Positions 1-64,000 of a stretch of DNA of 64,000 nucleotides are shown here, in pieces (positions within the stretch are counted from its first letter, which is position 1; each line of letters opens with the position of its first letter). The position numbers were made by a program, and so were the translations under genes. The DNA comes from Candidatus Dadabacteria bacterium. GTDB taxonomy: Bacteria > Desulfobacterota_D > UBA1144 > Nemesobacterales > Nemesobacteraceae. The DNA is taken from assembly GCA_951812735.1 (NCBI GenBank), contig OX638332.1:1062732-1126731 (forward strand). Reading direction: 5' to 3'. The notes below the pieces were generated by a model. The model was given only the letters and a program-made list of their open reading frames with translations, did not search any database and was not told where the DNA came from.

Positions 1-761
1 CCGGTCTTGCTTCCATTCTGGTCGGCGACGATCCCGCGTCCGAAATATACGTGAGGAACAAGAGAAGGGCCTGCGGAAGATGTGAAATGTTTTCAGAAGA
101 ATACAATCTTCCAGAGGAAACCTCACAAGAGGAGCTTCTTTCGCTGATCGAGCGCCTAAACCTAAATGAAAAGATTCACGGCATACTGGTACAGCTTCCC
201 CTCCCGATCCATATGAATCCGGAAAAAGTGATAAGAAAGATGTCTCCTGACAAAGATGTCGACGGGTTTCATCCCGAGAACACCGGAAAACTGTTCCAAG
301 AAAACCCTAGCGCCATCTCTTGCACCCCGTACGGAATAGAAAAACTTCTCGATTACTACGACATAGAGATATTCGGCAAGCACGTAGTGGTCGTGGGAAA
401 AAGCAACATAGTTGGAAAACCCGCAGCGGCCTTGATGCTCAACAGGGACGCCACCGTCACCATAGCCCATATCGAAACTGAAAACCTGCCGTCCATAACC
501 ACCATGGCGGACATACTGATAGTCGCAATAGGGGATCCGCAGTTCATAAAAAAGGAGATGATAAAGGACGGAGCCGTTTTAGTCGACGTTGGAATCAACA
601 GGAGCGAGAGCGGAAAGATCGTCGGCGACATTGACTTTGAGGACGTAAAGGAAAAGGCCTCCTACATAACCCCCGTTCCCGGCGGGGTGGGACCGATGAC
701 CATAACCATGCTTCTTTGGAACACGCTTGAGGCAGCGGAAAAATTCGCGCGGGCCAAGTAG
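1..761 (+). CDS. folD: FolD bifunctional methylene-THF dehydrogenase/cyclohydrolase (5' partial)
   Basis: Interconverts 5,10-methylene-, methenyl- and 10-formyl-tetrahydrofolate in the cytoplasm. The reading frame is open from base 3 to the left edge and matches the FolD N-terminal half (LVGDDPASEIYVRNK, carrying the active-site Tyr and Lys), so the start codon lies outside the window. The NADP-binding motif VVVVGKSNIVGKP and the C-terminal signature PGGVGPMTITMLLWN are both present. It ends in TAG at 759-761, convergent with folK 13 bp away. Roughly the first 30-40 residues of a ~285-residue family are missing. Identification is secure. Confidence 0.96.
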   Translation, partial: GLASILVGDDPASEIYVRNKRRACGRCEMFSEEYNLPEETSQEELLSLIERLNLNEKIHGILVQLPLPIHMNPEKVIRKMSPDKDVDGFHPENTGKLFQENPSAISCTPYGIEKLLDYYDIEIFGKHVVVVGKSNIVGKPAAALMLNRDATVTIAHIETENLPSITTMADILIVAIGDPQFIKKEMIKDGAVLVDVGINRSESGKIVGDIDFEDVKEKASYITPVPGGVGPMTITMLLWNTLEAAEKFARAK

Positions 762-774
762 CCCCAAACCAGGG

Positions 775-1305
775 TCAGAGAAGCACCTCAGGGCCGTCGG
801 TTTTCGAAATCGCCTGCGAACCCCCGAGCCCGGAACATATATCTCTTACCGTCATGTTTTTCACAGGATGCCAGGCGGCCGGTTCTATCTCGAGCAAGGG
901 TTCAAGGACAAACCTTCTTTCGTGCGCCCTCGGATGGGGTATAACTAGAGAGTCGGTAGTTATTACCAGATTCCCGTAGAAGATTATGTCAAGATCGATT
1001 ACCCTCGGTCCCCACCTTCTTGTTTTTTTTCTCCCGATTTTCTCTTCGATTGCCTTCAGGCACTTGAGAAGCTCAAAAGGGGAAAGTTCCGTTTCCACTT
1101 TGACTACGGCATTTGTGAATTTCGGCTGATCCTGCGGTCCCACAGGTTCTGACTCGTAAAGAGAAGATACGGCCGCCACGTGCGCGTACTTTTCGATGCT
1201 TCTCAGGGCGCGGATGAAATTCTCACGCACGGGGCCAATATTGCCGCCGACACCTATGAAAACAGCGCTCGGTGAAGCTTCAGGTTCGTTCAATGGAATA
1301 CTCAC
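775..1305 (-). CDS. folK: HPPK, 6-hydroxymethyl-dihydropterin pyrophosphokinase
   Basis: Transfers pyrophosphate from ATP to 6-hydroxymethyl-7,8-dihydropterin, the step before dihydropteroate synthase in folate synthesis. The protein has 176 residues (usual 160-180). It shows the N-terminal FIGVGGNIG strand, the SSLYESEPVG loop and the diagnostic RRWGPRVIDLDIIFYG block, followed by IPHPRAHERRFVLEPL. The start is GTG at 1305. It diverges from the pterin dehydratase with under 30 bp between start codons, so the two promoters must overlap. Confidence 0.95.
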   Translation of the reverse strand: MSIPLNEPEASPSAVFIGVGGNIGPVRENFIRALRSIEKYAHVAAVSSLYESEPVGPQDQPKFTNAVVKVETELSPFELLKCLKAIEEKIGRKKTRRWGPRVIDLDIIFYGNLVITTDSLVIPHPRAHERRFVLEPLLEIEPAAWHPVKNMTVRDICSGLGGSQAISKTDGPEVLL

Positions 1306-1332
1306 CCCGGTTAATATATAATGAGAAAATAT

Positions 1333-1611
1333 ATGGCACTTTTAACCGAAAAAGAAATTTCTTCCGCGCTTGAGGCTCTTGACGGCTGGCAGAGAAAGGG
1401 AGAAGAGATAGAAAAGACGTTTGTTCTCAGAAATTTCGTCGATTCCATGGGGTTTGTGAACAAGGTCGCGCTTCTTTCAGAAATGGCCGACCATCACCCG
1501 GACATCCTGATCCGGTGGAACAAAGTTTCCATCACGCTTTCAACCCACAGCGAGGGAGGAATCACGGAAAAAGACCTGAGTTTGGCGGGAGAAATAGAAA
1601 AGGCGCTCTGA
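1333..1611 (+). CDS. Pterin-4a-carbinolamine dehydratase family protein
   Basis: PCD/DCoH fold, about 92 residues. The family dehydrates 4a-hydroxytetrahydrobiopterin; in bacteria without phenylalanine hydroxylase it is often linked to molybdopterin or folate metabolism. The motif MADHHPDILIRWNKVSITLSTH carries the two catalytic histidines after Ala-Asp. The start at 1333 (MALLTEKEI) fits the family; an in-frame ATG at 1321 would add four residues. It diverges from folK, and no phenylalanine hydroxylase is visible in the window, so a pterin or folate role is likely but unproven. Confidence 0.9.
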   Translation: MALLTEKEISSALEALDGWQRKGEEIEKTFVLRNFVDSMGFVNKVALLSEMADHHPDILIRWNKVSITLSTHSEGGITEKDLSLAGEIEKAL

Positions 1612-1639
1612 CACGAGTTCCGCGCGCCATCCGGGGAAA

Positions 1640-1906
1640 CTAGTCCACATCCCTTATTTCGTAATCGTCCTCCCCAAGGGTAATGGTATCTCCCTCGGGT
1701 CCACCCACCTGCGAACCGCCTTTTTTGTCTTTGCTGGGAAACAGCTTCCTTAAAATCGAGGCTCCGGCCCCCAGCACGCCAACCGCAACCAAGGCCAAAA
1801 CGCCGAAAAACGCAAAAAGACAGATGGCTACAACCACGAAAAGCGCAATGAAAGGAAGAGAGAAAAGAGAGGCTCTACCCTTGCGAATGTAAATTTTTCC
1901 TGCCAT
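1640..1906 (-). CDS. Small hydrophobic membrane protein, unknown function
   Basis: 88 residues, not recognised. A short basic N-terminus (KIYIRKGR) precedes a continuous hydrophobic stretch at about residues 15-50, enough for two membrane passes or one long helix. A Lys-rich hinge (FPSKDKKGG) and an acidic tail ending DYEIRDVD follow. It starts 23 bp after the secA stop on the same strand and is probably co-transcribed. The charge pattern suggests a cytoplasmic acidic tail. No function is assigned. Confidence 0.6.
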   Translation of the reverse strand: MAGKIYIRKGRASLFSLPFIALFVVVAICLFAFFGVLALVAVGVLGAGASILRKLFPSKDKKGGSQVGGPEGDTITLGEDDYEIRDVD

Positions 1907-1929
1907 TAAAACACCTTATCCCTATATTG

Positions 1930-4785
1930 TTACCGGCCGCAGCACCTTTTGTATTTCTTGCCGCTGCCACAAGGGCACGGGCTGTTTCGACCGACTTTTT
2001 TCTGCGTTCTCCTGACCGGGGTCTTGGCCTTCTCTTCCGAACCCTCTCCCCGACCGAGCACCATCTTCCTCTCCTCAAGCTCTCTTTTGCGCTCAAGTTC
2101 CTCGATCTGTTCTTCGCTCGCAGGCTGTATCCTGAACAGATTGGAGGAGACGTCCGTCTTGAACTTGTCCATCATTAGAGTGAATATGTCAAAACCCTCT
2201 TTGGTGTATTCCCGAAGGGGGTCTTTCTGCGCATACCCTCTGAGCCCGACCCCTTCCCTGAGGTGATCCATGTTAAGAAGATGGTCCTTCCAGAGATAGT
2301 CGATGTGCTGAAGCATGACGTAGCGTTCAACCTGCGTTAGGTGCTCAGAACCTATACGCTCTTCCTTCTCGCGGTACGCCTCAATTAGCTTCTCGATGAC
2401 TTCATCCGTTATAGCTTCCCCGTCCGCCTTTGCAGAAGCCGCAATCTCAATCTCCGTTCCGAAAATTCTCCCGAGAACTTCGCGAAGCTCAGAGAAATCA
2501 AACTCCGCGCTGTCGTCCCTCTGCGCCAGGTAACTGTCCACTACTTCCCGCACAACATCTTCTGAAAACGAAAAAAGCATTTCTCTCAGGCTCTCGCCGC
2601 CTTCTAGGATTTCGCGGCGCTGCTTGTAGACAACGTCTCTCTGGGTATTGAGCACGTCGTCGTACCTTAGAAGGTGCTTGCGTATGTCGAAATTCCTGCC
2701 TTCAACCTTTTTCTGCGCGTTCTCAATTGACTTGCTTATCATCGAGTGCTCGATCGGCTCCCCTTCCTGCCACCCTAGCTTATCCATAACCCCCGTTATC
2801 CTCTCAGAGGCGAAAATGCGCATCAGGTCGTCTTCAAGCGAGACATAGAATCTCGAAGAACCGTCATCCCCCTGCCTTCCCGATCTTCCCCGAAACTGGT
2901 TGTCTATCCTTCTCGCTTCGTGTCTTTCGACCGAGAGGATGTGAAGTCCTCCGAGTTCCTTCACTTTCTCTTTTTCCGAATCGCAGATCGATTTCGCCTC
3001 GAAAAGCGCCTCCTCGTATTGCTTCGGATCCGCTTCCTCGGGCTGGACCCGAAACTCCTTCCTGAGAATATCCCTCGCAAGAAACTCCGGGTTTCCGCCG
3101 AGCAGTATGTCCGTTCCCCGCCCCGCCATGTTTGTCGCTATGGTTATGGCTCCAATCCTGCCCGCCTGGGCGACGACCTCGGCCTCTTTTCCGTGCTGCT
3201 TGGCATTTAGGATGTTATGCCCAAGACCTATCTTCTCAAGGTATTCGCTCAGTTTTTCCGACTGCTCGATCGAGGAGGTACCGACAAGCACCGGCCGGCC
3301 GGCGGAATTCATTTCCTTTATCTCTGAGCACGCGGCGTTGAACTTCTCGCGCTCGGTCTTATAGACAACATCATTGTAATCTTTCCTTATAAGCGGCTTA
3401 TGGGTCGGTATCACGGTAACGTCAAGATCGTATATGTGTTTGAACTCAAACGCTTCTGTGTCGGCGGTACCGGTCATCCCGGCAAGTTTTCTGTACATCC
3501 TGAAATAGTTCTGGATGGTTATGGTGGCCATCGTCTGGTTCTCGCTTTCGATTTCCACTCCTTCCTTAGCCTCGACCGCCTGGTGAAGCCCGTCGCTCCA
3601 CCTGCGCCCCGGCATGAGCCTTCCCGTGAACTCATCGACTATCACCACCTTTCCGTCCTGCATCATGTAGTCCACGTCGCGGCTGAAAAGGGTGTTGGCC
3701 TTAAGGGACTGGTTCACGTGGTGGAGAGTCTTGAGGTTGATGGGATCATAGAGGTTCGGAACATCAAGGGCTCTTTCCACCTTGGAGACACCCTCTTCGC
3801 TGAGGTCCACCTGTCTTGTTTTCTCATCCACGGTAAAATCGCTTTTCCCGGAGAGCGTCTTCACCACTTTGTCCACATCGTAGTAAAGATCTGTGGAGTC
3901 TTCTGAAGGTCCAGAAATTATAAGCGGGGTTCTCGCCTCGTCTATTAGAATGCTGTCGACCTCGTCCACTATGGCGAAATTGTGGCCGCGCTGAACGTAA
4001 TCCTCAAGGGAGAATTTCATATTGTCGCGCAGGTAGTCAAAACCGAACTCGTTATTGGTGCCGTAGGTGATATCCGCCCCATAGGAATTCTGTCTTGAAG
4101 AAGGTTCCAGGCAAGTCTTGAAGGAATTTATGATCTCGAGGTTTTTTTCGGGAAGAATGTCGCTTGCGAGGTACTCGTTCGGCCACGCGGTCAGGTTTTT
4201 CTCTATGGACTCCTCAGCCCGCCCAGGATCCTCCCAGGCAAGCACGTAGGATGCGTCATGATTTATAACCCCGACTTTCATGCCCAAAACCATGAAAACC
4301 GGCGACATCCACGCGGCGTCCCTGGCGGCCAGGTAATCGTTTACGGTGATCAGGTGGGAACCGAGCCCAGCAAGGGCGTTTAGGTAAAGGGGCAAAACGG
4401 CCACAAGCGTCTTTCCTTCCCCCGTTCTCATCTCGGCTATTCTGCCCTTGTGAAGAACTATCCCCCCTATCATCTGGACGTCGAAATGCCTCATGGCTAT
4501 AGTCCTTCTCGACGCTTCCCTCACGGTCGCAAAAGCCTCGGGCAGAATTTCCTCTAGAACTTGCTCCATCTCCGTAAAGTATTTCTCGTCGGCCATGTCT
4601 CCGTTCGGGCCTAGGCGGGAGTGGACCAGTTCCCGGAACTGCGCGGTCTTCGCGCAAAGATCCGGAGTGGGCACCTCGACCAGCGTCTCTTCAAGGGCGT
4701 TTATACGCTCGGCCAGAACGCCGAGCTTTTTAACTTCCCTCTCGTTCTGAGAGCCGACTATTTTTTTTAGCACGTAAGAAATCAT
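1930..4785 (-). CDS. secA: SecA preprotein translocase ATPase
   Basis: ATPase motor that pushes unfolded preproteins through SecYEG. 951 residues, a normal length. It has Walker A MRTGEGKT, the DEVDSILIDEARTPLIISG region, the preprotein cross-linking region, the GRGTDILLGGNPE motif of the second nucleotide-binding fold, RGRSGRQGD, and the helical scaffold. The C-terminal zinc-binding SEC-C tail is SPCPCGSGKKYKRCC, which in other bacteria binds SecB and lipids. The start is ATG at 4785. A small membrane-protein gene follows closely. Confidence 0.98.
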   Translation of the reverse strand: MISYVLKKIVGSQNEREVKKLGVLAERINALEETLVEVPTPDLCAKTAQFRELVHSRLGPNGDMADEKYFTEMEQVLEEILPEAFATVREASRRTIAMRHFDVQMIGGIVLHKGRIAEMRTGEGKTLVAVLPLYLNALAGLGSHLITVNDYLAARDAAWMSPVFMVLGMKVGVINHDASYVLAWEDPGRAEESIEKNLTAWPNEYLASDILPEKNLEIINSFKTCLEPSSRQNSYGADITYGTNNEFGFDYLRDNMKFSLEDYVQRGHNFAIVDEVDSILIDEARTPLIISGPSEDSTDLYYDVDKVVKTLSGKSDFTVDEKTRQVDLSEEGVSKVERALDVPNLYDPINLKTLHHVNQSLKANTLFSRDVDYMMQDGKVVIVDEFTGRLMPGRRWSDGLHQAVEAKEGVEIESENQTMATITIQNYFRMYRKLAGMTGTADTEAFEFKHIYDLDVTVIPTHKPLIRKDYNDVVYKTEREKFNAACSEIKEMNSAGRPVLVGTSSIEQSEKLSEYLEKIGLGHNILNAKQHGKEAEVVAQAGRIGAITIATNMAGRGTDILLGGNPEFLARDILRKEFRVQPEEADPKQYEEALFEAKSICDSEKEKVKELGGLHILSVERHEARRIDNQFRGRSGRQGDDGSSRFYVSLEDDLMRIFASERITGVMDKLGWQEGEPIEHSMISKSIENAQKKVEGRNFDIRKHLLRYDDVLNTQRDVVYKQRREILEGGESLREMLFSFSEDVVREVVDSYLAQRDDSAEFDFSELREVLGRIFGTEIEIAASAKADGEAITDEVIEKLIEAYREKEERIGSEHLTQVERYVMLQHIDYLWKDHLLNMDHLREGVGLRGYAQKDPLREYTKEGFDIFTLMMDKFKTDVSSNLFRIQPASEEQIEELERKRELEERKMVLGRGEGSEEKAKTPVRRTQKKVGRNSPCPCGSGKKYKRCCGR

Positions 4786-4897
4786 GTGCCGAAGCAGTCT
4801 CCTTTCCTACCGAGTCCTGAGACATCCAGGAACAGTCCTCCTAAAACAGTGTAATAATCCGTGGGAAATAGACAAGGAAATTTCTCTCGGGGCGACT

Positions 4898-7800
4898 TCA
4901 GGCGTCAAGCTTCACGCTTACTACTCTTGATGCGGCGGTGCCGTCTGTAGTTATGCCTATAAGCGCGCCGGCTTGCTGCATGGTTGTCCTGTTATGCGTG
5001 ATAACAGCCACTTGGGAGTGGGTAGATATCTGGCTTAGGATCTTGTTGAACCTAACGGTGTTCAACTCATCGAGCGCGGCGTCTATTTCGTCGAGAAAGA
5101 TAAAGGGGACGGGTTTTACTAGGCATGCGGAGATTATGACTGCTATGGCCGAGAGCGCCTTTTCTCCTCCCGAGAGCAGATTTATGGGCTGGAACCTCTT
5201 TCCTCCGGGCCTGATCATGACCTCCACTCCGGTTTCAAGCAGGTTTGTGGGGTCTGTAAGCTCAAGGCGTGCCTCCCCATTTTCGAAAAGCTTGCCGAAG
5301 GTCTCGCTGAATTTCCTGTTCACGGTCTCAAACGCCTCCCGGAACCTCGAAATCGACTCCCTGTCGAGTTTTCTTATTGCGCTTTCAAGGTAATCAAGCG
5401 CCCGGGCAAGATCGTCGGTCTGGCGCTGGAGAAAACTGTTTCTTTCCTCAAGCTGCTCGTATTCCTCGGGCGCAAGAAGATTTACGGGACCGAAATTCTC
5501 TATGCGCCGCCGAAGGGTCTTAAGCTCCCTCTCCCTCTCGGGTATCGAAACACGGGGGAGATCCGGATCCTGCGAGGCATCAGGGGAATCTTCGCCGAAT
5601 GCTTCCTGGTACTGTTCACTTAGATACCCAAACTCGTCCTCAGCGCGTTCAAGCTGCGCCTGCGCCGTGGCAAGCTGTTCTCTTCGCGATGAAAGTTCTC
5701 TTGAGGCGGTTTCAAATTCCTCTTCGCTTCTCTGGAGATCCTCCGCGTAGCGCGATACTTTTTCCCTGAATTCCCCGAAGGACTCCTCTCTTAAGCCGAG
5801 ATCGCGGCATATCTTTTCAAACTCCTCTTCCGCCTCCCGTTTTGACACGGAAAGCGCTTCCTCTTCGCCTTTTTTAAGCTCCACGTCCTTTCTTCGAAGT
5901 GAAAGCTTCTCGTTTATAACCGCCTTTATTCTTTCGGCTTCCGATTTCTCGTGTTCAAGGGCCTTTTCCCTCTCAAGAACCCCGGCGTTATCTATCCTGA
6001 GTTTCGTGATTTTCTCCTGAAGCGTTTTTTCCTCCTCAGCGAACTCAAGTGCCCGTTTTTCGATTTCCCCGTATTTTGACTCGAGAGTGCTTCTTTGACC
6101 GTCAAGCTGCTCTATAAGCGATCCCATTTCCTCAATGGTGCGGTTCTTGCTCCCGAGCTTGCGCTCAAGCTCATCACGCTGTGCACTGAGGTTGGCGATC
6201 CTTGTCTCAAGGTCCTCTATCCTGGTCTCCGCGTTTGAGCGGTCCTTTACGTTTTCAACCGAGTTTATCTCGCAGCGCCGAAGAAGCTCCCCAACCTCAG
6301 TACGGCGGCTCTCAAGCGCATCCATCTCCTCGCGCAGCGCCTTGCAGGACGCCTCCAGTTCCGTGACATGGACTGAGAGGGTTTGTGTCTGTTCCTCAAG
6401 CTCCTCTATTTCTCTTTTTCTCTCAAACACGCCCGCAGAGGATTTCCCCCCTGTTATTGCTCCCTGGGAATCAATGTAGTCCCCTTCAAGGGTGGCGAAG
6501 CACGCACCGTTGCCCGTCCGGTTCTTAAGGCTGATGGCTTCCCGCAGGTCGGAAGTTACGTAGACTTCCTGGAGCATGGAATCGACGAGGTTCTTTTCTA
6601 TAACCTTCACGTCGAGGAGACCGTTAAGGGAGGTTGCCTCCGGCTTTGTGTGACCGTTTGCCCCGTTTCCATTGCCCGCGCCGTTTCTTGCGAACCTGTC
6701 CGTGGCCGGTATGAATGTTCCCCTTCCCGCGTCAAACTCCCTCAGAAGCTCAACCGCGGCAACCGCCTCCGTGCTTCCCTCGACCACTATCCAGTTGAGT
6801 TTTTCCCCGAAAGCCGCTTCGACCGCTCTTTCATAGCTTCTCGGAACGGAGACGAAATCGGAAACGACCCCCAGCACGCCTCTTTGCTTGCGCTCAAGCA
6901 CGAACTTGCGCGTGGCGTCGGGAAGCCACTCGTAATTGCTCTGTATTTTGTTAAGGGCCTCCATCCTTGAGACGCAGTCTTTTTTTCTGCCTTCAAGGCC
7001 CCTCAGTTCCCCGAGTTTCTTCTCGTGCTCGACCCTGAGGTCGTAAAGACGCGAATCGACCTCCTCTTTTTCCTTGGCGGCCGAGGTGAACTCGTTTTTT
7101 ATTTCACCTTCCCGGCGACGAAGTGAGGCAAGCCGGTTCTCGCACTCGAGTTTTTCAAGCCCCAAAGCGGAAACTTCCCCGTCAAGCGCTTCTTTTTTCT
7201 CCGCAAGTTCTTCAAGCTCCTCAGAGAAAGCGCCTATGGTACTTCCAAGCGAACTTCTCCTTGTCATCACGTCAGAGAGCAGGTTCCCCGTTTCCTCAAG
7301 CTCCTTTTTGCCACGCTCCCATTCGCTTTTGAGAGACGCAAGATTGTTTTCCTCGCGCGAGATCTCCTCGGAGGCCGATAGACGGGTGTTTCTAAGCTCT
7401 CCTGACTGGTGCTCGGCTCGGCTGCTTTTCGCCTCCATCTCAGAAATTTCTTGCCCGAGGCCTTCTATCTCGGCTTCTATGTTCGCTACGTAGCCCGAAA
7501 TTCCGGCGATCTCCCGTTCAATCGAGCCTCTGCGGTATTCGTTTTCCTTTTTCTGCGCCTGAAGCTCGTAGATTTCTTTCTCAAGAGACCCAAGCTGCTG
7601 GCCGGAAACAGAGTTTTTCTCTCTGGCACTTTGAAGCAGCCCTCGACGCTCTTCCACTCCGGCGTCTGCCGAGAGGACCAGCTGCTCTATTCCGAGCTTT
7701 TTTTCAAGAAGCGTTTTTCTCCGCTGCTCCGAGTTTGAGAGTTTGGCCGAGAGGACATCGAACTCAAGCGAGCGGGCGCGTTTGGTAAGCTCTCCGTACT

Positions 7801-8431
7801 GCCTGGCGCGGTTTGCCTGCAGTGCCACAGCCTCGATGCGGTCTGACACCTCACGCTTCATGTCCAGAACGCGAGAGAGGTTCTCCTTGGTCGACTCTAT
7901 TCTGCTCCGGGTTTCCTTTCTCCTGAGCTTGTATTTCTCAATTCCCGCGACTTCCTCTATGAACTTCCTTTTCTCTTCGGGTTTTGACATTATGAAGGAG
8001 TCGATCTGGCCCTGCTCGACGATCGAATAGGCCCTCGCGCCCACTCCGGTGTCAAGAAGCATCTCGGTTATGTCTTTGAGGCGGCATTTAACCCCGTTTA
8101 TGCTGTATTCGCTTTCTCCCGAGCGGTAAAGCTTCCTTCGGATTCTGACTTCCTCGAAACCGAAGCCCTCCACCCCTTCGAGAATCAGGGACACATCGGC
8201 CATGCCCAGTGGCTTCAGTTCGGCGCTTCCGTTGGAGATAACGTCTTCCATGCCCCCAGCGCGCAGCAGTCTCGGGTTATGTTCGCCGATTACCCACTTG
8301 ATGGCGTCAAGAATGTTGGACTTTCCGCAGCCGTTGGGACCGACTATGGCGGTTATGCCCTCGGAGAGATCTATCTTTGTTTTCAGGTAAAAAGATTTAA
8401 AACCTGCTATTTCAAGCGCTTTAATTCTCAT
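4898..8431 (-). CDS. smc: SMC chromosome condensation/segregation ATPase
   Basis: About 1177 residues. Walker A (GPNGCGKSN, residues 31-39) lies in the N-terminal head. Long heptad-rich arms flank a hinge near residues 500-650. The C-terminal head carries the signature LLSGGEKALSAIA and Walker B FIFLDEIDAALD. SMC forms a ring with ScpAB, is loaded at ParB-parS and individualises the origins; two parS sites lie in this window. The start is ATG 8431 (MRIKALEIAGFKSF), where family similarity begins; upstream in-frame starts would add non-conserved residues. Confidence 0.97.
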   Translation of the reverse strand: MRIKALEIAGFKSFYLKTKIDLSEGITAIVGPNGCGKSNILDAIKWVIGEHNPRLLRAGGMEDVISNGSAELKPLGMADVSLILEGVEGFGFEEVRIRRKLYRSGESEYSINGVKCRLKDITEMLLDTGVGARAYSIVEQGQIDSFIMSKPEEKRKFIEEVAGIEKYKLRRKETRSRIESTKENLSRVLDMKREVSDRIEAVALQANRARQYGELTKRARSLEFDVLSAKLSNSEQRRKTLLEKKLGIEQLVLSADAGVEERRGLLQSAREKNSVSGQQLGSLEKEIYELQAQKKENEYRRGSIEREIAGISGYVANIEAEIEGLGQEISEMEAKSSRAEHQSGELRNTRLSASEEISREENNLASLKSEWERGKKELEETGNLLSDVMTRRSSLGSTIGAFSEELEELAEKKEALDGEVSALGLEKLECENRLASLRRREGEIKNEFTSAAKEKEEVDSRLYDLRVEHEKKLGELRGLEGRKKDCVSRMEALNKIQSNYEWLPDATRKFVLERKQRGVLGVVSDFVSVPRSYERAVEAAFGEKLNWIVVEGSTEAVAAVELLREFDAGRGTFIPATDRFARNGAGNGNGANGHTKPEATSLNGLLDVKVIEKNLVDSMLQEVYVTSDLREAISLKNRTGNGACFATLEGDYIDSQGAITGGKSSAGVFERKREIEELEEQTQTLSVHVTELEASCKALREEMDALESRRTEVGELLRRCEINSVENVKDRSNAETRIEDLETRIANLSAQRDELERKLGSKNRTIEEMGSLIEQLDGQRSTLESKYGEIEKRALEFAEEEKTLQEKITKLRIDNAGVLEREKALEHEKSEAERIKAVINEKLSLRRKDVELKKGEEEALSVSKREAEEEFEKICRDLGLREESFGEFREKVSRYAEDLQRSEEEFETASRELSSRREQLATAQAQLERAEDEFGYLSEQYQEAFGEDSPDASQDPDLPRVSIPERERELKTLRRRIENFGPVNLLAPEEYEQLEERNSFLQRQTDDLARALDYLESAIRKLDRESISRFREAFETVNRKFSETFGKLFENGEARLELTDPTNLLETGVEVMIRPGGKRFQPINLLSGGEKALSAIAVIISACLVKPVPFIFLDEIDAALDELNTVRFNKILSQISTHSQVAVITHNRTTMQQAGALIGITTDGTAASRVVSVKLDA

Positions 8432-8668
8432 GGGAGAACCGCAGCCCGGCATCGTGACGTTCACGTGTGCCGCCGCCTGTTTTGCGCAAAATCCTTGCCC
8501 TAACCAGGAAATTAAAATTCCCGCATCAATTTTTAGAAGCCCTGACGGGGCCAGAATCTGAAGAAAGCCGCCGGGATACGGATTGGGCGGTATGTGAAAA
8601 AAGATTCCTTGTCGATCATGGTCTTCCGGTCAATAACCATTATACCATAAATCCCGGGTTCTTTCAAA

Positions 8669-8682
8669 TTCCCGCGCGGGAA
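8669..8682 (-). terminator. GC-rich hairpin after the PpiD-like gene
   Basis: A perfect 14-bp palindrome TTCCCGCGCGGGAA sits immediately after the stop codon of the chaperone gene. Its mirror position and GC core suit a transcript 3' end, but no strong T-run follows on the minus strand. It could equally be a Rho-dependent or RNA-stabilising hairpin. Confidence 0.35.
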
Positions 8683-8683
8683 A

Positions 8684-10276
8684 TTATCCTCCCCGGGGAA
8701 AGAGGTTCTTGTTGGGTGAGATTTTGGAGTTTTCCCGAAGGTTCTCAAGCAGCCCTTCGATCACGCGGGCCTTTCGCGCCGAGACCTCACGCCGCCTGAA
8801 GGAATCCTTCTCAAGCCCGAAGGCACCGCTGTCAACGGACTTTGTGTTCGCAAGCGACACTATGTAGAAAGTCTCCCCAGACCTGTAAACGCGATCTGGG
8901 GTCGACCGGTTGCTTCTGAGCCCGAAGACGTCGGAGACGAAATCCCCGGATTCGGCCCCTAGAGGATTCTCAGCCCTTGTGAAAAAACCGGTCTCCTCAA
9001 CGAAAAGACCCAGAGACTTTGCGGCCGCAGCAAAACTCTTGCCCGAGGCTTTTATCTTTCCGAGATTGTCCCCTGCGGCTTCCCTTGCACTCTCGACGGC
9101 CTTTTCCCTTTTAAGGGCCCCGAGAATCTCCCCGCGCACGGACTCAACCGCTGAGCGCTTTGAGGGCTCAACGCCGGTCACTTCGAAAAACCAGGTAAAA
9201 TCCTGAAGAACCACGTTTGAAAGCCTTTTTTTCTTAACGGAAAAAGCCTCTCTTCTTATGGCACCGGGAACGTCTCCGCTCACGCCCCCGAGAGTAAACC
9301 CAGCGGTTTCCCGCACATCAAGAGAGCTTTTTTCGGAAAGAAGGTCGGAGAAGGAGCGTTTTTTGCGGAGGAACTCATCAAGGAACCGGTCGTAAAGAAG
9401 CTGGGACTTGCCCTCGATGAGCTGCTTTTTTATCTCCGGCTTCACTTCATCAAAAGGTTTCGGGGTCCCTTCGGAAGCAAATTCTTCCGGGTAAGTCCTG
9501 TAGTAAGCCTCGATTTCCTCATCGGAGACCTCAGCATCCGCGGCAAAATCCCCGGGAGCAAGCTTTACGTAGCGCGCCTTTCTTTTCTCGGGTTCCCAGA
9601 AAAGATCAGTGTTTTCTTTGTAATACCGGGCTATTTCCTCTTCGCTTGCCCCCTGCCCCTCAAGGTAGTCTTCGGCCGCAAACGAGACGTAGTGGAGATC
9701 GATTTTCTCTTCGCGAGTTCTGTAGATGCTTAAAAGCTCCTCGTCGCTTGCCGTTACCGAACTGTCAACGACCGAAACAAGTTTAGCCACCAGGAGATCC
9801 TCCCTGTAGGAATCCTCAAAATCCTTTACGGTGCGGTTAAGTCCCCTTGAAATAAAATCCCTGTAGCGCTCAAAACCGACGAAAGCGCCGTCTATCTGGA
9901 AACCGGGATCGTTTCTTATAGCGTCTGAGAGCTCCTCCTGGCTTACCCTGATTCCGAGCTCGTCCGCCTTCTGGGCAAGCAGCTTCTTGTTGACCAGCGA
10001 GTCGATCACGGAAAAGTTCACATATTCCTGAAGCTCATCCGAAATTTCCTGGTCGCTCTGGCGCAGGCGGTCAAGCATCGAGTCCCTCAGGTTATAGAAC
10101 TGCGCGGTGGAAACCTTATCCCCGTTCACCTCGACCGCAATTCCGCCGCTTGGGCCCCGCCCTCCGATACTTATTCCTCCCACGTATCCGAAACCGATAA
10201 CGAAGGTAAAGGCAAGCAGGAGAAGCAGCCCCCTTGTGAGAAGATTCTGCTTGTTTTTTATGATATCAAACGGCAA
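8684..10276 (-). CDS. PpiD/SurA-type membrane-anchored periplasmic chaperone
   Basis: 530 residues. One N-terminal transmembrane anchor (about 14-35, with FDIIKNKQNLLTRG before it) is followed by a SurA_N-like chaperone module: VNGDKVSTAQF, then LVNKKLLAQKADELGIRVS and the PGFQIDGAFVGFERYRDFI motif typical of PpiD. A second ppiD-like helical region follows (about residues 220-300). I cannot find a parvulin rotamase block, so it probably acts as an inner-membrane-tethered chaperone at the Sec exit rather than as an active PPIase. It lies upstream of smc in the same direction, with a hairpin directly after its stop. Confidence 0.82.
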   Translation of the reverse strand: MPFDIIKNKQNLLTRGLLLLLAFTFVIGFGYVGGISIGGRGPSGGIAVEVNGDKVSTAQFYNLRDSMLDRLRQSDQEISDELQEYVNFSVIDSLVNKKLLAQKADELGIRVSQEELSDAIRNDPGFQIDGAFVGFERYRDFISRGLNRTVKDFEDSYREDLLVAKLVSVVDSSVTASDEELLSIYRTREEKIDLHYVSFAAEDYLEGQGASEEEIARYYKENTDLFWEPEKRKARYVKLAPGDFAADAEVSDEEIEAYYRTYPEEFASEGTPKPFDEVKPEIKKQLIEGKSQLLYDRFLDEFLRKKRSFSDLLSEKSSLDVRETAGFTLGGVSGDVPGAIRREAFSVKKKRLSNVVLQDFTWFFEVTGVEPSKRSAVESVRGEILGALKREKAVESAREAAGDNLGKIKASGKSFAAAAKSLGLFVEETGFFTRAENPLGAESGDFVSDVFGLRSNRSTPDRVYRSGETFYIVSLANTKSVDSGAFGLEKDSFRRREVSARKARVIEGLLENLRENSKISPNKNLFPRGG

Positions 10277-10428
10277 CGGGATTTTCCTTGGAAAAACGAA
10301 TAAACTCTATACGAGGCGGCATCAACTTTCAAGCTGCCCGCAGGGGCCGTACCAGTCCCTCGGCTTGACACTGATAAGGCGCTTAAATAGCTTACAGGTG
10401 AAATGCCCGGGGGCATAACGAAACTCAG

Positions 10429-11382
10429 ATGATAACAGCACTTGGCGGCGGAAGCGGAGCCGCGAAATTCCTTAAGGGACTCACGGGGGTAATTCCCCCA
10501 TCGGAACTCACCGTAATAGTGAACACGGCGGATGACATGGACCTCTACGGAATGAGGGTCTCTCCGGACATAGATACCATAATCTACAGGCTTTCGGGAA
10601 GCATAGATGAAAAAAAGGGGTGGGGACTTCGCGACGATACGTTCGAAGTTCTGAGCGCTGCCGCGAGGTTCGGCTTTCCGACGTGGTTTGGCCTCGGCGA
10701 CAGGGATCTCGCCACTCACCTGTTCAGAAAAGCCGTCACCGACGCGGGCGGAACCCTTAGTGAATCCACCTCCAAGATAGCACAGCGCTTCGGGCTCGGA
10801 GAAATGCGCATACTGCCCATGAGCGACGACAGGGTCGAGACATGGATAGAGACGGACCAGGGGGAGATGCATTTCCAGGAATACTATATAAAGCACGCGA
10901 TGCGCCCAGGGGTTAAAGGCGTTAACATAAAAGGCGCACGCGAAGCTTCTGCCGCTCCGCTTGTCCTCGACTCAATAGACGGCGCCGATCTTGTGATCAT
11001 ATGCCCGAGCAACCCCATAATCAGCATAGGACCCATACTCGAGATAGGGGGAGTGATGGAAAGGCTCGTTGGCGCGCCGGGACTCAAGGTGGCCATAAGC
11101 CCCCTTATGCGCGGAAAACCCCTTAAGGGTCCCGCCGACAAGCTGATGAGAGGATTGGGGATGGAGGCTTCCTCGACACAGGTGGCAAGGCTCTACGCCG
11201 ATTTTCTTGACATTCTGGTGATTGACCGCTCGGATGCGGCAGAGGCAGCTAGCATAAAATTGCTTGGAGTAAACGTTTTTGTTACGGACACGGTGATTCC
11301 CGACGAGCAAAGTTCAAAACGCCTTTCGCGGGAAATTCTTGATTTTGTGGAATCTCTGGGGCAGCGGCGCGCTTCGCCCTAG
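10429..11382 (+). CDS. cofD: CofD, 2-phospho-L-lactate transferase (coenzyme F420 synthesis)
   Basis: Transfers the phospholactyl (or PEP-derived) group from the guanylated donor to the deazaflavin Fo, giving F420-0 or its dehydro form. 317 residues, normal for the family. Signatures seen are ALGGGSGAAKFLKGL at the N-terminus, VNTADDMDLYGMRVSPDIDT, GWGLRDDTF, FGLGDRDLATH, and CPSNPIISIGPIL. The partner cofC is in the same window at 53.1 kb but not in an operon. It stands alone on the plus strand between minus-strand genes. Confidence 0.95.
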   Translation: MITALGGGSGAAKFLKGLTGVIPPSELTVIVNTADDMDLYGMRVSPDIDTIIYRLSGSIDEKKGWGLRDDTFEVLSAAARFGFPTWFGLGDRDLATHLFRKAVTDAGGTLSESTSKIAQRFGLGEMRILPMSDDRVETWIETDQGEMHFQEYYIKHAMRPGVKGVNIKGAREASAAPLVLDSIDGADLVIICPSNPIISIGPILEIGGVMERLVGAPGLKVAISPLMRGKPLKGPADKLMRGLGMEASSTQVARLYADFLDILVIDRSDAAEAASIKLLGVNVFVTDTVIPDEQSSKRLSREILDFVESLGQRRASP

Positions 11383-11389
11383 GGAGCAA

Positions 11390-12325
11390 TCAGGAATCCT
11401 CTTTTTCCCCTCTCTGGGGCTCATAGGGAATTATGCTGTAGAAAAAAAACTGAGGTATCCCCTTTACTTCCGGTGAATCACAGCTGGTACGGAGCTTTAC
11501 GCCACTGTTCATGACCACCGTGTTTATGCTGTAAACCGTGGTTTCCCCCTCCACCCCGAATTCGGCCGCGGTGTAGTCCTCGCGGTCCTTCTCAAATTCC
11601 CACTTTATGTCGTAAATACCGAGTTTCCCTATCTCTTTTCTCAAAAAATAGTCAGAAACCTGCGAAGTCTGGGAAAAACAGGACCTTCCCCTGTAGCAGT
11701 CAAGAAAAATCTCGCCGCGCAGATGAGAGGAAACAACATCCTCGAGATTCTCTCCGTTTACCCTTCCGTAGTATATGCCCTCGGGAAGCATAACGATGTT
11801 GGCGGCAAAGCGGTGGGCTCCGACATGGGTAGTTCTCCACGCGCGGAGCCCCTCTTTTTTGAGAAGTTCCTTGTAAACCCCCGACCCCGCCACCGCGCAG
11901 CACCCGTCGCGGGCTCCGTGGGTGCAGACCAGAGCAAGTTTTTCTTCGCAGGAAAATTTCTCTATTTCCCCGGTCCGAACAAGTTCCCCAAGATCTACCG
12001 AGAGAAGATCCTCGTATTTCTCTATCTCGAATCTGTAGAGTTTCGGGGAAAACTCAGAACAGTGCGCGTAGTAAAAAGCGGGATTGCCCTTGCCTGGGCC
12101 CGGACCCCCTATCAACTGAATTCTGGATTCCTCAAAAGAGGAAAGGAATCCTTCAAGATGCTTCTTTACCTCCTCTGGCAGCACACTTTGCGGAAAAGCG
12201 TCTCTTTTCCATACCCCGGAGTACTCGAGCAAAAACCAGTTCTTTACCTCGAGAGCGGTTCCATAGAGATGTTCTCCGCCTTGAGAAGACATCTGGGAAC
12301 ACGTAAGCGTTTTTTTGTCGGTCAT
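11390..12325 (-). CDS. Sucrase/ferredoxin-like protein (thioredoxin-like [2Fe-2S] fold)
   Basis: 311 residues of the Suc_Fer-like family. The core motif CTHGARDGCCAVAGSGVY and the downstream THVGAHRFAANIVMLPEG match the family's cluster-binding Cys and His positions. An N-terminal CSQMSSQGGEHLYGTA segment is also typical. The biochemical role is unknown. The start ATG is preceded by a strong AGGAGG ribosome site inside the end of mltA, leaving one base between stop and start, so translation is probably coupled. It is convergent with cofD. Confidence 0.82.
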   Translation of the reverse strand: MTDKKTLTCSQMSSQGGEHLYGTALEVKNWFLLEYSGVWKRDAFPQSVLPEEVKKHLEGFLSSFEESRIQLIGGPGPGKGNPAFYYAHCSEFSPKLYRFEIEKYEDLLSVDLGELVRTGEIEKFSCEEKLALVCTHGARDGCCAVAGSGVYKELLKKEGLRAWRTTHVGAHRFAANIVMLPEGIYYGRVNGENLEDVVSSHLRGEIFLDCYRGRSCFSQTSQVSDYFLRKEIGKLGIYDIKWEFEKDREDYTAAEFGVEGETTVYSINTVVMNSGVKLRTSCDSPEVKGIPQFFFYSIIPYEPQRGEKEDS

Positions 12326-12326
12326 C

Positions 12327-13619
12327 TTATCCTCCTGGGCTCGGCCCGCCGTTTTTTTGCCTGAGTGTCACGAGAAATTCCCCCTTCGGCACCAGATAGA
12401 AGAATTTTCCCCAGTTTTTCATCACACCCGCGTGACGGGAGGCATCTTTTCCCTCCCCCCAGAAAAGATCGACGCGCCGGGCGCCCTTTATGGCTCCTCC
12501 GCTGTCGTGATTTATGACGAAGCGGGAAACCGGCTTCCATTGCGACGGCTCAACTGAAGAGGAAGTTTCAAAAACCGGGCTTTCAAATTCCATAAATGCC
12601 AGAGACCCCCTGGGGAAAAAAGCCTTGTCCGTCGCTATGGTCCGTCCGTCTATGACTTCCGTTCCAAAAGAGGTCTGGGGCTTGCCGGGAAGTCCGCGGA
12701 AGAAGATGTAGCTCGGGTTTTTGTAAAGGACCTTCATCCTCTCGGCATAGGAGAGGGATCTCAGGTGGTTTTCTATGGCCCACAGGCTCATTTTTTCCTT
12801 CGGAATCCACTCGAAAAGAAATTTCCCTATAGCCACGTAATCATGTCCGTTCTGGGCGGCGTAGCCTATGACCCGTTCTTCTCCGTCAGCGAATCTTATT
12901 TTGCCGGAGCCCTGAATCTGAAGGAAAAACGCGTCTACAGGGTCAACCCACGCGATTTCAAGTCCTTTCCCCCTGAGCCTTCCCCCGGAATCGATTTCGG
13001 TTCGGGAATAGTAGGGAACCAGCTCGGACATCCTGCCAGGGCCCCTGCGATCGACCCTGCCGTAAAGGGACTGCAACTTGCCCCGGGCGATTTTGTCCTC
13101 CTCAAGAAACGAAAATCTCTCAAACTGCTTAATAAACCTGTTTATCCCCAGGTGCACGAGGTCGCCGGGAACTCCGTAAAGGGCCTGGGTATGCTCCGGG
13201 GTCCTTGTGCGGGAGGCGGAAAGCACGGGAGAAAAGTAAGAGGTTATGAAGACTTTGCCCCAGGGCTTTCCTGGAAAGCCGTAGAAATCAAAATTCTCCT
13301 TTACCTCTTTTATGAACTCATCCTTGGTCACCCCCGCCTCGAGCCTGCCGAGAAGATAACTGAGGGCTAAAGCATAATCCCCCGAGGAGATGGTCTTCTG
13401 TCCGAAAACGAGCCGGGAATCCTTTGTTCGGGAAAGTTTCTCAATGCTTGCGCCGATAGATTCCTTCAATCCCGCGGGGAAAAGATCGTCGTCCATCTGG
13501 GGAACGACGGGAACCATGCGCATTGACTCGGGGCCTGGAACCTCGGGGGGTCTTTCGCAGGAGAGGTAGAGAAAGAGAAAAAAAGCGGCTGATAGAATAC
13601 TTGCGGTTCTTCGGTTCAT
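12327..13619 (-). CDS. mltA: MltA, membrane-bound lytic murein transglycosylase A
   Basis: Lipoprotein that cleaves the glycan strands of peptidoglycan to 1,6-anhydromuropeptides. I chose ATG 13619 because it places a lipoprotein signal peptide (MNRRTASILSAAFFLFLYLSC, lipobox LYLSC) at the front; an upstream in-frame start would bury it. MltA landmarks include VFITSYFSPVLSAS, VDPVDAFFLQIQGSG, NPSYIFFRGL and the 3D-domain block FVINHDSGGAIKGARRVDLF with the catalytic Asp. The length is about 430 residues. Confidence 0.93.
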   Translation of the reverse strand: MNRRTASILSAAFFLFLYLSCERPPEVPGPESMRMVPVVPQMDDDLFPAGLKESIGASIEKLSRTKDSRLVFGQKTISSGDYALALSYLLGRLEAGVTKDEFIKEVKENFDFYGFPGKPWGKVFITSYFSPVLSASRTRTPEHTQALYGVPGDLVHLGINRFIKQFERFSFLEEDKIARGKLQSLYGRVDRRGPGRMSELVPYYSRTEIDSGGRLRGKGLEIAWVDPVDAFFLQIQGSGKIRFADGEERVIGYAAQNGHDYVAIGKFLFEWIPKEKMSLWAIENHLRSLSYAERMKVLYKNPSYIFFRGLPGKPQTSFGTEVIDGRTIATDKAFFPRGSLAFMEFESPVFETSSSVEPSQWKPVSRFVINHDSGGAIKGARRVDLFWGEGKDASRHAGVMKNWGKFFYLVPKGEFLVTLRQKNGGPSPGG

Positions 13620-13744
13620 CTCAAGCTGTCGGTTTTTCGCAGGAAAACATACGACGCAAACGACCGTGAATGAGAATAATTTATACCCTGTTATACGCGG
13701 CTTGCGCAAAAAACCCGGGTGGCGGGAAAGAATCCTGTGTCTTT

Positions 13745-13760
13745 GACCACCGCGGTGGTC
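13745..13760. repeat. 16-bp perfect palindrome GACCACCGCGGTGGTC
   Basis: A perfect inverted repeat in the gap between mltA and the IS110 right end. It is followed on the plus strand by GGTATTTTTCC, which resembles an intrinsic terminator for plus-strand transcription, although no plus-strand gene remains upstream. It may be an operator or a relic terminator. Confidence 0.5.
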
Positions 13761-13772
13761 GGTATTTTTCCT

Positions 13773-13796
13773 AAAAGACAGGACTTCCTGTCTTTT
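13773..13796 (-). repeat. 11-bp inverted repeat across the IS110 right junction
   Basis: Arms 13773-13783 and 13786-13796 are perfectly complementary around a 2-nt centre. On the minus strand the hairpin ends in CTTTT and could stop transposase transcription. By the guide-RNA alignment the right junction core (13781-13782) lies inside it, so one arm would be flank and the other element DNA. Confidence 0.55.
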
Positions 13797-13875
13797 ATCA
13801 AGCTTAAATTTTATGTATATAGCGAATTTCTTTTTTTAAGATTTCTCCCTGGTTTTTCTTCTTTAACATTTCCTT

Positions 13876-15123
13876 CTACGTGGCATCCGGAAGAGGCTTT
13901 CTGAACTCCTTGTCAAAGAGCTCTCCTTTTTCCAGGATGACGCGGGCGACGAACAAAAGACGGTCGCACACAGTACGAACGGATCTGCAGTAACCATGAC
14001 CTTTTCCCCGAAGCTCTTCGTACCTGGCCCTGCTTACCGGATCATGCTTTACGGCTACCCCTCCCAGAACATGAAACGCGGCTGAGAGGCTCTTGCACAC
14101 AGCCCTTCGCTTTATGACCAGCTTTGTCTTGCCCGATTGTCTCGTCACCGGAGCCGTACCGCCGAGACACCGAATTGCCTCGAAGTCCCGACGGCGTACA
14201 AGGTCCCAGGCCTCGGCCACAAGCGTCGCGAGCACTACAGTCCCCACGCCCGGAATGGATCGGAGAATCTCAATATCGGTCGACCCGCCCCCCTCGGCCT
14301 TAAGCTTTTCGTTCATGGTCTCTATAATCTTATCGATAGAGTCTTTGATCTCCTTGAGCTGACGATCCGCCACCTTCAGCCGCTCAACAACCGATGTTAT
14401 ATGGAAGATGCAGCTCCGCACGGTCGCGTCGCTCACGTTTATTTCCTCGGCCCTCAGTATCTTGAGCGCCTCCTCCGCGCCAATACGCCTTACTCTGTTG
14501 CGTTTGAGAATCTTCTGCACTGTGGAGGCTCTTTTCCCCTTTGCCGCACAAGGACAAGGCATAAGCTCCCAAAGCTCCAGATGCCATGGCCTTACGGTAC
14601 TGCCGAGAAGTTCTTCAAACTGGGGGTAATACCTCCACAGCAGTGCGCGAAGACGGTTTACAAGACGCGTACGCTCCGATGTGAGCTCCTCTCTGGTTCT
14701 GTTGAACTCACGCAGAGCTATGACATCGCAGTCCTGCGGTTCGACGTAGCGGAAGTGCTTGCGGTCCGTGCGGAGCGCCGAGGCGAGAACCAAGGCGTCT
14801 TTTCTGTCATCCTTGGCTCCTGAGACGCAGAACCTGTCCCTGAAGCGGTCAAGCTGCTTCGGATTTATGGAATAAACCATAAATCCCTGTTCACAAAGAC
14901 TTTCCACCACCGGGCCTTGGTTCACCTCTATGGCCACGGCCATGTCGCAGTCCTCAGAGCCTGACACTTCCCTCATCCACTGAGACATTTCAAAAAGACC
15001 TCCTCCGGTATGCTTGAAGCTTTTTTCTCCGACGACGGAACCTTCCTGGTTGACGACGCAGACCTGGTGAGAGTTTTTCCCCCAGTCAATGCCTGCAAAA
15101 AATAGAGATTTACCATTCTTCAT
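13876..15123 (-). CDS. IS110-family DEDD transposase (bridge-RNA-guided recombinase)
   Basis: 415 residues from ATG 15123; a start at 15141 is also possible. The RuvC-like DEDD tetrad is visible: D13 (FAGIDWGKNS), E66 (AIEVN), D106 and D109 (AKDDRKDA). A coiled-coil middle follows. The C-terminal Tnp domain has LRSIPGVGTVVLATLVAE and LGGTAPVTRQSGK with the expected catalytic Ser near residue 330. The frame is intact, so the element may be active. Family knowledge: these enzymes recombine target and donor DNA held by a two-loop RNA made from the element's non-coding end. Confidence 0.95.
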   Translation of the reverse strand: MKNGKSLFFAGIDWGKNSHQVCVVNQEGSVVGEKSFKHTGGGLFEMSQWMREVSGSEDCDMAVAIEVNQGPVVESLCEQGFMVYSINPKQLDRFRDRFCVSGAKDDRKDALVLASALRTDRKHFRYVEPQDCDVIALREFNRTREELTSERTRLVNRLRALLWRYYPQFEELLGSTVRPWHLELWELMPCPCAAKGKRASTVQKILKRNRVRRIGAEEALKILRAEEINVSDATVRSCIFHITSVVERLKVADRQLKEIKDSIDKIIETMNEKLKAEGGGSTDIEILRSIPGVGTVVLATLVAEAWDLVRRRDFEAIRCLGGTAPVTRQSGKTKLVIKRRAVCKSLSAAFHVLGGVAVKHDPVSRARYEELRGKGHGYCRSVRTVCDRLLFVARVILEKGELFDKEFRKPLPDAT

Positions 15124-15149
15124 GTAAATTAATACCTTCATATGTATTC

Positions 15150-15303
15150 GGGTTTGCCGTGATGCTTGACAGAACCAGTACCGGCGCTCGATGGCGCAAA
15201 CTTCCTGTTGGGCATTTATCACGGCGCTTGACCGAGGCGCTTGTCCTGACTAGGTGCTCGATGGCACAGGTAAAATTAGGCAGCTCTCGGTCAGGCAACC
15301 TGT
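15150..15303 (-). ncRNA. Predicted IS110 bridge RNA
   Basis: Non-coding DNA upstream of the transposase folds into two similar arms. Arm 1 is closed by TGACCGAG/CTCGGTCA (15286-15293 with 15229-15236) and capped by GTGC-CATCGA-GCAC (15254-15267). Arm 2 is closed by GCCGTGAT/ATCACGGC (15218-15225 with 15156-15163) and capped by GCGC-CATCGA-GCGC (15184-15197). Both cap loops are identical while the cap stems differ but still pair. The unpaired strands hold guide-like segments that match the flanks (arm 1) and the element ends (arm 2). A TATAAT at 15310-15315 could give a 5' end near 15303. Confidence 0.8.
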
Positions 15304-15430
15304 GAATTAATTATAATTTCGATTTGATTTTTTCGCTTGATTTAAGCTTTTAGAAGGGTACTGGGTAAAATAGAAGTTCCGGGGTGATTCGGCCTCAGGA
15401 CCTGTGCTCCTCACAGTTTAGAAACAGAAA

Positions 15431-16375
15431 ATGAAGCGGAAATTTCTCGGCATAGATATAGGGGGAACCAATCTCAGGGGAAAGATCATATCCGAGGGAG
15501 GAGATGCGCTCGGGGAAAGAAAAACCCTCTCAGAGGCCCACATGGGCATCTCCAGACTCATGGAGAACCTAGCCGGTTTCATAGAAGGATTTGCCGGGGA
15601 AGAAATATCGGCAATCGGCATAGGCATACCGGGAACCGTTGACCGTCGAAACGGCACCTTAGTCCAAGCCCCGAATATAGCCAATACAAAGGATTTTCCA
15701 TTTACCGAAGCCCTTTTAGACAGAATCGGAACGAAAACCCCAGTTTTTGTTGAAAACGACGCTTCCTGCGCGGCTCTCGCAGAACACCGTGCTGGGGCGG
15801 GAAGAGGTTCAAACTCAATGGTAATGATAACCTTGGGAACCGGATTCGGAGGCGGAATAATCCTCAACGGCAGGCTCTGGTCGGGAGAAGACGGCTTCGC
15901 CGGGGAAGTGGGACACATGGCGATTGACCCGTCGGGACCCCTCTGCGCCTGCGGGGCAAGAGGCTGCGTTGAGACCTATGTTTCGCAGGTAGCGATAAAA
16001 AGAATCGTCCACGAGCACGCAGAACTCCGCGAAAAGCTCGCCGGTACAAAAAAATCGACTATCCCCGAACTCCTAGCGGAGCTTGCGCGTGAAAAAGACC
16101 GGGCGGCCATCTCCGTATGGAACGACTTCGGGACGAATCTGGGAGTGGGAATATCGATTCTCGTAAATGTTCTGGACGTAAAAACGGTGATCGTGGGCGG
16201 AGGACTCTCAGGTGCATGGGAACTTTTTATAGAGAAAACGCTTGAGGAAGCCGAAAGAAGGTGTCTTGGCGGGGCTGCCAGGGGGCTTCAGATAAAAAGA
16301 GCAGTTCTGGGAGATGACTCTGGAGTGCTTGGAGCGTGCTACATGGCTAAAAGCGGGCTTGGGGAGAGTTCCTAG
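15431..16375 (+). CDS. ROK-family sugar kinase (glucokinase-like)
   Basis: 314 residues. ROK proteins phosphorylate glucose or amino sugars with ATP, or act as repressors when they carry an HTH; no HTH is present here, so a kinase is likely. Phosphate-1 loop LGIDIGGTNLRG, GIGIPGTVDRRNG, catalytic VENDASCAALAEH, and zinc motif CACGARGCVETYVS after GHMAID are all present. It stands alone on plus DNA, just beyond the IS110 left junction, and its stop overlaps the convergent tilS stop by 4 bp. Confidence 0.9.
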   Translation: MKRKFLGIDIGGTNLRGKIISEGGDALGERKTLSEAHMGISRLMENLAGFIEGFAGEEISAIGIGIPGTVDRRNGTLVQAPNIANTKDFPFTEALLDRIGTKTPVFVENDASCAALAEHRAGAGRGSNSMVMITLGTGFGGGIILNGRLWSGEDGFAGEVGHMAIDPSGPLCACGARGCVETYVSQVAIKRIVHEHAELREKLAGTKKSTIPELLAELAREKDRAAISVWNDFGTNLGVGISILVNVLDVKTVIVGGGLSGAWELFIEKTLEEAERRCLGGAARGLQIKRAVLGDDSGVLGACYMAKSGLGESS

Positions 16376-17787
16376 GACTCCTGAGGATTTTTAACCACAA
16401 GGTCGAGCAGTTTCTGCGAAGAACCGCAAATTCTTATCCTTAACCACGGCCCTTTCATCTTATCCGCCCTGAACCTGTTATCCGTTCTTAGCCCGCCCAC
16501 CCAGATTATTCCGTCTTGAGTCTCAAAAACCGGTACTTTTTTTCTCAGGAATCTCGGTATTTTTTCGTCAATGAAAAAATCCTTCAGTTTCTTGGCTCCC
16601 TTCATTCCGAGCGGAACGAACCTGTCACCCTCGGAAAAGCTCCTAAGCGTTATGGGGAAACCGACTTTTTCGGGCGCAAAGTATCCAACATCTGCCGCGC
16701 CCCAGAGAGAAACGTCGTCTGTAAGTTCAACAGTGATTTCAAGATCCGGTGAGATGCGGTGGGTTCCGTGGCTTTTTATCTCGGTTGGCGGAAAGTCGCG
16801 TAAATTCTCCTCGCGCGTGAAATAGAAAACCCCGTGGCCCGCATGAAAAACAACTCCATCGGGAAGGTTCACCTCAACTGAAGATTCCCCCGAGCGCACC
16901 ACTTCATCAATCGAGAAAAGATGCTTGGCGGAAACGGAGTTTAAGTCTCCTTTTACGGCCAAAATCGATTTTCTCATCACGGAGAATCTGATTGCCGGAG
17001 GTTCGCGAAGAAGTTTTTCCGTGTCTCCGAGCACGCCTCCGGCCACGGCACGGGCAAGTTTAGCGAATCTCCTCTCGCCCTCGGCCGAAATAAAATCCGC
17101 TTCCGCGGCACAGACAGCCGCCACCCGGGAGAGAACCTGCTCGACGGCCGGATTGTAGCTCTCAAGCAGGGGAACAAGTTCGTTTCTTACCCTGTTCCTT
17201 AGAAACTCATCAGAACTGTTGGTCGAATCTTCCCTCCAGGACACCCCTTTTGACTGAAGGTACTCCCTGGCTTCGAGCTTGGTAACGTTTATTAGGGGAC
17301 GTATTATGTTGCCGACTGACGGTCTTATCCCGGCAAGACCCTGAGAACCGCTTCCCCTTATGAATCTCATTATGACGGTCTCCGCCTGGTCGTTAAGCGT
17401 GTGCGCCGTGGCGATTTTCTGAGCCGAGCGTTTCGCGAGAATATCTTTGAAAAAACCGTAGCGAAGCTCCCTGGCAGCGTCTTCAAGGGAAAGTCCATGT
17501 TTTTTCCTGAAGGCCTCGGTGTCGACCCGTACGCACTCGAACGAAAAGCCGAGTTGTCGTGCCGCTTCCCTCACAAACTCGAAGTCTTGGTCCGATTCGG
17601 CGCCCCTGAGCCCGTGATTGACGTGGGAAACCACCACGTCCGTATCTGGATAGAACTCCCGCAGATCCCAGAGAGCGAACAGAAGCGCCATGGAGTCCGA
17701 TCCCCCGGACACTCCCGCAATAACCACGTCCCCGGGACTAAGCATCCCGAAAGAATCAATCGTTTTTTTTATCTTGCCCAGAAACAT
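16372..17787 (-). CDS. tilS: TilS, tRNA(Ile)-lysidine synthetase
   Basis: Converts C34 of tRNA-Ile(CAU) to lysidine using ATP, switching decoding from AUG to AUA. The PP-loop motif GVSGGSDSMALLFAL lies near residues 24-38. HVNHGLRG, ATAHTLNDQAETVIMR and the C-terminal TilS substrate-binding domains (SEGDRFVPLGMKGAKKLKDF) follow. 471 residues. The start overlaps the end of the DUF502 gene by 32 bp, suggesting translational coupling; a later in-frame Met exists but would remove family residues. Confidence 0.93.
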   Translation of the reverse strand: MFLGKIKKTIDSFGMLSPGDVVIAGVSGGSDSMALLFALWDLREFYPDTDVVVSHVNHGLRGAESDQDFEFVREAARQLGFSFECVRVDTEAFRKKHGLSLEDAARELRYGFFKDILAKRSAQKIATAHTLNDQAETVIMRFIRGSGSQGLAGIRPSVGNIIRPLINVTKLEAREYLQSKGVSWREDSTNSSDEFLRNRVRNELVPLLESYNPAVEQVLSRVAAVCAAEADFISAEGERRFAKLARAVAGGVLGDTEKLLREPPAIRFSVMRKSILAVKGDLNSVSAKHLFSIDEVVRSGESSVEVNLPDGVVFHAGHGVFYFTREENLRDFPPTEIKSHGTHRISPDLEITVELTDDVSLWGAADVGYFAPEKVGFPITLRSFSEGDRFVPLGMKGAKKLKDFFIDEKIPRFLRKKVPVFETQDGIIWVGGLRTDNRFRADKMKGPWLRIRICGSSQKLLDLVVKNPQES

Positions 17788-18457
17788 CGGAGTCGCTTTG
17801 AGAAATCCCGGCGGAAACTATAAGCCGAAACGCGTCTTCCACGGAAATATCCAGTTCCTGCAGTTCCTCCTCCGGAACCATTATGTAAATACCGCTTGTC
17901 GGATTCGGCGTGGTGGGAACGAACAGGCTGACGAGTTTTTGGTCGGTGGTGTTGTGGCCTCTCCCGGCCTCCGTAACTCCTGTTACGAAAGCTATGGCGC
18001 GAATCCCCTTTCGAGGGTACTCGACCAGCACGACTCTTTTCATGCTCTGCATCTGGGAGGTGAAAAAAAGCGTCTGCACTACCTGCTTCACGCTCACGTA
18101 GAAGGTTCTCGCAAGCGGAATCTTCGAGATAAGTGACTCGCCGAACAGAAGCATCCTTCTGCCAACGAAGTTCCGTGTCACAGCGCCCAGGAAAATGATC
18201 AGCAGCAAAGTGGCCGCTATTCCTATGACGAAAGATATTCCCTGAAACACGTAAGGCGGGACATCTATGAAGTGGCCGAGGATTCCGGCGGGGCCGGTGC
18301 TGAAAAAGAAGAGCATCCACTTTATCAGCTTGTAGAGGACAAAAATTGTTACCCCGAAGGGAACGATAATCAGGATGCCGGCAATGAAGCTCTGCTTGAG
18401 AAAAGAAGATTGGGGCGGTTTTGAGTCTGGTATTTTAATCCCCCCGTTTCTGGTCAA
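17756..18457 (-). CDS. DUF502 family inner-membrane protein
   Basis: 233 residues. Two hydrophobic segments (about 22-48 and 70-95) are followed by a soluble part with LISKIPLARTFYVSVKQVVQ and LVSLFVPTTPNPTSGIYIMVPEEE, both characteristic of DUF502. The function is unknown across the family. It overlaps ihfA by 23 bp at its start and tilS by 32 bp at its end, so pheT-ihfA-DUF502-tilS looks like one transcript. Confidence 0.85.
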   Translation of the reverse strand: MTRNGGIKIPDSKPPQSSFLKQSFIAGILIIVPFGVTIFVLYKLIKWMLFFFSTGPAGILGHFIDVPPYVFQGISFVIGIAATLLLIIFLGAVTRNFVGRRMLLFGESLISKIPLARTFYVSVKQVVQTLFFTSQMQSMKRVVLVEYPRKGIRAIAFVTGVTEAGRGHNTTDQKLVSLFVPTTPNPTSGIYIMVPEEELQELDISVEDAFRLIVSAGISQSDSDVSGQDKKND

Positions 18458-18722
18458 TCTTTTTCCTGAGAAACCTGCTGGGCTTGAAAACGACCGTGAG
18501 GCGGGAAGGTATGTCTACTTCCTCCCCAGTGGAGGGGTTTCTTCCTATCCGTGATTTTCTTCTCGTGACCCTGAAGGTTCCAAAACCCGGGAGTTTTACC
18601 TCTTCCCCGGCCATAAGCCTCTCTCTCATCAAGTCGAAAAAAAAGTTGACTATTTCCGCAGATTCTCTTCTTGAAAACCCTATTTCCTCATACAAAACGC
18701 CTGCCAGATCCTTTTTTGTCAT
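18435..18722 (-). CDS. ihfA: Integration host factor alpha-like DNA-bending protein
   Basis: 95 residues of the HU/IHF family. MTKKDLAGVLYEEIGFSRRES and KLPGFGTFRV lead to the beta-arm GRNPSTGEEVDIP with the intercalating proline. Position directly after pheT matches the classic pheST-ihfA arrangement and favours IHF-alpha over HU. It bends DNA and may assist the nearby origin. Confidence 0.9.
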   Translation of the reverse strand: MTKKDLAGVLYEEIGFSRRESAEIVNFFFDLMRERLMAGEEVKLPGFGTFRVTRRKSRIGRNPSTGEEVDIPSRLTVVFKPSRFLRKKIDQKRGD

Positions 18723-18738
18723 GAAAAGCCCCCCTCTT

Positions 18739-21153
18739 TTAAACTGAACGCAATTCAGCCCCTATTGTTTTTTCCAAACTTTTGAGAACGTCCTGCTGAA
18801 CCCTGTTAGCATCCTCGTCGGTAAGAGTCCTTTCCCTGTTTCGAAGAACAAGGGAAAGTGCAACGCTCTTTTTTCCCTTCTCAAGGGAGTTTCCCTTGTA
18901 GACGTCAAACACCCATACATTCTCTATTATACCAGAATCCGCCTTTTTTATAACCGAAAGAATCTCCCGCACCGGAACTACGTCATCAACCACAAGCGCT
19001 ATGTCGCGGCGAAGAGAGGGAAACTTGGGAAGGGGGGAAAACTTTCTCTCGAAACTCGTGTAGACGGCAGAGAGAAGGGATAAATCGAGCTCAAGCACGT
19101 ACACGCTTTCGCTTATCTCGAGTTTTTCCAGAAGGTGCGGGTGAAGCTCTCCGACCACTCCCAGAATGTTTCCGTCAACCAGCACGGCGGAAGATTTCCC
19201 CGGCCACAGAAATCCATGGTCGGAGGAAATGGACTCGAAGTCTATCCTGGAATCGACGGAAAGGACCTCAAGGCTCCTTTCAAGCACGCTTTTGATGTCG
19301 AAGAAATCGAATTTTTTCCCGTCCCATATCTCGGGTGCCCTTTTTCCAGTCGCAATCGCGGCGAACTTTTTCACTTCGTTCGGCAGTTGGTCCATGTCTT
19401 TGGGGTAAAAAACCTTTCCGGATTCGAAAAGCCTTACGTCCTGGTTCTGCCTCGAGAGGTTGAGTCTCACGTTTTTCACCAAAGAGGGAAGAAGGCTCAT
19501 TCTCATTTCCGAAAGCTCACGCGATATGGGGTTCATAACGCGGATCGACTCTTCAAAGCCGAAAGTCCTTAGAAGTTCGGGAGACTCGAAACTGTAATTT
19601 ATGGCCTCGAGAAAACCGTAAGAAACAAAAATGTCCCTGAGCCTTTTTTGCATAACGGTTATCACGTTGGGTTTTTTGGCTACCATTGGAACTTCCGGCA
19701 GGACGGAGGGAATGTTGTCATAACCCAGAAGACGAGCGACTTCCTCAACGATATCCACCTCACGCTCTATGTCCACCCTGAAAGTCGGGACCCGGAGCAA
19801 AAGCGCGTCTGTGGAGAGGCTGAGAACCTCAAACTCAAGGCCTTCGAGAAGCCCTGCTATCTCGTGGGAATCGGTGGATATGCCGACTAGGCCGCAGACC
19901 CTGTCAACGGAGAGAGAAATCTCCCTTGAGCTCACGGGGTCGGGATAGACGTCGATAAGGCCTTCGGCTACTGTTCCTCCGGACAAACGGCTTATGAGCT
20001 CGGCTGCGCGATCAAGCGCGAACGAAACATTGTTTATGTCAATCCCTTTTTCAAACCTGCTCGAGGATTCGCTCTTAAGGCCGTTTCGCCTAGACGTTTT
20101 CCTTATGCCCACGGGAGAAAAGTAAGCGGCCTCAAGCAGAACGTTGCTCGTTGCATCATCTATTTCGGAGTCGGCGCCGCCCATGACTCCGGCAAGCGCG
20201 ACGGGGCGATCTCCGCTGCAGATAAGCAGATCCTCTCCGAGCAGTTTTCTCTCCACACCGTCAAGCGTTTCTATCGTTTCTCCTTCCCTGGCCTTTCTGA
20301 CCGAGATACTGCCCTTATCAAGCTTGTCGCAATCAAAAGCGTGAAGCGGCTGCCCCTGTTCAAGCAAAACGAAGTTCGTAACGTCAACGACGTTGTTAAC
20401 GGAGCGGATTCCGCAGTACTCAAGCCTTTCCTGAAGCCACGCGGGAGAGGGTTCAATTCTGACTCCTTCAATGAGCCGGCAACAGTACCTGGGACACGCC
20501 TCCGTATCCTCAACCTCAAGCTCGACCCTTTCCGAAATGTTCTTTCCTTCCTCTTTTATGGAAAAATCCGGTTTCTGAAGATTCTCGCCCAGTATTGCCG
20601 ATACTTCCCTTGCAATCCCGAAAATACTCATGCAGTCAGGACGGTTGGGAGTAATTCCAACCTCGAAGATAACGCCGTCGTAGCCGATCTCGTCGCTCAT
20701 GCTGGTTCCAAGTTCGGCCTTGGGAGAGAGAATCATTATTCCATCCTCATCGCCCAAGAGGCCCATTTCATCGGCTGAGCACAGCATTCCCTCCGAATCT
20801 TGACCGCGGATTTTAGAGCGCTTTATCTTGACGCCTTCGGGGAACTTCGAGGTAACGGGAAGAACCGTTCCCGCCTTGGCAAAAGCGACCTTGTCCCCCT
20901 CTTTCATGTTGTCCGCCCCGCAGACAACTGTATAGCGGGCTTCTCCGTCCGTAATCTCACAGACACTCAGCCTGTCAGCGTTCGGGTGCTTTCCGATGCT
21001 GTTTATCTGGGCGACGCAGACATCCGCAAGAGCCTTGCCCTTGTCTTCAAGGGCCTCGAGTTCCAAGCCTGCCATGGTAAGCATTTCTCCCAGCTCTTCT
21101 GCGGAAACGTCGATTTTCAGGTAGTCAGTAAGCCATCCAAGAGGAAAAATCAT
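18739..21153 (-). CDS. pheT: Phenylalanyl-tRNA synthetase beta subunit
   Basis: About 804 residues from ATG 21153, which has GGGTGA just upstream; a TTG at 21168 would add five residues. Domains in order: EMAP-like tRNA-binding region (about 40-150), B3/B4 editing domain, B5 (LSVDRVCGLVG), catalytic-like core (GYDNIPSVLPEVPM) and the C-terminal FDX-ACB domain (KFPSLRRDIALVVDD). It forms alpha2-beta2 with PheS. pheS is not upstream; instead there is a gap of over 450 bp. Confidence 0.95.
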   Translation of the reverse strand: MIFPLGWLTDYLKIDVSAEELGEMLTMAGLELEALEDKGKALADVCVAQINSIGKHPNADRLSVCEITDGEARYTVVCGADNMKEGDKVAFAKAGTVLPVTSKFPEGVKIKRSKIRGQDSEGMLCSADEMGLLGDEDGIMILSPKAELGTSMSDEIGYDGVIFEVGITPNRPDCMSIFGIAREVSAILGENLQKPDFSIKEEGKNISERVELEVEDTEACPRYCCRLIEGVRIEPSPAWLQERLEYCGIRSVNNVVDVTNFVLLEQGQPLHAFDCDKLDKGSISVRKAREGETIETLDGVERKLLGEDLLICSGDRPVALAGVMGGADSEIDDATSNVLLEAAYFSPVGIRKTSRRNGLKSESSSRFEKGIDINNVSFALDRAAELISRLSGGTVAEGLIDVYPDPVSSREISLSVDRVCGLVGISTDSHEIAGLLEGLEFEVLSLSTDALLLRVPTFRVDIEREVDIVEEVARLLGYDNIPSVLPEVPMVAKKPNVITVMQKRLRDIFVSYGFLEAINYSFESPELLRTFGFEESIRVMNPISRELSEMRMSLLPSLVKNVRLNLSRQNQDVRLFESGKVFYPKDMDQLPNEVKKFAAIATGKRAPEIWDGKKFDFFDIKSVLERSLEVLSVDSRIDFESISSDHGFLWPGKSSAVLVDGNILGVVGELHPHLLEKLEISESVYVLELDLSLLSAVYTSFERKFSPLPKFPSLRRDIALVVDDVVPVREILSVIKKADSGIIENVWVFDVYKGNSLEKGKKSVALSLVLRNRERTLTDEDANRVQQDVLKSLEKTIGAELRSV

Positions 21154-21616
21154 AAGTTCACCCGGCAAGGTAGGTTACACGCTATAAAAAACTGGTCAAC
21201 AGTTAACCCGCTGAAAATAAAAGACTATTTAAGAAAACGGAAGCAATACCCAAACGACCCCGACGAGAATCCGACCGACCGCAGGATCAGTTCCGCCGAC
21301 ACACGGGGCTTTTAACCGCCCGTGGAGACAAAACGCTGACTCCCCGGGAGGCAAACAGGGGGATCCGCGCATGAAATCCCTGTAGGAGGCTCCTCTATTG
21401 TTAATAAATCATTAAAAATTCGTTTTAAATTTCTTAATTAGCTGATATGAAACACTTTTTCCTGTTGATAGATTGTGAATGAAATCCTGCGAATGTTGCG
21501 GGCTAGAGTCTAACTATCTCGAATTATTGAATAATTTTAAAAACAGCCTCTCTTCTGTTTCGTCCCAGACTAAACGCTCTGTGAAATGTTTCACGTGAAA
21601 CATTTTGCCCTTTCCA
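21154..21616. other. Long gap between mnmE and pheT, carries parS
   Basis: 463 bp without a convincing gene. The part next to pheT (21154-21370) would be its leader; I found no clear leader peptide, T-box or attenuator. The middle (about 21400-21540) is strongly AT-rich. The end holds a parS site 14 bp after the mnmE stop. Absence of pheS here is notable because pheS and pheT are usually adjacent. Confidence 0.6.
21587..21602. promoter_or_regulatory. parS: parS site (ParB-binding), mnmE 3' side
   Basis: TGTTTCACGTGAAACA matches the conserved bacterial parS consensus TGTTNCACGTGAAACA exactly, inside a 22-bp perfect palindrome (21584-21605). ParB clamps nucleate here, spread, and recruit SMC. 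Family knowledge: chromosomal parS sites cluster near oriC, which agrees with dnaA about 22 kb away. parA and parB are not in this window. Confidence 0.92.
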
Positions 21617-23011
21617 TTATTTTCCAATGCAAAATCTGGAGAAAATTCTGCCCAGAAGATCTTCCGTGGTTATTTCTCCTGTAATCTCGCCGAGCGAGTC
21701 CATGGAGTTGCGAAGCTCTATCGAGAGGATTTCCGGATACTCGTTTTGCTCAAGAAGCTCAAGAAACATGTGCAGCTGGCCGCAGGCTTTTTCCATCGAT
21801 TTTTTATGGCGGAGGTTAGTCAGCACAAATTCCGAGGCCTCCGTGCCACGAGCCGAGCCCGCCAAGGTCTCAAACATGGTCCGTCTGAGCCGCTCTATTC
21901 CCTTCTTTGTAAGAGCCGAGGTTTTCACCGGCTTTTTCCTCCCGAAAATCCGCCGAAGCTCCGACTCTTCAAGTTTTTCCTCAAGATCCGTCTTGTTAAT
22001 GACAACAAGATGCTTCTTTTTGGCGGCGGTTTCGAGGATTTTTCTGTCCAGGGCATCAAGTTCCGTGCTCTGGTCCAGAACAACGAGCACAAATTCGGAT
22101 TCCTCGGCTTTTTTGAGAGAAAGTTCCACTCCGAGTCTTTCTATCTGGTCTTCCGTGTCTCTTATGCCGGCCGTGTCCGTTATAACGAGGGGAATCCCTC
22201 CGACATTTATTTTTTCCTCAATAAAATCTCTCGTGGTTCCAGCTACCGGGCTCACTATAGCCCGCTGGGTCTCGAGCAGGCAGTTAAGTATGCTCGATTT
22301 CCCGACGTTAGGCTTGCCCAGTATTACCATCGTCACTCCGTCTCTGAACAGTCTGCCCGTATCGTAGCTTTCGATTAGGACCGAAAGTTCTTTTTCCACG
22401 GATTCAGATGCCTCCTTGAGACGGGTTTTCGCAATAGGGTCTATATCTTCTTCGGGAAAATCGAGATTCGCCTCTATTTCCGCCAGAATATCGAGGATTT
22501 GATCTTTAAGTGCGTTCACCTTGTACGAAAGAGCCCCCTCGAGCTGTGCCTCAGCGTATCGAAGGCTCTGTTCAGTCTGGGCGCTTATGATATCCGAAAC
22601 CGCTTCGGCCTGGGTCAAGTCCATTTTTCCGTTAAGAAACGCCCTCTGGGTAAATTCACCCGGAGCGGCAAGGGTCGCTCCGAGGCCAATCAGGATCTCA
22701 AGGATCTTCCTGGGAACCATATGTCCACCGTGAGAGTGTACTTCGGCTATGTCCTCCCCCGTATAGGTATCAGGAGAACTCATAACGACGCACAGAGCCT
22801 CATCCACCGTCTCACCGGTTTCGGGGTCGATTATTTTCCCGAAACAAAGCTTTCTTTCGGAAAAACCTGAATTTCCCACGGGAACAAAGATTTTCCTCGC
22901 AATTGCGTGAGATTTTCCGCCGCTTATGCGGATTACGGCCACTCCTCCCTCTCCGGGCGGGGTTGAAATGGCGGCTATAGTACTTCCGTGCTCCGGTGTC
23001 AGTAACGACAT
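21617..23011 (-). CDS. mnmE: MnmE (TrmE) tRNA modification GTPase
   Basis: With MnmG, installs the carboxymethylaminomethyl or aminomethyl group on U34 of certain tRNAs. The N-terminal tetrahydrofolate-binding domain begins TIAAISTPPGEGGVAVIRISG. The inserted G domain has GKPNVGKSSILN, DTAGIRDT and NKTD. The C-terminal CIGK carries the catalytic Cys. About 464 residues from ATG 23011 (MSLLTPEHGSTIA); the longer frame adds nine non-conserved residues. parS sites lie on both sides. Confidence 0.96.
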   Translation of the reverse strand: MSLLTPEHGSTIAAISTPPGEGGVAVIRISGGKSHAIARKIFVPVGNSGFSERKLCFGKIIDPETGETVDEALCVVMSSPDTYTGEDIAEVHSHGGHMVPRKILEILIGLGATLAAPGEFTQRAFLNGKMDLTQAEAVSDIISAQTEQSLRYAEAQLEGALSYKVNALKDQILDILAEIEANLDFPEEDIDPIAKTRLKEASESVEKELSVLIESYDTGRLFRDGVTMVILGKPNVGKSSILNCLLETQRAIVSPVAGTTRDFIEEKINVGGIPLVITDTAGIRDTEDQIERLGVELSLKKAEESEFVLVVLDQSTELDALDRKILETAAKKKHLVVINKTDLEEKLEESELRRIFGRKKPVKTSALTKKGIERLRRTMFETLAGSARGTEASEFVLTNLRHKKSMEKACGQLHMFLELLEQNEYPEILSIELRNSMDSLGEITGEITTEDLLGRIFSRFCIGK

Positions 23012-23073
23012 GAAAGAGAATCTACCATATAAAGCCACTTCTAGTCAGGGAAGGGCAAAAAAGAACCCCTGAA

Positions 23074-23089
23074 TGTTTCACGTGAAACA
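23074..23089. promoter_or_regulatory. parS: parS site (ParB-binding), mnmE 5' side
   Basis: A second exact TGTTTCACGTGAAACA, here centred in a 32-bp perfect palindrome (23066-23097). It lies between the CMD gene stop and the mnmE start. The longer palindrome could also form an RNA hairpin that ends the CMD transcript. The two parS sites are about 1.49 kb apart. Confidence 0.92.
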
Positions 23090-23130
23090 TTCAGGGGAAA
23101 TGAGGAGGAATTTGAAAGGAACTGTTAAAA

Positions 23131-23814
23131 TTATTTTTCGAGACTCTTGAGCGTTTGCATGGCGATGCTGGTGTGCGCATAACATGAACCGGCGGTCATG
23201 ACCATAGCGACGTTTATAGCTTCTGCCATCTGCTCGGCGGTTACACCGTCGGTGTGGGCATCCTTCACAGTTCCCCTTATACAATAGGGACATTTCGTCG
23301 CGTGTGCACAGGCAAGACCTATTATGCCCCTTTTCATTTTTTTACTGAGGGCTCCGTCGGCAAAAATCTTTTTGTGAAGTTCCATGAAATGAGGAGAAAT
23401 ATCACCGCTGCATTCCCTGAAACTGGCAATTTCCTTTGCTATGTCTTTTTTGAAAAAATGGCCCTCGGTAAGTGGGGTTCCACTCTCCAGAGTGTCCCAA
23501 GCCTCAAAAGCCAAGCTTGAAAAGGCAAAGGGTCCCCCCATGTTGAGCCTCAGTCCCACGTATATAGATTCGACTATCTCTTGATCGCTCGCTCCTTCTT
23601 TTTTGCTGGCGCGGACCCTTGACCTTATGCAGTAAGGACAAGCTGTAATATGCGCCACTGCTACCGCAATGAGTTGTTTTTCTTTTGCGGTAAGTGCTCC
23701 GTCGGTAAACACCGAATCATGATAAGCCATCCAAGAGTCGTAAAGATCCGGGTTCAGTTTTCTCAGATAAGCTATATCCCCGCCGATTTGGGCCTTCATT
23801 ATAGTATCAGACAT
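23131..23814 (-). CDS. Tandem carboxymuconolactone-decarboxylase/AhpD-like protein
   Basis: 227 residues made of two CMD repeats (about 15-110 and 125-225). Each has the GAL(T/S)xK entry and a CPYC pair: ITACPYCIRSRV and ATKCPYCIRGTV. In AhpD the motif is CxxCxxxH with a proton-relay His; the equivalent positions are Arg and Thr here, so classical peroxidase activity is doubtful. It could be a disulfide reductase or a decarboxylase-like enzyme. A broken TetR gene lies directly upstream on the same strand and may once have controlled it. Confidence 0.85.
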   Translation of the reverse strand: MSDTIMKAQIGGDIAYLRKLNPDLYDSWMAYHDSVFTDGALTAKEKQLIAVAVAHITACPYCIRSRVRASKKEGASDQEIVESIYVGLRLNMGGPFAFSSLAFEAWDTLESGTPLTEGHFFKKDIAKEIASFRECSGDISPHFMELHKKIFADGALSKKMKRGIIGLACAHATKCPYCIRGTVKDAHTDGVTAEQMAEAINVAMVMTAGSCYAHTSIAMQTLKSLEK

Positions 23815-23984
23815 CTCGGTTGTACCTCTCCTCGATTATTAGTTTCCCCGTCTCTCAAAGAATTCTGCTTGATCAAAATACAGAAACTCCAAGTCCTCAG
23901 GCAAAGCGTAACTACTCCAAGGCGGAAAATCAACAGGTTGAGCACCAATGGAAACAGGCTTTATCTAGAGGGCAAGTATGCGGG

Positions 23985-24588
23985 TTAAATTTCGTCGGCT
24001 AAGTGCATATGCTCTTCTCTGACAAGCAGCTTCTTGCTCTCATGCACAGCTGTTTCTATAGGACGAATAGACTTTCTGGTTTTAGCAATGAGTATAGCTC
24101 CTTCGAACTGACAAACCATTAAGCAAGCCGCTCTCTTCGGATCAAGCTTCTCGTTAAAAAGACCCTGTTTTACTCCTTCTCTCAAACATCCCTCAATCAA
24201 GGCTTCGCATTCTTGGAAATACTTGTCCAGAACGGAACTTCTCGTTTATGGAACTTTGTTCTAAGGCCAAGTTTCCGAAAAAAAAGCCTGGGTATATGGC
24301 CCCCTCGAAAAGAGCACGGTGAGAAGAAACTAAGCTCTTGTAACATTCCACAAGCTTTTGAACAGGATTGAGACCAGTCCCCACAATTTTCGAGAACTCG
24401 CGGACTTGGTTATCAGCAAGGTTTGTGAGAACATTCAATCCCAATTCTTCTTTGCTTTCGAAATAGTAGTAGAAATTGCTCTTGGAAACGTCTGCTTTCT
24501 TTATGAGCATATCTACGGAAGTTCCGTTATACCCGTAAAGATGAAAAAGCCTGATAGCAGCCTCCACAATTTTATCTTTGTTGCTCAT
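23985..24588 (-). pseudogene. TetR/AcrR-family regulator, frameshifted
   Basis: The N-terminal frame (24193-24588) has a full TetR HTH: KIVEAAIRLFHLYGYNGTSVD then ADVSKSNFYYYFESKEEL. It runs out of frame near 24235. The remaining ligand-binding domain continues in another frame and ends at 23985 (IEGCLREGVKQGLFNEK, then CLMVCQFEGAILIAK). One base too many or two too few near 24230-24240 (minus-strand TTCCGTTCTGG) explains the break. It is a recent lesion or sequencing error, since both halves are otherwise clean. Confidence 0.85.
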
Positions 24589-24664
24589 GAAGTTTAATTG
24601 ATTTTAGTACTAAATCCTTAAAGACCCCAGTTGTCAAGAGCAATTAAAATAAATTTAGAAGTGA

Positions 24665-25792
24665 TTACAATATAATACGGAACGGTCGGTTCTTTTCGAG
24701 TCCTCTGAGTTTTTCCGGTGAAAGGCCCCTTGACTGAAGCAACACCTTGAACTTTCTCCCCATGAATTCAGGCATAAAAAGAGTCTTGGCCGCGAGACGG
24801 TCTCCCTGATTCTGAGGTTTGTCATACGTCTTGAAAATCTCGAGAATGCCCCAGTCAACAAGGAATTGGCCCTGTGTAGTATACTCGACGGTGGCAAGGC
24901 CTAGGATATCACCAATCCTCATAAGTTCTGAAAAGTTAACGTCGGCGGTTATATCCTGCTCTCCAACTCTTGTGTAAGGATCGGAACTCAGCTCATGGCG
25001 ATAAAAACATCTGAATGTGCTTTTCCGTCTTCCGGGCGAGTAAAGCTCGGGGGCGAGGGAACCGTAGTCAATGCTTAGAACAAACCCTTTCTGAAGCGCC
25101 CCTCCCACCTCGGCAAGCCACTTTCCCGCCAGCAGGCAAGCTTCTGCCTCCTCGCCTTGAGAGTACCCATCCAAGTACCGTTTTGAAAAATCATAAATCC
25201 CTTCGATTTCGGGGTCCCGCAGAACTTCCTCGATTTCCCCGTCTCGAAGGAAAAGAAAAACCTCCTGGATCTTCCCATCGTACAACTTAAGCCTGTGAAA
25301 TGGCAGGGAATCAAGAAATTCGTTTGCAATCACCACTCCGCAGAAACCGCCTTTTCCGAATTTCTGAAGGTCGTCTATCCACCGAACCCTCCCGCGGTGT
25401 CTCTCAAGTCTTTCCTTGGCCGTCCGGACCGCCGCCGGGCTCGCCTCACTCATCACGTAGCTGGTCTTTGAGTAAAGCTCAGGGTGATTTCGGCTAAGCG
25501 CCCCGAGTATGTCAAAGGCGAGTTGACCGCCAGAGGCCCCGAACTCCACGACGGTAAAGCTCTCCCCCTCCAGCAGAAGCGAGGCCTCGGCAAGGAACCG
25601 CGAGATAGTCTCCCCGAAAGAACGGTGAACCGAGGGGGCGGTGTAAAAATCGCCCCTTTTTCCGATCCTTGCCTTTCCCGATGAGTAGTAGCCGTGCTCC
25701 GGGTGAAAAAGGGAAAGTTCGACAAATCTGCGGAAGGAAATCGGGCCGGATTTCCGTATCTCCTCTTTTATAATTTCCAAAAGCGTACGCAC
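24665..25792 (-). CDS. SAM-dependent methyltransferase, MidA/NDUFAF7 family
   Basis: 375 residues. ISFRRFVELSLFHPEHGYYSS and IGKRGDFYTAPSVHRSFGE form the diagnostic N-terminus; VVEFGASGGQLAFDIL is the SAM-binding loop; IANEFLDSLPFHRL and LSIDYGSLAPELYSP follow. The human homologue methylates an arginine of respiratory complex I; the bacterial substrate is unknown. It is transcribed alone, upstream of the TetR remnant. Confidence 0.88.
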   Translation of the reverse strand: MRTLLEIIKEEIRKSGPISFRRFVELSLFHPEHGYYSSGKARIGKRGDFYTAPSVHRSFGETISRFLAEASLLLEGESFTVVEFGASGGQLAFDILGALSRNHPELYSKTSYVMSEASPAAVRTAKERLERHRGRVRWIDDLQKFGKGGFCGVVIANEFLDSLPFHRLKLYDGKIQEVFLFLRDGEIEEVLRDPEIEGIYDFSKRYLDGYSQGEEAEACLLAGKWLAEVGGALQKGFVLSIDYGSLAPELYSPGRRKSTFRCFYRHELSSDPYTRVGEQDITADVNFSELMRIGDILGLATVEYTTQGQFLVDWGILEIFKTYDKPQNQGDRLAAKTLFMPEFMGRKFKVLLQSRGLSPEKLRGLEKNRPFRIIL

Positions 25793-26233
25793 TTTTCCTC
25801 CGTCGCAGGAAATAACAGCACAGAGATAAAATTACACAGGTTTTCTTCGCTTTAAAAACGAGCCGAAATTCTTCCTAATTGCCTGAAAAACAAGGCAGAA
25901 AAAGATATTGCAACAGATAAAAAAGTTTAGTATCGACCAGAAGCATTTCACATAAGGCTAAAAGGGACCTTTGCGGGTCGCGGAAAATTATCAAAGAATT
26001 TCAGGCAGTTATACCTAATCGGGCTATTCAACATCAAAGCATTCCACAATTTATCAACAGTAAAAAATTGTTTGATATCAGGCAATTACAAAAACACAAG
26101 GTGCTCTATCACTTCCCGCCGCGCCACGAGGCACAATAGTCGCCACCGAGGATAACCGCGCTTGTATTGATTATCAGTTGAGGGAGCAGGAAAAACACCC
26201 GAGAACCGGCAAAGTACTGTATTATCTGCCGAT
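25793..26233. other. 441-bp gap with no clear gene
   Basis: AT-rich in its first half. I see no tRNA, strong promoter or conserved hairpin. A plus-strand open stretch around 26085-26240 lacks a start codon and any family resemblance, and it runs into the folE2 3' end, so I do not call it. Confidence 0.5.
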
Positions 26234-27064
26234 TTACTTGCTCGAAGGCCTTTTGCCGATGCTGGCGAAGGCATTATGGCTGTGGATGCTTTCGTAGTTA
26301 AGAACCCGGAGCTCGTAAGAGTCGAAACTGGGGTTGCCGTGGAGTTCCGAGGCTATGTTCCTAACAACATCCTCGACGAAACACGGTTTGTTGTAGGCGC
26401 TCATGGTGACATGGCGCTCGTCTTCCCTTTTTAAAAGCGGGTAAAGCGGGGAAGACGCCCCTCTTTCCGCGATCCCTATGATTTCCTCAAGGCATATGTC
26501 TATCGGGTCATTTTCCTTCTTGCTTTCGTGCGTGATGCTTATAAAAACCTTGGAACGCTGGTTGTGGGCCCCGTAATCGCTTATCTCCTTACTGCAGGGA
26601 CAGAGGGTTTTGACCGGAACCACCACGCTCTGGGTGAGGCGTATGCCCTCCGGGTGCATTTCGCCGCGGTACGTGCATCTGTACGGCTGGGGAGATATCT
26701 TGCCGCTTACCGGGGCATGCCGATTAAAAAAGTAATCAAACTCTATTTTGACGTCGGAATCCTCCGAACCCTGCCTGTCGCAGAGAGCAGTCAGGAAAGA
26801 AGCCATGTTTTCCAGAGAAAAGGATCCGTTAAAATCAAGAGCGGTTTCAAGCAGCCGGCTCATGTGAATTCCCTTCTGGTCGGGACTCAGGTTAACGCTC
26901 AGGCTCAGGGAAGCCTGAATGCTCTGATCCTTCTCCGAATCGGCCTCACAGCCCTTTATCTTAAGCGGAATCTTGAGGTCGCAGACGCCGACCCTGTCTA
27001 TGGAAATATTCCTGTAATCCTTTCTCGCCTGTATGTCTTCAATGGGTTTTTCTTCAAATTTCAT
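26234..27064 (-). CDS. folE2: GTP cyclohydrolase I type 2 (FolE2)
   Basis: Makes 7,8-dihydroneopterin triphosphate from GTP, the first step to folate and to queuosine precursors; the type IB enzyme can work without zinc. The signature VKTLCPCSKEISDYGAHNQRS contains the metal-binding Cys. HVTMSAYNKPCFVEDVVR and an ending SIHSHNAFA are also typical. The start is ATG 27064 (MKFEEKPIEDIQARKDYR); the longer frame adds 17 basic residues. It is the last of a same-strand run with pabB, pabC and mazG. Confidence 0.93.
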   Translation of the reverse strand: MKFEEKPIEDIQARKDYRNISIDRVGVCDLKIPLKIKGCEADSEKDQSIQASLSLSVNLSPDQKGIHMSRLLETALDFNGSFSLENMASFLTALCDRQGSEDSDVKIEFDYFFNRHAPVSGKISPQPYRCTYRGEMHPEGIRLTQSVVVPVKTLCPCSKEISDYGAHNQRSKVFISITHESKKENDPIDICLEEIIGIAERGASSPLYPLLKREDERHVTMSAYNKPCFVEDVVRNIASELHGNPSFDSYELRVLNYESIHSHNAFASIGKRPSSK

Positions 27065-27192
27065 TTTCAAAGCATTCTTCCTCTTTCTTCTGATAAAGTA
27101 ACTGCCGCTAATCAAAGGCGAATTCTTCTCAGGACGGGGAAGGATACCACAACAAAAGACCTTTGCAACAACTGGAGCAACAGTAAGGACCT

Positions 27193-27531
27193 TCAGCGAA
27201 GTTTGGGATTATCTGCATGCCGTTTCCCGTCCCTATGCGTTTTCTTCTCAAAATTCTTTCTCAAAACCTCCGTAAGATCAACTCCCGTCTGGTTCGCTAT
27301 ACATGTCAAGACGAAGAAAACGTCGGCAAGCTCATCCCCGAGTTCCCGGTGATTTTCATCTCCCTTGAAGCTCTGCTCCCCATATGTTCTGGACATGATT
27401 CTCGCGACTTCGCCCACCTCCTCGACAAGCTGCGCGAGATTGGTAAGCTCGGAAAAGTACCGGACTCCCACTTCTCTTATCCACTCGTCAACTTCTCGCT
27501 GATACTCCCTTACCGTTATCTCACCAGGCAT
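27193..27531 (-). CDS. MazG-like nucleotide pyrophosphohydrolase
   Basis: 112 residues, one MazG domain. The metal-binding EExxE motif is LVEEVGEVARI, and the second half is ELGDELADVFFVLTCIAN. It hydrolyses (d)NTPs to monophosphates. Beside folE2 and pabBC it might remove pyrophosphate from dihydroneopterin triphosphate, a step with no dedicated enzyme in many bacteria; that is inference from context only. Confidence 0.85.
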   Translation of the reverse strand: MPGEITVREYQREVDEWIREVGVRYFSELTNLAQLVEEVGEVARIMSRTYGEQSFKGDENHRELGDELADVFFVLTCIANQTGVDLTEVLRKNFEKKTHRDGKRHADNPKLR

Positions 27532-27594
27532 AAAACCTCACTTGTCTCCTTAGCGTCCGCAAGCAAACTCGAAATTTTCTACGCTTCCTTAATT

Positions 27595-28404
27595 CTACCA
27601 CCCGAATTCCAAAAGAAGCGATTTCCTGATAACCTCGTAACTCCGAGGAGCGGAATGCATCTCTTCGCCATCCACCCCGCTTACGTAAACAATACCCGCA
27701 ACGGCGTTGGTAAGAAAAGCGTAATCGCTTGAGAGAAGCTCCTCAAGGGAAAACCCCCCGCACACGGACTCGTAGCCAAGCCGCTCTGCCGAGCGCAGAA
27801 CGATTTCCCTGGTTACTCCCGGCAAAACGGGACACTCAGAAGACGGAGTGAAAAGTTTTTTCCCTTTTACCCAGAAAACATTATGGCACGAGGTCTCGGC
27901 CACCCTGCAGTCTGTATCGAGGAAAAGAGCCTCGTCAAACCCTTTTTCGCGGGCTTCTCTCTTCGCCAAGACGTTTCCCAGGTAGTTAAGGGTCTTATGC
28001 GAAAAAAGACGGTTCTGCGGGGGTCTTCTCTCTCCGCAGACCCAAAGAGAAACGGCCTCAGGGCCCTCCGCTCGGGGTTTTACCGATACAAGAAGCGAGA
28101 CCGTACGGGGTCGCGAGTGAAAAACCGTGTCTCCTTCACCGAGAAGACACACCTTTACATGCAAGTCTTCCCCCACAGCTTTTCCCACGGCGTCTTCGAT
28201 CCCGAGCCTCACTCGGGATTCCGCGGGAAACGGTATGCCGAGGAACTCAGCTCCCCTGCGCATTCTCTCAAGATGCATCGAGAGAAAAACCGGAGGGGAC
28301 CTCTTCCACCTGAAGGTTTCGAAAACCCCTTCTCCGTAAAAAAGAGCACGAAGCGCGGGCGGGTCCTCAAGCTTTTTTCCGTTCAGAAAGAGAAGTTCTT
28401 CCAT
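27595..28404 (-). CDS. pabC: Aminodeoxychorismate lyase / class IV aminotransferase
   Basis: 269 residues, fold-type IV PLP enzyme. FYGEGVFETFRW, the PLP lysine in SHKTLNYLGNVLAKREA, and DEALFLDTDCRVAETSCHNVFW are typical. Directly after pabB (9 bp gap), so 4-amino-4-deoxychorismate lyase releasing p-aminobenzoate is the best call. A branched-chain or D-amino acid transaminase is possible by sequence alone. Confidence 0.88.
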   Translation of the reverse strand: MEELLFLNGKKLEDPPALRALFYGEGVFETFRWKRSPPVFLSMHLERMRRGAEFLGIPFPAESRVRLGIEDAVGKAVGEDLHVKVCLLGEGDTVFHSRPRTVSLLVSVKPRAEGPEAVSLWVCGERRPPQNRLFSHKTLNYLGNVLAKREAREKGFDEALFLDTDCRVAETSCHNVFWVKGKKLFTPSSECPVLPGVTREIVLRSAERLGYESVCGGFSLEELLSSDYAFLTNAVAGIVYVSGVDGEEMHSAPRSYEVIRKSLLLEFGW

Positions 28405-28413
28405 GGTTGATGA

Positions 28414-29637
28414 TTATAGCATCTGTCGAGACGCAACCGACGTAAGCGCCTTTGCCTTAAGCTCCGTTTCGCGGTATTCCTCGTCCGCCCTTGAATCCCA
28501 CACGATTCCGCCTCCGAACCAGAAATCCGCACCCTCGGGGCGGTTCACCCCCGTGCGGATCGCGACGCTCATGGTGAAATCTCCGCTCGGGGGAAAAAGA
28601 CAGATCGCCCCGCAGTAAGGACCTCTGAGGTGAGGCTCGAGACTGTCTATTATACGAAGAGCCTCTCTTTTGGGGGCGCCTGTAACGGATCCCGGGGGGA
28701 AAGTGCTGGCGATTATCTGGGAGAATCCGACGCCGGGGCGCAGGCGTCCCTCGATTTCAGATTCCATCTGGAAAAGTGTGCTGTAGGACCTGACGGCGAA
28801 AAGCTCCCTTACGTCTATGGAGCCGTACCCGCATATTCTCCCGAGATCGTTTCTCATGAGGTCGACTATCATGAGGTTCTCGGCGCGCTCCTTGGGGTTT
28901 TTTTCGAGGGCTTCGGCAAGTTCCCTGTCGCGGCGGGGGTCCGGATCTCTCCGGGCGGTCCCCTTTATAGGTTTCGTGGTAATCCTGTCGCCCCTTTTCC
29001 TGAGGAAAAGCTCCATAGAGCCGCTTACAAGCTCAAAACCCGAAAAACCGATAAGGGCGGCGAAGGGAACGGGCTGGGCGCGGTAAAAATCCGCAAACCA
29101 TGAGAGCGGCTCAGCCAGAGAATCAAATCGAAACATACGCGAGAGATTCACCTGGTAAACGTCCCCCGCGGCTATATGCTCCTTTATCGCCGAAATTTTC
29201 CGGGTGTACTCTTCCTTTTCAATGTTCGAGCGCGGGAGACCTCCGGGACAGACACCCTCCGAGGGGGCGGTCTCGAGAGCCTCTTCCCAGGGCGCTGTGT
29301 AAAAAGCGTCTTCTTCGTAAAAGTTAAAAAACAGGAAAGGAAGCCTCTCCCCTTCCTTGGCATCTGAGGTCTCAATCCCGGGAGTCGTGTAGCTGAGGTA
29401 GTCGTAGCTTATGTAGCCAAGTGCGGTGTACCCTTCGGCCGTGAGCCTCTCAACGAAACAGAGAGGGTCTTCTGTGAAAGTCTCCTCCCCGGAATCGGAA
29501 AATACCTTGGTTCCGTCACCCGAGAAGCAGAGAGTGAGAGCGGGGTCGCCGAAAACTCCGGCTGTGGGAGAGGAACCCGAATCGAACCATCCTCCGCCCG
29601 AGTCTATCAAAAGGGACCTTGGTCTATCAAGCTTCAT
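28414..29637 (-). CDS. pabB: Aminodeoxychorismate synthase component I
   Basis: 407 residues of the chorismate-binding family. Motifs: AAGDVYQVNLSRMF, TKPIKGTARRDPDP (PIKGT with the ADCS-specific lysine), ENLMIVDLMRNDLGRIC, STFPPGSVTGAPKREA, and GAICLFPPSGDF. It converts chorismate and ammonia to 4-amino-4-deoxychorismate. The glutaminase partner PabA is not in the window. It begins the same-strand run pabB-pabC-mazG-folE2. Confidence 0.92.
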   Translation of the reverse strand: MKLDRPRSLLIDSGGGWFDSGSSPTAGVFGDPALTLCFSGDGTKVFSDSGEETFTEDPLCFVERLTAEGYTALGYISYDYLSYTTPGIETSDAKEGERLPFLFFNFYEEDAFYTAPWEEALETAPSEGVCPGGLPRSNIEKEEYTRKISAIKEHIAAGDVYQVNLSRMFRFDSLAEPLSWFADFYRAQPVPFAALIGFSGFELVSGSMELFLRKRGDRITTKPIKGTARRDPDPRRDRELAEALEKNPKERAENLMIVDLMRNDLGRICGYGSIDVRELFAVRSYSTLFQMESEIEGRLRPGVGFSQIIASTFPPGSVTGAPKREALRIIDSLEPHLRGPYCGAICLFPPSGDFTMSVAIRTGVNRPEGADFWFGGGIVWDSRADEEYRETELKAKALTSVASRQML

Positions 29638-29687
29638 CGGCTGCTCCTTCTGAGACTCAAAGCCCGGCCGGGCGCGCAGGAGTCGGT

Positions 29688-31688
29688 TTACGACGGGGGA
29701 GGCGCATCCGTTTTAACAGAGCGGTTAAGGATCTCGGCTATGTCCTGTATGCCAATATCCTCCTCCTTTCCCTTGAACCGCGCGGCATCGTCAAACATCG
29801 TGTTGCAGAAGTAACACGCCGTCGCCAAGGTATCGGGGTTTGTCTCCGCAGCTTCGTCAAAGCGGTTCCAGTTAACCCTGGGAGCTTCTTCCTCCATCCA
29901 TATCTTTCCGCCTCCGGCTCCGCAGCAGAAACTCTTGGTCCTGTTCCTTTTCATCTCCACCAGATCAATCCCCGGAATGCTCTTAAGTATCTCTCTGGGG
30001 GAGTCGTAGACGTTGTTGTAGCGGCCTATGTAGCAGGAATCGTGGTAGGTTATCTTCTCCTCGATCGGGGCGTCGGGGTTAAGCTTCCCTTCCTGGATGA
30101 GCTGGAAGAGAAAATCGGTGTGGTGGACGACCTCGTAATGCCCGCCGAACTCCGGATATTCGTTCTTTATGGTGTTGAAGCAGTGGGGGCAGTTGGCGAG
30201 AATCTTCTTTACTTTAAGCTCGTTCATAGTCTCGATGTTCTGGACGGCAAGCATCTGGTAGAGAGCCTCTTCTCCTAGCCTCCTTGCGGGATCTCCGGTG
30301 CAGGTCTCCCCGGGACCCATAACTGCGAAGTTAACCCCCGCGATTTTAAGCAGGGTCACTATGGCTTTTGAGACTTCCTGGCCTCTGGGATCATAGCCCC
30401 CGAAACATCCGGTCCAGTAGATCACGTCAAATTCGCTCGCGTTCTCGGCGGAGACGCCCAGGATCGGAACTTCCATATCCGAGAGCCAAACGCCGCGGTC
30501 GGCCTCGGGGAATCCCCAAGGATTTCCATTGTTCTGAAGCTTCTGGAGTGTTCTAGTGGCGGTTCCGCTCAGGCGGCCCTCAAGCGTGAGGAACCTTCTC
30601 ATGTCCATTATCTTGCCCATCTGGTCAATGAAAAGCGGGCACTGCTCAACGCAGGCATTGCACGTGGTACACGCCCAAAGCTCCTCTGGCGTTACCCACT
30701 CGGGGTCGGGAAGGTCGGGCTGCTCTTCCTGGGGTTTTCCGGCGAGTATGTCCTTCCCCTCGCTTGAGACGTAATGGCGAAGCTTAACGACGATGTCCCT
30801 AGGGGAGAGAACCTTCTCGGTGTTCCACGCCGGGCAGTTGTCCGTGCACCTTCCGCACTCGGTGCATGTATAGGCGTCAAGTATGTCCTTCCAGCTGAAA
30901 TCTGCTACTTTCGAGGAGCCGAAGTGGTCAAGATCCTCGGGGATCTCCTCAAAATCAAGCTTCGAGAGCTGCCCGCGGGGTTTTAGGCTCTGGAAAAAAA
31001 CGTTAAAAACAGCCGTAAGAACGTGGCTGTGCTTGGAGTAGGGAAGGTAATTGAGAAAAGAGAGCACTATCAGGACGTGGAACCACCAGAAAAACTCCTT
31101 CCAGAAAAAAGTGCCTCCTGAGCTCATACCCTCGTAGAGTCCGGAAAACGCCCCGGACACCGGCAGCATTGCGGGGCTTGCTTCGGCAAGCGCTATTTTA
31201 GCTCCCGTGGTCAAAAAGGCGGTGATCATGAGGCCGAAGATAAGACCCAGTATCACGACCGCATCGGGTCCGTTGACCTCCCTTCTCCTGCCTATGGTAA
31301 GCCTGTTTATTATGCCCATGGCTATCGCAACCAGAACCAGAGCCTGCACTACGTCGAGAACCAGCTCGTAGATTTCCCCCGGAAGTCCCGGGAGAATACG
31401 GAACCCGGGAACGACACCGCTTATCAGCATCTCCACCGTTCCCACAGTTATTATGACGAAGCCCCAGAAGATCATGGCGTGCTCTATGCCAGCGAAACGG
31501 TACTTGAAAAGTCTTCTCTGCCCGAACACATAGACGATGACTTTCCTTATCCTCTCGGGAATATTGTCAAACCTGTTGTCTTCCTTCTTGCCGAGGGTTA
31601 CAAGCCTCAGCAGCAGACGGATGTTGTAGGCGAAAAAACCGAAGGCTGCTACAAGCACCAGAAGCATTATCACGGATTTGGGATTCAT
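29688..31688 (-). CDS. Membrane-bound Fe-S oxidoreductase, EtfD/HdrD-like
   Basis: 666 residues. The N-terminal part has about five or six transmembrane helices of NarI-like type (1-245). Two 4Fe-4S motifs follow: CTECGRCTDNCP and CTTCNACVEQCP. Two CCG domains close the protein: CFGGYDPRG, CTGDPARR and CPHC; then CYIGRYN, SFCCGAGGG and CYFCNTMF. This layout matches EtfD proteins that pass electrons from ETF (fatty-acid or amino-acid oxidation) to menaquinone. No etfAB is adjacent, so the donor is inferred. A good promoter lies upstream. Confidence 0.83.
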   Translation of the reverse strand: MNPKSVIMLLVLVAAFGFFAYNIRLLLRLVTLGKKEDNRFDNIPERIRKVIVYVFGQRRLFKYRFAGIEHAMIFWGFVIITVGTVEMLISGVVPGFRILPGLPGEIYELVLDVVQALVLVAIAMGIINRLTIGRRREVNGPDAVVILGLIFGLMITAFLTTGAKIALAEASPAMLPVSGAFSGLYEGMSSGGTFFWKEFFWWFHVLIVLSFLNYLPYSKHSHVLTAVFNVFFQSLKPRGQLSKLDFEEIPEDLDHFGSSKVADFSWKDILDAYTCTECGRCTDNCPAWNTEKVLSPRDIVVKLRHYVSSEGKDILAGKPQEEQPDLPDPEWVTPEELWACTTCNACVEQCPLFIDQMGKIMDMRRFLTLEGRLSGTATRTLQKLQNNGNPWGFPEADRGVWLSDMEVPILGVSAENASEFDVIYWTGCFGGYDPRGQEVSKAIVTLLKIAGVNFAVMGPGETCTGDPARRLGEEALYQMLAVQNIETMNELKVKKILANCPHCFNTIKNEYPEFGGHYEVVHHTDFLFQLIQEGKLNPDAPIEEKITYHDSCYIGRYNNVYDSPREILKSIPGIDLVEMKRNRTKSFCCGAGGGKIWMEEEAPRVNWNRFDEAAETNPDTLATACYFCNTMFDDAARFKGKEEDIGIQDIAEILNRSVKTDAPPPS

Positions 31689-31729
31689 CTAGTTTCTCCG
31701 AAGCAAAACAATGGAAAAAAGCAACATGA

Positions 31730-31758
31730 ATTATATTGAATTTGCAGGGTTTAATCAA
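31730..31758 (-). promoter_or_regulatory. Promoter of the EtfD-like gene
   Basis: Minus-strand -35 TTGATT (31753-31758), 17-bp spacer, perfect -10 TATAAT (31730-31735). The ATG at 31688 lies about 40 bp downstream. It may also drive pabB onward. Confidence 0.7.
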
Positions 31759-31921
31759 GCCGGGCGGAGAGTGCGGCCTCATTTGCTATTCAAGCGCCGA
31801 GGCACACTTGCCGGGAATGGAAACCGTCTCTTCCACGGTGCCAGAGAGGTAAGAGTTGACTCTGTCCGGCAAAAAAGAGATTCCCTGTTTCGCTGCCCGC
31901 GGTATACTCTCTAAGACAAGG

Positions 31922-33286
31922 TTAGCCTTTGCGGCCCCTGTCCTTCCGCCGCGTCCACAGGCCCCAAGCCAGAAGCTTCGCGCCCGGGCGCCTTCCCCGT
32001 GAGGTCGCCAAAAACAGAACCGCTGTGATTAAAAACAGGTTAAAAGCCATACCCTCAAGCTCGTTCCCGCTCCCGGGAGCAATCGCACATCCTCCGCCTC
32101 CGCCCCCTCCTTGCGGCTTCGGATAAATACCGGAACCGACAACGTAATACGTTTCCCCTATGCCGAAGTTTGTCCGTATGAAGTATCCACGCTTAACCGA
32201 TGTGCCGGGGGAGCGGCCGGGAATAGGGTTCCCCACCTCACAAAACACTTCTTCGTCCTCAGGGAACGGGCCGGAAACGCGTCCTGTCGTCTCCTCGCAG
32301 ACCACCTCATCACCCCTAACAGCCGGATCATCCCAAAGGTAAGTGAGGAAACCCCGGTTCGGGGTATTGTCTTCCTCGCGCACTTCTTCTAAAATGCGTT
32401 CGGCAACTTCAACTCCGTTGTCGTCTCTGAGACGCAACGTCTTATCCTGAAGTTGCGGACTGTTCCCGTTAAAAATCCCGAACATCTTCTCCGTATCCGT
32501 AACTATATAGAAATATATGGAACCCGATTCCCAGGGTTCATCCCTCCAGCACGGCATAAGAGGAGACAGCAGTTGAATCATTCTCACCAGCGAAACGCCG
32601 CCTGACTGCTGCCCGGAGGCAAGCTGCTCAGAAACGTGCTCTACAACCCCTTCCAGATAAAGCACCAGGCTGTCCTCGTCATCCACCATGTCGGCGCTCA
32701 GCCATCCCCTGTTCCGAAGGTCTTCGGCGGTGAACTCAGGACATGCGTCTATCGCCTTTTCACGCCGTTTATGATCAAAGCCGGCAATCTGTATAAAGGA
32801 ACTCTCGACTCCGGATTCGGTCGCATCGGAATCTTCAGCGGCGCAGATATGGTTGCCGTATTCCCCGGTGCTGTCCTGAACACATACCGGTTCTCCGTCT
32901 TCTTTTACCATCGCTATCAGTTCTCGGAAAATCGGGATGTCTCTCAAGGACCTGCTCACGGCGCTAGGATATTTCGCATGAAAAAATATGGTATCGCCTG
33001 CAGCAGAAGTGCCAGGTTCTTCTTTGTTAACGGTAATTACGTACGTGTCGCCATGCCTCCACACTCCGTTATCGGTTCTCAAGGCGTTTCGGAATTCTAT
33101 CTGGCTGTCGTCACCCTTGACCAGCGCCTGGTGGCTTTTGAGGTGCAGCAAAAAATTCCTCATATCCTCCATGTCTCCCGCACTCGCCTCCTCGGCGGTT
33201 ACCCCATCATGCGCCAAAACGGGCGGGACAGCGGAAAAAACGATTATACAGAAGAAAAACAGAACGGCGGCTGCGGCTTTTTTCAT
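31922..33286 (-). CDS. Secreted Cache-like protein with Gly/Cys C-terminal sorting tail
   Basis: 454 residues, family not named with certainty. A Sec signal peptide (AAAAVLFFFCIIVFSAVPPVLA) is followed by two regions resembling single Cache modules: GDTYVITVNKEE..., and GSIYFYIVTDTEKMFGIFNG up to TYYVVGSGIYP. The C-terminus has six glycines, Cys400, AIAPGSG, a hydrophobic helix (about 414-428) and SRGRR: a tripartite sorting signal like JDVT-CTERM proteins. A further ~20 basic residues after the Arg cluster is odd. It is probably surface-anchored after processing at the Gly-Cys segment, with unknown ligand. Confidence 0.65.
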   Translation of the reverse strand: MKKAAAAVLFFFCIIVFSAVPPVLAHDGVTAEEASAGDMEDMRNFLLHLKSHQALVKGDDSQIEFRNALRTDNGVWRHGDTYVITVNKEEPGTSAAGDTIFFHAKYPSAVSRSLRDIPIFRELIAMVKEDGEPVCVQDSTGEYGNHICAAEDSDATESGVESSFIQIAGFDHKRREKAIDACPEFTAEDLRNRGWLSADMVDDEDSLVLYLEGVVEHVSEQLASGQQSGGVSLVRMIQLLSPLMPCWRDEPWESGSIYFYIVTDTEKMFGIFNGNSPQLQDKTLRLRDDNGVEVAERILEEVREEDNTPNRGFLTYLWDDPAVRGDEVVCEETTGRVSGPFPEDEEVFCEVGNPIPGRSPGTSVKRGYFIRTNFGIGETYYVVGSGIYPKPQGGGGGGGCAIAPGSGNELEGMAFNLFLITAVLFLATSRGRRPGAKLLAWGLWTRRKDRGRKG

Positions 33287-33464
33287 GATTTAAAATCCCT
33301 CTCTTTTTGCCAGTTAAGATACGAGCTTCAATTAACTGCGGGTTTCTATTCCTTACCGATTGATAATACCCAAGAACATTGATATATTACAAACCATGTT
33401 GGTTACGGTGATTTTTGGGGAATGAGTATCTGAAGCCCAAGCGATAAACAGGAGCAACAAACTA

Positions 33465-36002
33465 ATGATTCATAAGTCTTATGAGACAATTAATCGAGTC
33501 ATATCTTGGAATATGATTCTCGCACTGCTTGTCCTGGCGGCAGGCCACTCTATAGCCTGGGATGCAGCTGCAGAAGAAGAGAAATTCGTTGGTAATCGGC
33601 CGTATTCCGAAGCGATTTCCGGCAGCCTGCACCCCGTGAAAGTTATCACCCGGCGGGACATTGAGCTCTCAGGCATAAAAAGGGTAACTGACCTGTTGGG
33701 TCGGTCGGCTTTTAACAATTTCGGTCTCGAAAGACCGCTTGTTCTTGGAAGCGGTCGCGCTCTGATCCTAGTTAACGGGCGGCGAGTCAAAGACTCCGGG
33801 ATTGACACGGACACCATTCCGATCTCGGCTGTCGAGCGCATTGAAATCTTCAGTGACAGTACAAGTGCCCTGCACGGCGGGGAGGCAATCGGCGGCACCA
33901 TAAATATAGTTTTGAAAAAAGACTATGAAGGCCTTGAGATCCAGTTAAACGCCGGGCGTCCACGCGGTGAGGGCGCCGATTCCGAGCACTTAAGCGCTCT
34001 CTGGGGCACAAGCGTCGGAGAGGGAAATCTGACTGTCGGGGCGGAGATATTCCGGCGGGACGAGGTACGTGACGCCGACCGCGATTACAGCCGCGCCAGA
34101 TATGAACCCGGAGGTTCCTTCGCCGATACTGAAGGGGTGTCACCTCTCGGTAACACGGTTTTCCTGAGAAAAAATGACGGGGGATTTGTCTCGGCACCGC
34201 TGGGCGACTGCGATGAAAGCGTTTATACGGGAGAACTCACGGATCCCCCGGGCGGATTTTTCGGTACCGTCTGCGGATTTGCCTATGCGGATATCGCGTG
34301 GCACTTGTTGCGCAGGCAAAATGACAGCGCGTTCATAAATTTCAGTTATCCGGTAGGCGATGCAACCGATATATACATCGAGGGGCGCGCGACCAAGGAA
34401 GAATTAAGGCTCATGTATGCGCCGGATCCGAATATTTTCCGCCTTGCGCCGGACGAGACGCTGAGAAACAGCCTCATTGAAAGCATTGAAGGACTTGACG
34501 AGAGCAACTTCCCCGAGTTTATCACGGTCGGCCACCGCTTCCTGGGACACGGAAACCGCCAGTGGGATTCGGATCTTGAAGAATATGACATTGCGCTGGG
34601 GCTGCGGGGGGACATTAAAGACAACATAGGATATGACGGCTATATCCACTACAACCGCTACGACTATGCCGTAGCTGGCCGCACGTTCATTAACGAACCC
34701 ATAATAAACGCCGCTATTGAAAGCGGAGATTACGACCTCCAGAATCCGCTTTCCGACAACGAAAGACATAAGGCTGCAATCAGCGAAAGCAGCGTACGGA
34801 GCGAAGAAAAATACGAAAGCGACTATGTTGAGGCGGGGCTGGCACTTGATGGCCCGTTGTTTGAGCTTATGGGCAACAAGCTTCGCTGGAGCGCAGGTCT
34901 GCAGGTCGCCAAAGAAGACGTAAGCTCTTCGGAGGAAAATTTTAATCTTCAGAGGGAACGGGTTAACGCGGATGATGTCTTGGGGGGATCTTCGCTCTCG
35001 TTGACGGCCGATCGCCGGCGCTTGTCAGCTTTCGGCGATATTCTGGTGCCTTTGGGGGATGCGCTGGACGTGTCGTTTGCACTTCGCCACGATGACTTTG
35101 ACGATGTCGGGGGAGCGTTTTCCCACAGGATAGCGACGCTTTACCGCGTAATACCCAATGTTGCGTTGCGCGCATCATGGAGCGGGGGAGCACGAGTGCC
35201 TGGCTTTGCAGCACTACACGCAGAGGAATTTGTTTATTACCCGTTTGTCTGCGACGCGGATACACCGACTCCCGACTGTCCCAGAGACCAGGTGCGGGTG
35301 GTAACAAGCGGTAATCCGGAGCTCGAACCGGACGAGGCTGAAAGCTTCGGCGCCGGCGTCTCGGCGGGCTGGGGTCCGTTTTCAGCCGACTTCGACTGGT
35401 TCAGGCTTCGTCTTCAGGAAACACCGACCACGCTGAACTCGCAGTTCGTCATCAGCCTGGAGAGAAGCGGAAGGCTTAATGAGTATCCGGGACTGAGCGT
35501 GACGCGTTCCGACGGCCGAATAGCAGAAATACGCAACCCGCTTACAAACAGCGGAGAGACTGACATGGACGGGTTCACGGCCCGGCTTGGCGGCGATTTG
35601 AAAACCGGCTTGGCGAATTTCATGCTTGATGCCAACTGGATCAGGATAACGAATTACGAAAGACGCGTAGGAGGAGAGACGCAGCCCGGAGACATTCCGC
35701 GCAACCGTATTCATGTTCTGCTCCGCGCAGACCGCAACGACTTGACAGTGCAGTGGAACACGCACGCGGTCACGTCTTTTTGGAACGACACTGAAACCAA
35801 ACGCTTCAGAAGGTGGGTAGGACACGATGTCGCGCTTAGCTGGAAAAACGCTTTCGGTTTTAACTGGTTTGAACTTACGGGAGGCGTTCTGAATATCGGA
35901 AACGAGGGCCAGTCCCGCCCTGAGTCCGATGAGAATCACATATTGTATCTGGATTCGATCCTGGGGCGCACATTGTTCCTGACAGCAAAGTTTGAGATCT
36001 GA
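33465..36002 (+). CDS. TonB-dependent outer-membrane receptor
   Basis: 845 residues. A signal peptide (residues 1-36) precedes the plug domain, with VKVITRRDIELSGIKRVTDLL, ALILVNGRRV, AVERIEIFSDSTSALHGGEA and GGTINIVLKK. A long 22-strand-type barrel follows, ending in LFLTAKFEI with the terminal aromatic pattern. TonB energises uptake of an unknown substrate. It stands alone, with no neighbouring uptake genes, so substrate cannot be inferred. I see no riboswitch or Fur-like box in its upstream 170 bp. Confidence 0.9.
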   Translation: MIHKSYETINRVISWNMILALLVLAAGHSIAWDAAAEEEKFVGNRPYSEAISGSLHPVKVITRRDIELSGIKRVTDLLGRSAFNNFGLERPLVLGSGRALILVNGRRVKDSGIDTDTIPISAVERIEIFSDSTSALHGGEAIGGTINIVLKKDYEGLEIQLNAGRPRGEGADSEHLSALWGTSVGEGNLTVGAEIFRRDEVRDADRDYSRARYEPGGSFADTEGVSPLGNTVFLRKNDGGFVSAPLGDCDESVYTGELTDPPGGFFGTVCGFAYADIAWHLLRRQNDSAFINFSYPVGDATDIYIEGRATKEELRLMYAPDPNIFRLAPDETLRNSLIESIEGLDESNFPEFITVGHRFLGHGNRQWDSDLEEYDIALGLRGDIKDNIGYDGYIHYNRYDYAVAGRTFINEPIINAAIESGDYDLQNPLSDNERHKAAISESSVRSEEKYESDYVEAGLALDGPLFELMGNKLRWSAGLQVAKEDVSSSEENFNLQRERVNADDVLGGSSLSLTADRRRLSAFGDILVPLGDALDVSFALRHDDFDDVGGAFSHRIATLYRVIPNVALRASWSGGARVPGFAALHAEEFVYYPFVCDADTPTPDCPRDQVRVVTSGNPELEPDEAESFGAGVSAGWGPFSADFDWFRLRLQETPTTLNSQFVISLERSGRLNEYPGLSVTRSDGRIAEIRNPLTNSGETDMDGFTARLGGDLKTGLANFMLDANWIRITNYERRVGGETQPGDIPRNRIHVLLRADRNDLTVQWNTHAVTSFWNDTETKRFRRWVGHDVALSWKNAFGFNWFELTGGVLNIGNEGQSRPESDENHILYLDSILGRTLFLTAKFEI

Positions 36003-36185
36003 TGCGTGCGGCTGGTTTTTCCCGGAAGTGAAATTTCCTTCGCTGCTTGGGTCTGCGGTTAGTATGGAAACCAAGTTTCATGCGTAACCCTGCCAGTTCC
36101 GGGTAAAACGGACTGCTGAAAGAAAAAGACCTGACCCTATAGAAATCTTTCCGAAAAAACTGCGGTTGTGTATCCTTAAAAACGC

Positions 36186-36785
36186 GTGAAGATCCTTCTC
36201 TACTACGACTATATCTGTCCTTTCTGCTTTCTGGCCACCGAAAGGGTGCTCAGCCTCGCAAGGGAGTTTAACCTCGAAGCAGAGTGGGTCGGGGTGGAAA
36301 TCCACCCGGAATACCCGGCCGAGGGGAAAAGGCGCAGAAAAACGGAGAGAACCCTCCGCGTCTCGAAGACCTTGGAGAATGTGGCCGCAGAGGCCGGGGT
36401 GGAGATAAGGCTCCCGGGATTCGTTACCAACTCAAGGTTGTGTCTTGAGGGGGCCGAGTTCGCGAAGGAGAAAAACAGGTTCATGGAGTTTCACAAGGCC
36501 TGCTACGCCGCTTACTTTCGGGAGGGGAAAAACATAGGTCTTCTCGAAACCGTCCTCGAGGCGGGCGAGAGGGCGGGGCTTTCCCCCGAGGAACTTTCCG
36601 AGTCTCTTCGGAAAAGAAGCTTTTCAGAAAAAATAGAAAAAAACATGGAAAGCGCCAAGGAAAACGAGGTCTTCGGCGTCCCTACCCTCTACCTGGGAGA
36701 GCTGAGGATACACGGAATACAGCCAGTCGAATCATACAGAAAGCTGATAGCCAAGGAGCTTCTGCGGAAACAGTCTCTTCACTGA
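36186..36785 (+). CDS. DsbA-family (FrnE/HCCA isomerase-like) oxidoreductase
   Basis: 199 residues from GTG 36186. YYDYICPFCFLATERV carries the CPFC active site, and the cis-proline loop is VFGVPTLYLGE. There is no signal peptide, so it is cytoplasmic like FrnE, acting on disulfides or as a glutathione-dependent isomerase. Alone on the plus strand. Confidence 0.85.
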   Translation: MKILLYYDYICPFCFLATERVLSLAREFNLEAEWVGVEIHPEYPAEGKRRRKTERTLRVSKTLENVAAEAGVEIRLPGFVTNSRLCLEGAEFAKEKNRFMEFHKACYAAYFREGKNIGLLETVLEAGERAGLSPEELSESLRKRSFSEKIEKNMESAKENEVFGVPTLYLGELRIHGIQPVESYRKLIAKELLRKQSLH

Positions 36786-36803
36786 CGTCAGAAGCTTTGC
36801 TTA

Positions 36804-38607
36804 TCACTTTTGCGGCGGGGCAAGTTTCTTGGCGCGCCACAGATACCTCTCCGCTTCTTCGTGGCGACCCATCTTTTGCAATGACTGCCCTATTAAACTA
36901 TAAAGCCTGGGTGCCATCGGCAGACCGGGTTGCAGGAAAAGGGCCCGTTTCATGCTGGAAACGGCCTCTTCATAACGCTTAAACCCGAAAAACAGGTAAC
37001 CCATTGCGACATAGGGAAGCGGGTAATACGGGTCTATCCTCAGTGCGGAGCGATAGGCTTCAAGCGCTTCCTCGTAACGTTTGCGATTCCTGAAACTCTC
37101 CCCGAGGTTCAAAAAAGCCGGCGCGTAGCGGGGATTGAGCTCAATAGCCCTGCGGAGAGGCTTCTCCGCTTCTTCGTCCCGGCCCAAACGCACCAAGGCT
37201 ATCCCCAGAACATTATGGGACCTGTGATAAAAAGGGCGATTTTTCACGGCAACGCGGGCGGCGGCAAGAGCTTCTTCCGATCCGCCCTCGCTACGGAGTA
37301 GCGCAGAGGCAAAGTTAAAGTGAGCCGTATGGGCCAGCGGATTAAGCGAAATAACGTGCCTGAAAAAAGTAACCTCATCCTTGTAAATTCCCGCTTGATT
37401 CCACGTTGCCACACCCAACGGGAGAAGCAGCGCCAAAGCGGCACCCTTTGCGGTCTTTCTCGGTAGGTCCGGCAGTCTTTGCACCCCGTAGACCGCTACG
37501 GCAACAAAAAACAGAATTACGCCGATGCCCCCGAGATACTGGTAGCGGTCGGCGACAAACGAATACCGCATGTAGCCGTAGTCAACAAAGCCGAGCGTGG
37601 GTGAGAGCATGACGGCGAAAAACAGGGCGCAGGCCAGAGGTCCCCGCCCAATCCTACCCCGCAGAAACCAGAGCGTTGCGGCTACCGCAACCGCCGCGAC
37701 GATGTATAACCAACCCACGGGATCCACGATGTTAACGTCCCAGTGCGGATAGATGACCGCTAGTTCCATGGGCCAGAGCAGTTTGCCCACGTAGAACCAG
37801 AGCGCGTGCGCCGCTATAAGGACCCTCTCAACTATCGAATAACCAAAAGAAATAGGCTCTATATTCCGGTAGAACCGTACGCTACCAATTGCTATGGCAA
37901 AACCCACGAAGAAAAACGGCAACACCCTCAGCAGTTTCTCCCGGGTTACGCAACCTTTTTTCCACCACTGCAAAATCAGAAAAGTTGCGGGAAAAACGAC
38001 CACAACTGATTTTGAAAGCATTGCAGCTACAAACAGCAGAAGAGCCTTAGCGTACCACCCCCCCCCGGCTGGGTGACTCAATGAAGCGAAGCCACACGAA
38101 AAGCGCCATAAGACAGAACAGGGTTGCGAGCATGTCCTTTCTTGCCATTATCCACGCGACGGATTCTGTGTGTAGCGGGTGCACGGCAAACACTGCGGCC
38201 GCAAACCATGAGCCGGGAACCGCGAGGCGGGCGAACAGGCGCCAGAGCAGCACGGTGTTTGCGAAGTGAATCAAAATGTTGACTATGTGATAGCCTGTCG
38301 CAGAAAAACCCCAGAGCTTGTGCTCAAGCCAGAAGGTTGTATAAAGAAGCGGCCAGTAGTGCCCCTCATACCACTTGTTTCCCTGCTTGTAGGCACTTGT
38401 GGGATTAAACCAAAAATCCCAGATTCCTCCCCAGTTTGAAATGGCTTTTAAATCTGTAATTATGGAGTCGTCCCAGACGAATCCCGCCTGAGTAGCCGGA
38501 AAATAAATGACGGTTATCAGTACACCGAGAACCAAGAAGGCGGGGGCGTTCCGCCGTGAGATCCGCGGAGACATCTTCTGTACCCTTTTTTTCCTTCCGG
38601 TAGTCAT
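36804..38607 (-). pseudogene. TMTC-like membrane glycosyltransferase with TPRs, off-frame at a G9 tract
   Basis: The first frame (38047-38607) has membrane segments and GT-C-like motifs: FVWDDSIITDL, HYWPLLYTTFWLEHKLWG, HPLHTESVAW and ARKDMLATLFCLMALFVW. It runs off frame at G9 on the minus strand (38058-38066). The second frame (36804-38081) continues with WYAKALLLFVAAMLSKS, more helices and about five C-terminal TPRs. With eight Gs the two join as one ~600-residue protein of the TMTC/DUF1736 type. The present state would give a truncated product. It may be phase-variable. Confidence 0.8.
38058..38066 (-). repeat. G9 homopolymer inside a coding region
   Basis: Nine Cs on the plus strand (nine Gs in coding sense). 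Loss of one base restores ESPSRGG-WYAKALLL. Such tracts mutate by slipped-strand pairing, and they are also common sites of assembly error. Confidence 0.85.
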
Positions 38608-38648
38608 TTATCCAAGGAAATATACAGTTTCCCCTCCTGAATCCGCTT

Positions 38649-39411
38649 TCATCCCTCGCCGTCGTCCGCCTCGCGAAATGTCCACCGGGAGTTCAGATAA
38701 TAGTTAAGCAATGCCCCCGGAGCAATCGCGCACGCCTGAAGCAGCACCGGGAAAACGCGGGGAAACAGCGTTGAGAGAGCAACAAAGACTGAGTAACTAA
38801 GCAAAAGCGTCATAAAAGAAACCATGGCGAACTTAACCCCTCTCACAGACTGACGGCTGATCATTACGCGGTCGCCGAAAGTCCAGTAGTTGTTCATGAT
38901 GAAGTTTGAAAAAATGGAAACCAGTATCGCCACGGGCGAGGCAACAAACTTATGAATACCAAGTTTGAGCATCAGGTAAAAAGAGCCGAGGTTAACAATC
39001 GCCCCGCAAAGCCCCGTCACGCAGAATTTAATAAAGGTAAGGTGGTGTCTCAGGCGAATCCAGAGGATGTTGAGCAAAAACTCAAGCATGCTTGCCATGC
39101 CGAGTTTTGTTTCCCCGCGCTCGCGGTCGCGGAAATGGATCGGTTCCTCTACCACCCGTGCCCCGCAGCTGATCAGCCTGTGTAAAAGCTCAACCTGAAA
39201 CACATAGCCTCTCGCCTGGATATCCCGCAGTCCCGGCGGCAAACTCCCGGACCAGACGCGCCGTGCCATCGGGGCTCCCGTCGTCAACGACAAGAAATGT
39301 CAGATTAGAGCCTTCGTAGAGCTGCGTGAGTTGCGTAAGCAGTGAAGTGATGTTCAGCGCCTCGTTGTACGTGGGGATAACGAAGCACACTCTTTCGTCG
39401 CGGGAACTCAA
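38649..39411 (-). pseudogene. Polyprenol-phosphate mannosyltransferase/GtrA fusion, internally deleted
   Basis: The first frame (39190-39411, TTG start) holds only the GT2 beginning: VCFVIPTYNEALNI and LTFLVVDDGSPDGTARLV. The second frame (38649-39293) resumes at LRDIQARGYVFQVELLHR, the end of a Dpm1-like catalytic domain, then HFRDRERGETKLG and a four-helix GtrA domain (FIKFCVTGLCGAIVNLGSF, FIMNNYWTFGD). About 100 residues with the DxD and acceptor region are missing, and the frames do not match. The deletion must be fixed, so the gene is non-functional. Confidence 0.82.
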
Positions 39412-39528
39412 TCAAGGCCCCTCCGAAACGCAAAAGTGGCTCGAGAGGCCCCACTTCCTTTAGATATGGTTTCCCCGTTCAATGTCAGCACTCTCCGCAA
39501 CTATTCTACCAAACCAAGGAAAGGGAGG

Positions 39529-40758
39529 TTACTTTTCCACCCGCAGGCGAACTTCGCTAATCGTTCTCGCGGTCGAAGAGACCACGGTGAAAGTTTTTCT
39601 CCCGAAAGCTATCACGGTTCCGGGAGCAGGAATCGATCCGTATCTGTAAAGAAGGAATCCCCCGAGCGTCTCGTAATCCTCACCCTCCGGAATGGCGAGA
39701 CCAAGGCCGTCGTTAAGCCGCCCTATCTCGACCGTGGGGTCTATGAGGTACTGCCCGCCGCCAAGCTTCCTCCACGGGGTCTCCCCGGCGTCGTACTCAT
39801 CCTCTATTTCCCCCACCACCTCCTCGATTATATCCTCCAAGGTGATAATTCCGACCGACCCGCCGTACTCATCGACCACGACGGCCATTCCCGCGCGCCC
39901 CCCTTTCATCTCGTCCATGAGCTCGTTTACAAGCTTTGACTCCGGAACATAGAAGGGAGGACGGGCGTACTGCTCCACGCTCTTGTCGAGATCCTGCTCG
40001 CCGAGAACGTAAAACGAGTTAAGCATACCGGTTATGTTGTCGACCCGGTCGCTGAAAATCGGGATCCGGGAGTGGCTTTTCTCCGCTATGAGCCTCCGTA
40101 CGTCTCGAAGCGTGGATCTTCTCTCAAGCGCGTCCACCTTAACAAGGGGAATCATTATCTCCCCGACGGTGGTTTCGGAGAACCCGAAGATCCTTCGAAG
40201 AACCCTTCTTTTGTAATCCGCACTCGGCTTGTCCTCGTCCTCTTCCATCACGTCCTCAAGCTCCTCGCGGGTTATGGAACTCATTTTCCTGCCCGGGCGG
40301 CTCAGTATCCCCCGGGTGAAAAGGTTGACGAAGAAAAGCACCGGGTAAAAAAGCTTCGAGAAAACCCAGAGCGGATAGATAATCCATAGCACTATGGAAT
40401 TTCTTTTGCTTTCGAAAACCGCCTTCGGAACCACTTGGCCGAAAACCACTATGAGCGGGGAGAGTACAGCCACAGTGTAGAGACCACTTCGCTGCCCGAG
40501 AGTCTCCTCGAAATAAAAGGTAAGCACCAAGGTGTTTATTATGAGCGAAAGGTTGACCCCTATGAGGGTGGTGCCGATGAAGCTTTCGATCCTTGAGTGG
40601 GCGTCAAGGACGAGCCCCGCCGCCGCGGAGCCGCCCTCGGCAAGGGATCTCATCTTTATCTTGTCGCAGGAGATAAGCGCTATTTCCGAACCGGCGAAAA
40701 AAGCCTGCAGGACCAGAAACAGCAGGATCAGAACAACCACAAGTTCAATGGAAATCAC
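39529..40758 (-). CDS. CNNM/CorC-family transporter with CBS pair (downstream paralogue)
   Basis: About 409 residues. A CNNM (DUF21) membrane domain of three or four helices (about 1-190), two CBS domains around VGEIMIPLVKVDAL, SRIPIFSDRVDNITGML and VVDEYGGSVGIITLEDIIEEVVGEIEDE, and a C-terminal CorC_HlyC domain. The family exports or senses Mg2+ and Co2+. The start at GTG 40758 has GGGAGG seven bases before it; the longer ATG frame would overlap the previous gene by 38 bp. Confidence 0.88.
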   Translation of the reverse strand: MISIELVVVLILLFLVLQAFFAGSEIALISCDKIKMRSLAEGGSAAAGLVLDAHSRIESFIGTTLIGVNLSLIINTLVLTFYFEETLGQRSGLYTVAVLSPLIVVFGQVVPKAVFESKRNSIVLWIIYPLWVFSKLFYPVLFFVNLFTRGILSRPGRKMSSITREELEDVMEEDEDKPSADYKRRVLRRIFGFSETTVGEIMIPLVKVDALERRSTLRDVRRLIAEKSHSRIPIFSDRVDNITGMLNSFYVLGEQDLDKSVEQYARPPFYVPESKLVNELMDEMKGGRAGMAVVVDEYGGSVGIITLEDIIEEVVGEIEDEYDAGETPWRKLGGGQYLIDPTVEIGRLNDGLGLAIPEGEDYETLGGFLLYRYGSIPAPGTVIAFGRKTFTVVSSTARTISEVRLRVEK

Positions 40759-42085
40759 CCCGCACCTCCCTCTCGACGTCAACTCTTATCTCTGAAATCC
40801 TTGTTCCCTCCTTGCCCTCCACCGTGAAAATCAGTCCGCCGAAACCTATTTTCTCCCCTTCGGCCGGCAGCCTCCCGAAAAGGTCGAACACAAAACCTCC
40901 CATCGTCTCATTTTCCATTCGAAGCGGGATCACGGCTTCCTCCAGTATCTCTCCCAGGTTCTCAAGTCCCGCAGAACGGGCGACCGAAAAAAGATAGTCT
41001 TCGTTAAATTCCTCTATTCTCATTCCCCCAGGAATCGTAATAGCTCCCCCGCGGACCGCGGGAGCGGCTTTCTTGAGCACCGACCTCTCGTCTTCTATCT
41101 CTCCGAAAAGCTCCTCCAGTATGTCTTCCATGGTCACCAGTCCGTCGAATCTTCCGTACTCGTCGACCACTATAGCTATGTGGATCCTGTGCATCTGGAA
41201 CTCGCGCAGAAGCGCCCCGGCAGGCTTGGAGCGGGGGATAAAATAGGGCTTCCTGAGGCACTCGCTTGCCGTGGCCGCGGAGTTATGCTCAGTAAAATTC
41301 CACTTGAGAAGATCCTTGCTGTAGAGAACGCCGGCTATGTTGTCCCTCTCCTCCTCGTAAACCGGGATCCGGGAGTGGCCCATCTGGCGGACCTGACCGA
41401 CGGCAACCCCTACTTCGATGTCGTGGGGAAGCGTGAAGCAGTCTATGGCGGGGGTCATTATGCTGTGTGCGGGCAGGTCCTCAAGCTTGAAGAAGCCGTC
41501 TGCAAGATATTTCTCCACCTCGTTAAGCACTCCCTCGTCCCTCCCCATGCCCACGAGAATCTCGAGTTCGTCAGAGGAGATGTCGTTTTCCCCCGCGCGG
41601 TGGCCCAGGTCAGCCCCGAATGCCCGTATGAAAAAGCCTGAGACGAACATTATTCCCCACCTAAGAGGAGTGACCGCCACGTGAAAGAAATAAAGGGGAA
41701 GCGCGACCGTCTTAGAGATAGTTCTCGGGAACTTCACCCCGGCGGTTTTAGGAACTATCTCCCCGAACACAAGAAGAGTCGGTGAAGCTATGGCCAAAGA
41801 GATAAGCGCGACTGTCTGCTCCGGGGTGTCCCGCAGATATTGTCTCGCGGTAAGTCCTATGACGCTTGAGTAGGCTATGTTGAAGACCTCGTCGGCCAGA
41901 AGAACCGTGGTTATGAGCTTGTGGGAATTTGAGAGAAGCTTCTCTATTGCCGCCGAAACGTTGCCCTGCTGCTTCGATATGCTTTCTCTCTGCGGGCGGC
42001 TGAGGGAAAAAAGCGCGCCCTCACTGAAGCAGAAAAATGCCGAGCAGCACAGAAGAAAGAGAATCAGTATAAAATTTTCGCCCAA
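40745..42085 (-). CDS. CNNM/CorC-family transporter with CBS pair (upstream paralogue)
   Basis: 446 residues with the same order as its neighbour: CNNM helices (FILILFLLCCSAFFCFSEGAL first), CBS pair with HSIMTPAIDCFTLPHD, SRIPVYEEERDNIAGVLYSKDLL, and VVDEYGRFDGLVTMEDILEELFGEIEDE, then the CorC tail. The overlap with the next gene marks a tandem operon. The two are related but clearly diverged, so this is an old duplication, perhaps forming a hetero-oligomer. Confidence 0.88.
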   Translation of the reverse strand: MGENFILILFLLCCSAFFCFSEGALFSLSRPQRESISKQQGNVSAAIEKLLSNSHKLITTVLLADEVFNIAYSSVIGLTARQYLRDTPEQTVALISLAIASPTLLVFGEIVPKTAGVKFPRTISKTVALPLYFFHVAVTPLRWGIMFVSGFFIRAFGADLGHRAGENDISSDELEILVGMGRDEGVLNEVEKYLADGFFKLEDLPAHSIMTPAIDCFTLPHDIEVGVAVGQVRQMGHSRIPVYEEERDNIAGVLYSKDLLKWNFTEHNSAATASECLRKPYFIPRSKPAGALLREFQMHRIHIAIVVDEYGRFDGLVTMEDILEELFGEIEDERSVLKKAAPAVRGGAITIPGGMRIEEFNEDYLFSVARSAGLENLGEILEEAVIPLRMENETMGGFVFDLFGRLPAEGEKIGFGGLIFTVEGKEGTRISEIRVDVEREVRGDFH

Positions 42086-42108
42086 AAGAATCTTACCCCC
42101 CGCAGGAG

Positions 42109-43086
42109 TCAGCAGAAATGCTCAAACCCCCCGGTATCGTAAAAAACCTCCTCTCCCCCCTCGTCAAAAAACTTTATTTTCCCTCCGCTGGTAACGGACC
42201 CGATTTTCGAGATTGCTACACCGCAGAGGCGGGAGACTTCCTCTGTTGCGGCATGCTTTTCCGCAGACGAGGTGAAAAGAAGCTCGTAGTCCTCTCCCCC
42301 AGAAACCGCAAGGCGGTAAGCATCCTCGGAAAGCATGCCGGAGAGGGAAAGAAAGCCGGGGGAAAGCGGAAGATCCGCGAGGATGATTTCTGCACCCAGT
42401 CCGTGCTCCGAGGTAAGTTTCCGAAGGTCGCAGAAAAGCCCGTCGCTTACGTCTATCATCGACGAGGCGATGCCGCGCTCTGCTACCATCCGGCCCACTG
42501 CGAGGCGTGGTGTGGGTTCAAGGTGCCTTGAAACAAAACCCTCACCCCCGTCGATCCCAGAGTCACCTGACAGTATCCTGAGACCAAGGGCGGAATCTCC
42601 CAGGGTTCCGGTCACGTATATGTCGTCTCCCTCCGCCGCTCCGGAGCGAAGGACGGTATTGCCCCTTGAGACCTCTCCAAGTGCTGTCATGCTTATGAAA
42701 ATGGTCTGTGATTCCGAGAGGTTCCCCCCGACCAGACAGCCCTCAAACTCCCGGCAGCCATCTTCCACCCCCTGCGAGAGACCCTCAATGAACTCCATTG
42801 AATCCGTGCTGCGACAGCCCAGGGAGCAGAGCAGGTACCTCGGCACCGCCCCCATCGCCCCTATGTCGCTTATGGCGACGCAGACCGCCTTTTTACCAAG
42901 CTGTCTGGGGGTCTGGGTCTCCAAGCGGAAGTGAACGCCTTCGACCAGTGTGTCGGTCGAGGCAACAAGGCATGCTTTGTCTCTGAGTTCTAAAACAGCG
43001 GAATCGTCCCCTATCCCCGTCAAAACTTCTTTCTGAGTAGCCCTGAACCTACCGGCTAAAAATCTCAAGGCATCTTCTTCACCCAT
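42109..43086 (-). CDS. thiL: Thiamine-monophosphate kinase
   Basis: 325 residues. Makes thiamine diphosphate, the active cofactor, from TMP and ATP. GIGDDSAVLEL, VASTDTLVEGVHFRL, KAVCVAISDIGAMGA and ISVSGGEDYELLFT are ThiL motifs. It diverges from dnaA, with 240 bp between start codons, and heads the minus-strand group that runs leftwards from the origin. Confidence 0.93.
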   Translation of the reverse strand: MGEEDALRFLAGRFRATQKEVLTGIGDDSAVLELRDKACLVASTDTLVEGVHFRLETQTPRQLGKKAVCVAISDIGAMGAVPRYLLCSLGCRSTDSMEFIEGLSQGVEDGCREFEGCLVGGNLSESQTIFISMTALGEVSRGNTVLRSGAAEGDDIYVTGTLGDSALGLRILSGDSGIDGGEGFVSRHLEPTPRLAVGRMVAERGIASSMIDVSDGLFCDLRKLTSEHGLGAEIILADLPLSPGFLSLSGMLSEDAYRLAVSGGEDYELLFTSSAEKHAATEEVSRLCGVAISKIGSVTSGGKIKFFDEGGEEVFYDTGGFEHFC

Positions 43087-43212
43087 TTGCAGTTAAAAAT
43101 TGTATTGCAAACACGGTTGCGTGTCAATTGAGCCTGGGAGCCTGAAAAAATTTTTTCTCCCCTAGCCACGGACTCAGAACCCGGGTTTCGACCAAGGAAA
43201 AATTGGTTTTTC

Positions 43213-43241
43213 TTGACACAAAAAGCCGATGTAATTAGAAT
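43213..43241 (+). promoter_or_regulatory. dnaA promoter
   Basis: TTGACA (43213-43218), 17-bp spacer, TAGAAT (43236-43241): near-consensus sigma-70. The TTG start of dnaA lies 85 bp downstream, leaving a leader long enough for regulation. I see no exact DnaA box in this leader. Confidence 0.75.
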
Positions 43242-43326
43242 TAATTTCCACTTCCCGAGGGTGGGTTGGGGTTTTTTCTAAAGTACCTGTTTTTAGGTCG
43301 TTCTTTGCTTTTCAGGAGAAGCGCTG

Positions 43327-44748
43327 TTGAAAAAAGCAGAGGAAGTTGCGCACGGCAATCTTGCCACTGAAACTGACAGATCGGAACAAAAAATAGAATT
43401 TGAATGGGACGCAGTTCTCGACTGCGTGAAGAGAGACCTTTACTTCCCCCCTTCCTGGCTATTTTCCATAAAAGTCGCAAAGATTGAGGGCAAGATGGTT
43501 ACCCTTGAGGCAAAGACTCATTTCCAGGCCCTCTGGGTGAAAAACCACTACCTGCAGCTGATAAACGACACATCCCGAAGCCTCTACGGAAAAGAAAGTT
43601 TTGTAGTAACCATAGACGCGGGCGAGAAAAACTCGGTGGCTAGGGAAACAAAAAAGACAAGGAACGGGGATAAGCAAGAAAGAGCGGAATCCCACGATCC
43701 CCAGGCGGCCAGTTTCTTCAGTTCAACTAACACTTTCGAGAACTTCGTCGTCGGGCCGAGCAACCAGTTCGCTCACGCCGCATCCTACGCAATCGCCGAG
43801 AACCCGGGCATGGCATATAACCCGCTTTTCATACACAGCGGCGTAGGACTTGGGAAAACCCACCTGCTCCACTCGATAGGGAACCACATACTCAAAAAAT
43901 ATGGAAACCGCCTGAACACCTTCTGCATCTCTGCCGAGCACTTCACAAACGGGGTGGTACAGAACATAAAAACGGGTTCGATGGATAAGTTCAGAAACCT
44001 CTACAGGTTCAACTGTGATGTTCTGCTCATAGACGACATCCAGTTCATCGCCGGAAAAGAGAGCACCCAAGAAGAGTTCTTTCACACCTTTAACTCCCTT
44101 TACACGGCAAAAAAACAGATAGTAATAACCAGCGACAAGCCCCCGAGCGTGATGAAAAACTTCGAGGAGCGCCTGAAATCTAGGTTTGAGTGGGGACTTA
44201 CGGCAGACATACAGCCACCGGAAGTGGAAACCAAGATAGCCATTATAGAGAAAAAGGCCGAGGAGGAAAAAATCGAGATCCCGGGCGACGTGGCCTCTTT
44301 CATAGCCCAAAACGTTCTCTCCAACATAAGAGAGCTCGAGGGCTCGGTGAACAAGCTGTTTGCCTACTCGAAGATGTTTGGAGAGAGAATAACCCTTGAA
44401 CTGGCAAAGCAGCTCCTGAAAAACCTGGTAAAAAAAGAAACCCCCAAGATAATAAACATAGAACTTATCCAAAAAGAAGTGAGCTCCTTTTTCGACCTTA
44501 CTGTAAAAGAGCTGAAATCAAACCAGAAGCAGAAAAAAGTCTCTGAGCCCAGACAGATAGCAATGTTCCTTTCAAGAAAATACACTTCCTCCTCGTTCCC
44601 GGAGATTGGAAACAGGTTCGGGGGGAAAAACCACTCCACGGTGGTCCACGCGGTAAAAAATGTTGAAAAAAAGATCAGCAAAGATCCCTCGGTCTCAAAC
44701 GCCGTCGCGGCAATTTCCACAACCCTAGAGAAGTTCATTACCTCTTAG
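43327..44748 (+). CDS. dnaA: DnaA chromosomal replication initiator
   Basis: 473 residues from TTG 43327, with AGGAG upstream. The N-terminal domain binds helicase partners; the AAA+ domain has HSGVGLGKTHLLHSIGN and LLIDDIQFIAGKESTQEEFF; sensor motifs SNIRELEGSVNKL follow. The DNA-binding domain IV carries a DnaA signature in variant form, GGKNHSTVVHAVKNVEKKI (Lys-Asn where Arg-Asp is usual). The neighbour dnaN is on the same strand 400 bp away, the standard origin arrangement. Confidence 0.97.
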   Translation: MKKAEEVAHGNLATETDRSEQKIEFEWDAVLDCVKRDLYFPPSWLFSIKVAKIEGKMVTLEAKTHFQALWVKNHYLQLINDTSRSLYGKESFVVTIDAGEKNSVARETKKTRNGDKQERAESHDPQAASFFSSTNTFENFVVGPSNQFAHAASYAIAENPGMAYNPLFIHSGVGLGKTHLLHSIGNHILKKYGNRLNTFCISAEHFTNGVVQNIKTGSMDKFRNLYRFNCDVLLIDDIQFIAGKESTQEEFFHTFNSLYTAKKQIVITSDKPPSVMKNFEERLKSRFEWGLTADIQPPEVETKIAIIEKKAEEEKIEIPGDVASFIAQNVLSNIRELEGSVNKLFAYSKMFGERITLELAKQLLKNLVKKETPKIINIELIQKEVSSFFDLTVKELKSNQKQKKVSEPRQIAMFLSRKYTSSSFPEIGNRFGGKNHSTVVHAVKNVEKKISKDPSVSNAVAAISTTLEKFITS

Positions 44749-45144
44749 ATCCCAACTGAATTCCAAAACTCTTAGCCTGTCAAAAAACCCTAAAAAGGCT
44801 GTGCAGGAATTTTTGTTTCCTCGCTAAGGGGCCCTAGGGCGGGGAGAGGGGTGTGAATATCTGTCGGGAAAAAGAAAAACCATGAACACATCTCAAGCCA
44901 CAGAGCCCCTTTGTTTTGGGCAATTTCACTGATTTCACCTTTTTCACAACAACTACTGTTACTACTACGGGTAATGTTTAAAACTTATAAAGAAAGAAGT
45001 AACAGCAGTGTAAAACCCAGCAACTGTGGATTATGGTTTTGTCTTGGAAAACAGGTTATTATCATCGTAATAAGCAATGTTTAGATATAATGGGAAAAGA
45101 GGTGCTTTTCCGCTTTTTCCGGAACTGGAGGTTTTTTTCTTAAC
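44749..45144. other. oriC: Candidate oriC between dnaA and dnaN
   Basis: A 396-bp gap. Sites one or two bases from the DnaA box TTATNCACA occur at 44852-44860 (TGTGAATAT), 44940-44948 (TTTTTCACA) and 45025-45033 (TGTGGATTA). Right after the middle site comes CTACTGTTACTACTA (44953-44967), which reads 3'-GAT-GAC-AAT-GAT-GAT-5' on the other strand like a DnaA-trio, then an AT-rich tract (about 44972-45005). A GC hairpin GCCCTAGGGC is near 44830. No perfect box was found, so the call rests on context plus pattern. Confidence 0.65.
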
Positions 45145-46305
45145 ATGATGTTTAAAATCAAAGGTGGGGATTTTTCAAAGAAGCTCGGAATGATCCAGGG
45201 AGTTGTGGAAAAAAGGACCACCATGCCTATTCTCTCCCATGTTCTTATGAGTTCTACCGATAAGGGCCTTCTTCTTGAGGCTACGGATCTTGAAAACACA
45301 GCTGTCGTTTCGTGCGACGCGCAGACGGAAGGAGAATTCAAGATGGCGGTTCCCGCCGGGATACTGTCGGACCTCGTCAGGGAGATCAGGGAGGAAGAGG
45401 AAATTTCGGTTACCGCTACCGAGAACAACTGGATCGAAGTTGTTACCAGCTCCGGTTCTTTCAAGATTGCAGGGCTGCCGGCCGATGATTTCCCTAGGAT
45501 TCCAGAAGTTTCTTCGGATGATCTCTTCCAGGTTTCTTCCGAGAGGTTTGAGGAAATGATATCCAAGACGGTTTTTTCTGTATCGGACGATGAGATGAGA
45601 AGAAGCCTCTCAGGGGTGTTTTTTGAAAAAAGGGGAGAGCAGACACTTAGACTGGTCGCTACCGACGGTCACAGACTAAGCTATGTCGATCAGAAAATAG
45701 AAGGCCTTAAGCTCTCAAAGGATATTCTGGTTCCTAAAAAAGCCGTTATGGAGATAAAAAGGCTTCTTCGTCTCTCAAAGGAAGTCAGAATTGGCAGTAG
45801 CGGTAATTTCTTCGTTTTTGAGCTCAAAGATGAGAACCTTGTTTTCATCTCGAGGGTGATTGACGCCGAGTTCCCGGACTACATGCAGGTGGTGCCGGTT
45901 TCAACGAAAAACACGGTCAAGGTCGACGCCGCAAAGCTGCTGCTCGCGCTTCGGAGGGTTTCCCTTTTCTCCGCCGACAACGTAAGGGGCGGGGGGAGGT
46001 TTGTGGAAATGGCTTTTGGGGAGGGGTCTCTGCTTCTCGGGGCCTATCTGAACACAGGTGAAGGGAGGGAAAGCATGCCTGTTGACTATTCTGGGGATGA
46101 AGTCAAGCTTGGTTTTAATTTCACTTACTTTCAGGATGTTCTGGATGCGGTAGGGTCATCTGAGGTTATAATCGGTTTTTCCGGTCACAAAAACCCTGTG
46201 TACGTGGTTCCCTGTGAGGAGGGAGAGAAGCAGGACGGCTACGTGAATGTGATAATGCCAATGGAGCTTGATGCCAGGGCGGCGGAGGGGCAGGCGGGAG
46301 GCTAA
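45145..46305 (+). CDS. dnaN: DNA polymerase III beta sliding clamp
   Basis: 386 residues. Three clamp domains: KKLGMIQGVVEKRTTMPIL, LRLVATDGHRLSYVDQKI, and the C-terminal YFQDVLDAVGSSEVIIGFSG with the ending VIMPMELD, which is close to the VMPMRL end of family members. Two in-frame ATGs (45145 and 45148) are possible starts. It tethers polymerase to DNA as a dimer ring. gspL follows after 15 bp, an unusual partner. Confidence 0.96.
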   Translation: MMFKIKGGDFSKKLGMIQGVVEKRTTMPILSHVLMSSTDKGLLLEATDLENTAVVSCDAQTEGEFKMAVPAGILSDLVREIREEEEISVTATENNWIEVVTSSGSFKIAGLPADDFPRIPEVSSDDLFQVSSERFEEMISKTVFSVSDDEMRRSLSGVFFEKRGEQTLRLVATDGHRLSYVDQKIEGLKLSKDILVPKKAVMEIKRLLRLSKEVRIGSSGNFFVFELKDENLVFISRVIDAEFPDYMQVVPVSTKNTVKVDAAKLLLALRRVSLFSADNVRGGGRFVEMAFGEGSLLLGAYLNTGEGRESMPVDYSGDEVKLGFNFTYFQDVLDAVGSSEVIIGFSGHKNPVYVVPCEEGEKQDGYVNVIMPMELDARAAEGQAGG

Positions 46306-46320
46306 CTCTCGTACCTTAAG

Positions 46321-47787
46321 ATGCTAGGTGGAGTCATCGGTGTTGATTTTTCCGGCGGAAAGGTCAGGACTGTAACTGTAAGAAGGGGGCTTAAGGGGAC
46401 CGAAATTCGCAGGGCCGCCTTTACGGGAGAATTTGGGAGCAAAGACGTAGCGGGCTTTCTCGGAAACGAAATTTCCCTTGGAACCCGGGCAGTTACAGGA
46501 ATCAGTTTTTCTCCGCTTCTTCTGCGGGTTCTCAAGTTTCCTTTCTCGGATTCCAAAAAAGTGAGGCAAGTCTACCGCTTCGAACTCGAGAACTCGACCG
46601 GTTTCACATTGGGAGAAGATGTGCTCTCAGACTACCATGAGATGAAGACGCCGGAAGGGGCCGAAGCCATAGTTCCAGCCTTCGAGAGAAAGGAGTTTGA
46701 AAGCTACCTTGGTTCCCTGCAGGGGTCAGGAGTGGACCCAGAGCAGGTGACTTTCTCCCCGGTTGCGTTTTCCTCGTTGGGAGAGTTTCTTGAAGGGCCG
46801 AGACCGCTTCTTCTGGTGGACGCCGACCAGGACCATCTCAATTTCTCCCTTTTTGACGAGCGGGGACTCACCAGGGTGAGAAACTGTGACTACGCCGTTG
46901 AGAGAACAAAAGAGTCCCTTGCCGCAAGCACTCTTGATTTCCAGCAGATAAACAGCGACGGGGAAAGAAAAAAGGCCTTTTTTGAAAGTTGCCGCCTTAT
47001 CGCCGAGGAGATAAGAACCACAGCCCGCTATTTTGAGGGTGAAGCTGGAGAGGAAATAAAGAGCATTGTTCTTACGGGCGAGATATGCGGGGTGGGGGGA
47101 ATCGCGCAGCAGTTCACGGAGCATGTTGGCCGAGAGGTAAAAACAATTCTTATACCGCTTCTTGGCCCAGAAGACTCCCCTTTCTTCGCAAGGGCTTACG
47201 CTCTTGCGCTTTACGGAAGATCTTCGGGAGGGGGCGGAAGGCTCAACCTGAGGAGAGATGTGTACAGGCAGCGTGGAGTTAAAAGGGGTCTGCTCAAGGA
47301 GTTTCGGGTTCCGGTTGCCCTGTGCGCCGCTCTGCTTCTTTTGGCGGTTTTCGGGCGCGCGACCGAGGTAGTCTCCGCTAAAGGCAAGATCAGTTCCATA
47401 CGCTCTGAAATGGAAAAAGACCTTAGGGAGGAATTTCCAGAGGTCGCCGGGACTCAGGATCCGGTCGCTTTTTACAGCGGGAAGCTTGAAGTCATCAACC
47501 GCAAGCTCGATATACTGAAGCAGGTAAGAGGAGCTCACAGCCCGCTTGAGGTGCTGACAGCGGTTTCGGCTACCGTTCCCAAAGACGTGAGTTTCTCGAT
47601 TGAAGAGATAAGGATCGAAGACGGGGGCAAGGCCAAGATGTGGGGAAAATGTGACTCCTACGAGGAAATAGCGTCCATAGAAAAGACCTTCTCTGAGTCC
47701 GGGAATTTTACCCAGGTGAAAATGGGGCAGGTAAGAAAAGCTGTTAACGACAGTTTAAAATTCGAGATTTCCATGGTTGTCAGGTGA
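46321..47787 (+). CDS. gspL: GspL-like type II secretion inner-membrane protein
   Basis: 488 residues. The N-terminal cytoplasmic domain is actin-like (GVIGVDFSGGKVRTVTVRRG, later IKSIVLTGEICGVGGIAQQF), the part that docks the GspE ATPase. One transmembrane helix lies at about 325-345 (VPVALCAALLLLAVFG), and a periplasmic ferredoxin-like domain ends the protein. PilM/PilN fusions look similar, but the GspM- and GspN-type genes downstream favour type II secretion. Confidence 0.8.
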   Translation: MLGGVIGVDFSGGKVRTVTVRRGLKGTEIRRAAFTGEFGSKDVAGFLGNEISLGTRAVTGISFSPLLLRVLKFPFSDSKKVRQVYRFELENSTGFTLGEDVLSDYHEMKTPEGAEAIVPAFERKEFESYLGSLQGSGVDPEQVTFSPVAFSSLGEFLEGPRPLLLVDADQDHLNFSLFDERGLTRVRNCDYAVERTKESLAASTLDFQQINSDGERKKAFFESCRLIAEEIRTTARYFEGEAGEEIKSIVLTGEICGVGGIAQQFTEHVGREVKTILIPLLGPEDSPFFARAYALALYGRSSGGGGRLNLRRDVYRQRGVKRGLLKEFRVPVALCAALLLLAVFGRATEVVSAKGKISSIRSEMEKDLREEFPEVAGTQDPVAFYSGKLEVINRKLDILKQVRGAHSPLEVLTAVSATVPKDVSFSIEEIRIEDGGKAKMWGKCDSYEEIASIEKTFSESGNFTQVKMGQVRKAVNDSLKFEISMVVR

Positions 47788-48413
47788 AGATGCGAAAACT
47801 GATCGAGAAACTGAAATCGCTTCTGGGGGTCATCGGGAAAAGAACCGAGCCCGTGGTGAGAAGGGCAAGGGATCTTATAGGAACGAGGGACTTCTCCACA
47901 AGGGACATCCGCGCCATTCAGATAGGTGCTGCGGCTCTGGCCATCTTCCTCATCTTTTCTGTCTACAGGGCAGTTCTTCCAGGGGGGTCGGCCATAAGAA
48001 GCGAAGTCAGCCAGATGAGGCTTCAGTTAAACGAGATAAGGGCGCTCAAGGAAGAGTACCGCTATTCAAGGGATCTTCTCTCCAAGGTGAGCGGTTCGAT
48101 GAAAGAGGAAAAGGAAGCGCTGATTTCGGTGGTTGAAAAGACGCTTATCAGAAACGGAATAGACCGCCGTTCCTTTTCAATAAGGGGAACCAACCCGTCG
48201 GTTAGGGGCAAGGGGATAGAGCGGGAAAGGGCCGTTCTGGTCAAAATAAACAAGGTGTCTGTTCCCAGGGTGCTGAACGTTCTCTACGTCTTTCAGAAAA
48301 GCAAGACCATACTCAAGGTCTCAGACCTCAGAATAAAAACCAGATTCGATAATCCTAACCTGACAGACGTTTCATTCCGCCTGTCGACTTTTTCTTTCAG
48401 CAAGTCGGGCTGA
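47784..48413 (+). CDS. gspM: GspM-like type II secretion protein
   Basis: 209 residues. A basic cytoplasmic N-terminus, one helix (about 48-66, IQIGAAALAIFLIFSVY), a coiled-coil (SEVSQMRLQLNEIRALKEEY) and a small ferredoxin-like domain ending LSTFSFSK. GspM pairs with GspL. The GTG start overlaps the gspL stop (GTGA), so translation is coupled; an ATG two codons later is an alternative. Confidence 0.75.
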   Translation: MKMRKLIEKLKSLLGVIGKRTEPVVRRARDLIGTRDFSTRDIRAIQIGAAALAIFLIFSVYRAVLPGGSAIRSEVSQMRLQLNEIRALKEEYRYSRDLLSKVSGSMKEEKEALISVVEKTLIRNGIDRRSFSIRGTNPSVRGKGIERERAVLVKINKVSVPRVLNVLYVFQKSKTILKVSDLRIKTRFDNPNLTDVSFRLSTFSFSKSG

Positions 48414-48423
48414 GCGGGGAAAA

Positions 48424-49332
48424 ATGGATATAAAGACCAGAATCAAGATGCCGGAAAAAATCTCCACCCCTCTCTATGTCGGGGTTTTCTTTGGGTTTCT
48501 TCTGATTTTTCTTCTCCTGGGGTTTCCCTGGGATTCCGTTGAAAGAAGAGCAGTCTTCGAGATACAGAGCAACTCCCCGGTTCCGGTCCTTATAGGCGAC
48601 GCGGATATGAAGGGTCTTTCCTCGATCGAGCTAAGCGACATCCGCGTGATACTCGGGGACAGGGAGCCGCTTGTGATTGACAGGGCCCGAGTGAGTGCCG
48701 GGCTTTTCTCCGTTATTTTTTCTGACGATACCAGGGTCTCGTTTTCTCTTAACGCCTACGGAGGGGAAATAGAGGGTAAGGTTTCGCAGAACATGAAGAA
48801 AAACAAGGTCACAAGCGCCGAAGTGGACGTAAATTCCGTTGAATCCTCGTCCGTTTCCCGTCTTTTTCTCGGCAACAGCGGGATTTCGGTGAGCGGGAAG
48901 GTTGAAGGAAGCATAAAGTTTCTTGGAGAAGGGGAAAGCGGCGGGATTTCCAAGATGGAATACCTTGTATCCTCTCCTTCTCTTTCGATTGCGGTGGACA
49001 AGGTGCAGGGGTTCGAGGTGAAAGAGGAGTACAAAAACCTGAGCGTGGTGCTTCGCGGCACCGCGAACCGCTTTGAATCGCGCATAGAGAGTTTTTCCCT
49101 AACGAACCCGCAGATGTCTTTGCAGGCGGAGGGAAAAGCCCCGTCCCCGCTTCGTTTCAGAAAAGGGGCCGCCCTTGACCTATCCGTTACATTCAAGCCT
49201 TCTCCCGAGGACGCGAAACTTGCTCTCGTCGGCGGTTTTCTGGGTCCCAGGGGGACCGACGGCGTCTTCTCCGGCAGGATTCAGGGAACGCTGTCAAAAC
49301 CCGAGATCATAAGGGCGGACGGGGGCAGCTAA
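48424..49332 (+). CDS. gspN: GspN-like type II secretion protein
   Basis: 302 residues. One N-terminal helix (about 17-36, LYVGVFFGFLLIFLLLGFPW) then a periplasmic beta-rich domain with repeated strand units (SSIELSDIRVIL, FSLNAYGGEIEGKV, SGISVSGKVEGSIKFLG, VFSGRIQGTLSKPEI), the AsmA-like pattern of the delta-proteobacterial GspN family. It closes the gspLMN set. The remaining secretion genes are elsewhere. Confidence 0.75.
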   Translation: MDIKTRIKMPEKISTPLYVGVFFGFLLIFLLLGFPWDSVERRAVFEIQSNSPVPVLIGDADMKGLSSIELSDIRVILGDREPLVIDRARVSAGLFSVIFSDDTRVSFSLNAYGGEIEGKVSQNMKKNKVTSAEVDVNSVESSSVSRLFLGNSGISVSGKVEGSIKFLGEGESGGISKMEYLVSSPSLSIAVDKVQGFEVKEEYKNLSVVLRGTANRFESRIESFSLTNPQMSLQAEGKAPSPLRFRKGAALDLSVTFKPSPEDAKLALVGGFLGPRGTDGVFSGRIQGTLSKPEIIRADGGS

Positions 49333-49418
49333 CAGTCCCGTTTTCCCAGCGCCGGGGTATTTGACTTTGCCCTACCCCCTCGCTATTCTTCTCGAAATAT
49401 TCTCCTTAAGACTGCATA

Positions 49419-50504
49419 ATGGCTCCCAACAAAGAACTTGCCGCCGTAAGAAGGGAAATAGACTCCCTCAATTCCAAACTGCTTGAACTTATAAACAGGC
49501 GGGCCGAGCTTGTGATAGAAGTAAGCGGACTCAAGAAAAAGGATTCTCTGGAAGTTTACGACCTGGGCAGGGAAAGGGAGATAGAAAAAAAGATAACGGG
49601 AAGCAATCCCGGCCCGCTTTCAAATGAGGATATTCTTTTTGTTTTCAGGGAGATAATATCGCGCTGCAGGTCACTTCAGCACGATGAGAAAGTTGCCTAC
49701 CTGGGACCCGAGGGCAGCTTTTCAAACCAGGCCGCGTTTCGAAAATTCGGCGCATCCTCCGAGTTTTTCCCCGTATCCAGCTTTGAGGACGTGTTCGAGG
49801 AAGTGCACGGCAAAAGGGCCGATTTCGGCATAGTGCCCGTTGAGAACTCGGTTGAAGGCTCGGTGGGAGACGTGCTTGACATGCTTGTTGAGTGGGACCT
49901 CATCATTTCTGCAGAGTGTTTCGAACGCATTGAGCACTACCTGCTTTCACTCAGTGGAGACATCAACGAAGTAAAAACCGTGGCTTCCCATCCCCAGGCG
50001 CTCAGGCAGTGCAGGAAATGGATAGCCGCGAACCTCTACGGCGTCGCACTTCTTGAGACCCCGAGCACGGCGGCCGCCGCCAAAATGGCCGCGAGGGATA
50101 AGAACGTCGCCGCGATCGCAAGCGAGTTCTCGGGGGCGATATACAACCTCAGGACGATACAGAGCCACATAGAGGACAGCCCGCGCAACACGACCCGGTT
50201 CGTAGTAGTGGGAAGGAAAAACCCTCCCCCGAGCGGAGAAGACAAGACTTCGATCGCCTTTTCCGTTAATGATGAGCCGGGGGCGCTTCACAGGACATTT
50301 TTTCTCCCCTTTTCCGAATCCGGCATAAACCTCACCAAAATCGAATCCAGGCCCTCGCGCGACAGGCAGTGGGAATACGTGTTTTTCGCCGACTTCTCGG
50401 GGCATCGCGAGGAAAAAGCGATAAGGGATACCCTTGAGAAAGTGGAAGCCAACTGCGTTTTCCTCAAGGTGCTGGGATCCTATCCCGCCGGAGCGCCGGG
50501 CTGA
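49419..50504 (+). CDS. pheA: Bifunctional chorismate mutase/prephenate dehydratase (P-protein)
   Basis: 361 residues. An AroQ chorismate mutase domain (about 1-85, LAAVRREIDSLNSKLLELINRRAELV), a dehydratase domain (AYLGPEGSFSNQAAFRKFG, VPVENSVEGSVGDVLDML, then the N-T-TRF motif NTTRFVVVGR) and a C-terminal ACT domain (PGALHRTFFLPFSESGINLTK, then ESRPSRDRQWEYVFFADF) that gives phenylalanine feedback. First of the aromatic-amino-acid group with hisC and tyrA. Confidence 0.95.
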   Translation: MAPNKELAAVRREIDSLNSKLLELINRRAELVIEVSGLKKKDSLEVYDLGREREIEKKITGSNPGPLSNEDILFVFREIISRCRSLQHDEKVAYLGPEGSFSNQAAFRKFGASSEFFPVSSFEDVFEEVHGKRADFGIVPVENSVEGSVGDVLDMLVEWDLIISAECFERIEHYLLSLSGDINEVKTVASHPQALRQCRKWIAANLYGVALLETPSTAAAAKMAARDKNVAAIASEFSGAIYNLRTIQSHIEDSPRNTTRFVVVGRKNPPPSGEDKTSIAFSVNDEPGALHRTFFLPFSESGINLTKIESRPSRDRQWEYVFFADFSGHREEKAIRDTLEKVEANCVFLKVLGSYPAGAPG

Positions 50505-50529
50505 CAGCGGTCGACCGGACAAAACCCCA

Positions 50530-51615
50530 ATGGAACCGAAAGCAAGCGTAAAGAACCTTATTCCCTACGTTCCGGGAAAGCCGATAGAGGAGCTTGAGCG
50601 GGAACTGGGAATCCAGGGCGCGGCCAAGATGGCATCGAACGAAAACCCCCTCGGCCCCTCTCCGCTCGCGAAAAAAGCCCTCAGGGAACACGTCTCGAAG
50701 GTTAATCTCTACCCAGACGGGGGCTGCTTTGAGCTTAAGCGGAAGCTCTCGGAGAAGCTCGGGGTTCCAGAAGACACGCTAATAATCGGCAACGGCTCAA
50801 ACGAGGTGATAGAGATCGTCGCGAGGACATTTCTTGAGCCCGGAGACGAGGCCATATACGGCCGCCACGCTTTTATCGTCTACCCGATCGTAACCCAGGC
50901 GCTCGGATGCTCGCACGTCATCTCCGAGATGCCGGATCTCACCCACAACCTCAAGGAGATGCTTTCCCTGGTCACGGAGAAAACGAAAATCATCTATATA
51001 GCGAACCCTAACAACCCCACCGGGACGATAGTTAGAAGGGACGAGTTCGAGTGGTTCCTCAAGCGGGTTCCGGAGAACGTGATAATACTAGTGGACGAGG
51101 CCTATTTCGAGTATGTCGACGATCCGGAATACCCGGACACGCTGCGTTACCACTCGGTTCGCGAATCGCTCGTGACGGTAAGAACCTTCTCCAAGATTTA
51201 CGGGCTTGCGGGCCTGAGGGTCGGTTACGGGGTGGCGTCAAGCGAAGCGGTTTCCTACATGGACAGGGTTCGGGAGCCGTTTAACGTGAACTCGGCCGCC
51301 CAGGCTGCGGCCTGCGCCGCGCTTGACGACGATAGACACGTTGCCCGCTCAAAGAAGCTTAACCGCAACGGAAAGGAATATTTCTGCGAGAAGCTGGCCG
51401 GACTCGGGGTCGGGTACACTGAGTCTCACGCGAATTTCTTTCTCGTGGATCTGGAGAAGGATCCCATGCCGGTCTACGAGGCGCTTCTTCGCGACGGGGT
51501 GATAACGAGGCCCGTAGGCGGCTACGGACTGAAAACTCATCTCAGGGTAAGTTTCGGTCTTGCTCGGGAAAACGAAAAATTCATTGAATCGCTTGGGAGA
51601 ATTCTCAGAAGATGA
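50530..51615 (+). CDS. hisC: Histidinol-phosphate aminotransferase (also aromatic transaminase)
   Basis: 361 residues from ATG 50530; an upstream in-frame ATG lies inside pheA and is rejected. Fold-type I PLP enzyme: AAKMASNENPLGPSPLAKKA, NPNNPTGTIV, and the PLP lysine in TFSKIYGLAGLRVGYG. Between pheA and tyrA it probably also transaminates phenylpyruvate and hydroxyphenylpyruvate. It overlaps tyrA by ATGA. Confidence 0.92.
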   Translation: MEPKASVKNLIPYVPGKPIEELERELGIQGAAKMASNENPLGPSPLAKKALREHVSKVNLYPDGGCFELKRKLSEKLGVPEDTLIIGNGSNEVIEIVARTFLEPGDEAIYGRHAFIVYPIVTQALGCSHVISEMPDLTHNLKEMLSLVTEKTKIIYIANPNNPTGTIVRRDEFEWFLKRVPENVIILVDEAYFEYVDDPEYPDTLRYHSVRESLVTVRTFSKIYGLAGLRVGYGVASSEAVSYMDRVREPFNVNSAAQAAACAALDDDRHVARSKKLNRNGKEYFCEKLAGLGVGYTESHANFFLVDLEKDPMPVYEALLRDGVITRPVGGYGLKTHLRVSFGLARENEKFIESLGRILRR

Positions 51616-52466
51616 CTTTTAAAAAGGTGGTGGTGGTCGGTTTGGGGCTAATAGGAGGCTCTTTGGCCGCGGCTCTTCGAAAATCGGGGGAAGTGGGGGA
51701 GGTCTTCGGGGTTGAGAAGGATGCGGAGTCACTTCGCTTCGCCCTTGAGGGCGGAGTTGCAGATTCGGGCTCTTCCGAGATAGGCTCCGGTATATCCGGA
51801 TCAGAGATCGTCGTCATTGCCACATACGTTGACACCGTGGCGCAGGTGGCCAGGGAGATTTCCGGGTTCGTTTCCCCGGACACGGTCGTTTGCGACACGG
51901 GGAGTGTTAAGGCTCCGATAGTGAGGGAAATGGAAAAGGGACCCCGAAACATCCGCTTCGTGGGAGCCCATCCCGTGGCGGGAAAGGAGACATCCGGCGT
52001 AAGGGAATCTGACCCCGGCCTTTTCTCCGGCAAAAAATGCGTGATTACCCCAGTGGAAGGCACCTGCCCTGAAGCCCTCTCCATGGTCAAAACGCTTTTT
52101 TCGCTTGCGGGAAGCGAGCTAGTCGAGATAGATCCCGAGTCCCATGATGAGGTTTTCTCGCTCGTAAGCCATCTTCCCCACGCAGTGGCCTATTCGCTCG
52201 TGAGTGCCGTGGCTTCTTCCGGGGGGAAGGAAAATCTTTTTGGTTTTTCAGGCGGGGGTCTGGCTGATTTCACCAGGGTCGCTGAGAGCTCTCCTGAGAT
52301 GTGGGCCGGGATTTTCATTGAGAACCGCGACGCGCTTCTCCGCGCCATCCGAAGTTTCTCGGGCAAGCTCGGGGAAATTGAAAAAGCCGTCGCCTCCGGT
52401 AATGTAGAAGATCTGGAGACCCTTTTGGGGGAGGCCCGGGATTCCAAGAGGGATCTTGGGAAATGA
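51612..52466 (+). CDS. tyrA: Prephenate/arogenate dehydrogenase
   Basis: 284 residues. The Rossmann motif [18 protein letters not shown] opens the protein; [23 protein letters not shown] (catalytic His), and [15 protein letters not shown] follow. It oxidises prephenate to hydroxyphenylpyruvate for tyrosine. There is no ACT domain or mutase fusion. Start ATG 51612 overlaps the hisC stop. Confidence 0.93.
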
Positions 52467-52473
52467 GCGCAGA

Positions 52474-52878
52474 ATGTCTGAGAAGATAAAGAAAACGGAT
52501 GAGCAGTGGCAGGATGAGCTTTCTTCTGAGCAGTTTTTGGTTACGAGGAAAAAGGGCACGGAGAGAGCCTTTACCGGAAAGTATCACGACCATCACGAAA
52601 AAGGCATGTACACCTGCGTTTGCTGCGGACAGGAACTTTTCCGTTTCTCCGAGAAATTCGATTCCGGCACTGGATGGCCGAGCTTCTGGGAACCTGTTTC
52701 ACAAGGGAGCGTAGCGGAGAAAGCCGACCGTTCCCACGGAATGACCAGAACCGAGGTGCTTTGCTCAAAGTGCGACGCTCACCTCGGACACGTTTTCCCC
52801 GATGGCCCCCAGCCCACGGGGATGAGATACTGCATAAATTCCGCTTCTTTGGATTTTGAAGAAGAAAAAGAGGAGTAG
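52474..52878 (+). CDS. msrB: Methionine-R-sulfoxide reductase B
   Basis: 134 residues from ATG 52474 (a TTG at 52456 would overlap tyrA). Zinc cysteines CVCCG and [27 protein letters not shown]; and the catalytic Cys in RYCINSASL. It repairs R-sulfoxides of protein methionine with thioredoxin. It ends 5 bp before the 3' end of tRNA-Met on the other strand. Confidence 0.95.
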
Positions 52879-52883
52879 GAAAG

Positions 52884-52955
52884 TGGCGACGGGTGGGTTC
52901 GAACCACCGACACAGGCCTTATGAGAGCCCCGCTCTACCCCTGAGCTACGCCGCC
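52884..52955 (-). tRNA. tRNA-Met (CAT), elongator type
   Basis: 72 nt. Acceptor GGCGGCG/CGTCGCC (one G-U), D-arm GCTC/GAGC, anticodon stem GGGCT/GGCCT around loop CTCATAA, T-arm GGTGG-TTCGAAC-CCACC, discriminator A, CCA not encoded. The first pair is G-C, so it is not an initiator. A CAT anticodon could also belong to tRNA-Ile2, the TilS substrate, but the overall body resembles elongator Met. Confidence 0.92.
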
Positions 52956-52977
52956 ACGGTAAATCGAAAAGCAGCAA

Positions 52978-53005
52978 ATTATACCGGAAGTCCATGAGGA
53001 TTCAA
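52978..53005 (-). promoter_or_regulatory. Promoter of tRNA-Met
   Basis: Minus-strand TTGAAT (53000-53005), 16-bp spacer, TATAAT (52978-52983), 22 bp before the mature tRNA 5' end. Confidence 0.65.
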
Positions 53006-53114
53006 CGCATGGACCCGGGAGTTTGGGCGATGAGTTTTCTCCTGTTTGTTTTTTCTTTTTGTCGTTTGGTTCGGGGTTTCGGAGAAATTTGTCGCGACCC
53101 AGGCTCCTCACGAA

Positions 53115-53795
53115 TCAGCTGGCAGCCGCGCCGTTTTTCCCCGTTTTTTTACTGATCAATCCGAGCTCCAGAAGTTTTTTGTAGGTCTTGGTGTGGGAGC
53201 CGTGGAGGGAGAAGGTTTCTATGTCCTGGGGTTCGTCGATGTCGATGCTGATGTTAAAATTTCTGTAGATGTCGCAGGGCACATATCTTCGCTCGGCTTC
53301 CTCCCTGTGCTTTCTGAAACTGTCGTTGCCGAACATCGACGGTATGCTGTCGGGAGGTTTTCTGAGTATGGCGTTTGTGCCGAGCTCGTCTTCTGAAGGC
53401 ACAAGTATCACGGACTTGCCCTTTTTTTCCTTCTCCAGGACGAAATCAAGGTCCTCGCCGGTTATGAGAGGGGCGTCGCCCGGGATTACGAGCACCGACT
53501 TTGCGCCCATTTTCCTGCAGACCTGCATCGCCAGATCAACCGACGAACTCTCCCCGAGCTGGTTTTCCTCCCTTATGACGGCAAACCCTTCCTCAAGAGC
53601 CATTTTTTCTGCTTTCCTGTCAACCGTAACAATGACTCTGTTGTCTGCAAGCTTAGAGTCTCCAACAGCGGAGAACACGTCCTCGAGCATCACGTAGGCA
53701 AGCTCGGTCCTCTGTTTCTTGCTTAACACCGAGGCAAGCCTTTCGTTTGCCCTTGAAAGATCTTTTACTGGAATCAGTATGAATTTCAAAACCAC
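53115..53795 (-). CDS. cofC: CofC, 2-phospholactate (or PEP) guanylyltransferase
   Basis: 226 residues. Activates the three-carbon phosphoacid with GTP to give the donor used by CofD. FILIPVKDLSRANERLASVLS, SVLVIPGDAPLITGEDLD and GTNAILRKPPDSIPSMFGNDS are CofC features. A lone minus-strand gene; its start is 77 bp from a plus-strand HigB remnant. With cofD it shows F420 synthesis. Confidence 0.9.
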   Translation of the reverse strand: MVLKFILIPVKDLSRANERLASVLSKKQRTELAYVMLEDVFSAVGDSKLADNRVIVTVDRKAEKMALEEGFAVIREENQLGESSSVDLAMQVCRKMGAKSVLVIPGDAPLITGEDLDFVLEKEKKGKSVILVPSEDELGTNAILRKPPDSIPSMFGNDSFRKHREEAERRYVPCDIYRNFNISIDIDEPQDIETFSLHGSHTKTYKKLLELGLISKKTGKNGAAAS

Positions 53796-53871
53796 TACCT
53801 CACGGTGACGGGTTCTTGTCCCCGCACTATTCTATCCAATAAAAACATTGCTTGAAAAACAGAGGAGACGA

Positions 53872-54021
53872 GTGGCTCTTGGCAGTCCGGGTTTCCAACT
53901 GCACCGACTCAAAGGTTCGTTGAAAGGTTATTATGCCGTTTCAGTCTCTGGTAACTGGCAGGTCACGTTTCGTTTCAAAGATGGCGATGCCGTAGACGTA
54001 AATTACTTGGATTATCATTAA
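53872..54021 (+). pseudogene. Truncated HigB/RelE-type toxin
   Basis: Only the C-terminal ~45 residues of a HigB toxin remain: FQLHRLKGSLKGYYAVSVSG, NWQVTFRFKDGDA, VDVNYLDYH. A GTG at 53872 with GAGGAG before it could start a 49-residue peptide, about half the normal 92. The N-terminal half is absent between here and cofC. The intact higA starts 32 bp downstream. Confidence 0.75.
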
Positions 54022-54053
54022 ACATGGTCGATTATAGTTAGAGGAGAAAAATT

Positions 54054-54353
54054 ATGGCAATGAAGAATCCTGTGCATCCGGGCGTCATTGTACGCGAGGA
54101 TTGCATGAAACCCTTGAATCTATCGGTTACCGAGTGCGCGAAGCTGCTCGGCGTTGCGCGCCAGACGCTTTCCAATCTTGTCAACGCAAAGGCATCGATT
54201 TCCGTTGAGATGGCCTACAGGCTATCAAAGGCGTTCGGTTCGACTCCGAGAACCTGGCTTGGCATGCAACTGGCCTTTGATCTTGTCCAGTCGCAGGAAC
54301 TGGAACGAAAGATCAAGGTAAAACGCATTCCCATGGAACGTCAATCGACGTGA
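54054..54353 (+). CDS. higA: HigA-type antitoxin (XRE family)
   Basis: 99 residues. HPGVIVREDCMKPLNLS then an HTH: VTECAKLLGVARQTLSNLVN, and MAYRLSKAFGSTPRTWLGMQLAFDL, all typical HigA. It represses its own operon and neutralises HigB. Here the toxin half is broken, so it is effectively an orphan antitoxin or regulator. Confidence 0.9.
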   Translation: MAMKNPVHPGVIVREDCMKPLNLSVTECAKLLGVARQTLSNLVNAKASISVEMAYRLSKAFGSTPRTWLGMQLAFDLVQSQELERKIKVKRIPMERQST

Positions 54354-54517
54354 AGAACAGCCCCATAGTCAAGGCAAAGCGGAGAATTCGGTTCACAACC
54401 TGTCTCTCTTTGTTGATCGGGGTTTTCGGGACTTCCTTTTCTCCGGTTTTAAGCCAAAACAACAGTGTCCTTGGAAAAATTGAATCTACATAGGCCCCCG
54501 CGTTGTCCGGGGCTTCA

Positions 54518-54547
54518 TTGACAATAAAAGACGCTTCTATATACAAT
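54518..54547 (+). promoter_or_regulatory. Promoter of hisBH
   Basis: TTGACA (54518-54523), 18-bp spacer, TACAAT (54542-54547), about 50 bp before hisB. A GC hairpin upstream (about 54494-54513) may end higA transcription. Confidence 0.65.
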
Positions 54548-54598
54548 GATTAGCGCAAATCCGCCGACAGGCCGCAAAAAAAGGAGCCCGGTTTAACA

Positions 54599-55186
54599 AT
54601 GACCCGCAAAGCTGTTTTGAAAAGAGAAACGTCCGAAGTCAGCGCCAGCGTCGAGCTTGATCTCGACGGAACCGGGAAATTCGATATCTCGACAGGGGTA
54701 CCGTTTTTCGACCACATGCTGAGCCAGTTCGCAAAGCACGGCTACTTTGACCTCAGGGTTAAGGCCGAAGGAGACATTGATGTTGATTTCCACCACACCG
54801 TTGAGGATGTAGGGATAGCTCTCGGGGAAGCCTTCTCCGAGGCTCTCGGAGACAAGAGGGGAATCACAAGGTATGGACACGCTGTAATTCCTTTTGACGA
54901 CGCGCTTGTAGTAGTGGCTGTCGATCTGAGTGACCGACCCTGCTTTGTTTTCAAGGGGGAAATTCCCGCAGGCAAGGTCGGGGATTTTGACTCAGAGCTT
55001 GCCGAAGAGTTTTTCAAGTCCCTGACGAACTCGCTTCGCTGCAACCTGCACATCGAGTTTCGCCACGGAACGAACCTGCACCACATAATAGAAGCTATGT
55101 TCAAGGCCCTTGGAAGATCCATGGACACGGCCTCGGCGCTTGACGGCCGCCGTGACGATATCCCCTCGACCAAGGGGACACTCTAG
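54599..55186 (+). CDS. hisB: Imidazoleglycerol-phosphate dehydratase
   Basis: 195 residues. Metal-binding repeats: GVPFFDHMLSQFAKHG, DFHHTVEDVGIALGEA, GRSMDTASAL region and FRHGTNLHHIIEAMFKALG. Sixth step of histidine synthesis, giving imidazole acetol phosphate for HisC. Monofunctional (no phosphatase domain). Stop overlaps the hisH start by one base. Confidence 0.95.
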   Translation: MTRKAVLKRETSEVSASVELDLDGTGKFDISTGVPFFDHMLSQFAKHGYFDLRVKAEGDIDVDFHHTVEDVGIALGEAFSEALGDKRGITRYGHAVIPFDDALVVVAVDLSDRPCFVFKGEIPAGKVGDFDSELAEEFFKSLTNSLRCNLHIEFRHGTNLHHIIEAMFKALGRSMDTASALDGRRDDIPSTKGTL

Positions 55187-55806
55187 TGATTTCCATAGTG
55201 GATTACGGGATGGGGAACCTGAGGAGCGTTGAGAAGGGTTTTACCTCTCAGGGGATCGATGTACGCGTAAGCGCGGACCCGGGCGACATAGAGAGCTCAA
55301 GCGGTGTAGTGCTTCCGGGGGTCGGGGCTTTCGGCGACTGCGTGAGAAATCTTCGCGGGCGTTCCATGATTGAGCCCATAAAGGATTTTATCGAAAGCGG
55401 CCGGCCTTTTCTTGGAATATGTCTCGGTTTCCAGGTGCTGTTTGAGTCAAGCGAGGAAGCTCCGGGGGAAGAGGGGCTCGGGGTCTTCAGGGGGAAGGTA
55501 GTGCGGTTCCGCCCCGAGGAGAAGAGAATGAAGGTGCCCCACATGGGCTGGAACAGGGTGAGCGTGCCCGAGCAAAGCCCCATACTGGATGGGATACCGC
55601 AGCGGAGCTGGTTTTATTTCGTTCACTCCTACCACGTGGTTTCGGAGCAGCCCGGGGTAGATGTCCTCCGCTCTGATTACGGAGGCGAGTTTGAGGCGGG
55701 CGTCATATCCGGAAAACTCTCCGCTTTTCAGTTTCACCCTGAAAAAAGCTCAGACTACGGGCTCATGATCTTAAGGAACTTCTCGAAGCTCTGTCTTGAG
55801 AACTGA
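55186..55806 (+). CDS. hisH: Imidazole glycerol phosphate synthase, glutaminase subunit
   Basis: 206 residues from GTG 55186. IVDYGMGNLRSVEKGF, the oxyanion GVGAFGDCV, nucleophile elbow FLGICLGFQVLF (Cys), and catalytic His/Glu in FQFHPEKSSDYG. It supplies ammonia to HisF. hisA and hisF do not follow; instead its last 52 bp overlap the convergent slt gene. Confidence 0.95.
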   Translation: MISIVDYGMGNLRSVEKGFTSQGIDVRVSADPGDIESSSGVVLPGVGAFGDCVRNLRGRSMIEPIKDFIESGRPFLGICLGFQVLFESSEEAPGEEGLGVFRGKVVRFRPEEKRMKVPHMGWNRVSVPEQSPILDGIPQRSWFYFVHSYHVVSEQPGVDVLRSDYGGEFEAGVISGKLSAFQFHPEKSSDYGLMILRNFSKLCLEN

Positions 55807-57785
55807 TCCTTTTCCCCTCCGTAAACAGCCTCGTACGCGGCGTAGCTTCTCAGGATTTTCTTAACGTAGTTTCTTGACTGCTCAAAAGGGATTTCCTCTA
55901 CGAACTCGTCAATGTCGAGTGAGCCGTTTTTCTCATACCATACCTTTGCGCTTGTGGGACCGCCGTTATACCCGGCCAGGCTTACGGCGAAGTTGCCCTT
56001 AAAAATTTCGAGCAGCCAGTTCAGGTAATAGCAGCCGAGATTTAGGTTGGTGTCTGGGGAGAAAAGCTGTGAGGTCTCGAAACTCGAAAGACCAGCCTTA
56101 GGCGCCGTCTCAAGCGCAGTCGAGGGTAGAAGCTGCATAAGCCCCCTCGCGTCAGAAACCGAAACCGCCTCCTTGTCAAAATGGCTCTCCTCCCTTATGA
56201 CTGAATAGACAAGAAACTCGTCGAGGGTGTATTTCTGCGAAAAAAACTTCACCCTTTCCTCAAAACCCTTCGGAAAAGAGAAGGGGAGCGCCTCGGGGGA
56301 CCTGAGACCGTTTGCCAGGCTGATGGAACTTTTGTAATCCCGCACCTGCAGGTAAAGCGAGGCGAGATGGAGGCGCTGCGCGACCGTTTTCGCCTGGGGC
56401 CGAAGCAGTTCGGCTTCCCTGAGCGCAAGATCGTATATCCCGGCCTTTGCGAAGAAGAGAAATTTCTTGAGAGCGGGGTTTTTCCCGAAAGAATTCTCTG
56501 GGTAAGCAGCAGGAGGTGGGTTAGGAATCAGGGTTTTTTTGAGCCTTAGCTTCGCGAGAAACGAGTAATAGGTGATTTTCCGCGAGTCCGCGAGTTTTCC
56601 AAGCGCGAAAAGCGCCCCGGGTTTGTCTCCCGCCCTCTCGGCCGTCCTTGCGTACCAGTAAAGAAATCGCTCCCGCTCGGCGCCGTACGCCCAGGCGCGG
56701 TCGGAGAAAACTTCAAGTGCTTTTTCGTATTCCTTTTTCCTGTAGTGGACCCACCCGAGGTTCCAGGCGCTTTTCCGGGCCTCTTCCCTTTTGGGATATT
56801 TCTCGATGACGAGGCTGTAGAGGCGCTGGGCTTCCTCGAATTCTTCTCGCAGATGGCGAAGCCTCGCGGCCTTAAGAAGCGATTTTGCCGCCCAGGAGCT
56901 TCCGGGGTTAAGCTTGTGGAGAAGCTCGAAGGTGACTATGGCTTCTTTCTCCTTCTCCATGCTCATCAGGGTCACGCCCTTCCAGTAAAAAGCCTTTGGG
57001 GAATCGATCCCCGAGAAAACGTCCAGAGCTTCCGGAAACCGAGAGAGCCTGTATAGACAGATACCGGTTTTAATTCTCACAGCGCTTGTCTGGGCAGCCC
57101 CCGAGAAAGCCTCAAGCGCTCCCTCCCAATTGCCGGTCTTGAACAAAACCTCCCCTCTTTTTGCGAACTGTTGCGGCGAGGGAGCGAAGGTCTTTTCGTT
57201 TTTTTTATGAAGCTCGAACACGTAATCAGAGAAGCTTACTTCCGGGTGCTCCGCCCATATCCTCTCGAACATCCCCGAGGCCGCGTGGAACAGTCCCTGT
57301 TTTTCCTTTATTTCGCCGAGGTTTTTCAGATGAACGGCCTTTTTCCACTTGCTGTCGGTCCTTCGGGCAAGATGGGAGTATATTTTCTCCGCCTCCGCGT
57401 GCCGATCGCTCTCAAGGTGGATTTCCGCGAGCCGCTCGTGGGTGTCATGGCCGACTGCCGAGTCCGGATGGTGTTTCAGGATCTTGAGGAAAAGCTCCTC
57501 GGCTTTTTCCTTCTGCCCGAGGCCGAGCGCCGCCTCCGCTTCGTAGTAAAGAATGTAGTCTTCTATGAAGACAAGCTTGTCATTTATCTCGGGGAGGATC
57601 CTGTGCACCTCGGTGTGCTGATTGTTTTGAGCGTGGCAGTGAAGCTTCAGAAACCGCGCCTCAAGGGTTTTTTCGGCAGACAGCAGCGCTTTTTCGCAGT
57701 CGGCTTGATTGGCGCGCGCCCCCTGCGCCGCGGCGGCGAGAAGAAACAAAGCGAAGAGAAAAATGCTGAGTGCCGACTTTTTCAA
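55755..57785 (-). CDS. slt: Soluble lytic transglycosylase with TPR superhelix
   Basis: 676 residues. A signal peptide (1-25), a long TPR-like helical U domain (to about 500), then the SLT catalytic domain: VYSVIREESHFDKEAVSVSD (catalytic Glu), RGLMQLLPSTA, NLGCYYLNWLL, VSLAGYNGGPTSAKVWY. Cleaves peptidoglycan in the periplasm. Convergent overlap with hisH by 52 bp. The ABC permease gene lies just upstream. Confidence 0.92.
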   Translation of the reverse strand: MKKSALSIFLFALFLLAAAAQGARANQADCEKALLSAEKTLEARFLKLHCHAQNNQHTEVHRILPEINDKLVFIEDYILYYEAEAALGLGQKEKAEELFLKILKHHPDSAVGHDTHERLAEIHLESDRHAEAEKIYSHLARRTDSKWKKAVHLKNLGEIKEKQGLFHAASGMFERIWAEHPEVSFSDYVFELHKKNEKTFAPSPQQFAKRGEVLFKTGNWEGALEAFSGAAQTSAVRIKTGICLYRLSRFPEALDVFSGIDSPKAFYWKGVTLMSMEKEKEAIVTFELLHKLNPGSSWAAKSLLKAARLRHLREEFEEAQRLYSLVIEKYPKREEARKSAWNLGWVHYRKKEYEKALEVFSDRAWAYGAERERFLYWYARTAERAGDKPGALFALGKLADSRKITYYSFLAKLRLKKTLIPNPPPAAYPENSFGKNPALKKFLFFAKAGIYDLALREAELLRPQAKTVAQRLHLASLYLQVRDYKSSISLANGLRSPEALPFSFPKGFEERVKFFSQKYTLDEFLVYSVIREESHFDKEAVSVSDARGLMQLLPSTALETAPKAGLSSFETSQLFSPDTNLNLGCYYLNWLLEIFKGNFAVSLAGYNGGPTSAKVWYEKNGSLDIDEFVEEIPFEQSRNYVKKILRSYAAYEAVYGGEKDQFSRQSFEKFLKIMSP

Positions 57786-57790
57786 TCCCG

Positions 57791-58600
57791 CTACCTCGCG
57801 TTCTCAGAAGCCAGAAGGTCTCTTATGCCTTCCCCGAAAAGGTTGAACGAAAGCGCCGTCACGAAAATCGCGAGACTGGGGAACACTATAAGGTGCGGAA
57901 AAGTCCTTATCCCCTGCCACCCGGTGCTTGCAAGCGTGCCCCAGCTCGCCTCGGGCGGGGATATGCCGAGGCCGAGAAAGCTAAGGGTGGATTCGGTGAG
58001 AATCGCGTAGGGGACAGAAAACGTGACGGTGACTATGAGGGGACTCAGCGTGTTCGGAAGTATGTGCCTTGCGAGAATGATCCGAGGCGAGGCCCCAAGC
58101 GCCCTTGCCGACTCGACGTACTCAAACGATTTTATCTGCAAAACGCTTCCCCTCACTATCCTCGCAACCCTCATCCACGACATTATCCCCAGCGATATGA
58201 CGATGCCCGTCACCCCGGTTCCGATGACGAGAGTGAGCAGCACGATCAGCAGAAGGTCGGGAACGGCGTAGAACACGTCCACCGTGCGCATTATGAGTTC
58301 ATCCGTTTTCCCACCGGCGTATCCCGAGACTGCTCCCAGCACCGTTCCGATTACAAGGGCCATAGCCGCGGTCCCCACTGCGACCATGATTGATATCCTC
58401 GAGCCGTGGATGACCCTGCTCAGCAGGTCGCGTCCCTCCTGGTCCGTTCCCATGAGGTGCACAGAGTCGGGGGCGCGAAGCGCGTTTGGGAAATTCGTCT
58501 GGTCGTACTCATAGGGGGAGAGCGCCGGCGCGAAAATCGCTACCAGAATTATGAGGAGTATCAGCGTTCCCGTGATTATTACCTGGGTTTTTACGTACAT
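57791..58600 (-). CDS. Oligopeptide/dipeptide ABC transporter permease (DppC/OppC type)
   Basis: 269 residues, about six helices. GTDQEGRDLLSRVIHGSRISI and the EAA loop ESARALGASPRIILARHILPN are diagnostic, and the end LLASENAR is normal. Peptide, nickel or other ligands are possible. It lies 5 bp before slt on the same strand, so murein-peptide recycling is conceivable. No DppB, ATPase or binding-protein gene is next to it. Confidence 0.88.
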   Translation of the reverse strand: MYVKTQVIITGTLILLIILVAIFAPALSPYEYDQTNFPNALRAPDSVHLMGTDQEGRDLLSRVIHGSRISIMVAVGTAAMALVIGTVLGAVSGYAGGKTDELIMRTVDVFYAVPDLLLIVLLTLVIGTGVTGIVISLGIMSWMRVARIVRGSVLQIKSFEYVESARALGASPRIILARHILPNTLSPLIVTVTFSVPYAILTESTLSFLGLGISPPEASWGTLASTGWQGIRTFPHLIVFPSLAIFVTALSFNLFGEGIRDLLASENAR

Positions 58601-58620
58601 GCTGCCGGGGCCCGGGAAGT

Positions 58621-58980
58621 TCAGGCGTCTTTTCTGTGCGCGGCCCGGACGACCGTTTTTATTCCGCCGCGGACGTTGAAGTCGCTCGTGACCTCAACCG
58701 ACCTCGGGTCGCACACCGAAACGAAGTCGTTTAGAATCCTGTTTGTCACGTGCTCGTGGAATTCGCCCGCGTTCCTGTAGGAAAACATGTAAAGCTTAAG
58801 GGACTTAAGTTCCACGCAGAGTCTGTCGGGGACGTATTTTATGGTGATAGTCGCAAAGTCCGGCTGCCCCGTTTTGGGACAAACGCAGGTGAACTCGGGA
58901 CACGATATCTCGATTTCGTAATCCCTCTCCGGGTTTTTGTTCTCGAAAGTTTCTAGGATTTCCGGATTCGGTTCGTCCAT
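58621..58980 (-). CDS. queF: QueF, preQ0 reductase (type I)
   Basis: 119 residues. Reduces preQ0 to preQ1 with NADPH in queuosine synthesis. [15 protein letters not shown] carries the catalytic Cys34 and Asp41; [21 protein letters not shown] is the QueF NADPH motif. Short unimodular form. Shares the GTP cyclohydrolase precursor with folate (folE2 in this window). Confidence 0.95.
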
Positions 58981-59305
58981 GGGCAGAAAACGCCGCGCGG
59001 CCTTGCTGGCGCCACCTCCGTATCCGCCTAATTTATCAGATGCCCCGGAGTAATCAACCCCAACAGCGGGAATTTCCTTTGATTAATGGAACCAAGAGAT
59101 CACGAAAGCACGAAATGTGACTTCTGGACCTCAAGTATTTTTTATTAAGTCAACTGATATCGAATGCGAAGAACTTGGTTCTTGACACTTGGCACGCAAT
59201 GTCGGTAATCTTGGAAAATACCTGAAGATCTACAAAGAGAAATTGATCTGGAACAGAAATCTCCAAGAATTGGAGAGACTGAGATTTTAGAGGGAAGGAC
59301 CGGTC
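58981..59305. other. Gap upstream of the HicB-like gene
   Basis: 325 bp, no complete gene. A plus-strand open stretch ending TAG near 59290 encodes GKYLKIYKEKLIWNRNLQE, which may be the tail of a lost protein. A possible promoter TTGACA lies near 59184. AT content is higher than in the adjoining core genes. Confidence 0.4.
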
Positions 59306-59563
59306 ATGGATTTTTTTAAAATCGAAGCGGAATGGGACGTTATTGAAAACAGATGGGTTGCCACCAGTGAAGACATCCCTGGACTCGTTGCCGTGGGTGA
59401 CAACATTCCGGAACTTGTAGATGTTCTTAAGTCAATCGTTCCTGATTTGCTTGAGGCTAATTCTCATCTTATAGAGCGTGAAGGTGCCAGCAAGCAGAGT
59501 TCACAGAGGAACCGTTGCCATCTGGAGATAGACTGTCACCACTTGGAGACGGTTTATATATAG
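59306..59563 (+). CDS. HicB-like antitoxin (DUF1902 type)
   Basis: 85 residues. IEAEWDVIENRWVATSEDIPGL and ELVDVLKSIVPDLLEAN match the HicB-like fold. The last ~30 residues (Ser/Gln/His-rich) do not look like the family, so the 3' part may be frameshifted or replaced. The HicA-like remnant starts 4 bp downstream. A ribosome site AGAGGGAAGG is upstream. Confidence 0.7.
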   Translation: MDFFKIEAEWDVIENRWVATSEDIPGLVAVGDNIPELVDVLKSIVPDLLEANSHLIEREGASKQSSQRNRCHLEIDCHHLETVYI

Positions 59564-59566
59564 TGA

Positions 59567-59740
59567 ATGGCCGATTACGCTGCGGAGTTAAAGCGGATAC
59601 TTTCGGCGGAAGATTGCTATTTTGTGCGACAGGGTAAGGGTTCTCATGAAATATGGTACAGCCCGAAACTGGACAAGCGTTTTGTTGTAGTTTCAAAAGG
59701 GAATTATGTATTTAAGTTGACAGGCAATTTAAACGGCTGA
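59567..59740 (+). pseudogene. HicA-type toxin cut by the TnpB element
   Basis: 57 codons. ILSAEDCYFVRQGKGSHEIW then SPKLDKRFVVVS follow the HicA dsRBD-like fold including the catalytic His in GSHEIW. After FVVVS the frame enters the element's left inverted repeat (59698) and ends at TGA 59740, so the normal C-terminal helix is lost. No HicA tail is found beyond the right end. Confidence 0.75.
59698..59722 (+). repeat. Left terminal inverted repeat of the TnpB element
   Basis: 25 bp, pairs exactly with 60939-60963. Includes TTAAGTTGACA at its inner end. It is read in frame as the tail of the broken HicA. Confidence 0.85.
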
Positions 59741-59761
59741 TAAATCGGGTATAATATAGTA

Positions 59762-60949
59762 ATGATAAGGACTTACAAGTGCAGAGTGAAGTTATCCAAG
59801 TCGGGGCATGAGACGCTGTCTCAGATATTTGGGATGAGCGCCGAGTTGTACAATGCAGGACTGGAATCCCGCATTGACTGCTACAGAAAGACAGGCGAAA
59901 GCCGCAGTCTCTATGACCAGTACAAGGAACTTGTGCAGGTAAGAGCGGAGTTGCCGGAGTTTGAGGCTGTATCCAGTATCGTGTTCCGAGGCGTGCTATC
60001 AAGGCTTGACAAGGCGTACAAGTCGTTTTTCCGCCGGGTGAAAGCAAAAGAAAAAGCCGGATTCCCCCGTTTCAAGAACCGGAGACGCTGGCGAACCATA
60101 GAGATAAACGATCAGTGCTGGCGAATGCTCAAGCGTGAGGGAAACAAGTTAGTTCTCAAAGTAAAGGGGCTTCCCCGCATTGAAGTGAAGCCTTCCCGGG
60201 AACTGCCGCCCAGCTCCATGCTCAAGGCGATCAGAATTACGAGAAAGCCTGTGCGGACGGAAGTAGCGTTATCGTATGAATTGCCGACTCCCGAGGTAAA
60301 ATCAGTCAGCAATCCCGTCGGGATAGACATGGGCATATCGAAGCGCCTTACCTTGAGTAATGGGGAGACAGTGGAGAAGCGGGAGATAGACAGAAAGAAA
60401 CTGATACGCCTCCAACGCTCCGTATCCCGCAAGGTGAAGGGAAGCAATAACAGACGCAAAGCAGTATCTTTGCTTGCAAAGGAGTGGCAGAGGGTATCGG
60501 ATAAAGAGAGAGATTATCTCCACCGCCTGACCTCGGAGATAGCGAGGATGTACGACTTTATAGCGGTAGAGAAACTCAGGACAAAGAACATGTTGCGCGA
60601 CGGGGATTTGGCAAAGAGCATACAGGAGCAGACCTGGGGCAGGTTCATCATGCTGCTTAACGAGAAGGCTGAGAGCGCTGGCGTTAAGATGGTGGCAGTG
60701 AATCCCAAGGGAACCTCGCAGAAATGCTCAAGTTGCGGAGCAACAGTGAAGAAAGACCTGTCCGTAAGGACACATAAATGCGACTGTGGTTATGAGGCGG
60801 ACAGGGATGTAAACGCAGCGATAAATATCCTTTATCGGGGCTTAGCTTCGATTGCGGGCGGGAATGTCCCCGCATGGCCGGAAGGATTGGAGAGAAGCAA
60901 GGGGTTGCCCTTGCTCGGCCAAGAACAGTGTATGGAAGTGTCAACTTAA
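59762..60949 (+). CDS. tnpB: TnpB RNA-guided nuclease (Cas12 ancestor)
   Basis: 395 residues, intact. An N-terminal wedge/REC part, then the RuvC core: GIDMGISKRLTLSNG (first Asp), AVEKLRTKNM (Glu), zinc finger CSSCG...CDCG and EADRDVNAAINI (last Asp). A TATAAT-like box is about 15 bp upstream. TnpB uses an omega RNA from its 3' end to cut the empty target and keep the element. The last codons lie inside the right inverted repeat. Confidence 0.94.
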   Translation: MIRTYKCRVKLSKSGHETLSQIFGMSAELYNAGLESRIDCYRKTGESRSLYDQYKELVQVRAELPEFEAVSSIVFRGVLSRLDKAYKSFFRRVKAKEKAGFPRFKNRRRWRTIEINDQCWRMLKREGNKLVLKVKGLPRIEVKPSRELPPSSMLKAIRITRKPVRTEVALSYELPTPEVKSVSNPVGIDMGISKRLTLSNGETVEKREIDRKKLIRLQRSVSRKVKGSNNRRKAVSLLAKEWQRVSDKERDYLHRLTSEIARMYDFIAVEKLRTKNMLRDGDLAKSIQEQTWGRFIMLLNEKAESAGVKMVAVNPKGTSQKCSSCGATVKKDLSVRTHKCDCGYEADRDVNAAINILYRGLASIAGGNVPAWPEGLERSKGLPLLGQEQCMEVST

Positions 60950-60963
60950 ATACATAATTCCCT
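60750..60963 (+). ncRNA. Likely omega RNA (TnpB guide scaffold)
   Basis: By family rule the scaffold overlaps the 3' end of tnpB and ends at the element's right boundary, the guide being the next bases (here AAATAATC...). The C-terminal codons after the last RuvC motif are low in protein conservation and GC-rich, as usual for this dual-use part. Ends are approximate; I have not solved the fold. Confidence 0.45.
60939..60963 (-). repeat. Right terminal inverted repeat of the TnpB element
   Basis: 25 bp, exact inverse of 59698-59722. It contains the tnpB stop codon. Beyond it, TAAATAAT at 60963-60970 is the closest -10-like match before tRNA-Gln. Confidence 0.85.
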
Positions 60964-60982
60964 AAATAATCTTTTTTCCCTC

Positions 60983-61056
60983 TGGGGCATCGTATAATGG
61001 CAGTACAGCGGACTCTGAATCCGCTAGTCTAGGTTCGAATCCTAGTGCCCCAGCCA
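60983..61056 (+). tRNA. tRNA-Gln (CTG)
   Basis: Acceptor TGGGGCA/TGCCCCA, anticodon stem GCGGA/TCCGC around loop CTCTGAA, T-arm CTAGG-TTCGAAT-CCTAG, discriminator G at 61053, and CCA encoded at 61054-61056. Unlike the tRNA-Met here, CCA is genomic or fortuitous. The TnpB element ends 19 bp upstream and the mobile mystery pair lies downstream, so this tRNA marks an accessory junction. Confidence 0.94.
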
Positions 61057-61113
61057 CTTGAAGAGTTAAGCTTTAGCATGTCAGAAAATCGAATTTAAAT
61101 TTAATCACAGATT

Positions 61114-61182
61114 ATATTCTGCAATTTTATTCTTGACTTACAGTTTTTATTCTGTTAACCTAGCTTCTATTTACAGAATATA
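61114..61182 (+). promoter_or_regulatory. Promoter with paired operators for the mobile mystery genes
   Basis: TTGACT (61133-61138), 17-bp spacer, TAACCT (61156-61161). A 12-bp box TATATTCTGCAA at 61114-61125 recurs inverted (one mismatch) at 61171-61182, and a related TATTCTGTTAA lies at 61148-61158 over the spacer and -10. Such spacing suits autorepression by the HTH protein encoded next. Confidence 0.6.
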
Positions 61183-61191
61183 GGCTGTGAT

Positions 61192-61641
61192 ATGACAAAC
61201 AAATTTAAGTATATGCAATTGCAGATGCTGGATGATCACCTCTCCAGAGTGAGTGTTTGCGACCGTCCCTCTGGCGGCTGGATACGCGCTGTCCGCACCT
61301 CGCTTGGTATGAGCGTTCGTCAGATGGCAGAACGTATAGGTATTGCGCAGCAATCCGCCGCTCGTTTGGAGAAAAACGAGATCAATGATGCGATTACGCT
61401 TAGGTCGCTTCGCAAGGCGGCTGAAGCATTAGATTGCAGGCTCGTTTATGCTTTTGTTCCAAATGATGACTCCTTGCGGAACATCGTGCGCAAGCGGGCG
61501 CTTAGAAAAGCCAGAGATATTGTCGCTCCTGTGGACCACAGTATGATGCTTGAAGCGCAGGATGTAGGCGACAGGCGGGAGAAAATCGCCCAAATCGCCG
61601 ATGAGCTGGCACGCAACCCTGACACCAAGCTGTGGGACTGA
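61192..61641 (+). CDS. Mobile mystery protein A (XRE-type antitoxin/regulator)
   Basis: 149 residues. A central HTH: WIRAVRTSLGMSVRQMAERI then AQQSAARLEKNEINDAITL, followed by RKAAEALDCRLVYAFVPNDD. It is always paired with a Fic protein (mystery B), here starting one base after its stop. Likely DNA-binding antitoxin that represses the pair through the boxes upstream. Confidence 0.85.
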   Translation: MTNKFKYMQLQMLDDHLSRVSVCDRPSGGWIRAVRTSLGMSVRQMAERIGIAQQSAARLEKNEINDAITLRSLRKAAEALDCRLVYAFVPNDDSLRNIVRKRALRKARDIVAPVDHSMMLEAQDVGDRREKIAQIADELARNPDTKLWD

Positions 61642-61642
61642 A

Positions 61643-62239
61643 ATGGTTCAGTACCATTACATAGAAGCTCAGACGCCGCTTGATGAGGAAGAGAAAAGAT
61701 ATCTTATTCCTGCAATATTAACGCGAGAAGATCTGGACCGTTTCGAGCAGGAGAATATTCTTGAAGCCCGAAGATGGGTAATGCGGAAATCCGTTTTGGC
61801 GTCAAAACAGGATATTTTTACGGAGAAATTTATCTTGGATCTTCATAGGCGCATGTATGGTCGTGTCTGGAAATGGGCAGGGCAATACCGAAAATCCAAC
61901 AAAAATATCGGCGTTGACTATTCCCTCGTCCGGACCGAATTTCGCAAGTTGCTGGACGATGCTGCTTATTGGCTGGAACACAATACCTACAGCATTGCTG
62001 AACTGGCCGTTATTTTTCATTACCGGTTAGTGAAAATTCACCTTTTTCCGAACGGCAACGGTCGACATGCGCGTTTGTTTGCCGATGTGATCGTCGCCAA
62101 ATATGGTGGTGAAAAACTGACTTGGGGCAGTAACGCTGACCTCACGACTCCTGATGAAGTCCGCAAGCGCTATATTGCCGCACTGCATGAGGCTGACGCT
62201 GGAAGCTATGATTCCCTGATTTCTTTTGCCAAATCATAA
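61643..62239 (+). CDS. Mobile mystery protein B, Fic-domain toxin
   Basis: 198 residues from ATG 61643. The Fic core is IHLFPNGNGRHARLFADVI: His and GNGR are kept, but the usual acidic residue before GNGR is Asn and the Pro after His is Leu. WKWAGQYRKSNKNIGVD is the flap region. Fic enzymes transfer AMP or other phosphate groups to proteins; activity of this variant is uncertain. Confidence 0.87.
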   Translation: MVQYHYIEAQTPLDEEEKRYLIPAILTREDLDRFEQENILEARRWVMRKSVLASKQDIFTEKFILDLHRRMYGRVWKWAGQYRKSNKNIGVDYSLVRTEFRKLLDDAAYWLEHNTYSIAELAVIFHYRLVKIHLFPNGNGRHARLFADVIVAKYGGEKLTWGSNADLTTPDEVRKRYIAALHEADAGSYDSLISFAKS

Positions 62240-62444
62240 TTTGTTTTGGGTGCAGGTTAAATTCGTAGTGAGTTGTTGGGAAAGTGCATTGGGGGCTTGG
62301 ACGAACAGGGCAGGAATACGGGAAGCAGCAACTGACAAAATTATGCGCAGGGAAACGGTGTGATGTACGAATTTACTCGTCCTTGCCGTCAACAGAAATT
62401 TCTGGCTATATTTTTGGCTACAAACCGATTGAGGTTGTTTGGTT

Positions 62445-62678
62445 ATGTCCATCGTCAATGTTCACCAAGCCAAAACCCATCTGTCCCGCCTTCTGGTGCG
62501 AGTTGAGGCAGGCGAGGAAATCGTGATAGCCTGCAGAGGGAAGCCGGTTGCACGGCTTGTCGGCTGTAAGCTTCAGGGCAAACGGCAACCCGATGTTCTC
62601 AAGGGGAAGATTGTCCTGCTCGAAGGTTTTTTCGAGCCATTGTCAGAGAACGAACTGAGGACGTGGGAGGGAAAGTAG
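62445..62678 (+). CDS. Phd/YefM-family antitoxin, orphan
   Basis: 77 residues from ATG 62445. MSIVNVHQAKTHLSRLLVRV, GEEIVIACRGKPVARLV and the C-terminal KGKIVLLEGFFEPLSENEL are typical of Phd/VapB partners of PIN toxins. No PIN or Doc gene follows: the next 90 bp are non-coding and then comes a 60-residue unknown. Confidence 0.85.
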   Translation: MSIVNVHQAKTHLSRLLVRVEAGEEIVIACRGKPVARLVGCKLQGKRQPDVLKGKIVLLEGFFEPLSENELRTWEGK

Positions 62679-62768
62679 GGGAAATAGTGTTGCGGGCGTT
62701 TACGAAAAACCCGTGATTTGCGAGTCGCAAACCATTTAGAAATTAACTATGTGAAGAGGTTTACCATA

Positions 62769-62951
62769 ATGTCTGAACACAAGCCATTACCTGAAACCGG
62801 GGAAAAACAACCTGCTCGGGTCAAACCTAAAGGTAAGCCCGAATCCGGTTTTTTCTCACGCATTTCCGGTTCGTTAAAAGGCACGGTCACCGTCTCACCA
62901 GGGGTAGACTTGACCTTGCCTGTCGGTAGGGAATGGGATGTCGCTGAATAA
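62769..62951 (+). CDS. Small protein of unknown function
   Basis: 60 residues from ATG 62769 (MSEHKPLPETGEKQ). A charged N-terminal half (KPKGKPES) and a C-terminal SGSLKGTVTVSPGVDLTLPV. Not recognised. It sits where a toxin would be expected after the Phd gene but lacks any PIN motif. Convergent with the nitrilase. Confidence 0.5.
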   Translation: MSEHKPLPETGEKQPARVKPKGKPESGFFSRISGSLKGTVTVSPGVDLTLPVGREWDVAE

Positions 62952-62977
62952 ATGAAAGCGAATTGGCCGAAGCAACG

Positions 62978-63883
62978 TCACTCCATTATTTCAAAGCGAA
63001 ATATGTCGGGCCTTGAGAAGTGCCCCACGGAGTCTATGACGGTCTTGGCCCTTATTATCTGGTCAAGCTCGATTTCGGCGTAGAGGATTTCCTCCTTTCC
63101 GTATACGGGACCGACGATGTACTGTCCTCTCGGGTTTATTATGCCGCTTCCCCCGGGGTAATCCCAGATCGTATGCTCCTTCAGGGGAAAAGAGTCGGGA
63201 ATCATGCTCTCTTCTATGAAGCCGGCTGAGATTATGACGAACACCTGTCCCTCAAACGCGTACTGGCGGCTTGCAAAATCCATCGTGTCCTTAACGAACG
63301 AGTGCCCTCCCCAGAGGCCCACGTGCACCTGCTCCCCCTTGGTGAACATCGCGTACTTCTCAAGGGTCATGTGGTGCTCGTAGCAGAAAAGCCCCCCTAT
63401 TTTTCCGACGGCGGTGTCAAATACCCTCACGTCCTCGGCGGTTCCGTTGGCCCAGACACATTTTTCGCTGTCAATCGACATGAGCTTTCTGTGCCTCCCC
63501 AAAAGGGTGCCGTCTGTGCCGAAGTAAAGGATGGTGTTGTAAAGAGTTCCTCCCTCTTTTTCATTAACCCCTATTACGACGCACGTTTTAGCCTTCCTTG
63601 CCGCCTCGCCGATTCTTTTCGTGTCCTCCCCGGGAACCTCGACCGAGTTTCTGTGAAGCTCGACGTGGGCGTCCATGGTGAGCTTTTTCTCGGCGCCGAA
63701 CCCCATATCCTTGGGCCAGTAGGGATAGGTGGGTATGAAAGCCTCGGGGAAAACCACAAGCTCTGCCCCGTTTCCCGCGGCCTCCTTTATAAGCCTGAGG
63801 ACTTTCTCGACCGTGCCTTTTTTGTCGAGAAAAACCGGAGCGGCCTGCACCGCAGCCGCCGTAAAGGATTTTCCGTTGCTCAT
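62978..63883 (-). CDS. Nitrilase-family C-N hydrolase
   Basis: 301 residues. Catalytic triad Glu47 (VVFPEAFIPTYP), Lys133 (GRHRKLMS) and Cys167 (GGLFCYEHHMTLEKYAMF). The early PTYPYW is like aliphatic/arylaliphatic nitrilases. Most have C-W-E-N/H after the nucleophile; here it is C-Y-E-H-H. It converts a nitrile to acid and ammonia; substrate unknown. Divergent from the partial gene at the window edge. Confidence 0.88.
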   Translation of the reverse strand: MSNGKSFTAAAVQAAPVFLDKKGTVEKVLRLIKEAAGNGAELVVFPEAFIPTYPYWPKDMGFGAEKKLTMDAHVELHRNSVEVPGEDTKRIGEAARKAKTCVVIGVNEKEGGTLYNTILYFGTDGTLLGRHRKLMSIDSEKCVWANGTAEDVRVFDTAVGKIGGLFCYEHHMTLEKYAMFTKGEQVHVGLWGGHSFVKDTMDFASRQYAFEGQVFVIISAGFIEESMIPDSFPLKEHTIWDYPGGSGIINPRGQYIVGPVYGKEEILYAEIELDQIIRAKTVIDSVGHFSRPDIFRFEIME

Positions 63884-63941
63884 AATAGTTATTATATGAA
63901 GTTATATACAATTTTACCATAATCAGGTGCAATATACTGCG

Positions 63942-64000
63942 ATGACTAAAGAAATACGTTTGGTAGAATTTGTTGTCCTGCCCGTTACGAAAGCTAAGGC
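63942..64000 (+). CDS. 5' end of an unidentified gene (partial)
   Basis: ATG at 63942 opens a frame running off the window (MTKEIRLVEFVVLPVTKAK). It diverges from the nitrilase. Too short to name. Confidence 0.35.
   Translation, partial: MTKEIRLVEFVVLPVTKAK

What the first reader, a model, noticed from the sequence alone, without database searches (positions are those of the whole stretch)
13781..15364. All four bridge-RNA guides can be read and they define the element's ends
Arm 1: ATTTTACC (15269-15276, minus sense) equals the left flank at 15364-15371, and its 3' strand (15245-15253) complements the right flank next to 13781 at 6 of 7 bases. Arm 2: ACAGGAAGT (15200-15208) equals the right end at 13783-13791 (9/9), and its 3' strand (15175-15182) complements the left end at 15357-15364 (8/8). 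All four agree on a CC core at both junctions. This predicts the pre-insertion site and suggests a core other than the CT reported for IS621.
Basis: partly seen in the sequence, partly recalled or inferred. Interest (0 to 1): 0.88.

Follow-up and report, generated by a model that had tools for sequence, protein, structure and literature searches.

The report
IS110 jumping gene with CC core
A bacterial jumping gene in a Candidatus Dadabacteria genome carries a guide RNA whose four short guides match where it landed and its own two ends; uninterrupted copies of the landing sites in sister species confirm this, so it is a well-supported new member of the known RNA-guided IS110 family that joins DNA at CC instead of the textbook CT.

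Summary
(1) Site A is empty in ten sister genomes. In most of them it reads TATTTTACCCTGTCTTTT, exactly the predicted scarless join at a single CC; site B and three other sites also have clean empty alleles. (2) Across 13 copies, target guides match their own flanks far better than other copies' flanks: RTG 4.0/5 against 1.5/5, LTG 5.75/7 against 3.55/7, with 0 of 200,000 permutations reaching either value. The left donor guide matches its own right end 9/9 in every copy, through three covarying types. The guides lie in two internal loops of a covarying RNA upstream of an IS110-type DEDD/Ser recombinase. This is an ordinary IS110-group bridge-RNA element in mechanism. The core is CC in the whole genus-level clade and in alphaproteobacterial relatives about 45% identical; published IS621 relatives have CT with a near-invariant T. 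Corrections: "all four agree on CC" is overstated. RTG and RDG carry GG opposite the core, LTG reliably matches only the first C, and LDG never carries CC. The LTG-core spacing is flexible by one base.

The parts
13781..15364 (-). Complete IS110-type element, copy A, including the CC at both ends (element proper = 13781-15362 plus one target-derived CC)
   Evidence: Ends defined by comparison with copy B and other copies and by empty sites in 10 congeners
15363..15364 (-). Left CC core
   Evidence: CCAGTACC starts nearly every complete LE; empty sites have one CC
13781..13782 (-). Right CC core
   Evidence: GGAAGTCC or AGAAGTCC ends every RE
15365..15371 (-). Left target (LT) ATTTTAC
   Evidence: Matches LTG 7/7 in the canonical register; same sequence in empty alleles
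13773..13780 (-). Right target (RT) TGTCTTTT
   Evidence: First five bases match RTG at 4/5; same sequence in empty alleles
15148..15308 (-). Bridge RNA: target-binding loop followed by donor-binding loop, in LE upstream of the recombinase
   Evidence: Covariance model hit, 191 bits (the model includes this sequence); MFE -55 kcal/mol, z -3.2; 8 pairs with compensatory changes
15268..15276 (-). LTG, ATTTTAC|CT, 5' strand of target loop
15254..15267 (-). Inner hairpin of target loop GTGC-CATCGA-GCAC
   Evidence: Compensatory changes GTGC/GCAC, GCGC/GCGC, GCGT/ACGC
15245..15253 (-). RTG, CTAGTCAGG, 3' strand of target loop (reverse complement CC-TGACTAG)
15200..15208 (-). LDG, ACAGGAAGT, 5' strand of donor loop; followed by TT (15199-15198), not CC
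   Evidence: 9/9 match to own RE in all 13 copies
15184..15197 (-). Inner hairpin of donor loop GCGC-CATCGA-GCGC
   Evidence: Compensatory GCGC/GCGC and GTGC/GCAC
15175..15182 (-). RDG, GGTACTGG, 3' strand of donor loop (reverse complement CC-AGTACC = LE)
   Evidence: 8/8 in copy A, 6-8/8 in the others
13783..13791 (-). RE donor site ACAGGAAGT
13876..15123 (-). IS110 DEDD/Ser recombinase, intact, about 415 aa from the ATG at 15123 (the start is inferred)
   Evidence: Pfam PF01548 and PF02371; NCBIfam NF033542 above cut-off; invariant D5, E58, D98, D101, S322 of the alignment align with the IS621 catalytic region

Best explanation
The feature is an intact IS110-group insertion sequence in a Candidatus Dadabacteria genome. 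Shown: its LE encodes a structured RNA with two internal loops. The first loop carries LTG and RTG, which match the chromosomal target; the second carries LDG and RDG, which match the element's own RE and LE. The element inserts without loss or gain of target bases at a CC dinucleotide shared by the donor junction (GGAAGT-CC-AGTACC) and the target (for example ATTTTAC-CC-TGTC). Inferred from the published IS621 mechanism: the recombinase excises the element as a circle, the bridge RNA pairs with target and circle junction, and DEDD/Ser catalysis exchanges strands at CC. Also inferred: circle closure assembles a TTGATA-17-TACCCT promoter that drives bridge RNA and recombinase.
For: Guide-flank matches exceed all permutations in 12-13 copies. 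LDG-RE covariation is 9/9 in all copies. Empty alleles exist for five insertion sites, including ten genomes for site A and one site empty in the window's own genome. The RNA consensus structure has 8 pairs with two-sided changes and 97.8% paired cells, against 25-38% when slid. The recombinase belongs to IS110 by Pfam, NCBIfam, PDB sequence matches to IS621 and ISCro4 and fold. IS621 guide architecture comes from PMC11208160 and PMC11208158.
Against: No transcript, circle or activity data exist. Some copies fit poorly: G011a LTG 3/7, G009a RTG 2/5, and G004a has TC at its left end. Copies share ancestry, so the permutation result is not a strict p-value. LDG does not spell the core, unlike the published IS621 description.
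Confidence: 0.95

Rival explanations
1. The guide matches are chance matches in AT-rich sequence or leftovers of shared ancestry, and the recombinase chooses targets by protein-DNA contact alone.
For: Copies of one lineage share guides, and some flanks match weakly.
Against: Guides differ between lineages in step with flanks: RTG CCTGA, CCTAA, CCATC, CCTAC, CCACT, CCCAA and CCCAT each match their own RT; 0 of 200,000 permutations reach the observed value. LDG covaries with RE.
Confidence: 0.02
2. The true core is CT, or lies one base away, and CC is an accident of these sites.
For: LTG often reads C-T at the core-facing positions; IS621 uses CT (PMC11208158).
Against: Nearly every LE begins CC and every RE ends CC in the clade; the base after CC in the target is T, A or C and the base after CC in the donor is A, so only CC is common; empty alleles keep one CC. 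RTG and RDG both carry GG. Alphaproteobacterial relatives also have CC at both ends.
Confidence: 0.03
3. Copy A is a decayed element whose ends and guides are fossils and no longer work.
For: Copy A is shared with genome G013 at the same site, so it is not a new insertion. Copies B (interrupted) and C (internal stop) are broken.
Against: Copy A has an intact recombinase with all catalytic residues and 99% identity to B, whose site is uninterrupted in G013 up to the neighbouring IS605-like element, which suggests recent transposition.
Confidence: 0.15

Closest known systems
IS621 (IS110 group, E. coli), the reference bridge-RNA element; PMC11208160 and PMC11208158
   Same: Bridge RNA in LE; target loop then donor loop; LTG/RTG and LDG/RDG order; scarless insertion at a dinucleotide; DEDD plus Ser recombinase
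   Different: Core CC instead of CT; in IS621 relatives the second T is reported almost invariant and is read by G63. LDG lacks the core match. Recombinase is about 80 aa longer and about 20% identical, with three fewer residues between the catalytic Glu and the following conserved segment (hand alignment). No separate 5' stem-loop was identified here.
ISCro4 (PDB 9t56)
   Same: Top PDB hit by fold and by single sequence
   Different: About 20% identity. Its core was not read here.
ISEc21 and other IS110-type elements with seekRNA (PMC11187229)
   Same: Upstream non-coding RNA with bottom-strand match 5' of top-strand match; no target duplication; natural guide changes between relatives
   Different: Different targets and transposase length class (345-385 aa against about 415 aa)
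IS110-family elements on alphaproteobacterial plasmids (Labrenzia, Sinorhizobium meliloti, S. fredii NGR234)
   Same: About 45% identical recombinase; LE CC-TGTTCC or CC-TGTACC and RE GGGGAGT-CC; same two-arm RNA layout
   Different: Different guides and GC-rich targets; some have an RE of several hundred bases

Membership tests
IS110 family (bridge-RNA-guided recombinase elements) | DEDD RuvC-like domain plus PF02371 domain with catalytic Ser | tested here: met
IS110 family (bridge-RNA-guided recombinase elements) | Structured ncRNA in a non-coding end with target and donor loops | tested here: met
IS110 family (bridge-RNA-guided recombinase elements) | LTG and RTG match the genomic target of each copy | tested here: met
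   weak in G011a (LTG) and G009a (RTG)
IS110 family (bridge-RNA-guided recombinase elements) | LDG and RDG match the element's own RE and LE | tested here: met
IS110 family (bridge-RNA-guided recombinase elements) | Insertion without target duplication beyond the core | tested here: met
   Empty alleles
IS110 family (bridge-RNA-guided recombinase elements) | Circular intermediate with junction promoter | tested here: inconclusive
   Joined ends give TTGnnn-16/17-TACCnT or TACTCT in all genus copies; no circle observed
IS110 family (bridge-RNA-guided recombinase elements) | RNA bound by recombinase and required for recombination | not testable with these tools
   Needs experiment
IS110 group (as opposed to IS1111 group) | RNA upstream of the gene, long LE, short RE, no long subterminal inverted repeats | tested here: met
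   RNA at 15148-15308 upstream of the gene; LE about 240 bp, RE about 95 bp by coordinates; no long subterminal repeats seen on inspection of the ends
IS621-type subgroup | CT core dinucleotide with near-invariant T | tested here: not met
   CC core in the clade; IS621 description
IS621-type subgroup | Core included in all four guide pairings | tested here: not met
   LDG core-facing bases are TT, TC or TA; LTG second base is T, C or A

The most novel reading that the evidence does not exclude
A clade of long (about 410 aa) IS110 recombinases, in Dadabacteria and Alphaproteobacteria, uses a CC core in which the base that is almost invariably T in IS621 relatives is C. Core choice is carried mainly by the RTG and RDG (GG), with LDG contributing at most a U-G wobble. 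The protein loop after the catalytic Glu that reads this base in IS621 is shortened, and the LTG tolerates a one-base shift between guide and core.
Probability: 0.6. Interest if true: 0.6.

Novelty: new member of a known kind. Interest (0 to 1): 0.45.

Why it matters
The finding turns a guess from raw sequence into a checked prediction: from one copy the guides gave the exact pre-insertion site, later seen in ten genomes. For the IS110 field it supplies a natural clade with a CC core, a set of paired guides, targets and empty sites, and natural retargeting within one genus. Programmable bridge recombinases are limited by the CT core, so a natural CC-core enzyme is a useful starting point for widening the choice of target sites.

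Tried and rejected
Rfam has no match to this RNA: one sub-threshold miRNA hit, judged chance. I first read the extra C at site A (CCC) as a slip in copy A; comparing register across copies showed that A fits the canonical register (7/7), while B, G013b and G003a use a one-base shifted register. G004a's TC left end was considered as a different core; a relative of the site reads TGTAATTCCCC (L097), so a one-base loss is simpler. Clean empty sites for copies C, G008b and G004a were not found in the genus. The idea that these elements target promoter -10 boxes was looked at but not tested. The covariance model found no matches outside this genus within the phylum. A literature search found no report of a CC core and no mention of IS110 in Dadabacteria in the held library, which does not cover subscription papers or supplementary tables.

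Full report
Observation. The element spans 13781-15364 on the minus strand, with a recombinase at 13876-15123 (Pfam IS110 DEDD and Transposase_20; NCBIfam IS110 RNA-guided transposase above its cut-off).

Copies. The window lies in a 1.59 Mb genome whose close relatives in public collections are named Candidatus Dadabacteria. The genome holds a second copy, B, 99% identical and interrupted by a 6.35 kb insert with a 5-bp duplication, and a 65% relative, C, with an internal stop. Relatives occur in 12 of 14 genomes of the genus. Nearly all LEs begin CCAGTACY and all REs end in (A/G)GAAGTCC, with unrelated flanks.

Empty sites. Flanks joined at one CC were searched in the genus and aligned. Site A is uninterrupted in ten genomes, nearly all reading TATTTTACCCTGTCTTTT; L084, L086 and L087 differ by one to a few bases. 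Site B is uninterrupted in eight genomes (for example CCAATTGTACCTGACAGCAAGG in L088). The G013b site is empty in the window's own genome (98%), the G012b site in G009 (99%), and the G012a site in seven genomes. The G013c site differs by one C in a C run. All fit scarless insertion at CC. For copy A, the target has CCC and the product has CCC on the left and CC on the right, so the second and third C were used.

Guides across copies. For 13 copies with a right flank, RTG matches its own RT at 4.0 of 5 non-core bases against 1.54 for other copies' flanks; for 12 copies with a left flank, LTG matches 5.75 of 7 against 3.55. None of 200,000 permutations reached either value. Because guides are inherited, these are not strict probabilities, but several guide types, each with its own target, make chance untenable. 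LDG equals the RE at 9/9 in all 13 copies, in three covarying versions. RDG matches LE at 6-8 of 8.

Structure. Twelve RNAs fold into a target loop and a donor loop, each with a closing stem and an inner hairpin. Eight pairs show changes on both sides, and 97.8% of cells pair against 25-38% when partners are slid. A single fold of the window RNA has z = -3.2. No Rfam family matches.

Recombinase. Residues D5, E58, D98, D101 and S322 of the alignment are invariant in the genus and in two alphaproteobacterial relatives. Profile alignment places S322 on the IS621 serine S241 and the DEDD segments on those of IS621. The AlphaFold2 model (mean pLDDT 76; the region around the catalytic Ser is below 50) has ISCro4 and IS621 as its best PDB matches.

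The core. IS621 and its relatives carry CT cores, with the T nearly invariant and contacted by G63 (PMC11208158). Here the second base is C at every right end and in nearly every left end. RTG and RDG carry GG opposite the core. LTG carries C then T, C or A. LDG carries T then T, C or A, so at best a U-G wobble to the bottom strand. The segment after the catalytic Glu is shorter here (IEVNQGPVVE against IEATGTYMEPVAE by hand alignment; inference). Alphaproteobacterial relatives have CC at both ends with guides that fit their flanks; in Labrenzia, LTG GGTGATA-C fits GGCGATA-CC, and RTG CCCCTCT fits CCCCTCC (hand reading). The CC core therefore belongs to a wider clade.

Register. Counting from the inner hairpin, the usual LTG core position is the last two bases before the hairpin. 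Copies A, C, G013c, G008b, G012b and G012a use it. B, G013b and G003a fit better with one extra base between. One-base flexibility between LTG and core is thus suggested by natural insertions.

Mechanism. Shown by comparison: guide-target and guide-end matching, scarless CC insertion, and guide change between lineages. Inferred from IS621: circle formation, the RNA-protein complex, and strand exchange. A promoter-like TTGATA-17-TACCCT forms across the RE-LE junction, with 16-17 bp spacing in all genus copies, as reported for other IS110 circles (PMC11187229).

Verdict. The finding is real and the reading is right in essence. It is a new member of a known kind, with a core difference worth testing.

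Noticed in passing
L008:4244-5464 (-), within the 6.35-kb insert in copy B: The insert interrupting copy B carries a 406-aa ORF with pentapeptide repeats followed by a collagen-like GXY stretch, beside IS4-like and split IS256-like transposase ORFs (by eye); 5-bp duplication CCGAT.
   Followed up: partly
L007:1860-1885 (copy C): Copy C has an in-frame TGA upstream of the catalytic Ser codon, so it is probably inactive.
   Followed up: partly
window 15365-15375 and 13770-13780 (joined target A): The target block TCTATTTTACCCTGTCTTTT is about 95% conserved across ten congeners in a spacer that is otherwise 40-70% conserved, so the element landed in what looks like a conserved regulatory site between a ROK-type gene and an MltA-type gene.
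   Followed up: partly
L036, L004, L021 (copies G013c, C, G004a): Guides of this sub-lineage contain TATAATT or ATGTAATT, resembling a -10 promoter box; the G013c site lies 34 bp upstream of a gene. Whether these elements target promoters was not tested.
   Followed up: no
L006:560-700 and L007:600-680: TnpB-like (IS605-type) elements lie about 20 bp right of copy B and directly left of copy C.
   Followed up: no
L020, L028, L019 (G009a, G003b, G007a): These copies have poly-C target guides (CTCCCCCC), and two lie next to C runs; the G009a RTG does not fit its right flank.
   Followed up: no
L038:1506 and L039:1506: Near-identical solo left-end remnants without a complete bridge RNA lie at the same place in two genomes.
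   Followed up: no

Follow-up and report, generated by a model that had tools for sequence, protein, structure and literature searches.

The left end of an IS110 element in the window (the whole 64,000-nucleotide stretch of Candidatus Dadabacteria DNA analysed here) almost certainly encodes an IS110-group bridge RNA. The insertion system is a known, RNA-guided one, of which this is a fresh example with unusually clear natural retargeting. The limits of the element, its empty target, the helices of the RNA, the correspondence of guides with target and donor DNA and the catalytic residues of the recombinase can all be read from sequence comparison, and it is the correspondence between guides and DNA that settles the case. 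The main components are located as follows:

13781 to 15364, minus strand: whole IS110 element (1,582 bp with the CC core counted once)
13876 to 15123, minus strand: IS110 DEDD recombinase gene (415 aa, ATG start, intact)
15146 to 15354, minus strand: bridge RNA locus (conserved in all copies, with covariation and a model match of 238 bits)

The recombinase matches Pfam families PF01548 and PF02371 (DEDD_Tnp_IS110 and Transposase_20) as well as the NCBIfam model NF033542, 'IS110 family RNA-guided transposase' (175.8 bits, cut-off 140). Its catalytic residues, as judged by sequence, are D13, E66, D106, D109 and S330-G331, placed by alignment to the IS621 (8wt6) and ISCro4 (9t56) chains with the numbering of PMC11208158; E66 was positioned by hand, a gap in the automatic alignment falling close to it. 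All copies covering the three D residues and the S retain them, and E66 is kept in all copies except the truncated L031.

The CC core of the window element lies at 15364-15363 and again at 13782-13781, the left end coming first on the minus strand, and the similarity between aligned copies drops sharply at the left boundary CCAGTACC and the right boundary GGAAGTCC (the right ends of L031 and L013, truncated or diverged there, were left out). The uninterrupted target CTATTTTACCCTGTCTTTT (recombinase strand) is found in genomes of the same genus, and insertion was therefore precise, at CC. In 12 same-genus genomes the element is absent upstream of the orthologous kinase gene; nine of these empty sites retain GACAGGGTA(A/G)AATA, L097 carries one additional change, and in L088 and L098 the flanks themselves are diverged. 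Comparison of occupied with empty sites indicates precise insertion at a dinucleotide core, with no target duplication beyond it. The left end is about 240 bp long and non-coding, and the right end extends about 93 bp past the stop codon. Subterminal inverted repeats (GCTTGAT/ATCAAGC) were rejected as a defining feature, being present in the window and missing from the left ends of L003 and L017. The insertion (window 15363-15436) lies upstream of a ROK-type sugar kinase gene starting at 15431 and interrupts a block, AAAGACAGG-GTAAAATAG, that is kept in most relatives and resembles a promoter for the kinase.

Three additional copies or pieces of the element are found in the same genome and many across the genus, the named relatives being Candidatus Dadabacteria genomes. 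The second copy in this genome (L008, 1410800-1420000) is 99% identical to the window copy and is interrupted after about codon 288 by some 6.3 kb of other DNA, in which reading of the open reading frames revealed an IS4-like transposase, a broken IS256-like gene and a pentapeptide/collagen-repeat protein; the join carries a 5-bp CCGAT repeat. A third copy (L003, 649206-650459), 58% identical, has one in-frame TGA near codon 320 of its recombinase, and its bridge RNA is nonetheless well conserved.

The first-pass annotation had described the minus strand of 15150-15303 as a complete two-arm bridge-RNA fold in an IS110 left end. Minimum free energy folding agrees on the two arms (-55 kcal/mol against -44.6 +/- 4.0 for shuffled sequences, z -2.6, with 3 of 200 shuffles as good), and the location also stands, within the element limits and upstream of a DEDD/Ser recombinase. 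The fold is not complete, since the conserved unit is longer (15146-15354) and includes a 5' stem-loop. The RNA is probably about 200 nt long and starts near 15350. Its hairpins, other than the guide-bearing loops themselves, are:

15335 to 15347, minus strand: 5' stem-loop GCTT-AAATC-AAGC, from reading of the sequence and alignment
15254 to 15267, minus strand: target-arm cap hairpin GUGC-CAUCGA-GCAC (pair 102/113 is C-G in 8 sequences and U-A in 4)
15184 to 15197, minus strand: donor-arm cap hairpin GCGC-CAUCGA-GCGC (pair 178/189 is U-A in 6 sequences and C-G in 4)

An alignment of 12 left ends from one genus (209 nt) yields a consensus of 40 pairs, made up of an outer CGGG/CCCG stem, a first arm with its cap and a second arm with its cap. 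Conserved pairing among close relatives, looked for in these 12 sequences, is evident: 97.5% of cells are paired, a figure biased upward by the derivation of the structure from the same sequences, and 10 pairs have compensatory changes on both sides; none of 500 shuffles matches these two values. Sliding the partners lowers pairing to 22-37%. The double changes are direct evidence, one example being a switch from U-A to C-G in four sequences. The 5' stem-loop has four pairs, with G-U or one broken pair in some copies, and its comparative support is weak; in the window copy a G-to-A change breaks one pair of the outer stem.

Both arms of the window copy do end in the annotated CATCGA loop, on cap stems that differ and still pair as reported (GTGC/GCAC and GCGC/GCGC), each cap being contained in a 16-nt repeat of 88% identity. 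That the two caps agree is a peculiarity of this clade, the middle of the cap varying freely within a conserved pattern GYGCC-NNN-GAGCRC, and CATCGA was discarded as a shared functional motif because it is not conserved among copies. The difference between the cap stems had also been taken for compensation, a view we do not share, as two arms of one molecule do not amount to evolutionary compensation; this is instead seen among relatives, where pairs 102/113 and 178/189 alternate between C-G and U-A in both arms. The RNA accompanies every same-genus recombinase copy that retains its left end. A covariance model built from it matches only in this genus (43 genomes of the order searched), with no match at the distant IS110 copies that other genera contribute to the set (L019 and L025, for example), and Rfam gave no match at gathering score and none credible at a relaxed E-value.

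The target-binding loop of the first arm contains the following:

15268 to 15278, minus strand: left target guide (LTG) UAAUUUUACCU, matching its own left flank
15245 to 15252, minus strand: right target guide (RTG) UAGUCAGG, complementary to target CCTGACTA
15244 to 15243, minus strand: constant AC after the RTG, candidate handshake guide for the right-end GT

To compare guides with insertion sites, we scored each against its own flank and against those of the other copies. Left guides score 7.8/10 on their own flank and 4.7/10 on others (0 of 20,000 permutations as good), with a one-base register shift permitted equally for all comparisons; the shifted register gives the match for some guides, and when no shift is allowed 0 or 1 of 20,000 permutations does as well. 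Poly-C targets are uninformative for this test, and leaving them out gives 7.7 versus 5.2 (again 0 of 20,000). Right guides score 6.1/8 on their own flank against 3.7/8 on others (0 of 20,000). Correspondence is most prominent at positions 3-9 from the core end for the left guide and 3-7 for the right. The guide and flank of L017 are the same (TATGTAATTC in both), guide CAGTTGTTCC of L015 faces flank CAGCTGTTCC, and guide TAATTTGCTTCC of L029 faces TAATTTACTTCC; examples on the right side are CCTAAAT (L012), CCATCGT (L014) and CCACTTT (L015). A single guide is associated with three independent insertions at the same motif (window, L040 and the second copy of the same genome): guide UAAUUUUACC corresponds to left flanks CTATTTTACCC, CCATTATACC and CCAATTATACC, and the guide side CCTGACTA to right flanks CCTGTCTT, CCTGATAT and CCTGACAA. 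At least seven target guides occur among copies sharing one recombinase lineage.

Solo left-end remnants that stop inside or at the left target guide occur in L065 (about 1588-1450, minus strand), L074, L078 and L079; one such remnant reads CTACCAAACCCC and then continues into foreign DNA, with left flank CCCAAACCCC. The DNA of a guide resembles half a target, and decoy recombination at it is conceivable in these few cases. Copies L016, L018 and L031, whose guides are poly-C, have poly-C runs beside them at their left flanks, and two of these copies lie near contig starts. In L081 (762-1020) and L077 (1501-1760) a left-end remnant is followed by a stretch, GGGTTGATAGG..CAGGGTGTAAGTCCCGTGAGGG, common to the two genomes, which looks like a separate conserved element and is possibly an intron-like RNA.

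The second loop corresponds to the element itself:

15200 to 15208, minus strand: left donor guide (LDG) ACAGGAAGU, identical to the element right end
15175 to 15181, minus strand: right donor guide (RDG) GUACUGG, which reverse-complements the left-end start CCAGTAC
15174 to 15173, minus strand: UU after the RDG, candidate handshake guide

The LDG follows the right end through three variants (ACAGG, GTAGG and, in L003, GTAAG), and the RDG is conserved among copies. As the first loop fits the flanks of each copy and the second fits the ends of the element, the data support the first arm as the target-binding and the second as the donor-binding one, bearing out the two-loop layout originally proposed for this sequence, with the arms in the order found in IS621 (PMC11208160). 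The first base after the RDG is U together with a target A in 4/5 insertions (target C in the rest) and A together with a target T in 6/9 (again C in the rest); this grouping into U and A tracks the relatedness of the copies, making it a lead and not a test. Both halves of the target guide may have changed repeatedly within one genus, and we tentatively entertain the idea, with somewhat more doubt than belief, that the base after the RDG co-changes with the target base adjacent to the core. If true, natural retargeting would be a simultaneous change in two separate loops.

We envisage that the element is excised as a circle in which right and left ends are joined at the CC core. The joined ends would then form a promoter from which the left end is transcribed into an RNA of about 200 nt, with the 5' stem-loop, target-binding arm and donor-binding arm in that order and both arms closed by the outer CGGG/CCCG stem. 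Once bound by the recombinase, this RNA would pair through its first loop with the two strands of a genomic target, about 14 bp long and surrounding CC, and through its second with the junction of the circular element, after which target and donor DNAs would be exchanged at CC. Once the strands are exchanged, a handshake as described in PMC11208158 could form, the invariant AC next to the RTG pairing with the donor GT and the two bases next to the RDG with the target. Reconstruction of the window circle junction places two candidate promoter boxes 17 nt apart:

15355 to 15360, minus strand: candidate -10 box TACCCT, in the left end
13796 to 13801, minus strand: candidate -35 box TTGATA, in the right end

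TTGATA-like boxes are followed at 16-17 nt by TACCNT or TACTCT in 12 reconstructed junctions, the -10 box being poor (3-4 of 6 positions). These boxes would give the joined ends a weak sigma70-like promoter directed into the RNA, as in IS621; an automated promoter scan of the integrated sequence is blind to such a junction promoter.

The choice of strand deserves scrutiny, as the same DNA folds better on the plus strand (-70.6 kcal/mol, z -5.2 versus -2.6), which does so in 11 of 12 copies and in the consensus fold (-57.8 versus -45.1). A functional RNA could then be produced from the plus strand, antisense to the recombinase leader and presenting complementary guides, and the complementarity of both loops holds on either strand. 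Folding energy accordingly does not pick the strand and was abandoned for this purpose, and G-U versus A-C changes at 37 shared helix pairs (12:8) leave it undecided. A plus-strand RNA nevertheless seems very unlikely: the reconstituted junction promoter points the other way, reading the left end in the direction of the recombinase gene, the automated scan found no promoter-like site for the plus strand in the region, and in IS621 and its orthologues it is the recombinase strand that is transcribed (PMC11208160). Guide-target mismatches of the G-U type also lean to the recombinase strand, although not significantly (9:3, p = 0.15). Assignment of the RNA to the recombinase strand is made because of the junction promoter and homology with IS621.

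The ability of both strands to fold, and the location just upstream of the recombinase start, would also suit hairpins that act at the DNA level, as a cruciform or as binding sites for the recombinase, or that attenuate the recombinase gene, with no guide RNA involved. The loops, however, vary with the insertion flanks and the right end, for which neither an attenuator nor an invariant binding site would offer any reason, and we consider this explanation highly improbable; a secondary regulatory role of the hairpins is possible. The modest z-score of the given strand might even suggest a chance fold or a host repeat unrelated to the element, an idea already refuted by a fold that lies within the element limits, is present in complete copies and covaries, and whose probability is practically nil. 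A bridge RNA encoded on the recombinase strand is thus the reading we retain.

Together, the copies described here make up a clean series of natural bridge RNAs in a phylum that has received little study, and occupied targets can be matched with empty ones. Being closely related, they lend themselves to testing what governs natural retargeting (guide length, register, wobble and handshake bases), and the enzyme is a candidate for a programmable recombinase that uses CC as its core.

All sequence features tested place the element in the IS110 group. IS621 carries its RNA in a long left end, with a 5' stem-loop, target arm and donor arm (PMC11208160, PMC11208158), and the present RNA has the same position and order. 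As is the case for IS621, the left guide (about 8-9 nt) is on the 5' side and the right guide on the 3' side with a cap hairpin between them, the first loop is more variable and the second conserved, candidate handshake dinucleotides stand behind the right guides, and a putative junction promoter accompanies a recombinase of the DEDD plus Ser type. The core is CC here and CT in IS621, and the match of the right target guide reaches about 7 nt with the core counted in, compared with 4 nt in the IS621 structure and a family range of 4-7 (PMC11208160, PMC11208158). An outer CGGG/CCCG stem closing both arms also distinguishes our RNA from that of IS621, and the recombinase is longer (415 aa versus about 326), the similarity between the two proteins being no more than marginal (phmmer E 2e-5). 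The ISCro4 transposase (PDB 9t56), of the same recombinase family, is the best sequence match among solved structures, although a weak one (32 bits). The IS1111-group/seekRNA systems (PMC11187229) likewise combine an RNA-guided DEDD recombinase and a guide RNA that the element itself encodes. IS1111 elements have their RNA in the right end and subterminal inverted repeats of 7-17 bp (PMC11208160), whereas the RNA here is in the left end, and membership of the IS1111 group was rejected on that ground.
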